Assembly: GCA_017408825.1 (NCBI GenBank)
Contig: JAFQTX010000034.1
Coordinates: 1-45,750, forward strand
Length of the DNA: 45,750 nt
Source: Alistipes sp.
GTDB taxonomy: Bacteria > Bacteroidota > Bacteroidia > Bacteroidales > Rikenellaceae
Direction: 5' to 3'
In this document: piece by piece, positions 1-45,750 of the stretch
Position numbering within the stretch: the first letter of the stretch is position 1
Layout: every line of letters begins with the position of its first letter
The notes under the pieces: generated by a model
The model's database searches: none
What the model was told of the DNA's origin: nothing
What the model saw: only the letters and a program-made list of their open reading frames with translations
Made by a program: the position numbers and the translations under genes

Positions 1-2
1 AA

Positions 3-86
3 TACAATAAGTTCTATTTCGCTAAGGGCATATTAGATAACAAGTCTAATGCGGAGGAGTATGAATTGATTTATACAAAAAGTTAA
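3..86 (+). CDS. C-terminal end of an unidentified protein (partial)
   Basis: An open frame runs from the left window edge (first full codon at 3) to a TAA at 84-86 and encodes the last 27 residues of a protein (ends ...YELIYTKS). It lies 14 bp before the next start codon on the same strand, so the two genes may be co-transcribed. Too little is present to identify the family. It could also be a chance open frame, but spacing and codon composition fit a real gene end. Confidence 0.5.
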   Translation, partial: YNKFYFAKGILDNKSNAEEYELIYTKS

Positions 87-100
87 AAGAACTGATAACT

Positions 101-820
101 ATGAAAATACAATTTGCATCTGATATACATTTGGAGTTGTCAGATAATTCGAGATTTATAAAGAGCGAGCCGTTTGAGGTTGCGGGTGATGTGTTGGTCT
201 TTGCAGGCGATACTGGTTACCTGCGCGATAGGACATTGCCAAATCTGAGATTCTGGAAGTGGGCATCAGCAAATTATCGTGAGGTGTTGTTGGTGCCCGG
301 CAACCACGAGTTTTATGGTAATGGCAATGTATTAGCCTATGGCGACAGTTGGAGCCGTAAGATATTGCCGAATGTACATTACCACCAGAACAAGGTTGTG
401 AGGATTGATAATGTCGATTTCATTCTCTCGACCCTTTGGTCGCACATTCGCCCCGAGGACGAATATTTTGTGCATCGCGGCATGAACGACTTTCGGCAGA
501 TTCTGTACAATGGTCGCCACTTTACACCTACCGACTTTAATACCGAGCACGAGAAATGTCTGGACTTTATCAAGCAGAGCGTTGCGGAGAGCACCGCCGA
601 GCGTATCGTGGTAGTAACCCATCATCTGCCATCGTTGGCAGTCTTAGCTCCTCAGCATAAAGGTAGCCTACTTAATAGTGCCTTCGCAACGGAGTTAGGC
701 GACTTCATAGCAGATAGTCGTATTGATGTGTGGATTCTCGGACACTCGCACGCCAACATAGATGCAACAATCGGCAATACTCGCATTGTCTGCAACCAGC
801 TCGGTTATGTTTACTACTGA
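101..820 (+). CDS. calcineurin-like metallophosphoesterase, apparently truncated at its C-terminus
   Basis: Binuclear-metal phosphoesterase of the calcineurin-like superfamily. The metal-binding motifs are in order: D8-x-H10 (SDIHLE), GDT around residue 37, GNHE at 67-70, THH at 173-175 and GHSH at 214-217, so the catalytic core is complete. The substrate cannot be read from sequence; relatives hydrolyse phosphomonoesters, phosphodiesters or nucleotides in the cytoplasm. Oddity: after the TGA at 818-820 the same frame stays open for 14 more sense codons (ENLGGFDGKKFIEV) to a TAG at 863-865. This resembles the usual C-terminal tail of the family, so the TGA looks like a recent nonsense mutation, for example GGA to TGA. 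Confidence 0.88.
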   Translation: MKIQFASDIHLELSDNSRFIKSEPFEVAGDVLVFAGDTGYLRDRTLPNLRFWKWASANYREVLLVPGNHEFYGNGNVLAYGDSWSRKILPNVHYHQNKVVRIDNVDFILSTLWSHIRPEDEYFVHRGMNDFRQILYNGRHFTPTDFNTEHEKCLDFIKQSVAESTAERIVVVTHHLPSLAVLAPQHKGSLLNSAFATELGDFIADSRIDVWILGHSHANIDATIGNTRIVCNQLGYVYY

Positions 821-865
821 GAGAACCTCGGTGGCTTCGATGGCAAGAAGTTTATTGAGGTGTAG
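818..865 (+). pseudogene. in-frame C-terminal extension of the phosphoesterase lost behind a TGA
   Basis: Directly after the TGA the frame reads ENLGGFDGKKFIEV and then stops at TAG, followed within 10 bp by the transcription terminator. Polar residues and a final I-E-V resemble the tails of related phosphoesterases. The segment is read as the original end of the protein; readthrough is possible but not shown. Confidence 0.45.
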
Positions 866-874
866 AATAAAAAG

Positions 875-916
875 AGACTCTGCTAAAGTTATATTCAAAC
901 CTTAGCAGAGTCTTTT
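875..916. terminator. intrinsic terminator, possibly bidirectional
   Basis: Twelve-bp perfect stem (agactctgctaa at 875-886 with ttagcagagtct at 902-913), about 15-nt loop, then TTTT. A-rich sequence on the left side gives a T-tract on the minus strand too, so it can serve both the phosphoesterase (plus) and the convergent ATPase gene (minus). Confidence 0.85.
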
Positions 917-938
917 CGCGTTTACAGGAAATCCTCTT

Positions 939-2072
939 TTATTTTGCAAAATACTCAGTCTTCAACCAATAGGCGTAGATAGGATCTTGGAATGAGATCT
1001 CGCCAGCCTTGTTATCCAATACATCATTCTTGATAAGAGCTGCCTTTGAGCGAGCCACAGATGTCGGCGACGATATCTGGTAGCGGTGCATCACATCGGT
1101 TGAACTAATAGCCTTTTCACCTGCAATAAGGGCTTTAAGGTAGTTCAGTTGTTGTGTTGTCAAAGTCTCGGTAATCGTTACAAACAATAGGCTTAACTGC
1201 TCTACCAATGCGGCGTGTGCCTCGTGCACTATCTCAACCGTACAGATATCCTTTGTTCGCAACCACGACTGCTGTGCAAGTTGCTGTGCGTAATAAGGAT
1301 GGTTGTCTACAAGTTCTGCGATTAAGTGGGCTGCATCCTCATTAATACTCTTGCCCGTATCCTCAAATCGGCTATTGAAGCACTCCACAAGGTATGGCGT
1401 TTCGATCTTGTCAAGGAACATCAGGTTGCCAAACTTATAGAATGGTTTAGACGAGTGAGTGAACACCTCCAACATCATATGGCGCTTGCTACCATAAAGG
1501 CAATATGCAACGCACTGATGCTGCTGCCAATGCGAGCGCAACTTCTTCTGGAAATAGTCAGGATCTGCAAACTCTGCAATATTCTGGAACTCATCAACGC
1601 AAATCACAATTTTGAGTCCCTTCTTCTGTGCAATTTTCTCGGCAAGGTCAAGCACCTCGTCTGGATTGCGCTTTACATCCTCCCAGTCGAAATCGATTGA
1701 CACCTCATTTGTCGGGTCAGTACCAATAGAAATCTTTGGCACAAGGTGCGAGAAAAAACTCTTCGCATTCTCGACAGCCTCCTCCCACTTGGTTGATGTC
1801 GCAGCAATAACCTTCTGCGCAAGCAAAGAATAGAAGTGCTCCTCATTGCGCACATTGAAAAGGTCGATATGACAGATACGCAATTTGCTATCCTGCTCCA
1901 TCGCTAACTTTGCAGCTTTGTTTACAAGCGAGCTCTTGCCCCAACCACGGGGCGAGATAATGATTGTATTGCTAAGCGACACGAAATTCCAAACCAAGTT
2001 GGTTGTTTCCACCTTTCTGTCTATGAAATTCTCATCGGTTGCTATTCTGCCATAGATAAAAGGAGCCTCCAT
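939..2072 (-). CDS. AAA family ATPase (archaeal-type ATPase-like, PF01637 style)
   Basis: 377-residue P-loop ATPase. The Walker A is SPRGWGKSS (residues 40-48) and the Walker B is IVICVDEF (155-162). The C-terminal third (from about residue 305) reads as a winged-helix domain that starts after LNYLKAL and ends in a DPIYAYWL segment, typical of this ATPase group, which is common in Bacteroidetes and archaeal genomes and has no settled function. It is a single gene transcribed toward the terminator at 875-916. No partner gene is adjacent in the same transcript, so a role in mobile-element biology or defence is only an inference from the neighbourhood. Confidence 0.8.
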   Translation of the reverse strand: MEAPFIYGRIATDENFIDRKVETTNLVWNFVSLSNTIIISPRGWGKSSLVNKAAKLAMEQDSKLRICHIDLFNVRNEEHFYSLLAQKVIAATSTKWEEAVENAKSFFSHLVPKISIGTDPTNEVSIDFDWEDVKRNPDEVLDLAEKIAQKKGLKIVICVDEFQNIAEFADPDYFQKKLRSHWQQHQCVAYCLYGSKRHMMLEVFTHSSKPFYKFGNLMFLDKIETPYLVECFNSRFEDTGKSINEDAAHLIAELVDNHPYYAQQLAQQSWLRTKDICTVEIVHEAHAALVEQLSLLFVTITETLTTQQLNYLKALIAGEKAISSTDVMHRYQISSPTSVARSKAALIKNDVLDNKAGEISFQDPIYAYWLKTEYFAK

Positions 2073-2265
2073 AATCAGCTTTTGTATGTTTTTGCAATAT
2101 AGTACAAAATATGTAATTACACAAATTGTTATTACAAAAAGTGTAAATACAAATAATGTACTATGGAAATGTGGAGAGAATGACGGTTGTTATTAATGAG
2201 GTGTAAAATACACCTCAGCTTGGTATAGGTGTATTAAATTTTACACCTTCGCCGGATGTTTTTCG

Positions 2266-2514
2266 TTATTCATAATCACAGAGCTTGTCGTACTCTTCAA
2301 TATTCAGTTTATTGAGTGTATCATCTGCAATTAATGGCTTGACATTGTATCGAAAACAACATTGTCCGAAGATGCTTAACCGATTCTCGCAGCAGAGTTT
2401 GATTTCGTTTTCAGCAACTTTTGTAAGTTCAGCAGCGGAGCGGATAGACCTCGCAATTGCCACTAACTCTCTCTCGGCGTTGAAGATTAGTATTTGTGGT
2501 TGTTTCTCTGACAT
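2266..2514 (-). CDS. small NUMOD1-like DNA-binding-type protein
   Basis: 82-residue protein with one module of the NUMOD1/homing-endonuclease-associated type: a beta strand (ILIFNAERELVAIA), then S-x-x-S/A-A-E-L as a helix-turn-helix-like segment, then IKLCC..., and an aromatic end (CCFRYN). It shares this layout and the acidic end LN.L...EYD.LC with the next gene upstream, so the two are paralogues. A -7 box TAACTTTG lies at 2546-2539 on the minus strand. Function is unknown; such small proteins are frequent around Bacteroidales mobile elements and a DNA-binding role is inferred. Confidence 0.65.
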   Translation of the reverse strand: MSEKQPQILIFNAERELVAIARSIRSAAELTKVAENEIKLCCENRLSIFGQCCFRYNVKPLIADDTLNKLNIEEYDKLCDYE

Positions 2515-2538
2515 ATTGAGTTGTTTTTAATTCTCCCA

Positions 2539-2546
2539 CAAAGTTA
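2539..2546 (-). promoter_or_regulatory. -7 promoter box (TAACTTTG)
   Basis: Matches the Bacteroidetes -7 consensus TAnnTTTG and lies about 25 bp before the ATG of the 82-residue NUMOD1-like gene. No clear -33 TTTG is seen. Confidence 0.5.
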
Positions 2547-2710
2547 GTGATATTTTCCCCAAGTGAGTCTCGTGGCGACCACTAAAATTAAATGTCCACC
2601 TCGCAGACTTGGAAAAATACCGAAGAATAGCGAGATGAGCGAAGGACAATAGAGTGGGCATTTATTTTGCGCATCGTCGCAACCGACTAATGCTTTGATA
2701 GTTGCCGTTA

Positions 2711-3070
2711 TTAGTTCATTTCCTTGTGGGAGGTGACAATCTTCTCCCTCTGCCTATCCCTTGCCCTCTGACGAATATGTGCCATCTTCCGTGTTGAGAT
2801 ATACTTTCGTTTGATGCCACACAAATCGTCATACTCTTTCAGTGTCAGATTGTCCAAATCATCCATCTCCAATAGGATATCAGGGTGCAGTTGGCGGTAA
2901 TAATATGCTCCCGAACGGACCGATTTGCCTGTGCAACAATTGTGTATTGCCGATTTGTTTTCGTGCGTCAATTCAGCGGCACAATGCAATGACCGAACAA
3001 TCGCCACTAACACCCTTGCGCCATTGAATATAAGCACCTTGCACGGCCTTCTAAATTTACTCCTTCTCAT
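2711..3070 (-). CDS. small NUMOD1-like protein with basic tail
   Basis: 119-residue paralogue of the 82-residue gene downstream. It has a basic N-terminus (MRRSKFRRPCK), the module VLIFNGARVLVAIVRSLHCAAEL, the IHNCCTGKS turn and YYYRQ, then LDNLTLKEYDDLCG, and adds a strongly basic C-terminus (KKMAHIRQRARDRQREK-like) fit for nucleic-acid binding. The 196-bp gap before the next gene suggests a separate transcript. No biochemical function is known to me; DNA binding is inferred from the NUMOD1-like core and the charge. Confidence 0.65.
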   Translation of the reverse strand: MRRSKFRRPCKVLIFNGARVLVAIVRSLHCAAELTHENKSAIHNCCTGKSVRSGAYYYRQLHPDILLEMDDLDNLTLKEYDDLCGIKRKYISTRKMAHIRQRARDRQREKIVTSHKEMN

Positions 3071-3209
3071 TTGCTTGCTGTTTAATAGTTAGACTATTAT
3101 TAGAGTAGGAGTATTTTCGGCTTTTGGTTGGATGTTTATGTAGTTATATACCCACCTCTCACCAACACAAATCCGTGAAGCAATAATAAGATGATGTAAT
3201 TACTAATTA

Positions 3210-3980
3210 TTATCCATAATTATTCATTGCTATCTCCACCCCAGCGCTCAATGCTTTGATAGCCGATGGTAAATGGATATTATCATTACCAGCCTTTTCC
3301 GATGACGCGAGCACATCAGCTTGTCCGTTTTCCGAGAAGTGCTCATATTGAGAGAAATACTTGTAATAGTGGTACAATCGTGTTACCACCTTTCTAAGCT
3401 CTGGAATACTAATCAAGAAGTCTACAATATCTTTGGTCTTAACGCCCTTTGCCCTTGAAAAACCTTCATCTTTCAATTGTTGTTTTGATCGCTTTATTAC
3501 AGTCAACTTTTCCTGATCGTCGTCAAGTGTCAGCAGTCCCAAGAAATTGTCCTCCATTGTTAACTCCCACAAATGGTCTATAAAGGCATCATCACATATA
3601 ATTCCCGTACTTTTTATTTGATCTCTATATACCTCTTTGCGCTCTAACATCGAGTTGGCATACTCTATTGTTCTTAGATCCAGTTCCTCGTAAACCTGTT
3701 TCTTATTAGCACGCTGTATGTATATGGCAAACAAGCAATCGGTAAAGCAACAACGCAACAACAATCCTATCGGTAACTGAAATAATGAAATCTTTCCTGT
3801 TTTCAAGACATGAGCAGTCAACAGCAGTGATGAATACAGGTTTGAGTAGATACGGTATAACAAGAGTAGCTTAACCTTCTCAACCCGTTCCAGTTTACCA
3901 TGCGAACGCTCTTTACCGTATTCTTGAATCTTCTTCAGCAAGGTTAACTCTTCCGCAAACAGTTGTTTTATCTCAGTCAT
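3210..3980 (-). CDS. unknown helical protein, last gene of the protease-STAND operon
   Basis: I do not recognise this protein with confidence. The ATG at 3980 (MTEIKQLF) is preferred over an in-frame start at 3998 because it overlaps the preceding gene's stop by 8 bp, as expected for coupled translation. The 256-residue product is almost all predicted helix, with a hydrophobic stretch around residues 45-85 and a YHYYKYFSQYEHFS segment near the end. That segment is vaguely like the R/S-x-Y-x-H patterns of HEPN/DUF5677-type proteins; the resemblance is weak. As the distal gene of an MBL/protease-STAND operon it may be an effector or accessory protein (inference). Confidence 0.7.
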   Translation of the reverse strand: MTEIKQLFAEELTLLKKIQEYGKERSHGKLERVEKVKLLLLYRIYSNLYSSLLLTAHVLKTGKISLFQLPIGLLLRCCFTDCLFAIYIQRANKKQVYEELDLRTIEYANSMLERKEVYRDQIKSTGIICDDAFIDHLWELTMEDNFLGLLTLDDDQEKLTVIKRSKQQLKDEGFSRAKGVKTKDIVDFLISIPELRKVVTRLYHYYKYFSQYEHFSENGQADVLASSEKAGNDNIHLPSAIKALSAGVEIAMNNYG

Positions 3981-4260
3981 TATTATGATTCTTTTCAAAT
4001 TGTATCGGAGGTAAATATTTCATCCAGTCCATCATGTTGGCTAAATTGCGTATTCTTTCGTCTATATTGGCTATTTCTATTCTTCTGTTGGGAAGATACC
4101 GTGCATGTTCCAACGAGTCACTCAAAGCCCATGCACGGTTTGCCAAAAAGGCTTCATCTCCGGCATGCTGCTCTAAGTCATCAATCAATAAAAATATATT
4201 ATGCTCAAAGGACGCTCTTGAATTAGGTGGCGGCATACCGTATTTACTCTTCTCTTTCAT
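3973..4260 (-). CDS. small protein with LPN..DE..R motif, operon gene 4
   Basis: 95-residue soluble, helix-rich protein of unknown family. Its C-terminal half contains YLPNRRIEIANIDERIRN followed by LANMMDWM, which aligns with VLPNGRLNLGTVDEFVRS...HMIA in the upstream small gene; the two appear to be diverged paralogues sharing one domain. Its start overlaps the upstream gene by 17 bp and its stop overlaps the downstream start, so it sits firmly inside the operon. A regulatory or adaptor role beside the protease-STAND protein is inferred; no catalytic motif is visible. Confidence 0.75.
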   Translation of the reverse strand: MKEKSKYGMPPPNSRASFEHNIFLLIDDLEQHAGDEAFLANRAWALSDSLEHARYLPNRRIEIANIDERIRNLANMMDWMKYLPPIQFEKNHNND

Positions 4261-4500
4261 GAATTTGATTAAATATGTCTGATGCTATCATATGAAAACT
4301 TGATCTTACAAATTCATCAACTGTTCCAAGATTTAACCTCCCGTTGGGCAGAACTCTCACACGCATAATAGAATCCGTAGTTTGACTAGCAACACTTATA
4401 GAAAAATGAATGCGGTCATTCTCTAAACACTCTCTCAAAAGATTGGCACCTCTTTCAAAGTACTTCTCTCTGGATATGATGAATACAGGTCTTTTGCCAT
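4244..4500 (-). pseudogene. small LPN..DE..R protein, operon gene 3, apparent frameshift at its start
   Basis: An ATG at 4500 lies one base after the TAG of the big upstream gene, but its frame stops after 21 codons. One frame over, protein-like sequence begins at once: KRPVFIISREKYFERGAN, then LLRECLENDRIHF and the LPNGRLNLGTVDEFVRS motif, to a stop at 4244. One extra A in the run GCAAAAGA (5 A instead of 4) would give MAKRPVFIIS... and an intact ~86-residue protein. Without it only a TTG at 4438 (64 residues) is available. So the gene is frameshifted, decoded by slippage, or carries a sequencing error. Confidence 0.6.
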
Positions 4501-4501
4501 A

Positions 4502-7500
4502 CTAAAAATCATTGATTGCGTAATACACGTACCCAGCCCTTGCGTTATCCACTTTGCTATAGAGAATTTTGTCAAACAAGTTCTCCATTATCCGACTGTA
4601 TCTTCCTTTAGGTGAATAATCCAAATAAAAACTCCTCTGGATGTATACGTCTGACCGAATCAGCATCCTAATAGACCCATTCTTAGCCATAGCATGTACT
4701 TCATCAAGATACTGCGTTGCGAAATCTCTACCAGTAACATTCAGGTTATTGAGCTTATCAATCTTATGTTCTACAAACATCTTATCTTCAAAGTCAATCC
4801 ATACATCTCCCTTATCTGGTAATGATTCGGGAATCACTGACTTCAATTCATTTAACAGGTCGGCATAGCCACATTTCTCAGCAAATATTTTAGCCATCTC
4901 ATAGAGATTCCTGGAAACAGAAAAAAGAGGAATATGTAGTAATTGCGCCTCATTATCTTTCATCTTCGTATGAGCCAATACCTTATCAGGATTATCCTTT
5001 GCCATTTCAAGTAATACAGCAGATGCTTGCGTAGCTAGTCCAATCTCTGACGGGCTCACGACCTCATCAATCAAGCAATCAATTACTCTCTCATCAAATT
5101 TGACAAGCCAACAAATCGATTCAAAGGCTCTAGACGAAATAGTTCTGTCGGGGTGTAAAAAGAACCAGATTAACAAATGAATCATTTGTTCGTCTTTATC
5201 ACTCTCCTCCAGTTTTCCTACAAACCAATTAAACTTCTCAAATTGTTCCGCGGATGGCCTAACATTGATATCATAATGTCCTGTCACCACCTCAAATAGC
5301 TCATTGAAACTAAAATCCGTTTTTCTGACAAGTGGACTTATGATTTCACTCAGCGAATACCAATAGCTACCTAATGGTGAGACTATATCTTTCCTACATT
5401 TCTCAAGAATAGCTTGGCTAGTAGGCAAGTCTGAGAGCTTCTCAATGTGTTCCTCCTCTATCACATCATTTTTTCTATTCTTGGAGGCCCTTATCCATTT
5501 ATAGCCCAACTCTTCTAACTTGCCTTCCAACTCATTAAGGATTGCTGTCGGAATCTTCAAACGTTCCAGTTCATTTAGATAATCACCTTTTCTATCGTGG
5601 TTATACTCATCAATAAAGTATTCTGCCATTCTGGGCAACAAATCTTCCTGCACCTTATTTTCTCCCAAGACAGTGAAAATACCTGCATGAAGCTCAGCAT
5701 ATTGGTAATCGTTATGCATCTTGTCCCAGTTATCCCAGAACAATTCACTTATTGAATACCGAATATACGGCGATACTTCTTTACATTCCTCTAATAGTTG
5801 GCAAATTGCACTTGCTTCTATCAGATGGTTGCATCCAAGTTCATAACCTTCACCGACCTTCGGCATATCCACCTTCCACTCCTCTGCATTTTTCACAATT
5901 CGGTCCGCAGCAGGAAGTGTCTCAAACTTATAATATGCTATTGCGTCTTTTAACGATGACGTTTTTGCAATTGTTGCAACAAAAGTATTCTTTTGTTGCC
6001 TAACGTATCGTTGGAAGGTCATTTCACCTGATGCTTCCTCGAAAATAGCCGCCAAGTGGGCAATCTGTTTTTTATCAAAAGCTACATCTAAACTTTTGAA
6101 GCGGTTGATAAACTCTAATTGTGCCTCTTTATACCATTCCGGCCCCATGGAACTACGCATCACTTCGTGATAAACGACAGTTGCCTTATCATTCTCTCCC
6201 ATTAAGGCATATTCACGGCATATCTGCAGTAAATAACCGCAACGCTCGCTGCGATTCTGTACAGCATATTCAATATATTTTACGGCCTCGTCTGCTAAAT
6301 ACAATGCTATGCCACGCGTTTGCTCACTTGGAGCAAATATAACAGTCAGTCTGATTAATATGGCACAATAGCCCTCTCTATATAAGGATAGTTGGTCAGA
6401 CATCCTATTTTGCAAATGCACCATAAAGTCATTGATCTTGTCCACAAAAAACTCTTTGTATATCTCAGCCAGTTTGTCATATACAAATGGGATTAACTCT
6501 TCAGGCAACAAGTAGCTCCGCTTCCATCTCACACGCTGTTCAAAGGAAAAATCCATGAAGTCAATAATCTCCTTGACTGGAGCATACATTTCTTGATAAT
6601 CCTCGCCAGCCGCTCTTTTCCTGTAGAGGACTCCATTGACGTATGCAGTCCGAGCCACTAAGGCCTCAATATATCTTGCCCAACTGATGTCACCATGATA
6701 GTTGCGGTTCAGTGCCGGGCAAGTCAGTTCTTCATCGAGATATGCCAAATACAGACTCTCTTGATAGAAATGATTCAGCGAATCGGCATCAACATCAACA
6801 CCGTTATCCTTCCTGAATACAAAAGATCCGGGATTGGGTCCATAATCCTTCAGTATCTTTTGAACGATATCCGTACGGATTATTTTATCAATCAAACCAC
6901 TAGGTAACATCTTCAGTTCATCTTCACAAAACTTAAAGGTGTGGCTTAACATGGCTTCCTCAACCTGTCTCAGACAGTCATTGAAGGCTTCATTGTGACC
7001 AATGGCATGTAACCCAGCATCTGTATGATCATATAACGCTATGACCTTGACGAAGAACATAAGAAACTCTTCATCCCAGTCAATTTCATATTTTTTCAAA
7101 TGCTGCCCTATGTCAATCTTTTTGCCGGATCGCAGTTCATTTGAAATCTGATAGGCTAAAATCATCTCGCGAATCATCGATTTCATTTTGATGGTCCCTT
7201 CGTCTTTTCCTTCTATCAGACGATTGAGAAAACTGAGGTAGTGTGGCAAATGGGCAGGATCTTCATATCCCGCCAGGATTCCTTCCACCATCAATTGACC
7301 TTTGAGCACAAATACATATGGGCTGGATTTTTTTCCAATGTTTTTGTTTATTTCCTTCCTGATGGCTGCCTCTATAGCACACGATAAGGAGTACGCCTCA
7401 TCCTCATACCCTAATTCAAACAAACAGCGCAAATAGGAAATCGCCGTATCAATGCCCACTAAGAGACTATTGTCCCTTACCAGATACTTCAGTGCCACTG

Positions 7501-9460
7501 CAGGTTTCCCCATAAGTATCTTTATATCCGCCACCTCTTTTGCATTATCCACCATGATTGAGTCACAACGCATTTCTATACGTTGCGCTAGCAGCATCAG
7601 CCTTACGACCTCAATTGGAAGATTGTTGTCCACAGCCAGCGACAGGCATTCTTTGATGTCATGCATTACCAGGTCTGGCGACACGTCGTTTATGGCACAT
7701 TGGTCCGCCCAATTCTGATTACACATAGCTAGACCTTTCCTCACATCGCTGCCATTAACTACGTGATGCAAGTGATTTTCTATAGAATATATTTGTTCTT
7801 TATGAGCGTCACAATAGGCCGCTATCTGGTCATTGGTATAATTAATAATAGTTGAAAGATTCCCCGTGATGAAAAGCCGGAATGAGCTATGATATATTTC
7901 ATATACTTCGGAGTCTTTCTCTTTTAACAAATGCCAGAACTCCTTGGTAACCGACTTGAATTCAAAGGGGTTTGGACTTTTCATCATACCTATCAAATGC
8001 TCCTCTTCGATAGGTCCTCTTGTTTGAGACAACAAAGCCAGTACTTCGAATACGACACCTTTAGGATCCGCCTTCTTCCAGACGGCTTCATAATAAGAGC
8101 GGATATCTCCATTAATAGTAGGCAAACTCATCAGCCAGTCATTCAGTTCGCATTCTTTGGTAGTCTCATTAAAGGTTTCATAAATATAGCGACAGAGATA
8201 GTTCATATATAGGGGATGACCCTCTGTCTTAACAGCAACAGCTTGTATAAACGAGTAAGGCTTAGACCACTCGCCGCTGTTTTCTTGTATGAACGATTCG
8301 CAAGCAGCCATTTTCAATGGCGTAACTTCAATATAGTCGTCCGCAGCAATTCTCCCGATTACACTGGCAGGCAGTATCTCTTTTGTAATGCAAGACAACA
8401 CTATGCTGATATTATCAGGCAGCGTGTCGGGAATTAGCGAAAGGAAATCATCTACGCGGTTGGCATTTTCTGTTGACAATTCATCCAGTCCGTCAATAAA
8501 GATTACACCACGTTTACCTTCGTTTAATAATACACGGCTGATTACCCTTAGCCATCCTGCTATCCCATTACGTTTATCCTCAAATGAGGACTTTACAAGT
8601 TCAGCGCCTGTACGATTTGCATAAATGGTCTCTAACCAGTTAACAAAGAACCCTTGAGAGCAGCGTTCTGCTCGACTACGCGTATCATTAGGCACCTTAA
8701 AGAAGAACCGACCTAATACTTCCAAATTCTCGTATCCCGACTCAAAGTAAGCGGTCAATGTGGTCTTGCCACAGCCTGGTGATCCATACAACAAAACCCA
8801 CTTGCTACTTCTTTCTGTAAGACGCTCATCCAAAGCTTTAATGACTTCAAAATTCGGTTGTGAAGCCTCAACATCTTGCGCTATTGACGCTGGTATTGTT
8901 GTCACCCCCTGCTCTGTTTCTATTGGCAGATACCCTTCTTCTTGAATATCATTCAATTTTTGGACACTCACAAGGTTTATGCTGTTCCCTATTTGTTCTA
9001 TGACAACACCCACAACATTGTCGCCCTGAAAAACAGGAGCGCCCGACATGCCGCTATAGTTAAGACAGTCTCCCGTGTCATCAGTCAGAAGATTATAATC
9101 TGCAGTCGAATCTAATACTTTCTGATTGATTTTGCCGTTAATCCTCCGTCCTTTCAGTTTGGCTGTATCAGGATATCCAAACGTAATGCAACTTTCTCCA
9201 ATTCTTATATGATGAGATAGCAGAGGCAAATACTCTTCTGATGTTTTTCCCTGCACCTTCAACACTGCGACATCTGCATTCTCATATATTTTATCTACCA
9301 CAAACTTCAAATCGCCCCCAACAGCCTTCACCACGTTATTTCCATCATTTTTGAATGATTCTACAGTGTGCCATGCTGTTAATAATAGATCAGGAGCCAC
9401 ATAGAATGCAGTTCCTATTTCCTTGTCACAGATAACTTGTACTATCAGCTTCTCATACAT
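4502..9460 (-). CDS. trypsin-like protease / STAND NTPase with large helical C-terminus
   Basis: 1652-residue multidomain protein. Residues 1-180 form a trypsin-like (S1/HtrA fold) domain with the triad H31 (AWHT), D63 (ADVAVLKV) and S139 (GMSGAP). A STAND/NACHT-type NTPase follows: Walker A GSPGCGKTT at 226-234 and Walker B VIFIDGLDEL at 319-328. The remaining ~1200 residues are helical and repeat-like, as in the sensor regions of AVAST (Avs) and related conflict ATPases. The ATG at 9460 follows the MBL gene's stop by one base, so the two are translationally coupled. Inference: phage-triggered oligomerisation activating proteolysis of the partner proteins or of other targets. Family membership is strong; the trigger and substrate are unknown. 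Confidence 0.9.
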   Translation of the reverse strand: MYEKLIVQVICDKEIGTAFYVAPDLLLTAWHTVESFKNDGNNVVKAVGGDLKFVVDKIYENADVAVLKVQGKTSEEYLPLLSHHIRIGESCITFGYPDTAKLKGRRINGKINQKVLDSTADYNLLTDDTGDCLNYSGMSGAPVFQGDNVVGVVIEQIGNSINLVSVQKLNDIQEEGYLPIETEQGVTTIPASIAQDVEASQPNFEVIKALDERLTERSSKWVLLYGSPGCGKTTLTAYFESGYENLEVLGRFFFKVPNDTRSRAERCSQGFFVNWLETIYANRTGAELVKSSFEDKRNGIAGWLRVISRVLLNEGKRGVIFIDGLDELSTENANRVDDFLSLIPDTLPDNISIVLSCITKEILPASVIGRIAADDYIEVTPLKMAACESFIQENSGEWSKPYSFIQAVAVKTEGHPLYMNYLCRYIYETFNETTKECELNDWLMSLPTINGDIRSYYEAVWKKADPKGVVFEVLALLSQTRGPIEEEHLIGMMKSPNPFEFKSVTKEFWHLLKEKDSEVYEIYHSSFRLFITGNLSTIINYTNDQIAAYCDAHKEQIYSIENHLHHVVNGSDVRKGLAMCNQNWADQCAINDVSPDLVMHDIKECLSLAVDNNLPIEVVRLMLLAQRIEMRCDSIMVDNAKEVADIKILMGKPAVALKYLVRDNSLLVGIDTAISYLRCLFELGYEDEAYSLSCAIEAAIRKEINKNIGKKSSPYVFVLKGQLMVEGILAGYEDPAHLPHYLSFLNRLIEGKDEGTIKMKSMIREMILAYQISNELRSGKKIDIGQHLKKYEIDWDEEFLMFFVKVIALYDHTDAGLHAIGHNEAFNDCLRQVEEAMLSHTFKFCEDELKMLPSGLIDKIIRTDIVQKILKDYGPNPGSFVFRKDNGVDVDADSLNHFYQESLYLAYLDEELTCPALNRNYHGDISWARYIEALVARTAYVNGVLYRKRAAGEDYQEMYAPVKEIIDFMDFSFEQRVRWKRSYLLPEELIPFVYDKLAEIYKEFFVDKINDFMVHLQNRMSDQLSLYREGYCAILIRLTVIFAPSEQTRGIALYLADEAVKYIEYAVQNRSERCGYLLQICREYALMGENDKATVVYHEVMRSSMGPEWYKEAQLEFINRFKSLDVAFDKKQIAHLAAIFEEASGEMTFQRYVRQQKNTFVATIAKTSSLKDAIAYYKFETLPAADRIVKNAEEWKVDMPKVGEGYELGCNHLIEASAICQLLEECKEVSPYIRYSISELFWDNWDKMHNDYQYAELHAGIFTVLGENKVQEDLLPRMAEYFIDEYNHDRKGDYLNELERLKIPTAILNELEGKLEELGYKWIRASKNRKNDVIEEEHIEKLSDLPTSQAILEKCRKDIVSPLGSYWYSLSEIISPLVRKTDFSFNELFEVVTGHYDINVRPSAEQFEKFNWFVGKLEESDKDEQMIHLLIWFFLHPDRTISSRAFESICWLVKFDERVIDCLIDEVVSPSEIGLATQASAVLLEMAKDNPDKVLAHTKMKDNEAQLLHIPLFSVSRNLYEMAKIFAEKCGYADLLNELKSVIPESLPDKGDVWIDFEDKMFVEHKIDKLNNLNVTGRDFATQYLDEVHAMAKNGSIRMLIRSDVYIQRSFYLDYSPKGRYSRIMENLFDKILYSKVDNARAGYVYYAINDF

Positions 9461-9461
9461 A

Positions 9462-10598
9462 TCATATCTCGATTTGGATGCCGCTCTCTCCTTCAGGAGT
9501 TATGATTTCAAAGTCAAAATCTTTGTGGTATAATCCATCACTTAGCTCCTTGCAGATTGGTAAGTCATAATTGAAATATATCTTCATACCTTTACCCTTA
9601 GTAATGATATGTGCTAGCGCAGGCATATCGGGGTGGTTATACTTATCTCCATTCGTGGAAACCAACCATTTGTCTGAAACTATCAATTTAAATAACTCTG
9701 GCGAATTATTGTTATAGCTACCATGGTGAGACAGTTTCACCACATCAAATATATATGGCGCTTTCTCTTCACCGTAAAGAGCCCTCAGAGAAGCCGCCAC
9801 AGTTTCCGCATGTGAATCTCCTAAAAACAGTAATCTCTTCCCTTTAGTCTCAAGCACGAATGAAATGGAACTGCCGTTGCTTGCTGAACCATCTGGTTCG
9901 TAAACTTCCTTACACAACTTAAGCAGATCGTAACTCTTAGATACCTTTTTCTCATGGAAATGAAATCCTGGCATATCTTTGCTAAGACTAAACTCATAAG
10001 CATCATCCCAGTACTCTTCGCTGTGAGCCTTTTTAAGCAATCCATCTTTAATCAGCCTTTTCTTCCAAAAACTTTCAAGAACTCCCATGTCCTCATTATT
10101 GGGAGAAAGGACGTGAATGATAGCATCTCCTAAAGTAAAGGACATTGGTGCCATAATGGCGTTACCCTTCCCCGGTATATTCCAAGGAATCCCGTTTCGT
10201 GCTATAAGTGCAGACAAGGTACACCCCTGTTTAGCACTAATTGGTTTGCATTCTTCTGATTGACTCTCCTTGCAGATACTTCTATGAGCAAACGTTTCTT
10301 TTTCTTCCGTGGTGACAGCCACTGACTGAATATGTCTGTAACCGTTATACCATATTTCTCCTATCCCGATTGGCATATCTTCCAACAACCTGATGATGCC
10401 AGAGATATGGTCACTGTCTATATGGGTCACAACCACCACATCAAGTTTACATCCTTGCGCTTCAATTTCTTTTAAAGTAGGTAAAAGATAGTTCTCGTAT
10501 GTATCCACATATCCTCCATCAATAAGGATATAATGGGAAGTCTGGAATTCCACCAGAATACAATCTCCATTGAGTGCCGGAAGATTGATAATTCTCAT
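9462..10598 (-). CDS. MBL-fold (ComEC-like) hydrolase, first gene of the protease-STAND operon
   Basis: The ATG at 10598 (MRIINLPALNGDC) is chosen; a TTG 12 bp upstream is less likely. The 378-residue protein has the metallo-beta-lactamase layout of ComEC-like hydrolases: LIDGG at 26-30, THIDSDH at 58-64 (HxDxDH, a known variant of HxHxDH), GDS at 260-262, SHHGS at 290-294 and NHPD at 321-324. It has no membrane segment, so it is a soluble stand-alone enzyme, probably acting on a phosphodiester or nucleotide. Its coupling to a trypsin-STAND gene recalls AVAST type 1-like loci, where an MBL hydrolase is a component. It is a likely effector or signalling enzyme. Confidence 0.88.
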   Translation of the reverse strand: MRIINLPALNGDCILVEFQTSHYILIDGGYVDTYENYLLPTLKEIEAQGCKLDVVVVTHIDSDHISGIIRLLEDMPIGIGEIWYNGYRHIQSVAVTTEEKETFAHRSICKESQSEECKPISAKQGCTLSALIARNGIPWNIPGKGNAIMAPMSFTLGDAIIHVLSPNNEDMGVLESFWKKRLIKDGLLKKAHSEEYWDDAYEFSLSKDMPGFHFHEKKVSKSYDLLKLCKEVYEPDGSASNGSSISFVLETKGKRLLFLGDSHAETVAASLRALYGEEKAPYIFDVVKLSHHGSYNNNSPELFKLIVSDKWLVSTNGDKYNHPDMPALAHIITKGKGMKIYFNYDLPICKELSDGLYHKDFDFEIITPEGESGIQIEI

Positions 10599-10728
10599 AA
10601 ATTCTTTCAATTATATTGGTTCACACGCTTATATTTCTCTCCTAATATTTGTTTTAAAAAGTTACTATTAAAAAAACAAATCAAACATTTTAAACAACAA
10701 TAATTACCATTGCATTTAAAAACTACTT

Positions 10729-11808
10729 TTACTGCGTCATAAACACTCTCCAGCTACCGTCGTTTTCACCTCGCTCAACATACTTCTTTTGAATCAATTG
10801 GTCGAGTAGCTTCTGAATGGCAGCAATGCTGATACCCGTTATCTCTTTCATGTCTGCAAGAGTCAATGTAGGTTCAGTACGCATAGCGTTTAATATTTTG
10901 GTGTAGTTAGGTGTGCGGAATGCTATTCGCTCACCATCGTACCACCATACATTCTCATTCTTCTCGCTCACAAACAGCACATCGTTATACACCTCCGTAG
11001 CGACCAACTCATTGAAGTATTTCATAAATGGACGGATGTCTTTGATATCTGCATGAGCGCCATCACTAGGCACTGGCCCAACCTCGAGGTCTGCCTGATG
11101 CAAAGCCTCCAAGTATTCGCTCTTCTTTCGGCTACGAACAACAATCATCGGATAGTCGTGGCGAGTCAGAATAAAATTCACCATTAGTCGAGCAATACGA
11201 CCATTTCCATCCTCAAACGGGTGAATGCGAATGTAGCGATAGTGGAACAACGCGGCCAACTCTACCGGTGACAATTTGCCCTCCTGCTCTGCCCTATTGT
11301 ACCAATCTACTAGATCTGCCATCAAACCTGGGGTTTCCTCTGGAGAAGCATACTCAAACCTATCTCCGTATCGCGTAATCACACTATTGGGGCGTATCTT
11401 ATATTGACCAGCGTGTATCACATAGCTAGTTTGAACGCCACCAGGCAAATTGCGATGCACCGTATAATCCTCTCGAAGCAGAGTCTTATGCAATGTTCTG
11501 ATAAAGTTCTGCGTCAATGGAGTCTCTTTTACTTTGGCCTCCTCGGTCATCATGCGGAGTCCGACATTGCTTGCGGCCATCTCTTGCACATCACGCACAT
11601 CAGCCTCGCCAATCACCTTACCGAAGAGCAACAATATCTCAGTCTGACCATAGGTCAATGTGTTACCCTCGATGTGGTTGCTATTGTAGTTAAAATCGAC
11701 CGTAAAACGACGACTAAGCCTATCTCTGTCCTTCTCAGACAATGGCTGTAACTCCTGCCAAGCGGCCAACGCTTTCTTGATATTTAGGTATTTCATACGA
11801 CTAAACAT
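10729..11808 (-). CDS. Fic family protein with inhibitory helix and C-terminal winged helix
   Basis: 359-residue Fic-domain protein. The catalytic motif HPFEDGNGRIAR lies at 196-207 and is complete, so AMP transfer (or another phosphate-containing transfer) to target hydroxyls is predicted. An N-terminal S-N-H-I-E-G-N at 43-49 matches the (S/T)xxxE(G/N) inhibitory motif of class II Fic proteins, meaning it can self-inhibit without a separate antitoxin. Residues from about 295 read as a winged-helix DNA-binding domain (MKEITGISIAAIQKLLDQL). It is a single gene with its own -7 box at 11829-11822 and a perfect palindrome at 11849-11866, so autoregulation is plausible. The stretch from 11880 onward has no convincing partner. 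Confidence 0.92.
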   Translation of the reverse strand: MFSRMKYLNIKKALAAWQELQPLSEKDRDRLSRRFTVDFNYNSNHIEGNTLTYGQTEILLLFGKVIGEADVRDVQEMAASNVGLRMMTEEAKVKETPLTQNFIRTLHKTLLREDYTVHRNLPGGVQTSYVIHAGQYKIRPNSVITRYGDRFEYASPEETPGLMADLVDWYNRAEQEGKLSPVELAALFHYRYIRIHPFEDGNGRIARLMVNFILTRHDYPMIVVRSRKKSEYLEALHQADLEVGPVPSDGAHADIKDIRPFMKYFNELVATEVYNDVLFVSEKNENVWWYDGERIAFRTPNYTKILNAMRTEPTLTLADMKEITGISIAAIQKLLDQLIQKKYVERGENDGSWRVFMTQ

Positions 11809-11820
11809 TTATCATCTAGT

Positions 11821-11829
11821 GCAAATATA
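11821..11829 (-). promoter_or_regulatory. -7 box of the fic promoter (TATATTTGC)
   Basis: A perfect TAnnTTTGY match on the minus strand, 13 bp before the fic ATG, giving a very short leader. No TTTG is found at the usual -33 distance; the palindrome at 11849-11866 lies just upstream of that position. Confidence 0.6.
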
Positions 11830-11848
11830 TAAAAAAAGTTTTTAATAT

Positions 11849-11866
11849 GGTTGTATATCTACAACC
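11849..11866. promoter_or_regulatory. operator-like palindrome upstream of fic
   Basis: Seven-bp perfect arms GGTTGTA and TACAACC with a 4-bp spacer, 20 bp upstream of the -7 box. Size and position suit a dimeric regulator; the winged-helix end of the Fic protein itself is one candidate. Confidence 0.45.
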
Positions 11867-12052
11867 TTTTCCGCTGTTTATGCAATATTTTAACCAAAAT
11901 AGCGAATCTGTGGTGGATTTTATCATAGGCTATCATCATTTATCACTGTTTATCAAATATTTGGGCCGTATTTGAGCCTCAAATTTGTAAGGCTCTTATT
12001 ATCAATAACTTTAACTTTCTGCATCGGCAAGTAAATTTGCATACCAATGATA

Positions 12053-12143
12053 AACGATGATAAAACATTTTATCACAAAGCGCTCGTTTGGAGTGTTTTT
12101 TTGTTCTTGGTGATAAAACCACTTGTTACTGTTTATCATCGTT
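12053..12143. repeat. nested inverted repeats
   Basis: Outer arms AACGATGATAAA (12053-12064) and TTTATCATCGTT (12132-12143) are perfect 12-bp inverted repeats. Inside are TTTTATCAC (12068-12076) and GTGATAAAA (12110-12118), a perfect 9-bp pair. The structure could form a large hairpin or bind a regulator. Confidence 0.7.
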
Positions 12144-12216
12144 ACGCAATATTTCTTCGCCCTATTTCACCCTCAACCGAAATTTCGGAGCTGCAAGCCG
12201 GAATAAATTATTACTG

Positions 12217-12285
12217 CATAATAGTTGCAAATTAAACTATTATGACCCTATTTGTTCCATAATAGTTTTAAATAGAACTTTTATG
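12217..12285. promoter_or_regulatory. two tandem 28-bp dyads (operator-like)
   Basis: Dyad 1 (12217-12244): CATAATAGTT, 8-bp spacer, AACTATTATG. Dyad 2 (12258-12285): the same left arm, 8-bp spacer, AACTTTTATG (one mismatch). Their centres are 41 bp apart, close to four helical turns, as for cooperatively bound operator pairs. The gene they control is not obvious. Confidence 0.55.
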
Positions 12286-12536
12286 AGCATCTTGCAGTCC
12301 AAGACAAATCGCAGCAATTCGGATTTTTCTTTTATAAAAAAAGCATACGACCCGTAAGTGGACTATCCTCTTTGGGAAAAGTACAGTACAAACATTTGTA
12401 ACACTCGACACATCAACACGATACACAAATTAAAGTGAAACGATTTTACGAACAAAACCGGTTATCACTTTTCTGAACAGAAATTCAGGTAAAAACCGAA
12501 GACAAAAGCTGAATCGAGAATCATTAAGGGCAATAG

Positions 12537-12642
12537 AAATAAACTAAATTTAAGTATGGTTTATCCCTGAAATCGGGCTTAACATATAACATAGTTTAGT
12601 TTATTTCCCACCCCAAGCAGAGGCAACTCCTCTGCTTTTTTT
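12537..12642 (+). ncRNA. candidate structured RNA ending in a terminator
   Basis: A perfect 12-bp outer stem (aaataaactaaa at 12537-12548 with tttagtttattt at 12595-12606) encloses TTAAG/CTTAA and CCC/GGG pairings and is followed at once by a strong terminator hairpin (12616-12642). No ORF is present. It may be a small RNA or the leader end of an upstream transcript; no promoter was identified. Confidence 0.3.
12616..12642 (+). terminator. intrinsic terminator, copy 1 of a repeated sequence
   Basis: Stem agcagagg/cctctgct (8 bp), 5-nt loop, then T8. It is part of a ~48-bp sequence (12607-12654) that recurs at 15260-15306 after the RloAB cassette. Confidence 0.85.
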
Positions 12643-12817
12643 GTGTCGTTGTCCGAGCCTTCTGGCGGATATTTCTATACTTACAACGAATTAACGACAC
12701 GCCTTCACATAGCGATTAAGCACAGAAAATTTAATATGTAAAGTGGGCATATGTGATATAAATAACATGCAATCATAACAGCAAACCGTTAAATATACTA
12801 TTAAAAACTTGATATTA

Positions 12818-12850
12818 TTTGGAAATTTGGCATATGTATTGTATATTTGC
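12818..12850 (+). promoter_or_regulatory. promoter of the RloA/RloB operon
   Basis: TTTG at 12818-12821, a 20-bp spacer and TATATTTGC at 12842-12850: a near-ideal Bacteroidetes sigma promoter. The predicted transcription start falls in the palindrome at 12850-12866, about 20 bp before the ATG. Confidence 0.75.
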
Positions 12851-12866
12851 CGTTAGAATTTAACGG
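12850..12866. promoter_or_regulatory. operator-like palindrome at the RloA start site
   Basis: CCGTTA, 5-bp spacer, TAACGG, directly after the -7 box and over the predicted start of transcription. A further CCGTTA half-site lies at 12786-12791. The layout suggests repression, perhaps by an unlinked or host regulator. Confidence 0.5.
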
Positions 12867-12874
12867 ATAGCACT

Positions 12875-14203
12875 ATGATACTAAGATTAATTGTTGAGAA
12901 TATCGCATCATTTAAGAATGCGGTTGAGTTTAACACATTCCCTTCAAGTAAGAGTCAATCTCACAACAATCATAAGGTGAAATGCGGGCATGCAACAGCG
13001 TTGAGATTAGGAGCCATTTATGGCGCAAATGGAGCTGGCAAGAGTAATTTGTTAGCTGCCATTGCATTGCTGAAGCAGATGATTATGCAGGAGAGCCTCC
13101 AAAAGGTTGCTATTGGAGAAAATATCTCTTTCAAATTTGACAATGCCTGCATCAACGCACCTTCGGGAATAGCGGTGGAATACTATTACAACAAGAATAT
13201 ATATTATTATCATATTGAGTTTGATAGAGAGTGTGTGAGCCTGGAGGAGTTATATATCAGTAAAACAAATAAGGATGAGCTTGTATTTAAGCGAGATGGA
13301 GAGAACTTTCAGATTAGTAAAAACTATTTCCAAAATGGATATAACGAGCAATTTGCCGAAGGTTTGCAAAGACTTGTCCGCTCAGATATGATAGCACTCC
13401 CATTTGTTGGAAAATTGTACGCACAAGAGTTTCCGGTTATAGCAAGTGCATATTCATGGTTCGCAGAAAAATTACAAGTAGTAGCGCCTGATGCCACTAC
13501 TGGATTCATTCCTCATTTCTTGGATACAGATAAGGAGTTTGAGGCTCTTGTTAATTCTACTATCCAAGAGATGAATACGGGCATATCTCAACTCAAAGTA
13601 AATAGGGAACTTGTAGAGGAAGATAAAATCATTCCGGGATCGATGTTATATGCAGCTGTTAATGCCGCAAAACAATATCCAGGTGTGCCTCAACCTCTAT
13701 TTGGAAATAGAAGTGGGGAGGTTTCAAATATAATCTATGATCAGGGACAGGTTGTACTTAAAACTCTTGTTGCTATTCATACTGACAACAATGGAGATAT
13801 TACAGAGATGCCTATTACAAGAGAGTCCGACGGAACTCGCCGTATCATCGAATATATGCCATTGCTGTACGCCATTACAAGGCAGAATGCAGTCTATATT
13901 GTTGATGAGATAGAGCGAAGCATCCACCCAATACTGATAAAAGAGATCATCAGAAAACTATCACATGGGGACGGTGCTAAAGGACAGTTAATTTTTACAA
14001 CACACGAGTCTGCATTGCTGGATCAAGACATATTTAGACCAGATGAGATTTGGTTCGCCCAAAAGGATACAGATCAGGCCACTCAACTCTATCCATTGAG
14101 TGACTTCAATATTCATAAGACAGCGAACATTGAAAACGGATACCTAAACGGAAGGTATGGCGGCATACCTTTCTTGTCTAACCTCAAAGATCTTCATTGG
14201 TAG
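12875..14203 (+). CDS. RloA/AbiL-like AAA (ABC-type) ATPase
   Basis: 442-residue ATPase of the AAA_15/AAA_21 group (SMC/ABC-like head). Walker A is GANGAGKS (50-57), a signature-like ESDGTRR lies at 317-323, Walker B VYIVDEIE at 340-347 and the switch H in FTTHES at 374-379. It is paired with an RloB-family gene that starts one base after its stop. This pair is the known AbiLi/AbiLii (RloA/RloB) abortive-infection architecture, in which the ATPase senses or holds the nuclease-like partner. Its own promoter and operator-like dyad lie upstream. Function against phage is inferred from family, not shown here. Confidence 0.88.
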   Translation: MILRLIVENIASFKNAVEFNTFPSSKSQSHNNHKVKCGHATALRLGAIYGANGAGKSNLLAAIALLKQMIMQESLQKVAIGENISFKFDNACINAPSGIAVEYYYNKNIYYYHIEFDRECVSLEELYISKTNKDELVFKRDGENFQISKNYFQNGYNEQFAEGLQRLVRSDMIALPFVGKLYAQEFPVIASAYSWFAEKLQVVAPDATTGFIPHFLDTDKEFEALVNSTIQEMNTGISQLKVNRELVEEDKIIPGSMLYAAVNAAKQYPGVPQPLFGNRSGEVSNIIYDQGQVVLKTLVAIHTDNNGDITEMPITRESDGTRRIIEYMPLLYAITRQNAVYIVDEIERSIHPILIKEIIRKLSHGDGAKGQLIFTTHESALLDQDIFRPDEIWFAQKDTDQATQLYPLSDFNIHKTANIENGYLNGRYGGIPFLSNLKDLHW

Positions 14204-14204
14204 T

Positions 14205-14903
14205 ATGATTGAGAGAAGAAGGGATTATGAGAAAAAAGAACCTTGCAGAGATTCACATAAAATATATGTAATCTGCGAAGGTTCTTCTACTGAACCAGAT
14301 TACTTCAAATTTTTCCAAGGCTTATCAAGCAACTTGGAAATAATCACTATACCTTCCGTTGATGGTAAGACGGATCCGGTAAAACTAAAAGAACAGGCAG
14401 AGTTCAAGTTCTTAAACGAAATGTGCGAATATGAACTTGATTACAGACAGGGTGATGTCGTTTGGTTTGTAATAGACACTGACAGATGGGAAGAAAAAGA
14501 TAAAATCAAAATTCTACGGAGTTTCTGCGAAGAACAGAATGACAATATTAGTTGGACGGATCTTAAAACCGCTAAATATTCGGCGTGGAAGGTAGCCCAA
14601 AGCAATCCAAGTTTTGAGATATGGCTGTATTATCACGCATTTAAGAATAAGCCTACAGATGAAGCCGTTCGTAAGTATGCTTCTTTTAAAGAGTTTGTAG
14701 GGCAAGCTTTCGCAGGAGGTTTTGATTTCGAATCGGATCCAGTTAGAATATCAGAAGCTATCAGAAACTCTGAACATAATTTTGCAAAATATGCAGATTC
14801 TATTACCAAGTATAGTTCAGAGATGCATTTTTTGGGATGCGAAATATACAACTTTGTAAAGGGTGATATTCGTAGATTGCGTAACAAATTAAAAAAAGGG
14901 TAG
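14205..14903 (+). CDS. RloB-like protein (AbiLii type, Toprim-like)
   Basis: The ATG at 14205 is chosen because it directly follows the ATPase stop; the open frame extends 48 bp further into that gene. The 232-residue product has the RloB family signature CEGSSTEPDYF at 24-34, a central VVWFVIDTDR acidic motif and the NPSFEIWL segment, matching the Toprim-like fold proposed for RloB/DUF4435 proteins. It is the probable toxic effector nuclease of the pair, held in check or activated by the ATPase (family-based inference). The coupled start and the shared promoter mean both proteins are made together. Confidence 0.88.
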   Translation: MIERRRDYEKKEPCRDSHKIYVICEGSSTEPDYFKFFQGLSSNLEIITIPSVDGKTDPVKLKEQAEFKFLNEMCEYELDYRQGDVVWFVIDTDRWEEKDKIKILRSFCEEQNDNISWTDLKTAKYSAWKVAQSNPSFEIWLYYHAFKNKPTDEAVRKYASFKEFVGQAFAGGFDFESDPVRISEAIRNSEHNFAKYADSITKYSSEMHFLGCEIYNFVKGDIRRLRNKLKKG

Positions 14904-14906
14904 AAA

Positions 14907-15245
14907 ATGAATGAAGTAATAGACCTTGCTTTCATTGCCGCAAAAGTTGCAGCGATGAAGGATGAAAAGGCAAGGATGATTGTTGGAGGAGTATCGTTGG
15001 TACACAATGTTTCGCAGATAGCCCGCTTTAAGGCGATGATTGTTGAGTTTTCTCAACTATGCAACTACATTGTTTGCGTTGCTAGATTTAGAGGATATTG
15101 CACACAAGAAGAATACAATATAGTTATAGAGTGCCAGCAGCACATTGAAGATTGTAATCATCAAATCGCAAAGCATGGCACTATGACAATTATAGATGGT
15201 ATATCGCTACTTATCGACGGTCTAAGTAGTCTTAATAGGAGATAA
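14907..15245 (+). CDS. unknown small protein, third gene of the RloA/RloB operon
   Basis: 112-residue protein with no family I recognise. It starts 3 bp after the RloB stop and ends just before the terminator at 15269-15294, so it is part of the same transcript. The N-terminus is hydrophobic-helical (MNEVIDLAFIAAKVAAMKDEKA), with cysteines at several points in the middle (LCNYIVCVARFRGYC...EC) and a hydrophobic C-terminal helix (IIDGISLLIDGLSSL). The standard AbiL pair has only two genes, so this may be an accessory, inhibitor or unrelated cargo gene. Confidence 0.7.
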   Translation: MNEVIDLAFIAAKVAAMKDEKARMIVGGVSLVHNVSQIARFKAMIVEFSQLCNYIVCVARFRGYCTQEEYNIVIECQQHIEDCNHQIAKHGTMTIIDGISLLIDGLSSLNRR

Positions 15246-15259
15246 TAAGGATATCTAAT

Positions 15260-15306
15260 CCCACCACAAGCAGAGGCGACCCCTCTGCTTTTTTGTGTTG
15301 TTGTCC
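15260..15306 (+). repeat. direct repeat, copy 2, containing a terminator
   Basis: Near-identical to 12607-12654 (a few mismatches plus one T fewer in the T-run). It includes the hairpin agcagagg/cctctgct at 15269-15289 and T6. The two copies bracket the complete RloA/RloB operon with its promoter, 2.65 kb apart. Confidence 0.8.
15269..15294 (+). terminator. terminator of the RloA/RloB operon
   Basis: Eight-bp stem agcagagg/cctctgct, 5-nt loop, then T6, 24 bp after the stop of the third operon gene. Confidence 0.85.
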
Positions 15307-15397
15307 AACCTTTTCGGTTGGATGTCACTATCCTTTTTATGAGGCGACCCAAATCGCACAGATATAAACTTATGTTAAACCAATAAAACCAAGAACC

Positions 15398-15751
15398 ATG
15401 GAAGTATTAACAATCGAACACAGTGCTTTTCAGCAGTTGATTAGCAAAATTGAGGCTATGGACGAGTACATCCGCAAAGCCAAGTTAGAGCAGCAAAGCT
15501 CCCTCGACGATGATTGGGTCGATGGGCAGGCGGTATGCGAATATCTCTGCATCTGCGACAAGACCTTGCAACGCCTACGCAGTGCCGGCAAAATCACTTA
15601 CAGCACCATCGGCAACAAGTATTATTACCAGATTGCGGAGATTAAGCGATGCTTGCGAGCTCACACAATCAAAAGCAGCGAGGAGATGCTACAAAACCTA
15701 ATCGCCCATAAGCGTAATAGCAAAGCGAAGGCGAGTGCTAATGTCCAGTAA
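15398..15751 (+). CDS. helix-turn-helix (excisionase-like) protein of mobile-element type
   Basis: 117-residue protein with an HTH_17/MerR-like domain in its middle: WVDGQAVCEYLCICDKTLQRLR, then SAGKITYSTIGNKYYYQ, the usual helix-turn-helix plus wing of excisionase-like proteins that accompany Bacteroidales integrases. A coiled N-terminal segment precedes it and a basic tail (KRNSKAKA) follows. No integrase or mobilisation gene is present in the window, so it is either a remnant of an integrated element or a free-standing regulator. Its position just after the terminator repeat fits a junction of inserted DNA. Confidence 0.8.
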   Translation: MEVLTIEHSAFQQLISKIEAMDEYIRKAKLEQQSSLDDDWVDGQAVCEYLCICDKTLQRLRSAGKITYSTIGNKYYYQIAEIKRCLRAHTIKSSEEMLQNLIAHKRNSKAKASANVQ

Positions 15752-15756
15752 ACCGT

Positions 15757-15789
15757 AGAGAGGTGGCTACAAATAGAGGCCATCTCTCT
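15757..15789 (+). terminator. probable terminator after the HTH gene
   Basis: Eleven-bp stem agagaggtggc/gccatctctct with one G-T pair and an 11-nt loop. The T-rich tract after it is weak (tcgattttg). Confidence 0.5.
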
Positions 15790-15794
15790 TCGAT

Positions 15795-15825
15795 TTTGTT
15801 AATTCAAAAATTATTCGTAAATTTG
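15795..15825 (+). promoter_or_regulatory. promoter of a candidate small RNA
   Basis: TTTG at 15795-15798, 19-bp spacer, TAAATTTG at 15818-15825: a canonical Bacteroidetes -33/-7 pair. No credible start codon and gene follow before the terminator at 16001-16027. Confidence 0.65.
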
Positions 15826-15830
15826 TCGTA

Positions 15831-16027
15831 AGCAACTGTAGTTCTGAAGTTTGCATGGCAAAAGTCGGACCTGAAAACGACACCTTGAAACCTCCCAAGT
15901 GTCCCTCGAATTGGGAGTATAGTACTGGGCAAAGGCAATTGCTTGATATACAGAGTGGGGAGCAGATGGACAGACTCTCGTTTTCCGCTCAACGCACGAA
16001 GGATAGCAAAAAGCTATCCTTTTTTTT
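15831..16027 (+). ncRNA. candidate ~195-nt small RNA
   Basis: The interval runs from a strong promoter to a strong intrinsic terminator (ggatagc/gctatcc at 16001-16019 with T8). Internal stems include ctcccaa/ttgggag, gtcg/cgac, and agagt/actct. No ORF ends within it; the one frame that is open runs through the terminator. Length is in the range of 6S RNA, but I cannot confirm that family from sequence alone. Confidence 0.5.
16001..16027 (+). terminator. strong intrinsic terminator
   Basis: Perfect stem ggatagc/gctatcc extendable by AA/TT, loop AAAAA, then T8. Confidence 0.9.
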
Positions 16028-16323
16028 GTGCGTTTCGCGGAAGAGTCCGCGACCATATAGACAATCCCTCCAAACCTCCCTTTGATAAGGGAGGCTTCGC
16101 TTGGAGGCAGAAAACGAGATTCGCCACGAGCGATCCCAAGTTGCCCCCCCCCTTTCAGGGGTTGGGGGTGTAAATATATTTCGGGGCACCCGAAAAAAGG
16201 TGGGGTTAAGCATAAAGTTTAGCTAATCTAAAGAAGAAGAATTTTACAGTGAGCCAAAATGACTCTCTGTAAATTTCCGGTGGAGCATTAAAAAAGTTAT
16301 GTGCAAATTTTGAATCTTCTCAT

Positions 16324-16411
16324 TGTCATCTTAATCGCTAAGCGAAAGATCTCAAGAAAAGCACGTTCCGTCTTACTCACCGAGAGATTCTTCACTGCGT
16401 TCAGAATGACA
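16324..16411. repeat. long imperfect palindrome (REP/MITE-like)
   Basis: The left arm 16324-16353 and right arm 16384-16411 are imperfect inverted repeats (tgtcat...atctc against gagattc...atgaca types) around a ~30-bp centre. The arms resemble dispersed intergenic repeats found in Bacteroidales genomes (recollection, not a search). Confidence 0.55.
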
Positions 16412-16450
16412 CCTGCTATCACTCATTGTTTTTAGAATGGCACACACTAC

Positions 16451-16476
16451 CACACGGGTATATAAAAGTATACCCA
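16451..16476. repeat. 26-bp hairpin repeat, copy 1
   Basis: Identical to 16517-16542. Each copy is itself a hairpin: gggtata, loop taaaag, tataccc, flanked by the same cacac on the left. Confidence 0.8.
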
Positions 16477-16516
16477 CGACTTTCATTAGCCCTTGCAGCC
16501 CAAAGACACCTCACAT

Positions 16517-16542
16517 CACACGGGTATATAAAAGTATACCCA
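16517..16542. repeat. 26-bp hairpin repeat, copy 2
   Basis: Exact copy of 16451-16476, 66 bp downstream; stem gggtata/tataccc. Confidence 0.8.
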
Positions 16543-16600
16543 TGTGGCAAGTGGGAACTTTAGGACTTGGAATATTCTACATAATTTTCAGGCTCTGCCG

Positions 16601-16739
16601 AAATAAAGACAATGAGACCGTAAGACAATTAAGATGGTTACGGCCAAAGCGCCAACGGCCAACAGCGCTAACGGCCGAAACAACAGCTGATACCCGACCT
16701 CGTAATGGTCTTATTGTCTTAATGGTCCCAATGGTCTTA
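16601..16739. repeat. intergenic repeat B, copy 1
   Basis: Shares with copy 2 (16742-16847) the layout aataaagaca..., agacaattaaga, cggccaaagc, and a stretch of over 30 identical bases around gaaacaacagctgata and cccgacctcgtaatg. Ends carry imperfect terminal inverted repeats (taagacaatt near the left, attgtctta near the right). Confidence 0.75.
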
Positions 16740-16741
16740 AA

Positions 16742-16847
16742 AAATAAAGACACTAAGACAATTAAGACTGTTGCGGCCAAAGCACCAGCGGCCGAAACAA
16801 CAGCTGATACCCGACCTCGTAATGTCCTATTGTCCTAATGGTCCTAA
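16742..16847. repeat. intergenic repeat B, copy 2
   Basis: Tandem, shorter copy of the repeat at 16601; the central cggcc-rich part is contracted. An inverted relative lies at 43652-43736. Confidence 0.75.
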
Positions 16848-16932
16848 ATGAATTGAGCTGCCCACGGGGTTTTCGGACTGATCCCGAAAAATGGTTCGCA
16901 AAAATTTGGGGGTGTTGCTCTGACAGGCTATT

Positions 16933-17823
16933 TTAGCGTTTTGTTACCGATATCATAAAGGTTACAGCGACAATGGCAATGCCTATGCCGACAACTATGT
17001 TGGTGGTAAGTGGTTCGCCGAACATCAGTGTGCCGACAAGGATGGCGGTAATCGGCTCAAATACGCCAAGCACTGAAGCCTTCGTAGCTCCGATATTGCG
17101 CGTTGCTATGGCAAGCGTAGCGGTCGAGACAATTGTAGGCAGCAGCGCCAACCCCACCAAGTTCAGCCAGTCGCCGCCCGTAGTTATGCCCGCTGTTATT
17201 TCGGTATTAGAAAAGGCGATTTTACCCAGGAAGATGACTGCTCCAACTGTTAGGGCATAGAACGTGAGCAGTGTATTCGATATCGTGGCGATGGCCTTGC
17301 TGCGGTTGATAATGACAATAAAGAGCGCATATACCAATGCCGAGCCGAGCGACAACAGAACGCCAATCGGATTTATCGCATCGCCGCCACTGCCCTGTGT
17401 CATAATTATCACGCCACCAAATGTCGCAGCAATGGCAAGCCACACGGGCCACGAGGGCACGACACGCAAAAAGACCATAATAATCGCCACCAGCACGGGA
17501 TATAGAAATATCAGCGTGGTTGCCAAGCCCGATGCGATGTAGTTGTAGGCCTCAAATAGAAATAGGCTGCTCGATGTGTATAGCAGACCAAGCGCAAGCA
17601 ATACGCCCGCCTGCCGTGCCGTAATCTTGAAACTCTGTTTGGTGAGCAGAAGGAACGCACCAAGCAGAACGACGGCAAATGAGTATCGAAAGAAGAGTAT
17701 CGACTCGATAGTAGCCCCCTTATTCATCAGGGGCACGGCAAACAGCGGATTGAGTCCATATGTGATGCCGGTAATAATGCCGGCAGGGTAGCCTACAATG
17801 GCGTTTTTACTCAGTGTTTTCAT
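16933..17823 (-). CDS. EamA/DMT-superfamily transporter
   Basis: 296-residue integral membrane protein with about ten hydrophobic helices in two EamA repeats (roughly residues 8-140 and 150-292), typical of drug/metabolite transporters. The start ATG (MKTLSKNAIVGYPAG) fits, since the hydrophobic first helix follows within 10 residues. Substrate is not predictable; relatives export amino acids, metabolites or nucleotides sugars. A TATCTTTG -7-like box lies at 17853-17846 on the minus strand. Single gene, convergent with the non-coding repeat region. Confidence 0.88.
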   Translation of the reverse strand: MKTLSKNAIVGYPAGIITGITYGLNPLFAVPLMNKGATIESILFFRYSFAVVLLGAFLLLTKQSFKITARQAGVLLALGLLYTSSSLFLFEAYNYIASGLATTLIFLYPVLVAIIMVFLRVVPSWPVWLAIAATFGGVIIMTQGSGGDAINPIGVLLSLGSALVYALFIVIINRSKAIATISNTLLTFYALTVGAVIFLGKIAFSNTEITAGITTGGDWLNLVGLALLPTIVSTATLAIATRNIGATKASVLGVFEPITAILVGTLMFGEPLTTNIVVGIGIAIVAVTFMISVTKR

Positions 17824-18043
17824 TGGAGTTTCAGCTTTCGGACTACAAAGATATATACAAAAGCCGTACTATGGTGCTCTGGCAACAGATTATTCTGTGT
17901 CTAATTATTGGTCCTTATCATCGGCATTTATCGTTTATCACTGTATATCAGATCAATTTCATTATCTTTGTAGACTTAGAGTCCCGATATTGAGTGTGGT
18001 GATATAGATGTTAAATACCTCCACGCCTTGCCAAGCAACGTTC

Positions 18044-18067
18044 GTATCGAAAAAATGCGTAACTTTG
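18044..18067 (+). promoter_or_regulatory. promoter -7 region of the esterase gene
   Basis: Ends in TAACTTTG at 18060-18067, 24 bp before the chosen ATG. The 24-bp block gtatcgaaaaaatg plus the box recurs at 21922-21945 with one mismatch. Confidence 0.55.
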
Positions 18068-18091
18068 GCTGGGGAAAACACGACTAACAAT

Positions 18092-19048
18092 ATGCAGCGA
18101 CTGATTGGCTTGCTTTTACTTATTTTTGTACCACTGGCAACTATGGCTCAAACAGACTATCTTATACACGACGATTTTCGTGCAGCGTGTCGCATCACCG
18201 CACCTCTCGGGCGTGGGGTGCTTGGCATAGGCAACGCCTTTCTTGCGGCGATGCCAAAGGGTATGACTTCTAATAAAGAGCTTACAATCAACAAAATAAG
18301 GATTATATCAACGGCCGATGGCGAGAAGTTCGGTGCGTGGGTGATTACGCCCAAAGGTAGCAGTGCTCCACGCCCAGCGATACTCTTTTTGCACGGTGGA
18401 GGCTTTGTGTTCAAGGGTGCGCCATACCACTACGACCTTGCCAAGGAGTATGCTCGGCGTACGGGGTCGGTGGTAGTGATGGTCGATTACCGCACGGCAC
18501 ACAACAACGCATACGGCATCCCGCTCGGCGATTGCGTGGATGCGTGGCGGTGGATGACAGCGGAGGCTCAGATGCTCCGTATTGACACCTCGAGAACTGC
18601 CATTGTTGGCGACTCGGCAGGTGGTTTTCTTGCCATAAAGACGGTACTTGGCAGCGACGTGCCTCCTGCGAAATTGATGCTTATTTACCCCGTTGTCGAT
18701 TGCTCGATGCGCACCGAGAGTATGGCAAAGTTTAGTGATACTCCTGTGTGGAACAGCAAGTTAAATAAGAAGATGTGGGAGTATTATCTGCAAGGTGTAG
18801 CGGAGAAATCGTTGCTTGATCTTGCCCCGAACGAACTGCAAAAGATGCCCGCAATATATATCGAAACCGCAGAGTTCGACTGTCTTCGTGACGAGGGCAA
18901 CGAGTTTGCGAAAAGGTTGCAAAATGCAGGCGTGGCTACCACCCACTCCCAAACCAAAGGCACAATGCACGGCTTCGATATGTCACAGCGTAGCGAAATC
19001 ACCCAACGCCAAATCTCGGAGCGTTGCAAGTGGCTCGGGGAGTGGTAG
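18092..19048 (+). CDS. secreted alpha/beta hydrolase (esterase/lipase, HSL type)
   Basis: The ATG at 18092 is chosen: it follows the -7 box by a sensible distance and opens with a signal peptide (MQRLIGLLLLIFVPLATMAQ); the frame upstream is open but would put the box inside the gene. The 318-residue product has the hormone-sensitive-lipase-type oxyanion motif HGGGF, the nucleophile in GDSAGG, the acid in AEFDCLRDEG and the histidine in GTMHGF. It therefore hydrolyses esters, probably small acyl or acetyl esters, in the periplasm. A maltose-acetyltransferase-like gene follows by 27 bp, so an operon is possible. Confidence 0.88.
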   Translation: MQRLIGLLLLIFVPLATMAQTDYLIHDDFRAACRITAPLGRGVLGIGNAFLAAMPKGMTSNKELTINKIRIISTADGEKFGAWVITPKGSSAPRPAILFLHGGGFVFKGAPYHYDLAKEYARRTGSVVVMVDYRTAHNNAYGIPLGDCVDAWRWMTAEAQMLRIDTSRTAIVGDSAGGFLAIKTVLGSDVPPAKLMLIYPVVDCSMRTESMAKFSDTPVWNSKLNKKMWEYYLQGVAEKSLLDLAPNELQKMPAIYIETAEFDCLRDEGNEFAKRLQNAGVATTHSQTKGTMHGFDMSQRSEITQRQISERCKWLGEW

Positions 19049-19075
19049 AATAATTTACACAAAAAGATTTTCAGG

Positions 19076-19669
19076 ATGACGGAGAAGCAGAAGATGTTGC
19101 GTCAGATGCTATATGATGCAAACAACGATACGGAGCTTATCGAGGAGCGTAAGGTGGCCAAAGAGCTGTGCTACGACTTCAACCATCTGCGGCCATCGGA
19201 TACCGCTGGGCAGCAGCAGATTATGCGTCGGCTGTTGGGAAAGACTGCAGGTGATAGTTTCTCGATTGTCGCCCCTTTCTGGTGCGACTATGGCTACAAT
19301 ATTGAGATTGGCGAGAACTTCTTTGCCAACCACAATACAGTGATTTTGGATGGTGCAAAGGTCAAGTTCGGCAGTAATGTCTTTGTCGCCCCCAACTGCG
19401 GCTTTCACACTGCAGGACACCCTATTGATGCCGAGCGCAGAAATCAAGGATTGGAGTATGCCTACCCCATTACTGTTGGCGACAATGTATGGATTGGTGC
19501 TGGCGTGCAGGTTATGCCGGGTGTTACTATCGGCTCGAATGTCGTGATTGGTGGCGGCTCGGTGGTGGTCAAGGATATCCCCTCGAATGTGATTGCAGTG
19601 GGTAATCCATGCCGTGTCGTGCGACCAATTACTGACGAGGACAAGCAGAAATCGTGGGATAGAGAGTAA
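19076..19669 (+). CDS. maltose/galactoside O-acetyltransferase-like protein
   Basis: 197-residue left-handed beta-helix acetyltransferase of the Maa/LacA/NodL group. An N-terminal helical Mac domain (MTEKQKMLRQMLYDAN) precedes hexapeptide repeats (IEIGENFF, VKFGSNVF, ITVGDNVWIGAG, VTIGSNVVIGGGSVV). The catalytic His is in GFHTAGHPI, and the C-terminal AVGNPCRVVRP is typical. It transfers acetyl from acetyl-CoA to sugars or similar acceptors in the cytoplasm. It lies 27 bp behind the esterase gene, which suggests paired acetyl-ester chemistry, though that link is only inferred. Confidence 0.92.
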   Translation: MTEKQKMLRQMLYDANNDTELIEERKVAKELCYDFNHLRPSDTAGQQQIMRRLLGKTAGDSFSIVAPFWCDYGYNIEIGENFFANHNTVILDGAKVKFGSNVFVAPNCGFHTAGHPIDAERRNQGLEYAYPITVGDNVWIGAGVQVMPGVTIGSNVVIGGGSVVVKDIPSNVIAVGNPCRVVRPITDEDKQKSWDRE

Positions 19670-19681
19670 ATATAACTCTAA

Positions 19682-20296
19682 TTAGTTTTGTCTATTTTGC
19701 CACTGTTTGCGAATGTATTTGGGAAGGTCGCTATACTTCATTCCAACCATCCATACAAGCGTGCGTTGCATTGCCACAAAGCAAGCAATCATAATCACAA
19801 CACCCAAGACATAATCGGTTGCCGATGCGAGGTTGTTCTGCTCCAACCACACAATCAACGCCACACTCACCAGAAGCTCCAACTCGGCAGTTACCATTCC
19901 TGGCGAATAGAACTTTGGCAAGCGGAAGACCCTAATTGCCATCATATGCACGACGCCCTCGAAGATGCCAAGTGTCGCCGTTACCAAGATAGGAATTACG
20001 CAGTCGTCCCAGAAGAATGGAACAAAGGTAAAGGCAATAAGCAGAATGCCCGTAGGGATGCGGCTTGCACGCTTGGTCTCAACAGGCACATCCTTGCCAA
20101 TCATACCCGAAATGAGATCGATAAAGCCACCAGGATAGTGTCCCTCCTCCCACTCGTGGAGGATAAAGAGCAGATTAAATACCATTACAAACTTCTGGAT
20201 TACCGAGAGGTCATCCATCAATGCACCTGCAAGTAGCAGGCCAAGTGAAATCACGGTGTAAATTTCAAGGGCGTAGTTTTTGATAAACTTTTTCAT
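19682..20296 (-). CDS. HXXEE-domain membrane protein
   Basis: 204-residue membrane protein with about five hydrophobic helices and the defining motif LHEWEEGHYPGGF near residue 45. HXXEE proteins are a family of unknown function in which His and two Glu residues may bind a metal or form a catalytic centre in the membrane. It sits 17 bp behind a second HXXEE gene on the same strand, so the pair is probably an operon. Convergent with the acetyltransferase gene; only 12 bp separates the stops. Confidence 0.85.
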   Translation of the reverse strand: MKKFIKNYALEIYTVISLGLLLAGALMDDLSVIQKFVMVFNLLFILHEWEEGHYPGGFIDLISGMIGKDVPVETKRASRIPTGILLIAFTFVPFFWDDCVIPILVTATLGIFEGVVHMMAIRVFRLPKFYSPGMVTAELELLVSVALIVWLEQNNLASATDYVLGVVIMIACFVAMQRTLVWMVGMKYSDLPKYIRKQWQNRQN

Positions 20297-20313
20297 ATCT
20301 AACTTTTTTTGAG

Positions 20314-20970
20314 TTATCGACGAAGTTTTGCTATACCATTTTTAATTGAGAAGGCTGATGCCTCATACTCGGCAAAGCCGTAGCGTGTATCACGGTTTTT
20401 GAAAATAAGCACGGGCGAGAGAATCATCACAACCGCCACCAGTGGGAATACCGCCAAAGGTGCCCACCAATAGTAGGTTGGAATGTTGAAATGCTCGGCA
20501 ATGTAGTAAAGGTAGTAAATGCCAAATGGAACCATCGCAAATAGTGCCGAAGCGCAACCTGGGCTATACCAAGTGTGCAGCTTACGGTTTATCACAATGC
20601 AATGTATAAACACTTGTGCCATAGTAAAATAAGCGATAAAGATACCGAGCCACAGCACATCGTGGAAGATAATACCGCAGATGTAGAGAGGATAAGCCAA
20701 AACCACATTTACGATAAAGGCACTCAACTCGTTAAGCGGGTATTTGCCGAAATCCTTCTTCTCGCCCATCAGTCCGATATTCATCGCAGCAGGGAAGCCA
20801 CCTGGCAATACGTACTCCTCGAACTCGTGGAGTAGGAGCAACATAAAAAATACCGACATCAGTCGCTGTGTTGGTGCGAGCAAGTCGCCGAATGTTCCCA
20901 ATAAGATTGCCACAACAGCGAAGATAACGCCTCCGACTGCGGGCCAATAACGCATATAACTTCTTAACAT
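20314..20970 (-). CDS. HXXEE-domain membrane protein, paralogue
   Basis: 218-residue paralogue of the next gene, with the motif LLHEFEEYVLPGGFP near residue 45 and about six hydrophobic segments. The start ATG opens MLRSYMRYWPAVGG, with a GAACTTTGC box (near-consensus -7) upstream on the minus strand, divergent from the AraC-type gene at 21110. Function is unknown; the AraC neighbour may regulate this pair (inference from divergence only). Confidence 0.85.
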   Translation of the reverse strand: MLRSYMRYWPAVGGVIFAVVAILLGTFGDLLAPTQRLMSVFFMLLLLHEFEEYVLPGGFPAAMNIGLMGEKKDFGKYPLNELSAFIVNVVLAYPLYICGIIFHDVLWLGIFIAYFTMAQVFIHCIVINRKLHTWYSPGCASALFAMVPFGIYYLYYIAEHFNIPTYYWWAPLAVFPLVAVVMILSPVLIFKNRDTRYGFAEYEASAFSIKNGIAKLRR

Positions 20971-21097
20971 AGCTGAACAGTTTTTTGTCTATGCAAAGTT
21001 CGGAATTTTTGTAGCGTTGCTTATTATCCTACATAGGTTGTTTATTATCCTTTCAATACTTATTTGTGATTTTGCGGCATATTACCCCATTTTATAT

Positions 21098-21106
21098 TAT
21101 CTTTGC
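21098..21106 (+). promoter_or_regulatory. -7 box of the AraC-type gene, very close to the ATG
   Basis: TATCTTTGC ends 3 bp before the ATG at 21110, with a TTTG at 21071-21074. Transcription would start at or next to the first codon, predicting a leaderless mRNA. Confidence 0.55.
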
Positions 21107-21109
21107 AAT

Positions 21110-21940
21110 ATGACACAGATAAACAAGATAGCAATAGAGGCTCTTGCGGAGTTCAAGGATGCGACACTTATTTCGCACCCCGATTTTGCCATTAATCGAG
21201 GTGTTGAGGTCGCTACTGCCATTGGTAAAGTGATGAAAACGTGCGAGCCTTATCGCTTTATGGAGAATCGTATCGTAAGGGTTTTGCGAGGGTTTATTCG
21301 TATCTCTATTAACCTCCGTGAGTATCGAGTTTCGGAGGGTGAGGCACTCTATATAGGACAAAACTCCGTGGCGGAGATTCTCGACTATGATGCCAACTCG
21401 GTTGTCGATTTATTGGGCTTTACGCTCTCTGCCGAGAATGAAAATATCAAGGAGGAGTACCTCGTTGGTAGTGAAAATGAGCAGTGGATGGAGGAGTATT
21501 TTCGACTGATATACACCATTTCGGCTACACAACCATTCGATAGGCGGAGCGTTGAACACCTACTACTGTCGCTACACTATCGCATTGTGGATAGTATTGG
21601 GTGTAGTCGCCGTACTATGGGGCGTAAGGAGGTGTTGTTTCGCCTGTTTATCGAGCATCTCAACACACATCGTGGTAAGCACGACCTCGCATTCTATGCC
21701 GAACAGATGAATATATCGCCTCAATACCTCAGCCGTTTGGTCTTTGAGACAAGTGGCACTGCGGCGAGTGATTGGATAAATCGTGCTGTAACACTGCAAG
21801 CAAAACTGCTTCTGCGCAGTTCGGGGCTTACCATCGAGCAGATTGCCGAGGAACTTAATTTCTCAACAACGCCCTATTTTTGTCGTTTCTTCAAACGTGA
21901 AGTCGGCATAACCCCAACCGAGTATCGAAAAAATGTGTAA
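21110..21940 (+). CDS. AraC/XylS family transcriptional regulator
   Basis: 276-residue regulator. The ATG at 21110 (MTQINKIAIEALAEF) is chosen over the open frame upstream because the promoter box TATCTTTGC ends only 3 bp before it. The last ~100 residues form the AraC double helix-turn-helix (YAEQMNISPQYLSRLVFE ... IAEELNFSTTPYFCRFFKREVGITPTEYR). The N-terminal domain is a cupin-like sensor of unknown ligand. It probably controls a neighbour: the divergent HXXEE pair or the flavodoxin-like gene just downstream, whose -7 box overlaps its stop codon. Confidence 0.9.
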   Translation: MTQINKIAIEALAEFKDATLISHPDFAINRGVEVATAIGKVMKTCEPYRFMENRIVRVLRGFIRISINLREYRVSEGEALYIGQNSVAEILDYDANSVVDLLGFTLSAENENIKEEYLVGSENEQWMEEYFRLIYTISATQPFDRRSVEHLLLSLHYRIVDSIGCSRRTMGRKEVLFRLFIEHLNTHRGKHDLAFYAEQMNISPQYLSRLVFETSGTAASDWINRAVTLQAKLLLRSSGLTIEQIAEELNFSTTPYFCRFFKREVGITPTEYRKNV

Positions 21941-21945
21941 CTTTG
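21922..21945 (+). promoter_or_regulatory. promoter -7 region of the flavoprotein gene, inside the AraC gene end
   Basis: TAACTTTG at 21938-21945 begins with the TAA stop codon of the AraC gene. The 24-bp block ending in this box matches 18044-18067 at 23 of 24 positions. Confidence 0.5.
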
Positions 21946-21989
21946 ATGTGGCATACGTCTTGAACGATTCGAAGTAAAAACAGAGTGAT

Positions 21990-22625
21990 ATGAAAAAGAT
22001 TGTGATTGTGGATGGTGGTCCACGAAAGGATATGAACACAGCGCAGCTGTTGCAGCGAGTTGCCGAGGGTGCAAAGTCGGTTGGCGAGGATGTTGAGGTT
22101 AAGATCGTGCGGCTTTACGACATTGATTATAAGGGGTGTATGTCGTGTATGGCTTGCAAGCTCAAAGGCAAGGCGTCGAACATCTGCCGCTTTCGGGATG
22201 CGCTCTCGCCCCTCTTGGACGATATTGCCGAGGCTGACGGCTTAGTATTAGGCTCGCCCATCTACTTCGGTGAGGTGACAGGCAAGATGCGTGCATTCTT
22301 GGAGCGTCTGGCATTCCCGTGGCTCTCGTACAACGATTACAGCCTGACCGCACCGAAGCGTATGCCTGTGCTACTTGTCGAGACGATGAACGGCACGCCT
22401 GAGCGCAACAACAGCAACCATTTCGGCACGATGGAGTGGTGCCTCACAACGGCACTCGGTGAGATAGAACGCATCATCGGCTACAACACTTGTCAGGTGG
22501 CGAAATACGACAATTACGAACTCGGCAGCTTCTCCGAGGAGGCAAAGCACGCCTGGCGTGATGCCCACTGGGAGGAGGACTTGCAGCGAGCCTACGATGC
22601 CGGTCGCAAGATGGCGGAGCAATAA
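21990..22625 (+). CDS. NADPH-dependent FMN reductase / flavodoxin-like oxidoreductase
   Basis: 211-residue flavoprotein of the FMN_red group. The fold begins with MKKIVIVDGGPRKDMNT (phosphate loop), and LVLGSPIYFGEVTGKMRAFLER is the characteristic second FMN segment. Between them lies a cysteine pair and more (KGCMSCMACKLKG...C), as in iron-sulfur flavoproteins, so a [4Fe-4S] or disulfide centre is possible. It would reduce quinones, flavins or other small electron acceptors in the cytoplasm. It stands alone between its promoter and the terminator at 22647-22678. Confidence 0.9.
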   Translation: MKKIVIVDGGPRKDMNTAQLLQRVAEGAKSVGEDVEVKIVRLYDIDYKGCMSCMACKLKGKASNICRFRDALSPLLDDIAEADGLVLGSPIYFGEVTGKMRAFLERLAFPWLSYNDYSLTAPKRMPVLLVETMNGTPERNNSNHFGTMEWCLTTALGEIERIIGYNTCQVAKYDNYELGSFSEEAKHAWRDAHWEEDLQRAYDAGRKMAEQ

Positions 22626-22646
22626 GGGGCTGCGATTGTGGAACAG

Positions 22647-22678
22647 AGAGAAAAAGTTTCGGCTTTTTCTCTTTTTTA
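22647..22678 (+). terminator. intrinsic terminator (copy 1 of a repeated hairpin)
   Basis: Ten-bp stem agagaaaaag/ctttttctct, 6-nt loop tttcgg, then T-rich tail. The same hairpin with identical loop recurs at 24087-24118. Confidence 0.9.
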
Positions 22679-22997
22679 TTGCCAATTGTCAGAAGTTGTC
22701 AAAAACTTGGGGTTACTTTGTCGCAAAGTAACCCTTAATTGCTTGGGAAGCGGTTGAGATTTTTCTCACGAGCCGACCAAGAAACTACTAAAACTTGTTT
22801 GGGAATCTATGTTTAATTTTATTTCGAGATTATTTGTGAGCTATTTTCGAGTGGATTTTTGTTTGTTTTATGCAGGGAATAGCGGGCTATTTTCAAATAG
22901 CACAGACAAAAATATGCCGAAAAGAGCCACAAAGAGTCCGAAACGAGTTTTGGCAGCAACGGAATAACACATTTAATAAAATTAAAAATAGATTCAA
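22679..22997. other. non-coding stretch with two hairpins
   Basis: No gene is seen. A perfect 11-bp hairpin with a TCG loop lies at 22710-22734 (gggttactttg/caaagtaaccc) and a shorter one at 22886-22901 (gctattt/aaatagc). Confidence 0.6.
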
Positions 22998-23135
22998 ATG
23001 TCACTTTGGGATTGGCTGCTTGCAGCATGGATTTATGAGGAGCTGTTCGATGACGACTCGGACAACACCTCGCACGACAACACTCACGACTCTGATTCGT
23101 CATACGACTACGATGATTACGAGGAGGATTTCTGA
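22998..23135 (+). CDS. 45-residue acidic miniprotein
   Basis: A short ORF from ATG 22998 to TGA 23133-23135. The product starts with a hydrophobic, tryptophan-rich segment (MSLWDWLLAAWIYEELF) and continues as a tail almost wholly of D, S, H, T, N, Y and E (DDDSDNTSHDNTHD..., ending DDYEEDF). This biased but orderly composition is unlikely in random DNA and resembles small acidic membrane-associated proteins of Bacteroidetes. Function unknown. It precedes the membrane-anchored NERD gene by 79 bp; a TAACTTTG box lies between them, so they probably have separate promoters. Confidence 0.5.
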   Translation: MSLWDWLLAAWIYEELFDDDSDNTSHDNTHDSDSSYDYDDYEEDF

Positions 23136-23190
23136 TGTGCGGCAGTGTAAGTTTTCTCAGCAACACAACCTTCGTATAGAAATAATTGCT

Positions 23191-23198
23191 TAACTTTG
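23191..23198 (+). promoter_or_regulatory. -7 box before the NERD gene (TAACTTTG)
   Basis: Exact TAnnTTTG match 16 bp before the GTG start at 23215. Confidence 0.5.
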
Positions 23199-23214
23199 TA
23201 AGTGATTAGATTAT

Positions 23215-23988
23215 GTGCTTGTGGTGATACTATTTATTTGCATAGCTGTCCTGCTTATCGTTTGGAGGGTTTGGCTCTCCAAACCCGAAAATATTGGCAA
23301 GATGGGAGAAAGGCGTGTGGCTCGAAAACTTAATTGGTTATCGAACGAGTACATCACGCTTAATGATGTGTTGTTGCCTACACGCTATGGAACTACGCAA
23401 ATTGACCATATTGTAGTGTCTCCCTATGCGATTTTCGTTATCGAAACCAAGAATTATAAAGGTTGGATATTTGGACATCAAGACTCGGAAGAGTGGAAAC
23501 AAAGTTTGCTTGGCAAGAAAACCCTTTGGGGATGGTCGAGTGAACAACACAAATTCAGAAATCCCATTCGCCAAAACTTGGCACATTTTAGAGCGGTTAG
23601 AGATATTCTAAAAGATGTTGGCGAGTTTACAATTATCCCTATTGTAGCGTTTTCGGATAGCGCAGATTTGAATATAACCACACCTAATCACACTGTGATA
23701 AATTGGTGCAATTTGCGTTCTGTGATAAAGTCGTATAGAACGCCGACTATATCCCCTGACAACATAGAATGGATTGTAACAAAACTCTCAACTGCAAACA
23801 TTACCACAGAGGGAAGCAGAGAACTTCATACACGCCAAGTTCAGACAATACAGCAAAATATAGATTTAGCCATAGCAAATCGACGATGTCCTAAATGCGG
23901 AGGTAATCTTGTTGAGAGACGAGGGAAATATGGAAATTTTTGGGGTTGCTCAAATTATCCAAATTGCAGATTTACACATAAAGATTAG
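23215..23988 (+). CDS. membrane-anchored NERD nuclease-like protein with topoisomerase-type zinc finger
   Basis: 257 residues with a GTG start (the ATG two bases upstream is out of frame and stops at once). Residues 1-20 are a transmembrane anchor ([20 protein letters not shown]). A NERD domain follows with the restriction-endonuclease-like core D64 (IDHIVVSP), E77-x-K79 (IETKNYKG). The C-terminus carries a topoisomerase I-type zinc finger: CPKCGGN...CSNYPNC. Membrane-tethered DNA binding or cleavage is inferred; NERD proteins have no settled role. It may act with the acidic miniprotein upstream, but no evidence links them beyond proximity. Confidence 0.85.
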
Positions 23989-24086
23989 AATGACTTATGC
24001 TCGCCTACACCTACATATCCCCTGGCAAGTTCGAGTTAATCGACAAGTCGAAGCCAGAGTTGTAGGCTTGTCGAATTTGCATAATA

Positions 24087-24118
24087 AGAGAAAAAGTTTC
24101 GGCTTTTTCTCTTTTTTG
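24087..24118 (+). terminator. intrinsic terminator (copy 2 of a repeated hairpin)
   Basis: Same stem agagaaaaag/ctttttctct and loop tttcgg as at 22647-22678. Confidence 0.9.
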
Positions 24119-24133
24119 TTTGGAGATTATGAG

Positions 24134-24141
24134 TAACTTTG
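24134..24141 (+). promoter_or_regulatory. -7 box of the DUF169 operon (TAACTTTG)
   Basis: Exact match, 23 bp before the ATG at 24165. Confidence 0.6.
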
Positions 24142-24164
24142 TGTGAGAACTAACTACGAGAACT

Positions 24165-24881
24165 ATGACACCGCAAGAGTTTATACTAAAGTTTCGTGAG
24201 GCGTTTGGCGAGGCTGCGCCGCTGCCTATCGCCTTTTGGTATGGTCACACAGCCCTAAATCCCGAGAGTCGTGTGCCCCGTTGTATGATTGGTGCAATTC
24301 GCAAGGTGTGTGTGGGTGAGGCGCTGACGCTAACTGCCGAAAATGTGCAGTGCGGAGGAGGCGGACTCTACACGGCATTCCGACCAATGATGGAGCGAGT
24401 ACCGCTATTTGTATCAGAAACAGAGCATTATAAGCAGACGCCAGAGCAGGTGCGAAAGTATGTCGATAGCCTCGATATAGAGATTACCGACAAGCCCTAT
24501 CTTAACTTTCAGCGTGTCGATAGGCTCACGAGCTGGGAGGGCGTTGAGGCTGTTGTGTTCTTCGCTACGCCCGATATCTTGTCGGGACTTTGCACTTGGG
24601 CGTTCTACGACAACGATGCCGATGATGCTGTTGTAACTAAGTTTGCATCGGGCTGTGCTGCGGTCATCACATTTGCCACGGTGGAGAACCGCAAGGGTGG
24701 TCGTCGTACGTTCCTTGGGATGTTTGACCCATCGGCACGACCCCTTGTTCCGAAGAATGAATTGACCTTTGCCGTGCCGATGAGCCGCTTTAGCCAGATG
24801 CTCCAGACAATGTCAGACTCAGCACTCAATCAGAGGGCTTTTTCAGTTGTTAAACGCAGGATAAATGGTGAGATAGGATGA
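24165..24881 (+). CDS. DUF169 family protein
   Basis: 238-residue protein of the DUF169 family, recognised by PLPIAFWYGHTAL near the start, the CMIGAIRKV and CGGGGLYTAF segments, and the ASGCAAVITFAT block. The family is found in anaerobes and methanogens and is not functionally assigned; conserved Cys/Gly motifs suggest metal or cofactor binding. It begins a run of five closely spaced genes (to 26592) that look like a redox operon. Its stop overlaps the next start by four bases (ATGA). Confidence 0.85.
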   Translation: MTPQEFILKFREAFGEAAPLPIAFWYGHTALNPESRVPRCMIGAIRKVCVGEALTLTAENVQCGGGGLYTAFRPMMERVPLFVSETEHYKQTPEQVRKYVDSLDIEITDKPYLNFQRVDRLTSWEGVEAVVFFATPDILSGLCTWAFYDNDADDAVVTKFASGCAAVITFATVENRKGGRRTFLGMFDPSARPLVPKNELTFAVPMSRFSQMLQTMSDSALNQRAFSVVKRRINGEIG

Positions 24882-25180
24882 AGAAGATAAGAGTTACCGT
24901 GATGCGTATTACGCAGTATGCAGACCTTATGGCGCAATACGAAAACCCTATTGAGCATACTTGCGATATGCGTCTTGGGCAGACCTTTGTCGTGGAGAAT
25001 TGTACGAAGCCAGAGGGTATGTGCGATAGTGCTTGGGATACGCTGTTGCCATTTGTGAGCGAGTTGGCTACGGGCGGGGGAAACTTCTTTGATGGTTGGA
25101 TGCAGAACCCTCATTCGGCTATGCTCTCGTGCAACGATGGCTTTCGACCAGTCAGTTTTTATGTTGAGGTAGTTGAGTAG
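24878..25180 (+). CDS. TIGR04076 family protein
   Basis: 100-residue protein of the small TIGR04076 family, with CDMRLGQTFVVE, the CEGMCDSAW-like cysteine segment, and NDGFRPVSF at the end. The family is short, typically in anaerobic Firmicutes and Bacteroidetes beside redox genes, and has no known activity. Start and the previous stop overlap (ATGA), so translation is coupled to the DUF169 gene. Confidence 0.85.
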   Translation: MKKIRVTVMRITQYADLMAQYENPIEHTCDMRLGQTFVVENCTKPEGMCDSAWDTLLPFVSELATGGGNFFDGWMQNPHSAMLSCNDGFRPVSFYVEVVE

Positions 25181-25221
25181 ATGCCAATTACTTGATACAC
25201 AAAGGTAAATCATAGGTTATT

Positions 25222-26010
25222 ATGAAGATAACAACCCTCTATTTTAGTGCCACTTATACCACAAAGCGTGTGGTTGAGGCGGTGGCTGCCAACCTTTCAA
25301 ACGAGGTTACGACCTACGACATAACTAACGATGCCCCAACCGAAGAGGTCGCAATTCCTGCCGACGAGTTTGTAGTTGTCGGCGTGCCCGTATATGCGGG
25401 TCGTGTGCCGGCTATGGCTGTTGAGCGACTGCGCCGTTTCAGGGGCGACAATACCCCTGCTGTGGTCGTGGCGGTGTATGGCAATCGCCACTACGATGAT
25501 GCAGTGTTGGAGCTTCACGATATTATGACCGAGTGCGGCTTTCGCACCGTTGCGGCAGGTGCTTTCATCGCCCAGCACTCCATCTTTCCCAAGGTTGGTG
25601 CAGCACGTCCCGATGCCGAGGATATGGCTGATATTAAGACCTTTGCTGCGAAGAGCGCCGAATTGGTCGCAAACGGATTTGGAGAGATTGCGCTCCCAGG
25701 CAACCGACCATATAAAGTGCCTGGCGGAATACCTATTTGGCCTACGGCGTCGAAAAAATGTAGTGCTTGCGGAGCGTGTGCACGCCTATGTCCTACGGGG
25801 GCTATAGACCCTTCAGCACCAAAGGGTGTAGACAAGACAAAGTGCATCAAGTGTGGCCGTTGCATTGTGGTATGCCCCACGAAGGCACGCCGCTTCTACG
25901 GCATAAAATACTCACTTGCCGCCGCCCGCTTTAACTCAGCCTTTGCCACACGCCGAGCCAACGAAACATGGTTTGCCGAGGAGCATCATGGCAAAAATTT
26001 TGAATATTAA
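25222..26010 (+). CDS. EFR1 family ferredoxin/flavodoxin fusion
   Basis: 262-residue fusion. The N-terminal flavodoxin-like domain starts MKITTLYFSATYTTKR and carries VVVGVPVYAGRVPAMA. The C-terminal part has two [4Fe-4S] motifs, CSACGACARLCP and CIKCGRCIVVCP, close together, as in EFR1 family ferrodoxins. It would pass electrons between a flavin and iron-sulfur centres. The next gene is a flavin reductase-type protein 24 bp downstream, and the preceding DUF169/TIGR04076 pair is 42 bp upstream, making a shared electron-transfer role plausible. Confidence 0.92.
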   Translation: MKITTLYFSATYTTKRVVEAVAANLSNEVTTYDITNDAPTEEVAIPADEFVVVGVPVYAGRVPAMAVERLRRFRGDNTPAVVVAVYGNRHYDDAVLELHDIMTECGFRTVAAGAFIAQHSIFPKVGAARPDAEDMADIKTFAAKSAELVANGFGEIALPGNRPYKVPGGIPIWPTASKKCSACGACARLCPTGAIDPSAPKGVDKTKCIKCGRCIVVCPTKARRFYGIKYSLAAARFNSAFATRRANETWFAEEHHGKNFEY

Positions 26011-26034
26011 CACATAGACTCAAAAAGGAAAATT

Positions 26035-26592
26035 ATGCGAAAGAGCTTTGGTGCTAAGAGCTGGCTATACCCTATGCCGGTGTTGATTGTGGCGGCATAT
26101 GATGCCGATGGTAGGCCTAATGCGATGAATGCTGCTTGGGGCGGAATATTTACCGATGACCATATAGGTATCTGCATCTCGGAGGGGCATAAGACCACGA
26201 AGAATATCCTCGCCACAAAGGCTTTTACCGTAAGTATGGCTACCGTTGAGCAACTCACTGCGTGCGACTATGTGGGCATCGTGTCGGGGAATAAAGAGGC
26301 AGATAAGTTTGCTAAGGCGGGATTTACGGCCATACGCTCTGATGTGGTTAATGCTCCTATTATTAACGAGTTACCATTTACCTTAGAGTGCGAGATGGTC
26401 TCCTACGACGAGGATAGCAACCACCTTGTGGGTCGCATTGTGAATATCAGTGCAGATGAGCGCATACTCACCGACGGCAAGATCGACTACCGCAAGCTGC
26501 GCCCCGTAACCTACGACCCTATAAACCATCACTACATTGAGCTTGGCGAGGTTGTGGGCAACGCCTTCTCGGATGGTAATAGGCTGAAATAA
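26035..26592 (+). CDS. flavin reductase family protein
   Basis: 185-residue protein with the flavin-reductase-like (split-barrel FMN-binding) fold: PMPVLIVAAYDADGRPNAMNAAWGG, then the ILATKAFTVSM strand and a VGRIVNISADE segment. Such proteins bind FMN and reduce flavins or transfer electrons. It is the last gene of the redox run; the repeat element A begins 3 bp after its stop and the terminator at 26725 follows. Confidence 0.92.
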   Translation: MRKSFGAKSWLYPMPVLIVAAYDADGRPNAMNAAWGGIFTDDHIGICISEGHKTTKNILATKAFTVSMATVEQLTACDYVGIVSGNKEADKFAKAGFTAIRSDVVNAPIINELPFTLECEMVSYDEDSNHLVGRIVNISADERILTDGKIDYRKLRPVTYDPINHHYIELGEVVGNAFSDGNRLK

Positions 26593-26595
26593 GAA

Positions 26596-26715
26596 GAGGC
26601 TGAATAAAAAGTGTATTTTGTCGTTAAGCTCGCCCTCAAAATGCTCATTTACGCATAGTAAACTCCGCTTTTTCGGGCTTCGCAGGCCTAAAACTACATC
26701 TTTTTATTCAACCTC
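26596..26715. repeat. palindromic element A, copy 1
   Basis: 120-bp element with terminal inverted repeats gaggctgaataaaaag and ctttttattcaacctc (one mismatch). Nearly identical to 40661-40780; related partial copy from 45557. Confidence 0.9.
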
Positions 26716-26724
26716 ATAACAAAA

Positions 26725-26759
26725 ATGGAGGTGGCTAATTAACTTTTAGTCACCTCCAT
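26725..26759. terminator. bidirectional terminator
   Basis: Stem atggaggtggctaa/ttagtcacctccat (one mismatch) between convergent flavin reductase and proC genes; T-rich on both sides (cttttat on plus, the aaaaat run on minus). Confidence 0.8.
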
Positions 26760-26762
26760 CTT

Positions 26763-27560
26763 TTATCGCTTTGTTGATGCTTTAAGTCCCTCGATGACAC
26801 TCGGCGTAAAGCCGGCTGCCTCCATGGCGTTAAGACCCTTGATCGTGAGCCCTCCAGGTGTAGTGACACGATCTATCTCGGCCTCAGGGTGGCTACCATT
26901 TGCAGCAAGTATATCGGCAGCACCACGCAGTGTCTGCATCACGATGCGCTTGGCATCATCGGCCCTAAAGCCAAGCTCCACGCCACCCTCCATAGCGGCA
27001 CGTATGTAGCGTAGGGCATAGGCAATGCCACACGATGCCAACGACGTGCCTGCAGGGATAAGGTCCTCATCTACGAGCATAGCCTCGCCAAGCTCGTTGA
27101 ACACCTCAAGCAAGAACCTATCTTGAGCCTCGGTAGAGCGTGCCGAGGCGATAAATGTCATGCTGCTCATAGTGGAAATAGCCGTATTGGGGATTACGAG
27201 GTATGTGGCGGGAAGCGCCCCGTCGCCCTTGTCGAGCCACTTGCTAAGTTGCTCTATGCCAAGACCTCCGACCATCGAGGCAACGCCACAGTGTGAGTAG
27301 TCCACGCATGGCTTAATCTCCTCTACGACCTCCTCCACTTTCCAAGGCTTTACGGCAAGAACAACCAGATCGGCAGCCTTTACAGCCTCGCAATTATTGG
27401 TTGTTGTGTTGAGTTCGGAGAACTCTCGTTTAAGAGTCTCGAGCTTCTGCGTCGAGGGGTTTGAGACATAGATGTCCGAGGTGGGGATTATTGTTCCCTT
27501 GGCAAGGCCTCGTGCCAAAGCACCACCCATATTACCTGCTCCAATAATTGCTATCTTCAT
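26763..27560 (-). CDS. proC: pyrroline-5-carboxylate reductase
   Basis: 265-residue enzyme (start ATG 27560, MKIAIIGAGNMGG; the open frame reaches 9 codons further with a weaker start). It reduces 1-pyrroline-5-carboxylate to proline with NAD(P)H, the last step of proline synthesis. The Rossmann motif GAGNMGGAL opens the protein, and the C-terminal DRVTTPGGLTIKGLNAME is the ProC signature. Length is normal for the family. It is a single gene, convergent with the flavin-reductase gene. Confidence 0.95.
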   Translation of the reverse strand: MKIAIIGAGNMGGALARGLAKGTIIPTSDIYVSNPSTQKLETLKREFSELNTTTNNCEAVKAADLVVLAVKPWKVEEVVEEIKPCVDYSHCGVASMVGGLGIEQLSKWLDKGDGALPATYLVIPNTAISTMSSMTFIASARSTEAQDRFLLEVFNELGEAMLVDEDLIPAGTSLASCGIAYALRYIRAAMEGGVELGFRADDAKRIVMQTLRGAADILAANGSHPEAEIDRVTTPGGLTIKGLNAMEAAGFTPSVIEGLKASTKR

Positions 27561-27678
27561 ACTCTGTGCGGTTTTAATTTTAGACAAAGATAGTAAGTTT
27601 TATTCACTCGAGATAGCTGTCAGGTAGATTTTTCTCTTTTATAGGTAATCAAGTGGTCGATAATTCGATTATAGTTCG

Positions 27679-27687
27679 TAACTTTAC
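27679..27687 (+). promoter_or_regulatory. -7-like box before the GH29 gene (TAACTTTAC)
   Basis: Differs from TAnnTTTG at the last position; lies 25 bp before the GTG start at 27712. Confidence 0.35.
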
Positions 27688-27711
27688 CTACAAAAGTAAA
27701 CTACTACCACC

Positions 27712-29163
27712 GTGAGAACTGCTATAACCTCGAAAAATATACTCTACCAGCTGATTATGCTTGCGCTCGCTATGGTTGTTGGATGCACGCCGCAACCACC
27801 TGAGCCTATGGGCGTTGTGCCTGCAAAACGACAGATTGCATGGCACCAGATGGAGCAGTATGCCTTTGTGCATTTTACAATCAACACCTTTACCGATAAG
27901 GAGTGGGGCTATGGTGATGAGTCGCCTGAGTGGTTTGCGCCTACGGACTTTGATGCCGACGCTCTTGTGAGGGTTGTCAAGGATGCAGGGCTTACTGGGT
28001 TGATACTTACGGCCAAGCACCACGACGGCTTCTGCCTATGGCCAAGCCGCTATACCGAACACTCGGTTAAGAACTCACCATATAAGGGTGGTAAGGGCGA
28101 TATCGTGGGCGAGGTTGCCGAGGCCTGTCGCCGTCATGGTATCAAGTTTGGCTTCTACCTCTCGCCCTGGGACCGTAACCATGCAGGCTATGGTAGCGAG
28201 GAGTACTTGATCTACTACCGCAATCAGCTGCGTGAGCTTCTTACGGACTATGGCCCTGTATTCGAGATGTGGTTTGATGGTGCTAATGGTGGTGATGGCT
28301 ACTATGGCGGTAGGAACGAGACTCGCCGAGTAGAGTTGGGATACCTATACTACGATTGGCCCAAGGTTGTGGATATTATTCGTGAGCTATCGCCCGAAAC
28401 GGTGGTGTGGAGCTCGTCGCTGCCCGATGCCCGCTGGTGTAGCAACGAGCGTGGTGTTATAGATGAGCATTGCTGGGCTATGGCCTCGCCTGAGGATATG
28501 TACCCAGGAGGTCGTGATAGCCTCGCTGTGTTGCGTTACGGCCAGGAGGATGGCTCACGCTGGGCCCCTGCCGAGGCCGATGTGTCGATACGCCCAGGGT
28601 GGTTCTACCACGCTGATGAGAGGCCTAAGAGTGCCGAGGAGTTGTTCGATATATACCTTACGTCGGTAGGTCGTGGTGGCACATTGCTTCTTAACCTTGC
28701 CCCCGACCGTCGTGGCCGCATCCCCGAGGAGGATATTGAGGCACTCATGGCGTGGCGCAAGATGATTGACCAGGCGTTTAGTAGGGACTTGGCCGCTGAT
28801 GCCGAGTTCTCGGTGTCGTCGTCACGTGGTCGTGGCTATGGTGCTGAGTGTATGCAGGGCGAGGATCTGGCCTATTGGGCTACGGAGGATAACGTAAAGA
28901 GTGGCGAGGTATGCCTAACATGGGCTGAGGCAAAGAGCATAAAGTATGTCGTGGTGCAGGAGCATATCGCTTTAGGCCAGCGTGTTAGAGAGTTTGTAGT
29001 TGAAAGCTACGATGGTCATAAGTGGCAACAAGTGGCCATAGGTACTACCATAGGCTACAAGCGCATACTTTCACTTGGGAATGGTATTACCACCACCGCC
29101 CTACGTATCCGCTTCCTCGACTCCCGAGGCCCACTTACAATAGATAGAGTTGCAGTATACTAA
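27712..29163 (+). CDS. GH29 alpha-L-fucosidase-like lipoprotein with C-terminal CBM-like domain
   Basis: 483-residue lipoprotein starting at GTG (the internal ATG at 27757 would leave too short a signal). The lipobox is MVVGC, with Cys25. The GH29 barrel spans about residues 35-360: AKHHDGF at 101-107, and the presumed nucleophile Asp189 in EMWFDG. The last ~120 residues look like a beta-sandwich of the F5/8 type C (CBM32-like) kind. It should remove terminal fucose from host or plant glycans at the cell surface. The DUF4091 gene begins 22 bp downstream, so the two form an operon. Confidence 0.9.
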   Translation: MRTAITSKNILYQLIMLALAMVVGCTPQPPEPMGVVPAKRQIAWHQMEQYAFVHFTINTFTDKEWGYGDESPEWFAPTDFDADALVRVVKDAGLTGLILTAKHHDGFCLWPSRYTEHSVKNSPYKGGKGDIVGEVAEACRRHGIKFGFYLSPWDRNHAGYGSEEYLIYYRNQLRELLTDYGPVFEMWFDGANGGDGYYGGRNETRRVELGYLYYDWPKVVDIIRELSPETVVWSSSLPDARWCSNERGVIDEHCWAMASPEDMYPGGRDSLAVLRYGQEDGSRWAPAEADVSIRPGWFYHADERPKSAEELFDIYLTSVGRGGTLLLNLAPDRRGRIPEEDIEALMAWRKMIDQAFSRDLAADAEFSVSSSRGRGYGAECMQGEDLAYWATEDNVKSGEVCLTWAEAKSIKYVVVQEHIALGQRVREFVVESYDGHKWQQVAIGTTIGYKRILSLGNGITTTALRIRFLDSRGPLTIDRVAVY

Positions 29164-29185
29164 CCGTAAAACATAGCGTGAAGAG

Positions 29186-30910
29186 ATGAAAAGAGAGCTA
29201 CTAATGGCAGCTGTTGCCATCGTGATTCTTGGTTGCACAGCGCAGAGCGAGTATATACCGGAGTTTGAAGAGGCTGACGACCCTGTGGCACTAAGTGCCG
29301 AGCAGGAGGCGGCGTGGAACGCTGTTTCGGAGGGCCTAAACGCTGCGTGGGCATCTGCTGATGTGCGTTATTCACGCAGCATAGTCCCCGACTGCGACAA
29401 TATTGACACACTGCATCTTACCGCTTGGCGTGGTGAGCGTGCCTCGGCACAGCTTCTTGTGTGGAGTAGTGACGGCCTTGAGGATGTGAGCTGTGAGGTC
29501 GGAAAGTTCTATTCCGAGAGCGCTACTCTTCCTGCAACGATAGCTCAGAGTCGTTTTGTGCGCTACACGCTTGCCGATAGTACACGTGTGGGTGGCGAGG
29601 CGATGCTCTCGGCCGATATGCTCGACCCTGTGAAGAGTCTACGCATAGTGTCACGCAGCGTGCGACCAGTATGGCTTACGATAGCTGTCCCTGAAGATGC
29701 CAAAGCGGGGGTATACACTGCCGAAGTGGTTGTAAGCCACGGAGGTAAGGGTGAGGCACGCCTGCCGCTAACGTTTGAGGTACAGCCACATACGCTTGCT
29801 CATTCCAGCAAGTGGAGCTATCATCTCGACCTATGGCAGCACCCAGCAGCCGTAGTACGTGCCGAGGGCTTGGAGCTATGGAGTGATGCCCACTTTGAGG
29901 CTCTGCGTCGTGATATGATGCCGCTGGCCAATGCTGGCCAGAAGGTGGTTACGGCAACGCTAAATAAAGATCCGTGGAACCACCAGTGCTACGATGGCTA
30001 CGAGCCAATGATCCGATGGATGCTACATTCAAATGGCGAGTGGAGCTACGACTACACAATATTTGACCGCTGGGTGGAGCTGCAGTTTGACCTCGGCATA
30101 CGCAAGATGATTAACTGCTACTCTATGGTGCCTTGGAACTGCGAACTTGAGTACTACGACGAGGCTCGGGACGAGGTTATTACTGTCAAGGCAGAGCCCG
30201 GCACAGAGCTTTTTGCGCAGATGTGGACACCCTTCCTGCGTGACTTCAAGCGCCATCTTGGTGATAAGGGGTGGCTCGAGATAACAAATATAGCTATGGA
30301 TGAGCGTGAACCCGAGGCTATGGATGCTGCTGTGAAGCTCTTGGAGGAGTGCGCTCCCGAGATGGGCTTCGCCATTGCCGATATGCACCACTCCTATCGT
30401 CGCTACCTGAATATGCGTGATGTGTGCGTGGCGCAGCAGCAGCCTGCCGACCATGATGACATCGTGTCACGTCGCAAGCAGGGCTACAACACCCCATTCT
30501 ACATCTGCTGCAATCCCCCTTTCCCAAACACCTTTACTCGCTCTGAGCCCTTCGAGGCCGAGTTGTTGGGATGGTATGGCCTCGCCTCAGACTACGATGG
30601 TATGCTTCGCTGGGCCTATAACTCGTGGCCCGAGGATCCTCAGCGTGATTCGAGGTTTGGCAATTGGACATCTGGTGACACCTACCTCGTCTACCCCTAT
30701 GCCCGCTCGTCGATACGTTTCGAGCGCCTCATAGATGGTATAGAGGTTGCTGAGAAGGTACGTATGCTGCGTGCTAAAGGTGTAGATACCAGCGAGGTAG
30801 AGCGCATCTTGGAACGTATACGACAGATGAACATAAACGACCCCACGCTGCCCTGGTTACAAACCCTTGCCGAGGCTCGTGAGGCGCTTAATGCCGTTTC
30901 TCGCAAGTAA
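29186..30910 (+). CDS. DUF4091 lipoprotein, probable glycoside hydrolase-like
   Basis: 574-residue lipoprotein (lipobox AIVILGC at residues 10-16). An N-terminal beta-domain of DUF4091 neighbours precedes the large barrel-like part with WSYHLDLWQHP, NAMDEREP-type acidic loop (NIAMDEREPEAMD), and the C-terminal DUF4091 block around LLGWYGLASDYDGMLRWAYN. DUF4091 proteins are common in polysaccharide-degradation loci of Bacteroidetes and are presumed carbohydrate-active, without a proven general activity. It follows the GH29 gene by 22 bp, suggesting joint action on one glycan. A strong terminator lies directly after it. Confidence 0.85.
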   Translation: MKRELLMAAVAIVILGCTAQSEYIPEFEEADDPVALSAEQEAAWNAVSEGLNAAWASADVRYSRSIVPDCDNIDTLHLTAWRGERASAQLLVWSSDGLEDVSCEVGKFYSESATLPATIAQSRFVRYTLADSTRVGGEAMLSADMLDPVKSLRIVSRSVRPVWLTIAVPEDAKAGVYTAEVVVSHGGKGEARLPLTFEVQPHTLAHSSKWSYHLDLWQHPAAVVRAEGLELWSDAHFEALRRDMMPLANAGQKVVTATLNKDPWNHQCYDGYEPMIRWMLHSNGEWSYDYTIFDRWVELQFDLGIRKMINCYSMVPWNCELEYYDEARDEVITVKAEPGTELFAQMWTPFLRDFKRHLGDKGWLEITNIAMDEREPEAMDAAVKLLEECAPEMGFAIADMHHSYRRYLNMRDVCVAQQQPADHDDIVSRRKQGYNTPFYICCNPPFPNTFTRSEPFEAELLGWYGLASDYDGMLRWAYNSWPEDPQRDSRFGNWTSGDTYLVYPYARSSIRFERLIDGIEVAEKVRMLRAKGVDTSEVERILERIRQMNINDPTLPWLQTLAEAREALNAVSRK

Positions 30911-30948
30911 AAAAATCAACGACCGCCTTAGAGAGGTCGTTGATTTTT
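30911..30948. terminator. strong bidirectional terminator
   Basis: Fourteen-bp stem aaaaatcaacgacc/ggtcgttgattttt with a 10-nt loop, between the convergent DUF4091 and DUF1349 genes. Confidence 0.92.
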
Positions 30949-31000
30949 TAGATAAAAACAAAAGGAAAGGGCCTGCAATCACGAATTATCGCATCAGCGT

Positions 31001-31648
31001 TTATTGGTTGTTCTTGAGCCACTCTAAGCGGCGCTGGTCAGCGAGGTGCTTGATGCTGAAATGCTCGAACTTCGCTTTGAAACCATTGCCATCGGGACAG
31101 GCGGCCATCATACCAACCATCACAGGGGTGTTGTCCTCCAACCAGCAGTTGCGCATCATGGTATAGTGCTTGTCGTCGAACGAGTAGAATATCTCCACGG
31201 CATCGAGCCTGCGCACGGCCTTAATCCACACATAATCAACGGGCTTATCAAGTTTTATAACACTCCAGTCGCTGGTGTGGTGGGTCACCACGCAGCTGAG
31301 GTTATACTTGCCATCGACATACTCGATGCCCGCCTTTATGTAGTTCTCCTTGTCGATGCGGAGCATAAGTCCCGCCTGGTCGAAGCGCACCTTATACTCG
31401 CCCGAGATCTTCACTTTGACCTCAAATTCGCCACCACGTGTGGTATAGAGGAAAGGGGCATCATCCACGGTAAAGCCGTAGTGTGAGATACGCCAATAGT
31501 CGCTCTGTGGCGTAACATCCATCGTCAGGGTCTTGTCGTTGATAGCCCAGCTCTCTGGCTCGTTGAACCACTGCATACGCTCAAGCGTCTGCGCCGATAG
31601 CGTTGTGGCCACCAATAGTAGGATAAGTGTTGTGATATAGCGTTTCAT
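31001..31648 (-). CDS. DUF1349 protein, secreted
   Basis: 215-residue protein with a signal peptide (MKRYITTLILLLVATTLSAQ) and the concanavalin-like beta-sandwich of the DUF1349 family: WFNEPESWAINDKTLTM, the FLYTTRGGEFEV strand, FDQAGLMLRID and the C-terminal PDGNGFKAKFEHF. DUF1349 proteins include regulators of carbohydrate use and putative lectin-like enzymes; none of that is settled here. It faces the GH3 gene divergently (146 bp apart), which ties it to the surrounding glycan cluster. Confidence 0.88.
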   Translation of the reverse strand: MKRYITTLILLLVATTLSAQTLERMQWFNEPESWAINDKTLTMDVTPQSDYWRISHYGFTVDDAPFLYTTRGGEFEVKVKISGEYKVRFDQAGLMLRIDKENYIKAGIEYVDGKYNLSCVVTHHTSDWSVIKLDKPVDYVWIKAVRRLDAVEIFYSFDDKHYTMMRNCWLEDNTPVMVGMMAACPDGNGFKAKFEHFSIKHLADQRRLEWLKNNQ

Positions 31649-31744
31649 ACATTTGGGGTTTTATACTGCCACAAAGGTACGCAAAAAAATCTCTTCGCTA
31701 CCAAACAATGTGGCAAACAACAGAGACATATCAAAAAAAATGAG

Positions 31745-31752
31745 TAACTTTG
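31745..31752 (+). promoter_or_regulatory. -7 box of the GH3 gene (TAACTTTG)
   Basis: Exact TAnnTTTG, 41 bp before the ATG at 31794. Confidence 0.6.
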
Positions 31753-31793
31753 TAAGACAAAGTGAGTAATACTAACGAATAACACAATAGATT

Positions 31794-34145
31794 ATGAAAC
31801 ACGTAAAACTACTACTATCTACCATTATGCTCGCCTCCGTGTCTCTATCACTCTCGGCTCAGGAAGTCGCACCAGCAATCCCTCGTGATAGCAAGATCGA
31901 GCGCAGGGTAGAGAAGATACTCAAGGGTATGACCCTCGAGCAGAAGGTTGGACAGATGGCCGAGCTGGGCATCGATATGTTTGGCAATAGCGTAACGGGC
32001 GTTGCCGATGACAAACAGTTTGTTCTCAAGGAGCAAGTGCTCGACGAGGTAGCCAAAAGATATATGTTTGGCTCGGTGCTTAATGCTCCGGGCAAGGCTC
32101 TTAGGGCTGAGGAGTGGAACACGCTTATCGAGAAGATAAATGCTGTGTCGCTGAAGTATACGGGACTTCCTACGCTATATGGCATCGATGCTATTCACGG
32201 TGCTACCTACACATGGGCATCGCCGCTCTTTCCTCAGGAGGTGAATGCTGCGGCGTCGTTCAACCGTGCTATGGTGCGCCAGATGGCTGAAATGACAGCC
32301 TATGAGGTGCGTGCAAGCAATATTGCCTGGACCTACTCACCTACGCTCGACCTTGGTCGCAAGGCGTCGTGGCCACGCCAGTGGGAGAGCTTCTCGGAGG
32401 ATGCCTATCTGACTGCCGAGTTAGCTCGTGAGATGGTGCTCGGCTACCAGGGTGACGATCCCAATCATATCGACCGCTACCATATCGCATCGTGTCCAAA
32501 GCACTATATGGCCTACGGAATGACCAACTCGGGGCAGGATCGTACGCCAGCATATGTCTCTATCGCCGAGCTTCGTGAGAAGCACTTTGCGCCATTCAAG
32601 GCTGCTATTGAGGCAGGTGCGCTGTCGATTATGGTGAACTCGGCATCGGTAAACGGCATTCCCACACACGCCGACTATGAGCTGCTCACCGTATGGCTTA
32701 AGGAGGGACTTAACTGGGATGGTATGATTGTTACCGACTGGGCCGACATCACCAACCTATATACTCGAGAGAAGATTGCGGTGGACTATAAGGATGCTAT
32801 ACGTCTGGCTATCAACGCAGGTGTCGATATGTCGATGATTCCCTACGACGTAAACTTCTGCCCACTGCTCATCGAGCTTGTAAACGAGGGTAAGGTGTCG
32901 ATGGAGCGTATCGACGATGCTGTACGCCGCATCATTCGTATGAAGATCCGTCTTGGTCTGCTCGACACCCCTAATACCTACCTCAAGGACTACCCAAAGT
33001 TCCAGGGTGAGGAGATCCGTCAGGCGTGCTACGAGGCTGCAACAGAGTCTATTACGCTGCTAAAGAACGAGGATGACATCCTTCCGCTCAAGGCCGATAC
33101 ACGTGTTCTTGTTGCGGGTCCTAATGCCGATCGTATGCGCCCGCTGTGTGGTGGTTGGAGCTACTCTTGGCAGGGTGATATCGTGGATAAGGTGCTCCCC
33201 GATGGCGTTACCTTTGTCGATGCTATACGAGCCATCGGTGGCGATAACGTAACATATGTTGCGGGTGTCGAGTATGCTTCGGAGGGTCACTTTGCTGAGG
33301 AGTGCAATATAGATATTGAGGTTGCAAAGGAGGCTGCCAAGGATGTAGACGTGGTGGTGCTCTGTATCGGTGAGAACTCATACTGCGAGACTCCAGGCAA
33401 TATCAACGAGATGGCCCTCTCGGAGAACCAGCAGCAGCTGGCCAAGGAGCTTATCGCCACTGGCAAGCCTGTGGTCGTTGTGCTCAATGAGGGCCGTGGT
33501 CGTCTCATCTCGTCGTTTGTCGATGACACTGCTGCTGTTGTTCATACCTATCTCCCAGGTACAGAGGGTGCTCGAGCTCTTGCCGACATCCTATACGGCA
33601 AGGTTAATCCTTCGGGTAAGTTGCCATATACCTACCAGAAGTACTCTAACGCTATGACAACCTACGACCATAAGGTGTCGGAGAGCGTAGGTACTATGGA
33701 GGGTGCTTACGACTACAATGCCGTGGTATCTGTGCAGTGGGCCTTTGGCTATGGTCTATCCTACACCGAGTATGAGTATAGCAACCTACGCATTGTTGAG
33801 GGTAAGGAGTTTAAGGCGGGTGACAGCATCCGTATAGCTGTGGATGTTAAGAATGTCGGCAAGCGTGATGGCAAGGAGAGCGTACTACTCTTTATCAACG
33901 ACGATGTAGCCTCGATAGTCCCCGACGCACGCCGTCTGCGTGACTTTGACAAGGTGGCCATCGCTGCGGGTGAGAGCGTAACAGTAGAGTTTGAGGTTAG
34001 AGCCGAGGAGTTGGCTATGGCGGCAAACGATGGTAAGTGGCATCTGGAGGAGGGTACGTTCACTGTGCAGTGTGGCAACCTTGTTGAGAGTATCACCTGT
34101 ACCGAGACTGCACACCTCGGCTATAATATACGATACGAGAAGTAG
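31794..34145 (+). CDS. GH3 beta-glucosidase-like enzyme, secreted
   Basis: 783-residue GH3 enzyme with a signal peptide (cleavage after LSLSAQ near residue 23). The N-terminal barrel has KH at 236-237 and the nucleophile Asp315 in MIVTDWADI; the alpha/beta sandwich and the C-terminal fibronectin III-like domain (from about 680) complete the BglX-type three-domain layout. It should remove beta-linked glucose or xylose residues from oligosaccharides in the periplasm. Together with the GH29/DUF4091 pair it marks a glycan-utilisation cluster, although no SusC/D pair is seen in the window. Confidence 0.93.
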   Translation: MKHVKLLLSTIMLASVSLSLSAQEVAPAIPRDSKIERRVEKILKGMTLEQKVGQMAELGIDMFGNSVTGVADDKQFVLKEQVLDEVAKRYMFGSVLNAPGKALRAEEWNTLIEKINAVSLKYTGLPTLYGIDAIHGATYTWASPLFPQEVNAAASFNRAMVRQMAEMTAYEVRASNIAWTYSPTLDLGRKASWPRQWESFSEDAYLTAELAREMVLGYQGDDPNHIDRYHIASCPKHYMAYGMTNSGQDRTPAYVSIAELREKHFAPFKAAIEAGALSIMVNSASVNGIPTHADYELLTVWLKEGLNWDGMIVTDWADITNLYTREKIAVDYKDAIRLAINAGVDMSMIPYDVNFCPLLIELVNEGKVSMERIDDAVRRIIRMKIRLGLLDTPNTYLKDYPKFQGEEIRQACYEAATESITLLKNEDDILPLKADTRVLVAGPNADRMRPLCGGWSYSWQGDIVDKVLPDGVTFVDAIRAIGGDNVTYVAGVEYASEGHFAEECNIDIEVAKEAAKDVDVVVLCIGENSYCETPGNINEMALSENQQQLAKELIATGKPVVVVLNEGRGRLISSFVDDTAAVVHTYLPGTEGARALADILYGKVNPSGKLPYTYQKYSNAMTTYDHKVSESVGTMEGAYDYNAVVSVQWAFGYGLSYTEYEYSNLRIVEGKEFKAGDSIRIAVDVKNVGKRDGKESVLLFINDDVASIVPDARRLRDFDKVAIAAGESVTVEFEVRAEELAMAANDGKWHLEEGTFTVQCGNLVESITCTETAHLGYNIRYEK

Positions 34146-34176
34146 TAGATCATAGACACTATAACGACTTATAGGC

Positions 34177-34518
34177 ATGGAGATAGTAAATCTTTTGCAG
34201 TGCCGCCACCGTTCAGAGCTTCGTCGCTGGTTCGAGACAAACCACGCCACTGTGCGTGAGTGTTGGGTGATTATGTCGCGTGCGAAGCACCCCGAGGATG
34301 GAGTATTACCATATCTTGATGTGGTTGAGGAGGCGTTGTGCTTTGGGTGGATCGACTCCACGCTGAAACGCTTGGATGATGGCCGCTTGGCGCAGAGACT
34401 ATCGCCACGGCGTCGTGGTAGCCATTGGACAGAGCTTAACAAGCAACGTTGTGAGGACCTTGAGCGTCGAGGTCTTATGACCAACGCTGGCAGAGAGGCC
34501 CTTGCAAGGGCAAAATAG
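34177..34518 (+). CDS. YdeI/OmpD-associated family protein, short form
   Basis: 113-residue protein that matches the N-terminal half of YdeI-like proteins: CWVIMSRAKHP, EEALCFGWIDSTLKRLDDGR, the RLSPRRRGSHWTELN motif and the LERRGLMT.AGREALA turn. Family members are usually ~190 residues with a C-terminal helical half; here the gene ends at the AREAL turn and the next gene begins 24 bp later. It is therefore either a natural short form or a C-terminally truncated copy. Function is unclear in general (bacteriocin resistance was proposed for related proteins). Confidence 0.75.
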   Translation: MEIVNLLQCRHRSELRRWFETNHATVRECWVIMSRAKHPEDGVLPYLDVVEEALCFGWIDSTLKRLDDGRLAQRLSPRRRGSHWTELNKQRCEDLERRGLMTNAGREALARAK

Positions 34519-34542
34519 CAAGAGAGAGGAGATTGTATAGGT

Positions 34543-35094
34543 ATGGATAGCTTAGATATAGCAGTGCGTGAAGCACGTAGTGAGGATGCAGGGTTGATTG
34601 CCGAGGCGGTGTGTATGGCCGTGGGTTACGACTCAGCACATCCGTTATACACCGTGTTTAAGACTCTTGCCCAGCGTGAGGAGTCGCAATACAGCTATCG
34701 TAATACACTTGTTGCCGAGGTTGATGGAAGAGCTGTTGCGGCACTTGTGGGCTATGACGGAGCACTTCTCAAGCAGCTGCGTGAGCCAATCTTCCCGCTA
34801 CTCGAGGAGCATCTTGGCCAGGTACCTACAATCGAGGATGAGACACAAGAGGGGGAGTTCTACCTTGACTCGCTGGGAGTATTACCCGAGTATCGAGGGT
34901 ATGGTATTGGACGGAGGTTGATCGAGACTATGACGCAGAGAGCCTTTGAGCGTGGTCACGAGCACGTGGGTCTTATTGTGGACTTCGATAACCCCGATGC
35001 TGAGCGACTATACACCTCGTTAGGCTTTAGGCGTGTAGGAGTCAAACCCTTCCTGGGCCACCAGATGTGGCATATGCAGCGATCAATAGAGTAG
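34543..35094 (+). CDS. GNAT family N-acetyltransferase
   Basis: 183-residue acetyltransferase of the GNAT superfamily. The core is FYLDSLGVLPEYRGYGIGRRLIETM, with the Q/RxxGxG/A acetyl-CoA-binding loop in RGYGIG and the C-terminal HVGLIVDFDNPDAERLYTSLGFRRVG strand-helix block. Acceptor is not predictable from sequence. It lies within a small run of short genes (YdeI-like, GNAT, alkyltransferase-like, HhH) separated by only 2-30 bp and likely co-transcribed. Confidence 0.9.
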   Translation: MDSLDIAVREARSEDAGLIAEAVCMAVGYDSAHPLYTVFKTLAQREESQYSYRNTLVAEVDGRAVAALVGYDGALLKQLREPIFPLLEEHLGQVPTIEDETQEGEFYLDSLGVLPEYRGYGIGRRLIETMTQRAFERGHEHVGLIVDFDNPDAERLYTSLGFRRVGVKPFLGHQMWHMQRSIE

Positions 35095-35096
35095 CT

Positions 35097-35399
35097 ATGG
35101 GCGATATACGTGATAAAGTGTTACACTCTACGGCTATAACCGAGTTTCAGCGGCGGGTCTACATAGCTCTGCTCGATATTCCGCGTGGCACGACAATCAC
35201 CTATGGCGAGCTGGCACGCCGCATCGGATGTCGCAGTGCTCAGGCCGTAGGTCAGGCACTACGGCGTAACCCCTTTGCTCCCGAGGTGCCGTGTCATCGT
35301 GTGGTGGCTGCGGATGGCTCGCTGGGAGGATATAACGGAGGACGTAGTGGCGAGCAGCTCGATATCAAGCGCCGACTGCTCGACGAAGAGCGTAGATAG
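35097..35399 (+). CDS. MGMT-family methylated-DNA-protein cysteine methyltransferase
   Basis: The ATG at 35097 is chosen; it follows the GNAT stop by two bases, and the open frame upstream overlaps that gene. The 100-residue protein is the C-terminal DNA-binding and active-site domain only, with the acceptor cysteine in VPCHRVV and GGYNGG after it. Such short forms (alkyltransferase-like or compact Ogt) directly repair O6-alkylguanine; the Cys is present, so repair is more likely than the Cys-less ATL role. No N-terminal Ada domain is present. Confidence 0.88.
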   Translation: MGDIRDKVLHSTAITEFQRRVYIALLDIPRGTTITYGELARRIGCRSAQAVGQALRRNPFAPEVPCHRVVAADGSLGGYNGGRSGEQLDIKRRLLDEERR

Positions 35400-35422
35400 A
35401 TAAACATCTGATTTAGGGTGCG

Positions 35423-36490
35423 ATGAAACGACTTAGTGCAAGGGATATTGTTGGTGCTGTGGCAATTATCGTTGTCGTAGTGCTCCTCGTGGCGGTGTTG
35501 TGGCGTGCCGAGCCTCGTGTTGAGGCCGATGCCGATAGTGATGTAGTGATTGAGATGGCGGATAGCACTCCGTGCGATAGTGTACACCTTGCTCCGTTCG
35601 ACCCTAATACTGTGGAGTATGAGCAGTTGCGTGCCATAGGTATGAGCCGTCAGGAGGCTGTGTCGTTGCTTAAGTTTCGTGCCTCGGGCAAGGTGTTTCG
35701 TATTGTGGAGGATGTTGCGCTATGTTATGCCATTAGCGACTCGGCATTCAGTGTGTTGAAACCCTATATCACCATTGGTGAGGAGTATCGCATAAAACCT
35801 CGTACGGAGTATAGCCACTCTGGCGGTGGGAGCTACTCGAAGAAGACGCCAACGACAGGCCGTGTTAAGAGCGTGGAGCTTAGTCGTTTCCGTATAGACA
35901 CCGTTACTGTGAAATATTTGCGTGCCACGGGTCTTTTCACTAAGCGTCAGGCCGAGGCTGTAGTTCGTTGGCGTGATCGCAGTGGCTTCCGAGATATGGA
36001 GGAGCTGCGTGCTTGCTACGTCGTTGACGACTCGGTGGCTACGGCACTTGAGCCATATGTAATCTTCCCTGAGCCCGATGCTGCGGATGTCGTCTGCCCT
36101 GTTGAGATTAACAGTGCCGATTCGGCGGCGCTACGTGGCGTTGTGGGTATTGGCGAGAGGAGTGTTGTGGCGATAATCGAGTATCGTGAGCTTCTTGGTG
36201 GCTTCATCTCGGTGGAGCAGCTCGCCGAGATACGTGTCATCACCCGAGATAACTACCTACGCATAGCTTCGCAGGTGTTGTGCGATGCGAACCGTGTTCG
36301 TAGGATGAATATCAATACCGTGTCGGCCGATAGGCTGCGTCTGCACCCATATGTATCGCAATCTATGCTTCGTAACCTGCTGAAACATAGGTCTAAGGGT
36401 CGCACGTGGAAGAGTATCGCCGAGCTTCTTGCCGATGGTGTTGTCAGTGAGGAGGAGGCACAACGCCTTGCTCCCTATCTCGAATTTTAG
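35423..36490 (+). CDS. helix-hairpin-helix repeat protein with N-terminal anchor
   Basis: 355-residue protein with a single N-terminal transmembrane helix (DIVGAVAIIVVVVLLVAVLW) and four helix-hairpin-helix units: around FDPNTVEYEQLRAIGMS, IDTVTVKYLRATGLFT, INSADSAALRGVVGIG and INTVSADRLRLHPYVS. The layout is that of ComEA-related proteins of Bacteroidetes that bind double-stranded DNA at the membrane; a role in DNA uptake is a possibility, not a conclusion. It ends the operon-like run starting at 34177. Confidence 0.85.
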   Translation: MKRLSARDIVGAVAIIVVVVLLVAVLWRAEPRVEADADSDVVIEMADSTPCDSVHLAPFDPNTVEYEQLRAIGMSRQEAVSLLKFRASGKVFRIVEDVALCYAISDSAFSVLKPYITIGEEYRIKPRTEYSHSGGGSYSKKTPTTGRVKSVELSRFRIDTVTVKYLRATGLFTKRQAEAVVRWRDRSGFRDMEELRACYVVDDSVATALEPYVIFPEPDAADVVCPVEINSADSAALRGVVGIGERSVVAIIEYRELLGGFISVEQLAEIRVITRDNYLRIASQVLCDANRVRRMNINTVSADRLRLHPYVSQSMLRNLLKHRSKGRTWKSIAELLADGVVSEEEAQRLAPYLEF

Positions 36491-36515
36491 CTCTGCCTCG
36501 TCGCTGTGCTATCTG

Positions 36516-36788
36516 TTACTTGGCGAGCGAGCGGCTTATTAGCGTCTGCTCCTCGTAGCTCAATGTTTCGAGCCAAGCGTTGGTCTGGGCGCTGATGCTC
36601 TCGGCACTCTCCACATCACCACTCTCCATAGCCTTGCGCATCATCTCGTGGCGGTGCTTAAACGTAGCCACAATATCGTTGTCGATAAGCTCTACGGAGT
36701 GTTGCTTTCTCTTCTCCGAGGCAGGTTGCTCGGCGCAGCTGATGCCAAAAACAATTAGTGTGGCGAGTAGTAGTAGTCTGATATTCAT
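36516..36788 (-). CDS. small lipoprotein of unknown function
   Basis: 90-residue lipoprotein. The signal peptide ends at VFGISC (lipobox GISC, Cys18), after which comes a charged helical domain (KHRHEMMRKAMESGDVESAESISAQTNAWLETLSYEEQTLISRSL). No family recognised. It is separated by 18 bp from the chromate-transporter gene upstream on the same strand and may belong to that operon. Confidence 0.75.
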   Translation of the reverse strand: MNIRLLLLATLIVFGISCAEQPASEKRKQHSVELIDNDIVATFKHRHEMMRKAMESGDVESAESISAQTNAWLETLSYEEQTLISRSLAK

Positions 36789-36806
36789 ATGTTTATGCTT
36801 TGTTCG

Positions 36807-37358
36807 TTACATGATAAACTGGTAGATGACAATCCCCCCGATGCCCGATAACACGATAAGCAGTATGGGGTTTACCTTGAGGTAGGAGGCGACAAGCGTG
36901 GCGGCAAATATTACCCAGCTCCAGCCATCTATGAAGCTCGGAGCGTCGTCGCCCTCGGCGGGGAACATAAGTAGGAGTGCTGCCGAGCCAATCATACCCA
37001 CCACGACAGGGCGCATACCGCCTATAATCCCCTTTACGTAGCGGTTATCTCTGAGGCGCAGGAAGAATATCGTGATGAGCATCATCAGCGTGAGTGCTGG
37101 TAGCGATACGGCGATGGTGGCCACCACTGAGCCCCACACGCCAGCGACCTCATAGCCGATATATGTTGCTGAGTTAATGGCTATTGGGCCGGGTGTCATC
37201 TGCGATATAGCCACGATGTCCGAGAACTCGCTACTCGTTAGCCACTCTCGACCCACCACCACCTCGTTATATATCAGCGAGAGCATAGCATATCCACCGC
37301 CGAAGCCGAAGAAGCCTATCTTTAAGTAGCTTACGAAGAGTTGTATCAACGTACTCAT
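36807..37358 (-). CDS. chromate transporter family protein (second half-type)
   Basis: The ATG at 37358 (MSTLIQLFVSYLKIG) is chosen because it overlaps the upstream stop as ATGA; the frame upstream has no sensible start. The 183-residue product has the ChrA motif GFGGGYAMLSLIYNEVV, then TPGPIAIN and several membrane helices. It pairs with the next upstream gene, which carries the matching half; short ChrA proteins work as a heteromeric pair. Substrate may be chromate or another oxyanion. Confidence 0.9.
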   Translation of the reverse strand: MSTLIQLFVSYLKIGFFGFGGGYAMLSLIYNEVVVGREWLTSSEFSDIVAISQMTPGPIAINSATYIGYEVAGVWGSVVATIAVSLPALTLMMLITIFFLRLRDNRYVKGIIGGMRPVVVGMIGSAALLLMFPAEGDDAPSFIDGWSWVIFAATLVASYLKVNPILLIVLSGIGGIVIYQFIM

Positions 37359-37894
37359 CGCTCCACCCCCTTTCCACGTGCGGCCCATAGCAAGCCTAAT
37401 AGAGCCCCCGCCACCAACAGCCATACTGGCGATATGGCGAAGAGCCACACGGCAAGAGCTGTGGCAGAGGCCACAGCGATGAGTGTCCGGTGCATACCCC
37501 GTGTAAGGCCAAGTATAGGTGCTACGATGAGTGCCACAACAGCGGGGCGCATACCACGAAGGGCAGCATCAACCCACTCATTATCACGAATTTCGGAGAA
37601 GAATATGGCAACCCCTAATATTACGATAAACGAGGGGAGTATCACGCCTAATATTGCCATTAGAGCCCCGAGGAAGCCACGACATTTGTAGCCCACGAAT
37701 ACCGCCGTGTTGAGCGATATAGGTCCTGGGGCGGTCTGCGCCAGGGTGAGCAGATCTATAAACTCTTGCTCGGCAATCCATCCACGGCGTGTTATCACCT
37801 CGTGTTGTATTACGGGTATCATAGCGTAGCCGCCACCAAAGGTGAATGCGCCAATCTTCAGGAACGATAGTAGTATGTCGCCGAGGCGTGCCAT
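37355..37894 (-). CDS. chromate transporter family protein (first half-type)
   Basis: 179-residue partner of the next gene, with FTFGGGYAMIPVIQHEV and TAPGPISLN, and about five membrane helices. Short-chain ChrA proteins are typically encoded as adjacent pairs and act together as an anion exporter; both members are present here with coupled translation (ATGA overlap). It is 3 bp downstream of the methyltransferase gene, but functional relation to it is doubtful. Confidence 0.9.
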   Translation of the reverse strand: MARLGDILLSFLKIGAFTFGGGYAMIPVIQHEVITRRGWIAEQEFIDLLTLAQTAPGPISLNTAVFVGYKCRGFLGALMAILGVILPSFIVILGVAIFFSEIRDNEWVDAALRGMRPAVVALIVAPILGLTRGMHRTLIAVASATALAVWLFAISPVWLLVAGALLGLLWAARGKGVER

Positions 37895-37897
37895 ATT

Positions 37898-38782
37898 TTA
37901 GCGTCTAAAGCGGTAGTATGTGCCAAAAGGTATTGCTTTGAGTGCGCTATCCTCGAAGTAGAGCTCGCCGAGTTGTTCGCTGCGAGGTGCTCCGAAGGCC
38001 TGATGCACAGCCGTGCGGGCAACTATCGACGATAGTCCCATAGAGTATAGGTTGAGTACGAGCATGGCGTTCTCGTTTTCGAGAAGCTCGGCGCAGCACT
38101 CGAGCATACGGCATATATGCTCTTCGAGAATCCACTTTTCGCCATTAGCCCCACGACCATAGGCTGGGGGGTCGAGTATTATGGCATTGTAGCGGTTGCC
38201 ACGGCGCACCTCACGCTCGACAAACTTCATGGCATCCTCCACAATCCAGCGCACGCCATCCAGTCCCGAGGACTCCATATTCTCACGTGCCCACGTCACC
38301 ACCTGCTTTACCGAGTCTACGTGTGTAACATCGCCACCAGCGGCACGTGCTGCCAACGTAGCACCTCCCGTATATGCGAAGAGGTTAAGCACCTTGGGGC
38401 GCTCTATGCCTGCGGAGCGCAGCTCGGTGATGGTGTCGTAGATAAACTCCCAGTTTGCCGCCTGCTCGGGGAATACTCCCACGTGCTTGAACGATGTGAG
38501 TGCCAGACGCAGGCGCAGGTGCATATCCTTATAGTCGAAACTTATCATCCAGCGTGATGGCATCTCGGGCTTTAGTCGCCACTCGCCACGCTCCTCGCTC
38601 TTTGTGTCACGCAGGAATGAGGCATCGGCCTTTAGCCACTCCTTGTCGCCGAGGCTCTTGCGCCATACGGCCTGCGGCTCGGGGCGGCGTACTACGTAGC
38701 GGCCGAAGCGCTCGAGTTTCTCGCCCTCGCCAGTGTCGAGGAGTTCGTAGTCGGGGATATTTGGTGTTAGCTGCTTAGTCAT
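37898..38782 (-). CDS. class I SAM-dependent methyltransferase (RlmI-like)
   Basis: 294 residues from ATG 38782 (MTKQLTPNIPDYELLDTG; a frame extension upstream overlaps the U32 gene and lacks a good start). The methyltransferase core has VLNLFAYTGGATLAA for SAM binding and the catalytic DPPAYGRG, matching RlmI/RlmK-type 23S rRNA methyltransferases and their Bacteroidetes relatives. The N-terminal part has KEWLKADASFL and the RLKPEMPSRW block. It probably methylates rRNA, but specificity cannot be read from sequence. It overlaps no gene; 14 bp separates it from the U32 gene upstream. Confidence 0.85.
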   Translation of the reverse strand: MTKQLTPNIPDYELLDTGEGEKLERFGRYVVRRPEPQAVWRKSLGDKEWLKADASFLRDTKSEERGEWRLKPEMPSRWMISFDYKDMHLRLRLALTSFKHVGVFPEQAANWEFIYDTITELRSAGIERPKVLNLFAYTGGATLAARAAGGDVTHVDSVKQVVTWARENMESSGLDGVRWIVEDAMKFVEREVRRGNRYNAIILDPPAYGRGANGEKWILEEHICRMLECCAELLENENAMLVLNLYSMGLSSIVARTAVHQAFGAPRSEQLGELYFEDSALKAIPFGTYYRFRR

Positions 38783-38796
38783 CGTTGTGTGTTGTG

Positions 38797-40623
38797 TTAT
38801 CGGTTTTCGGAACAATCTATGAGCGACATACGGCACTTCTGGCAGTCAAACTCAAGGCGGTAGCGGTGGCGGCCATGCTCAAGATATAGCCTATCACGCA
38901 GTTTTGCCCCTTGCTTAAGACACTCGCCCATCTCTCGGCGTATGCAGTAGCTCGACTCCATTACCCTCTCGCCACATGTCGTGCGCCACGTGTCGAGACC
39001 CTCGACAATATGCTCCACGCCGTGACGTGTGTAGAATTTGCGAGCGAGCGAGTTTACCACGTTATGCTGTGGCGAGAGCCTACGCTCGGGATAGCGTGCT
39101 GTGCCATCATCAGTGCGTATGTCGTGCTCCAAGCGACGTTCGGCACGTTGCGAGGCGAGCAATGATAGTGCCTCACGACGCATCTCGGCAAGAAGTTTTG
39201 CCGTGGCAAACCACTCGGCACCCTCCACCGTAACGCTTGTTATGCGGAATATGCTGTCGCCACTCTTTGCCATCTGCTCTTGGGCTACCGAGCGCATCTT
39301 CTCTTCGCTCTTGGAGCGCTCTAAGCTCACGCTGCGACGTACCGTAACACTCAGCATCTCGACATCGGTATATTGTGCCACGATGCCATCCTCGCTCAGC
39401 ACCACACGACACTCGGTATCTATGGCACGACGTATGCGGCTACGCTCCACCGACTGTGTGAATTGGTGGTCGTAGTTGCGATACACTTCCATTCCTGGCC
39501 TTATGCCATCTATGCGGTTAGGCTCTATGCTGTTACCTTCGGTGCGGTTTATGTTGCTGCCTATTATGCCGTCGTGCGATATGAAGCATAGACCATCGCC
39601 AGCGTTTAGCTGCGTGCGACTTGCAAGGCGGAAGCTGCGGCGGTCTACGGTTGCCACACACCCCACATACTCGCCTACGGCCTTTGGCGTGAGCCACGAT
39701 GCCACACCCGCTCGCTTGCCGAGGAACATATACTCGCCACCATCACGTGAGAAGCTCTTGCGGGGGTCTGGCGTAAACTCTATCTCGCTACGTCCCACCG
39801 AGGCACGTCGGCAGTCGGGGCGTAGGCTTAGCGCCTCATCAATCTTGCGGCGGTAGTAGCTCACCACATTCTTTATGTAGTTGTCATCCTTGAGCCTACC
39901 CTCAATCTTGAACGACATCACGCCCGCATCTATAAGCTCGCCGATATGTTCCGATAGGTCGAAGTCCTTTACCGAGAGCAGATGTCGGTTTTTTATCAGC
40001 TTCTCGCCACGCTCTGTTGTTAGGTCGTATGTTAGGCGGCAGGGCTGCGAACACTCACCTCGATTTCCTGAGCGTGTCGATTGTGAGCGTGATAGGTAGC
40101 ACCTTCCGCTATGTCCTACGCATATTGCACCGTGTATGAAACACTCGAGGTCTACGGTTGTTGCCCGACGTATGGCACGTATCTCGTCGAGCGAGAGGGC
40201 ACGCTCCAAGATTACACGTGTGAAGCCGCTATCCTCTAAGAATTTAGCACCCTCGGGTGTCATATTGCACACCTGTGTTGAGGCGTGTAACTCTGTGGGC
40301 AGGTTCATCTCACGATAGGCCATATCCTGCACTATGAGACCATCCACGCCACACTCTATGAGCCTCAGTGCAAGACGCTCTGCATCACGCAGTTCGCTCT
40401 CGTAGAGTATTGTGTTTAGCGTCACGTATACCCTCACGCCGAAGAGGTGGGCGTATGCCACCACACGTGCAATATCCTCCGTAGAGTTTGTCGCCCCACG
40501 ACGTGCGCCGAAGCTGCTTGCGCCGATATATAGCGCATCAGCACCGCAGTCTATTGCTGCTACCGCAGCGTTGTAGTCACGTGCGGGACATAGAAGCTCG
40601 ATAATTCGTTTTTTGTCGCTCAT
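38797..40623 (-). CDS. U32 family protein (TrhP/RlhA-type RNA hydroxylation)
   Basis: 608-residue protein of the peptidase U32 family. The barrel begins IIELLCPARDYNAAVAAIDCGADALYIGA, with HASTQVCNM and the signature ECFIHGAICVGHSGRC, followed by SGNRGECSQPCR, whose cysteines likely ligate an iron-sulfur cluster. Relatives TrhP and RlhA hydroxylate tRNA U34 and 23S rRNA C2501, so RNA hydroxylation rather than proteolysis is the better prediction; which RNA cannot be told. A TATCTTTG box ends 4 bp before the ATG, predicting a leaderless mRNA. Confidence 0.88.
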   Translation of the reverse strand: MSDKKRIIELLCPARDYNAAVAAIDCGADALYIGASSFGARRGATNSTEDIARVVAYAHLFGVRVYVTLNTILYESELRDAERLALRLIECGVDGLIVQDMAYREMNLPTELHASTQVCNMTPEGAKFLEDSGFTRVILERALSLDEIRAIRRATTVDLECFIHGAICVGHSGRCYLSRSQSTRSGNRGECSQPCRLTYDLTTERGEKLIKNRHLLSVKDFDLSEHIGELIDAGVMSFKIEGRLKDDNYIKNVVSYYRRKIDEALSLRPDCRRASVGRSEIEFTPDPRKSFSRDGGEYMFLGKRAGVASWLTPKAVGEYVGCVATVDRRSFRLASRTQLNAGDGLCFISHDGIIGSNINRTEGNSIEPNRIDGIRPGMEVYRNYDHQFTQSVERSRIRRAIDTECRVVLSEDGIVAQYTDVEMLSVTVRRSVSLERSKSEEKMRSVAQEQMAKSGDSIFRITSVTVEGAEWFATAKLLAEMRREALSLLASQRAERRLEHDIRTDDGTARYPERRLSPQHNVVNSLARKFYTRHGVEHIVEGLDTWRTTCGERVMESSYCIRREMGECLKQGAKLRDRLYLEHGRHRYRLEFDCQKCRMSLIDCSENR

Positions 40624-40627
40624 AGCA

Positions 40628-40635
40628 CAAAGATA
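40628..40635 (-). promoter_or_regulatory. -7 box of the U32 gene (TATCTTTG)
   Basis: Exact TAnnTTTG on the minus strand, ending only 4 bp before the ATG at 40623. Confidence 0.55.
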
Positions 40636-40660
40636 CTTCTAATTTCTCATTTCTAAAAAA

Positions 40661-40780
40661 GAGGCTGAATAAAAAGTCTATTTTGTCGTTACGCTCGCCC
40701 TCAAAATGCTCATTTACGCTTAGTAAACTCCGCTTTTTCGGGCTTCGCAGGCCTAAAACTACATCTTTTTATTCAACCTC
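40661..40780. repeat. palindromic element A, copy 2
   Basis: 120 bp, nearly identical to 26596-26715, with the same terminal inverted repeats. Flanking sequence after it (ataacaaaa, then a ggaggtg hairpin) is also similar in both places. Confidence 0.9.
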
Positions 40781-40790
40781 ATAACAAAAC

Positions 40791-40814
40791 GGAGGTGACT
40801 AAAAAGTCACCTCC
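40791..40814. terminator. hairpin terminator next to the LRR gene
   Basis: Perfect stem ggaggtgact/agtcacctcc with an AAAA loop; T-rich sequence on the minus strand side of the LRR gene end. Confidence 0.7.
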
Positions 40815-40841
40815 TGATTATATACCTCCTAATTACCAAGT

Positions 40842-43301
40842 CTACTCTTCGTAGCCAGTGATTATGTTGGCGAGGTCGCTCCAGTAGGTTGCTGCCTTAT
40901 AATCATCAACCACAGCCATAGGAACGTAGATCACAGGATTAATACCCAAGCCAAAGAACGTATCTTCAGCTATTGTTGGAGGAGTGGTTGCCTTACACTT
41001 GATATTCTCGAGTGCATAGCAGTAGCGGAATGCTGCAGCATTGATTTTCGTGATACCTGTGCCAATCTCCACACTCTCAAGTCCCCTACATAGCTCAAAA
41101 GCATTTTCATCAATCGTTGTGACATTATCAGGGATAACTACGCTGATAAGCGATGTGCAATTCTTAAAGTTCCATTTGCCAATAGTTTTCACTCCACTAC
41201 CAATCGATACCTCCGACAATGCGCTGCAACCGCTGAACGCCGAGTTGCCAATTGAAGTTACGCTATTAGGTATATATATATTTATTAGGCTTGTACAGCC
41301 AATAAATGTAGAATTACTTATTGACGTTAAGTTCTCGGAAAGTGTTACACTCTCTAACTTCTTGCAATATTCGAACGCTTCTTGGCCAATTGATGTTACG
41401 CTATCAGGAATAGTAATGCTTGTTAGAGATGAACAACCTGAGAACGCAGCTCCGCCAATTGATGTTACGCTATCAGGAATAGTAATGCTTGTTAGCGATG
41501 AACAACCTACGAATGTGCTCGAGCTTATGCTTGTAAGACCATTGCCAAGAGTAACAGTTGTTAGAGACTTGCAGCCATAGAAAGTTCCATAATAAGAAAA
41601 AGGGTAGCCATATATCGCTGTTACGCTATCAGGAATAGTAATGCTTGTTAGAGATGAACAACTTGCGAACGCACCATAATCAATAGATTCTACACCATCT
41701 GGGATATTAATGCTCTTTAGGGCATAACATTCACAAAATGCAAATGTATCAATCTTTTCTACATCATCAGGTAATACTATCTCGGTGATTTTATTTTTGC
41801 CATTAAAAGCTCTTTGACCAATAATAGTCACTGGGCGGTCAAAGCTTAATACGCCGACACCATTCTCGTAGGTGTTGGTGAGCAGAACAGCGCCAAATAC
41901 ATTAACATCATTTGGCACAACGATAGAGCCATCGGTCGAGGTGTAGAAGATCTCGTGAGTAGCAGGGGTGCCGAGGATGCTGCCGTCGTCATCGACATCG
42001 GGGGTGCTCGACGATGATGCGGCGGCCTGAGTGATGGTATACTCGATAGAGAGTGCGCCATCGAGCGACTGCACCTTAACCTTGGCGCTACGGCGATCAC
42101 CACCATTCTGCGCAACACGTAGCTTGATAGAGTCATAGTTCAGCGCACGTGTGTCGTCGAGGCTAAGCCAGCTAACATCCTCGGGGATAACAGCCTCGCA
42201 CGCCACATTGGTCATAAACGCAAGGGTGATAACACCGCCAGAGGCCAAGGCACTCTTGGTAGCACCATTATAGATGTAGAGCTGTGCCGACTCCTCGGCA
42301 GCCTTAACATATACAGCAATGGTCTTCATAATAACCTTGTCGCCATTTGACACAAGCACAATAACCTTGCTGGCAGCATCGTGGCGGCTACCTGTGCGGA
42401 TGAGGATATGGCCACTCTTGCGGCTACTGTCGTAGGCAACAACCTCGGCAGTAAGATCCTCGGTGGGAACAACCTCGATATCAACGCTCTCGCTGGCACT
42501 CGCAACGGCGAAAGGAACTTCGACCTCGGTGTTGATAGTGACCTCGCCAACAGCCGAGAGGTCGAACTCGATAGATAGCTCAACACTCTTCGCAATGGTG
42601 ATAACGCTGTTGTCCGAAAGTGTGAAATATACGTAGTTATCGTCCTGAGTCACGCTCTTAAATAGCGAGCTGCCACCCTGGCCACCCTGACCATCCTGGC
42701 CATCCTCGCCCTTGGCCTTGCCAAGCTCGGTCCACGATGCGCCATTGTCGTATGATATATACCAGTAGTCGTTCTCGATCTTAAGCTCAGGGGTGATGCC
42801 GTCCTCGCCATCAGCGCCATCCTCGCCATCCTCGCCATCCTCGCCAACAGCCTTGACCTTGTTGCCATTGTCGTCGAGTAGCCACTCGCCATCGAGAGTC
42901 CAATAGTAAGCACCATCTGTGTCCTGCTTAATGCCAATCTGAGGTGCTGCGCCACCGCCTGTGCCATTAGCACCATCCTTGCCATCTTCGCCATCCTTGC
43001 CATCCTTGCCGTGGTAGATGGTGATAGGATCGCCCTCGGCAAATGAGATGGTGTAGCCTACAACCACGCCATTCTCCTCGATAGGCTCAACCTTGGTGAT
43101 GTAGTTACCACCCTCCATAGCCTCGATAAGTGCCCGTAGAGCCTCGATATTAGAGTTCATCTCGGTGCACTGCTCCTCGAGAGCCGTGATGCGATCTTCG
43201 TGGTCATTGACCATGTCCCATAGTGGGGTATCGTCGTAGCTGCCGCACGACGACATACTAAGCGCTGAGATCATCAGAACTATAGCAAATAATCGTTTCA
43301 T
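40842..43301 (-). CDS. BspA-like leucine-rich-repeat lipoprotein with collagen-like Gly-X-Y runs
   Basis: 819-residue surface lipoprotein (lipobox MSSC, Cys19). In order: a short coiled coil (DUF4988-like, DMVNDHEDRITALEE...), three collagen-like Gly-X-Y runs rich in GEDG and GKDG (about residues 96-112, 148-165 and 197-208), a beta-rich middle with a BACON-type domain (LSLDD...DRRSAKVKV), and from about residue 480 a set of BspA-type leucine-rich repeats (SLTSITIPDSVTSIG...). Such proteins bind host or bacterial partners at the cell surface. Near-identical DNA repeats in the LRR part (41385, 41454, 41618) suggest recent duplication. The Gly-X-Y runs in the DNA are likewise repetitive. Confidence 0.9.
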   Translation of the reverse strand: MKRLFAIVLMISALSMSSCGSYDDTPLWDMVNDHEDRITALEEQCTEMNSNIEALRALIEAMEGGNYITKVEPIEENGVVVGYTISFAEGDPITIYHGKDGKDGEDGKDGANGTGGGAAPQIGIKQDTDGAYYWTLDGEWLLDDNGNKVKAVGEDGEDGEDGADGEDGITPELKIENDYWYISYDNGASWTELGKAKGEDGQDGQGGQGGSSLFKSVTQDDNYVYFTLSDNSVITIAKSVELSIEFDLSAVGEVTINTEVEVPFAVASASESVDIEVVPTEDLTAEVVAYDSSRKSGHILIRTGSRHDAASKVIVLVSNGDKVIMKTIAVYVKAAEESAQLYIYNGATKSALASGGVITLAFMTNVACEAVIPEDVSWLSLDDTRALNYDSIKLRVAQNGGDRRSAKVKVQSLDGALSIEYTITQAAASSSSTPDVDDDGSILGTPATHEIFYTSTDGSIVVPNDVNVFGAVLLTNTYENGVGVLSFDRPVTIIGQRAFNGKNKITEIVLPDDVEKIDTFAFCECYALKSINIPDGVESIDYGAFASCSSLTSITIPDSVTAIYGYPFSYYGTFYGCKSLTTVTLGNGLTSISSSTFVGCSSLTSITIPDSVTSIGGAAFSGCSSLTSITIPDSVTSIGQEAFEYCKKLESVTLSENLTSISNSTFIGCTSLINIYIPNSVTSIGNSAFSGCSALSEVSIGSGVKTIGKWNFKNCTSLISVVIPDNVTTIDENAFELCRGLESVEIGTGITKINAAAFRYCYALENIKCKATTPPTIAEDTFFGLGINPVIYVPMAVVDDYKAATYWSDLANIITGYEE
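41385..41508 (-). repeat. two tandem near-identical LRR modules
   Basis: 41385-41439 and 41454-41508 (55 bp each) differ at one base; both encode the SLTSITIPDSVTSIG unit. A third shorter match lies at 41618-41663. Confidence 0.85.
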
Positions 43302-43385
43302 TGTTTGTGTGTTTTGCTATATCACCAACCCCCAATGATATAACCTATACGTAACAGAAAGTGTGGAGTTGATTTTCGCTTATCA

Positions 43386-43547
43386 CTATGAAGGTTGTGG
43401 AAAGACCCAGACTGAAATAAACGATACAATGCCCCACACTCGGATAGTATGGGGTATATGCACTGTATGTGCATAGCCACATAGCTATACAAGGAATGAG
43501 TGTTGCTCGGCTATCCCTCAGTCTTGAAAACTTCCACATTTTCATAG
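43386..43547. repeat. long imperfect palindrome
   Basis: Arms pair in three blocks: ctatgaa/ttcatag, tgtggaa/ttccaca and agactga/tcagtct. Inner hairpins tatgcac/gtgcata and atagcc/ggctat lie in the ~100-bp centre. It may be a MITE-like element or a structured transcript. Confidence 0.65.
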
Positions 43548-43651
43548 TAGGATTTACGAAAAACACTTTCTAAAATATGTTATCGCACAACGCAACTGCC
43601 GTACGATAACACAAAGATATAAAAAAAATTAGAAATAAGGAATTATTTTCT

Positions 43652-43736
43652 AAGACATTGAGACATTAAGAGATTACGAGGTCGTATATCGGAGGTTATC
43701 CGCAACCATCTTAATAGTCTTATTGTCTCTTTGTCC
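43652..43736. repeat. intergenic repeat B, inverted and partial copy
   Basis: Shares with 16601-16739 (reverse complement) the blocks attacgaggtcg and aaccatcttaat plus gtctta. Confidence 0.6.
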
Positions 43737-43800
43737 ACAGGTGGTGGCGCTGCTTGCGCTGTTAAAGGGGAGTAGAAAGGGTTGTTCGCCCGCTTTTGCG

Positions 43801-43864
43801 GGCTAAAGGGTAGTTGAGGGGTGTTGTCCCTTTAGCTGCTTTAGCAGCGCTCCACCCTTTAGCC
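43801..43864. repeat. 11-bp inverted repeat hairpin
   Basis: ggctaaagggt (43801-43811) pairs perfectly with accctttagcc (43854-43864), with gctgctttagcagc between. Confidence 0.8.
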
Positions 43865-43887
43865 AGCCAACAACAAAAAACAAATCA

Positions 43888-43918
43888 GGGTTGTCGCAAT
43901 CCGAAGATTGGACAACCC
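43888..43918 (-). terminator. terminator of the ferredoxin gene
   Basis: On the minus strand: stem gggttgtc/gacaaccc with a caatc/gattg extension and a TTCG loop, followed by a T-rich tail (gatttgtttttt). Confidence 0.85.
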
Positions 43919-43954
43919 CGATATGTGATAGAGATAATCTATCTGAAGGCCGAA

Positions 43955-44125
43955 TTAAGCCTCAGGAGCGATAGCCTCTGAAGGGCAAACGCCTGCACAT
44001 GTACCGCAGTCGATGCACTTGCTTGGATCGATTACATAGATATCACCTTCTGAAATAGCCTCAACTGGGCACTCGCCGATACATGTACCACATGCAACGC
44101 AAGAATCTGAAATTTTGTAAGCCAT
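43955..44125 (-). CDS. 2x[4Fe-4S] ferredoxin
   Basis: 56-residue bacterial-type ferredoxin (MAYKISDSCVACGTC...APEA). Two complete CxxCxxCxxxCP motifs are present: CVACGTCIGECP and CIDCGTCAGVCP, so two [4Fe-4S] clusters are expected. It serves as a low-potential electron carrier for anaerobic metabolism such as pyruvate oxidation. It has its own promoter (TATATTTGC at 44173-44165, TTTG upstream inside the serS gene end) and terminator at 43888. Confidence 0.95.
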   Translation of the reverse strand: MAYKISDSCVACGTCIGECPVEAISEGDIYVIDPSKCIDCGTCAGVCPSEAIAPEA

Positions 44126-44164
44126 ATTACTTAGTTTTTAATGAGTGTATTCCTATTTTCTAAT

Positions 44165-44173
44165 GCAAATATA
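44165..44173 (-). promoter_or_regulatory. -7 box of the ferredoxin gene (TATATTTGC)
   Basis: Perfect consensus with a TTTG about 18 bp upstream, which lies in the 3' end of serS. Confidence 0.7.
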
Positions 44174-44177
44174 CGAA

Positions 44178-45449
44178 TTATTTTATAAAATCAAAGCCTG
44201 TGTAAGGAATTAATACATCTGGAATGCGAATTCCCTCCTCGGTTTGGTTGTTTTCGAGCAGTGCAGCCACTATTCGTGGTAGTGCAAGAGACGAGCCATT
44301 CAGCGTGTGGGCAAGCTGTGTCTTGCGGTTATCATCGCGATAGCGGAGCTTTAGACGGTTGGCCTGGAACGACTCGAAGTTAGATACCGACGACACCTCC
44401 AACCAACGCTTCTGTGCCTCAGAGTAGACCTCAAAGTCGTAGGTGAGAGCCGAGGTAAACGACATATCACCACCACACAGACGCAAGATACGGTATGGCA
44501 GACCGAGCGATGCTACGATGCTCTCCACATGCTCTACCATCTTGTCGAGTGCCTCATACGACTTGTCGGGGTGTGCCACCTGCACGATCTCCACCTTGTC
44601 GAACTGGTGTAGGCGGTTGAGGCCACGTACATCCTTGCCATAAGAGCCTGCCTCACGACGGAAGCATGGGGTGTAGGCGGTCATCTTTACAGGAAGCTCG
44701 CTCTGCTCAAGAATAACATCACGGAAGATGTTTGTTACGGGCACCTCTGCCGTAGGCACAAGGTAGTAGCCATCGGCTGTTGCGTGGTACATCTGGCCCT
44801 CCTTGTCGGGGAGCTGTCCTGTGCCGAAGCCCGATGCCTCGTTTACCATGATTGGAGGCTCTACCTCCTGATAGCCAGCACGTGTGTTGCAGTCGAGGAA
44901 GTAGTTTATCAAGGCACGTTGTAGACGTGCGCCCTTGCCCTTATATACGGGGAAGCCTGCGCCTGTGAGCTTCACGCCAAGGTCGAAGTCTATGATGTCG
45001 TACTTCTTGGCAAGCTCCCAGTGGGGTAGTGCCTCGCCAGGAATCTCGGTGTAGTTCTCCACAAGTTTAACCACGATATTCTCCTCAGCCGTAAGACCCT
45101 CAGGGACAATCTCTGCGGGGAAGTTAGGGAGCTTGACAATCTCTGTCTGAAGCTCCTCCTGAACTCTCTCGGACTGCTCCTTAAGCTCTACCGAGCGGCT
45201 CTTGAGCTGTGCTACCTCCTGCTTCTTGGCCTCGGCCTCCTCCTTGAGTCCCTTGCCCATAAGTGCGCCAATCTGCTTGGCCGCAACGTTCTGCTGCGCA
45301 AGGCAGTCGTCAAGCTCAGCCTGGAGTGCCTTGCGGCTATCATCCAAAGTCTCGATGCGGGTGATGATCTCCGCAGCATCGACACCCTTCTTGCGTAGGC
45401 GGCGAATAGCCTCCTCCTTATTTTCGCGTATTTGCTTTAGTGTAAGCAT
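44178..45449 (-). CDS. serS: seryl-tRNA synthetase
   Basis: 423-residue class II aminoacyl-tRNA synthetase that charges tRNA-Ser (and tRNA-Sec where present). The N-terminal coiled-coil arm (residues ~30-115, rich in E, K, Q) is typical, then motif 2 FRREAGSYGKDVRGLNRLHQF and motif 3 LNGSSLALPRIVAALLEN. Length is normal. A TATCTTTG box lies at 45488-45481 on the minus strand. Repeat A copy 3 begins beyond the promoter. Confidence 0.97.
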   Translation of the reverse strand: MLTLKQIRENKEEAIRRLRKKGVDAAEIITRIETLDDSRKALQAELDDCLAQQNVAAKQIGALMGKGLKEEAEAKKQEVAQLKSRSVELKEQSERVQEELQTEIVKLPNFPAEIVPEGLTAEENIVVKLVENYTEIPGEALPHWELAKKYDIIDFDLGVKLTGAGFPVYKGKGARLQRALINYFLDCNTRAGYQEVEPPIMVNEASGFGTGQLPDKEGQMYHATADGYYLVPTAEVPVTNIFRDVILEQSELPVKMTAYTPCFRREAGSYGKDVRGLNRLHQFDKVEIVQVAHPDKSYEALDKMVEHVESIVASLGLPYRILRLCGGDMSFTSALTYDFEVYSEAQKRWLEVSSVSNFESFQANRLKLRYRDDNRKTQLAHTLNGSSLALPRIVAALLENNQTEEGIRIPDVLIPYTGFDFIK

Positions 45450-45480
45450 ACAATTTTCGTTTGATTAACTTTCCAACTCA

Positions 45481-45488
45481 CAAAGATA
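45481..45488 (-). promoter_or_regulatory. -7 box of serS (TATCTTTG)
   Basis: Exact TAnnTTTG, about 31 bp before the ATG at 45449. Confidence 0.6.
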
Positions 45489-45556
45489 CAACTTTATTAA
45501 TAATGTTGTACGAACGAAGGGCAAAAATTTAGCAATTGGTAATCCTTGAACAACAA

Positions 45557-45750
45557 GAGGCTGAATAAAAAGTGTATTTTGTCGTTCTTTGCCGTGATAA
45601 GTGATTATCTACGTCCGCTAACGAATTATCCATAGCAATGAGCAGTACGTTTTAGTACAGCCCATCGCTATGCAATTCGCCGAGCGTTGTATCTAATGCC
45701 TTCTGACGGCAAAATATGCTCGCCCTCAAAATGCTCATTTACGCTTAGTA
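45557..45750. repeat. palindromic element A, copy 3, with 131-bp insertion, cut by window end
   Basis: The left end (45557-45586) matches copies 1 and 2, and the match resumes at 45718. The inserted 45587-45717 is flanked by tttgccgt/acggcaaa inverted repeats and can form a long hairpin (catagc/gctatg inner arms). Confidence 0.85.

Follow-up and report, generated by a model that had tools for sequence, protein, structure and literature searches.

The window, that is, the whole stretch of 45,750 bp from an Alistipes sp. contig that was analysed here, contains a single minus-strand run of five genes, from 10598 down to 3210: avs1a, avs1b, avs1c-1, avs1c-2 and a gene for a helical protein (Table 1). 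This bears out the initial annotation, which had proposed one five-gene operon, joined by overlapping or 1-bp junctions. Three of the junctions are of that kind: 1 bp separates the avs1a stop from the avs1b ATG and, again, the avs1b stop (4504–4502) from the avs1c-1 ATG (4500), and the ATG of the helical gene overlaps the avs1c-2 stop by 8 bp (3980–3973). The junction between the two avs1c copies is either a 7-bp gap, if avs1c-2 starts at the ATG at 4236, or a 17-bp overlap, if it starts at 4260; of 33 such junctions measured in the loci surveyed below, 13 have a 7-bp gap, the start codon closest to the preceding stop being taken and the window and L060 left out. Four of the five proposed genes are open. 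The exception is avs1c-1, in which the frame begun at the ATG meets a stop after 21 codons and the Avs1c homology continues in a different frame.

Table 1. Features of the avs1 block in the window, with the evidence for each.
Feature	Position	Strand	Evidence or remark
avs1a, predicted MBL-fold pro-nuclease, 378 aa	9462..10598	-	PADLOC, Pfam, NCBIfam; metal ligands
Ile120 codon, predicted first gating-loop site of avs1a	10239..10241	-	aligned to EpiAvs1a I134
Val219 codon, predicted second gating-loop site of avs1a	9942..9944	-	aligned to EpiAvs1a I234
avs1b, trypsin-like protease + STAND NTPase + long C-terminal (presumed sensor) region, 1652 aa	4502..9460	-	PADLOC, NCBIfam
Trypsin_2 domain of avs1b, residues 16-151, triad H31, D63, S139	9008..9415	-	Pfam 1.8e-13
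NACHT/STAND NTPase of avs1b, residues 216-392, Walker A GSPGCGKT, Walker B FIDGLDE	8285..8815	-	Pfam
avs1c-1, first-copy class, frameshifted near the 13th codon	4244..4500	-	PADLOC, NCBIfam, tree
avs1c-2, last-copy class, R..[FM]EHN signature	3973..4236	-	PADLOC, NCBIfam, tree; in-frame upstream ATG at 4260 possible
orphan helical protein, 256 aa, apparent accessory gene of a sub-branch	3210..3980	-	no family; relatives in L042, L043, L045
five-gene block common to L043, L045 and L042	3207..10639	-	blastn block ends, identity profile

Profile searches of the five proteins against PADLOC, Pfam and NCBIfam assigned four of them to the Avs1a, Avs1b and Avs1c families and the fifth to none. The MBL protein matches Avs1a (PADLOC, 4e-82; NCBIfam, 2.9e-105), LmuA (PADLOC, 2e-88) and Lactamase_B (Pfam, 5.7e-12). 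The large protein matches Avs1b (PADLOC, 3.2e-196; NCBIfam, 643.6 bits), with the Pfam domains Trypsin_2 (1.8e-13), NPHP3_N (7.1e-9) and NACHT (1.9e-7). Both small proteins match Avs1c in PADLOC (4.7e-7 and 2.2e-8) and in NCBIfam (1.1e-11 and 2.8e-12), so the motif that they had been said to have in common is real. An Avs1a gene directly upstream, an Avs1b with intact catalytic triad and Walker motifs, and Avs1c downstream are all present, and the resemblance to AVAST type 1 seen at the outset is stronger than first thought, as the small genes encode Avs1c, the known third component. Judged by these matches, four of the five genes are the described AVAST type 1 set, and it is the number of Avs1c genes and the helical gene that do not match it. 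The initial annotation, which had placed both the small genes and the helical gene outside any described set, was thus mistaken about the former and right about the latter, while its suggestion of a new variant of an antiviral system is supported by the two Avs1c copies and by a helical gene that belongs to no family, so that the five genes as a whole are not a system already defined.

The window proteins score below the NCBIfam equivalog cut-offs (Avs1a, 352.2 against 420 bits; Avs1b, 643.6 against 1500; Avs1c, 44.8 and 46.6 against 70), and automatic annotation would therefore probably not name the locus. Such a cut-off is an annotation threshold, not a biological feature, and we have not treated it as defining because the three Bacteroidota Avs1a tested straddle it (L049, 429.4 bits; L056, 499.2; L044, 357.9). 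Two of the three Avs1c copies of L056 pass the cut-off for their own family, and four plasmid records carry a single gene that is already named avs1c.

The active sites are intact. In the case of Avs1a, H59, D61, D63, H64, D261 and H292 are identical in 66 of the 66 aligned proteins. The Ile residues I134 and I234 of the Erwinia piriflorinigrans Avs1a (L102), those of its EISARQG and VINAR motifs, fall in the columns of Ile120 and Val219 of the window, the Erwinia protein being numbered from an in-frame leucine codon taken as its start, which was chosen to fit the published positions. At the first site, 64 of the 66 Avs1a have Ile and 2 have Val; at the second, 42 have Ile, 16 Val and 8 another residue. 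In the Erwinia protein, according to the published account (PMC12799240), changing I134 or I234 each lowered defence and changing both abolished it, and during infection a cleavage product fitting I134 was seen, the product described there being for the first site only. As for Avs1b, the triad residues H31, D63 and S139 are identical in all 62 of the 71 rows that have a letter there, and G226, G229, G231 and K232 of Walker A in all 63 of the 71 that do, the remaining rows being cut or split. The window Avs1b is some 280 residues shorter than the Avs1b models: it measures 1665 residues from stop to stop, where 38 non-Bacteroidota sequences have a median of 1942.5, and its best profile stretch ends at residue 1331, to be followed only by a weaker second one. 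Shortening is found in most of the Bacteroidota branch (15 of its 24 sequences longer than 1500 aa). Since Avs1b is shorter and its profile stretch ends where it does, its trigger may differ from that of the Erwinia system.

Homologous loci were collected with an alignment of the window Avs1b and four plasmid-borne Avs1b as query, giving 71 loci: the window and the four plasmid loci themselves, 65 from genome contigs and one from a viral contig. In each locus, every open frame was searched with Avs1a, Avs1b and Avs1c models, the last of which was then refined, and an avs1c copy was counted if it matched at E ≤1e-6 over more than 40 model positions, a cut-off under which the broken third copy of L081, present as two fragments, is not counted. 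The result is clear-cut: all 31 Bacteroidota-type loci have two or three avs1c genes in tandem (two in 24, three in 7), and the other loci having avs1c have exactly one (39 of 39), the contig of the remaining locus, L087, ending inside avs1b. The Bacteroidota-type loci comprise the window, 29 loci whose titles name Bacteroidota, and L047, counted here despite its Lachnospiraceae label because it is nearly identical to the Bacteroidales locus L046; L067, labelled only 'bacterium', was counted among the others. These counts keep five near-identical pairs (L046/L047, L057/L068, L044/L048, L064/L107 and L089/L090). Of the 106 avs1c references, 11 (near-duplicates and one fragment) are omitted from A6 and the four plasmid ones from A7. 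The small genes also go with the pair formed by the MBL gene and the STAND gene: an MBL gene is present in 66 of the 71 loci and is accompanied by avs1c in 65 of these 66, L087 being the exception. Four of the five loci that have no MBL gene lie on contigs that begin inside avs1b (L047, L048, L086 and L100), and the fifth, L065, has only a 1270-residue avs1b frame. Of 395 genomes searched within the phylum, only the window's own gave Avs1c, bar one match of 27 residues (E 0.008).

In a tree of 62 of the 71 Avs1b sequences (those longer than 1500 aa), a single branch with an SH-aLRT support of 100 parts the multi-copy from the single-copy loci, so that the difference in copy number looks like one evolutionary event and not 31 independent ones. 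The Avs1c tree (108 rows, 79 columns) has a branch (support 89) that sets apart all 31 first copies together with the 7 middle copies and 5 of the last copies, and another (support 86) that sets apart the remaining 26 last copies; with 79 columns, support for the split between first and last copies is modest. The two classes also differ in signature. Where first copies carry R behind the conserved helix-1 E (29 of 31), the 26 last copies carry H (24 of 26) and N (25 of 26), and W stands near their end in 24 of 26. The five last copies outside the last-copy class all belong to long-Avs1b loci in which two copies could be counted (L081, with its broken third copy, is one of these), and look like cases in which the true last copy was lost. 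A tree holding all 69 Bacteroidota copies together was not rejected (p-AU 0.55), which fits, without showing, one duplication in the ancestor. Forcing both classes of a lineage together, the arrangement expected of a recent duplication, was rejected for four long-Avs1b loci with three copies (p 5e-50), less strongly for three Weeksellaceae loci (p 0.033), and not for the Bacteroidales loci to which the window belongs (p-AU 0.285). These patterns point to a probable duplication of Avs1c in the ancestor of the Bacteroidota branch, after which its copies would have specialised, most likely as two different subunits of the same complex.

The dN/dS values, given for the pairs in which they could be computed (a saturated dS gives no value), are 0.06–0.26 for avs1c-2, 0.07–0.19 for avs1c-1 (among four intact relatives, the window copy being left out) and 0.10–0.20 for the helical gene, and indicate that the small genes and the helical gene are under purifying selection; avs1a gives 0.61 between the window and L043, on a dS of only 0.013. 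AlphaFold2, run on the 95-aa form of avs1c-2 with 92 Avs1c sequences, predicted a confident three-helix protein (mean pLDDT 85.3; helices 15–31, 36–52 and 68–82), and a search with this fold gave no confident structural match. The most conserved residues of the family (R15, E19, P57, N58, R60, E68 and R71) occupy the beginnings of helices 1 and 3 and the loop that leads into helix 3, and from this order of elements they may lie together at one end of the molecule and bind a partner; this set, in which P57, N58 and R60 form P57-N58-x-R60, is probably where the protein contacts Avs1b or Avs1a. Avs1c is the only AVAST type 1 component for which no role is described in the literature searched, which did not include the founding AVAST papers, where tandem copies may possibly be shown.

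The 256-aa helical protein has no meaningful match in PADLOC, Pfam, NCBIfam or PHROGs. DUF5677 (PF18928) was considered and rejected: the protein has no Pfam match at E ≤10, and its own genome has no PF18928 match at E ≤10. Relatives of the protein, 82 to 85% identical, were found only in L042, L043 and L045, so that, with the window, 4 of the 71 loci have the gene. In window coordinates, the block matched by blastn extends from 10639 to 3207 for L043 (97.1% identity over 7434 bp), from 10638 to 3207 for L045 (93.6%) and from 10623 to 3214 for L042 (82.5%), the contig of which starts 1.5 kb before the block on the upstream side. Beyond these ends, nothing in the window matches the compared flanks of the three loci, and L043 and L045 have about 1.4 kb of upstream flank in common. 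As the block matches and the flanks do not, what these genomes share is the five-gene unit, and the helical gene appears to travel with the system as part of a 7.4-kb block. Identity to L043 falls along the block, from 98–100% in avs1a and most of avs1b to 95–97% at the 3' end of avs1b and 87–89% in the helical gene, which suggests recombination inside it. We also observed that the block adjoins a Fic gene and an AbiLi/AbiLii pair, and that its GC content (40%), like that of the other stretches measured below 15.3 kb (38–46%), is low against the 50% of the region from 16.9 to 45.75 kb; given the defence neighbours and the low GC, this region is probably a defence island of foreign origin.

Several other readings of the locus have to be weighed. 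That a Lamassu, Hachiman or DRT system had borrowed the same nuclease–protease pair is extremely improbable, even though the MBL protein matches LmuA as well as Avs1a, and the protease part matches HamA and RT-protease models. The LmuA, HamA and RT-protease matches cover the MBL or the trypsin part only (residues 15–202 for HamA), whereas the STAND fusion matches the Avs1b model over 1325 residues and is followed by Avs1c. The MBL variant of Lamassu has an SMC-like partner, LmuB; among the 15 window proteins scanned with PADLOC there was no match to SMC-type LmuB, where the window has the STAND fusion instead, to the HamB helicase of the nuclease–protease variant of Hachiman, or to a reverse transcriptase. 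The frameshift in avs1c-1 raises another possibility, that the window holds a decaying, inactive system, which we judge somewhat improbable: the other four genes are open and keep their catalytic residues, and avs1c-1 is in frame in L042, in L045 and in the near-identical L043. The source genome is an 83%-complete assembly in 44 contigs, in which single-base errors are possible, so that an assembly error and a real mutation would look the same, and the window copy may be inactive.

The frameshift could also be taken as a sign that the tandem copies are redundant, maintained by dosage or drift, and are not specialised subunits, as could the variation between two and three copies and the broken third copy of L081. 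This seems to us unlikely, because order and class are kept across the branch, where the first copies group together, 26 of the 31 last copies do so too and the signatures differ, and because dN/dS is low in both classes; the five stray last copies, for their part, share the context described above. Every first copy is closer to some first copy elsewhere than to its own last copy (31 of 31), and last copies behave likewise, a count that near-identical loci help; by median identity the same holds for 23 of the 31 first copies and 28 of the 31 last copies, leaving 8 first copies on the side of redundancy. Appreciable weight, not far short of even, should be given to the idea that the helical gene only happens to lie behind Avs1, as a passenger or as a one-gene system of its own. 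Its presence in so few loci speaks for this, as does its absence from the next-closest Avs1 relatives (L044, L046, L047 and L048), two of which, L046 and L047, have a different gene at its place. Against it, the start of the gene overlaps the avs1c-2 stop by the same 8 bp in 4 of 4 loci, and the block ends 3 bp past its stop codon in the two closest comparisons, which argues that it travels as part of the operon. We prefer to see it as an apparent accessory gene that one sub-branch acquired and that moves along with the system.

The locus is, we consider with good confidence, best explained as a divergent member of AVAST type 1 from a Bacteroidota branch, an antiphage system with a gated nuclease, specialised Avs1c copies and an accessory helical gene. 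Avs1 to Avs4 are described as nuclease-based systems that recognise phage packaging proteins (PMC12931631). The MBL nuclease is reported to be a proenzyme opened by a partner protease, with purified proteins for Hachiman and in cells for the Erwinia piriflorinigrans Avs1, which is activated by an expressed terminase (Tuck et al. 2025, PMC12799240). Because the catalytic residues are intact and the cut-site positions map to Ile120 and Val219, the known mechanism very likely applies to the core of the window system. By analogy with these relatives, a phage protein (terminase in the Erwinia system) would be bound by the C-terminal region of Avs1b; the STAND NTPase would then oligomerise Avs1b and thereby activate the trypsin-like domains; the activated protease would cleave Avs1a in its gating loops, at Ile120 and perhaps also at Val219; and the freed nuclease would destroy DNA, stopping the infection together with the cell. 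Avs1c would contribute three-helix subunits, its two classes acting as different subunits of the same complex.

While the core is known from relatives, the branch-wide multiplication of Avs1c and the added orphan gene are new. We tentatively propose, as an idea more apt to fail than to hold, that the Bacteroidota Avs1 are a distinct subtype in which Avs1c was duplicated into two, sometimes three, non-interchangeable subunits that would assemble into a hetero-oligomer acting as an adaptor or safety catch between STAND sensor-protease and pro-nuclease, in which Avs1b was shortened in most of the branch, and in which, in the window's sub-branch, a new 256-aa family would serve as a further regulator or second effector. 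The duplication of Avs1c into ordered classes is a natural experiment, in that the residues separating the classes could show what Avs1c binds; it suggests a prokaryotic NLR-like system whose small dedicated subunits diversify on their own, and the helical gene points to a new accessory family.

The window system can be set against three groups of known relatives. (i) The nuclease–protease Hachiman, Lamassu, DRT and caspase-nuclease (canu) systems are like it in pairing a gated MBL pro-nuclease with a partner protease, an arrangement reported as shown for Hachiman and Avs1 and as supported for canu (PMC12799240), and differ from it in having other sensors, with neither Avs1c nor a STAND NTPase of the kind found in the window. 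(ii) The Erwinia piriflorinigrans Avs1 (L102) has the same order of MBL, trypsin-STAND and Avs1c genes, the triad, the MBL ligands, Ile at the first site and tight junctions; with respect to it, the window Avs1b has 24% identity over its best segment and is shorter by about 280 residues, and the window has two Avs1c classes where Erwinia has one, Val at the second site and the extra helical gene. (iii) In the case of other Bacteroidota Avs1, such as those of a Bacteroidaceae (L044) and of a Sphingobacterium (L056), no helical gene was found and Avs1b is 58% and 29% identical to that of the window in the best segment, respectively, and yet they share with the window the two or three tandem avs1c genes.

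In L046 and L047, two near-identical close relatives of the window's AVAST type 1 operon that lack its helical gene, a gene for a 203-aa protein occupies the position that the helical gene holds in the window. Because different genes are found here, the spot behind avs1c-2 may be open to varied accessory genes. By eye, the 203-aa protein is hydrophobic.

Features of the window and of related Avs1 loci (prefixed by locus)
Feature	Position	Strand	Remark
Two mutually similar small ORFs	2266-2514 and 2711-3070	minus	just downstream of the five-gene block
Fic-domain protein gene	10729-11808	minus	SoFic and PDC-S04 matches
36-bp direct repeat, 92% identical	12606-12641 and 15259-15294		flanks AbiL block on both sides
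AbiLi/AbiLii pair (AAA_21 + RloB-like)	12875-14903	plus	second defence system in window
203-aa protein gene	L046:14457-15068 and L047:4525-5136		behind avs1c-2
avs1b split into two frames	L045:8962-13958		
Two-gene insertion sequence	L060:13600-16700		at 3' end of shortened avs1b

Around the operon, the Fic-domain gene immediately adjoins avs1a on its upstream side. The small ORFs, which share an S-x-x-x-A-A-E motif seen by eye, had no match in Pfam, PADLOC or PHROG; we take them to resemble NUMOD1-type segments. Both copies of the 36-bp repeat read by eye as a hairpin followed by T's, and the repeats are perhaps duplicated terminators or the ends of an insertion unit.

In L045, which carries the whole five-gene block, avs1b is either broken or misassembled, since its reading is spread over two frames. 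In L060, the insertion sequence, presumably IS21-like judging from its transposase and ATPase, is followed by two avs1c genes.

Four marine gammaproteobacterial loci (L062, L063, L071 and L096) encode one Avs1c each, and in the Avs1c tree these proteins cluster with 26 last copies from Bacteroidota multi-copy loci (support 100), whereas the Avs1b proteins of the same loci cluster with Bacillota in the Avs1b tree. Different systems may have exchanged avs1c, or the mismatch may be an artefact of long branches.
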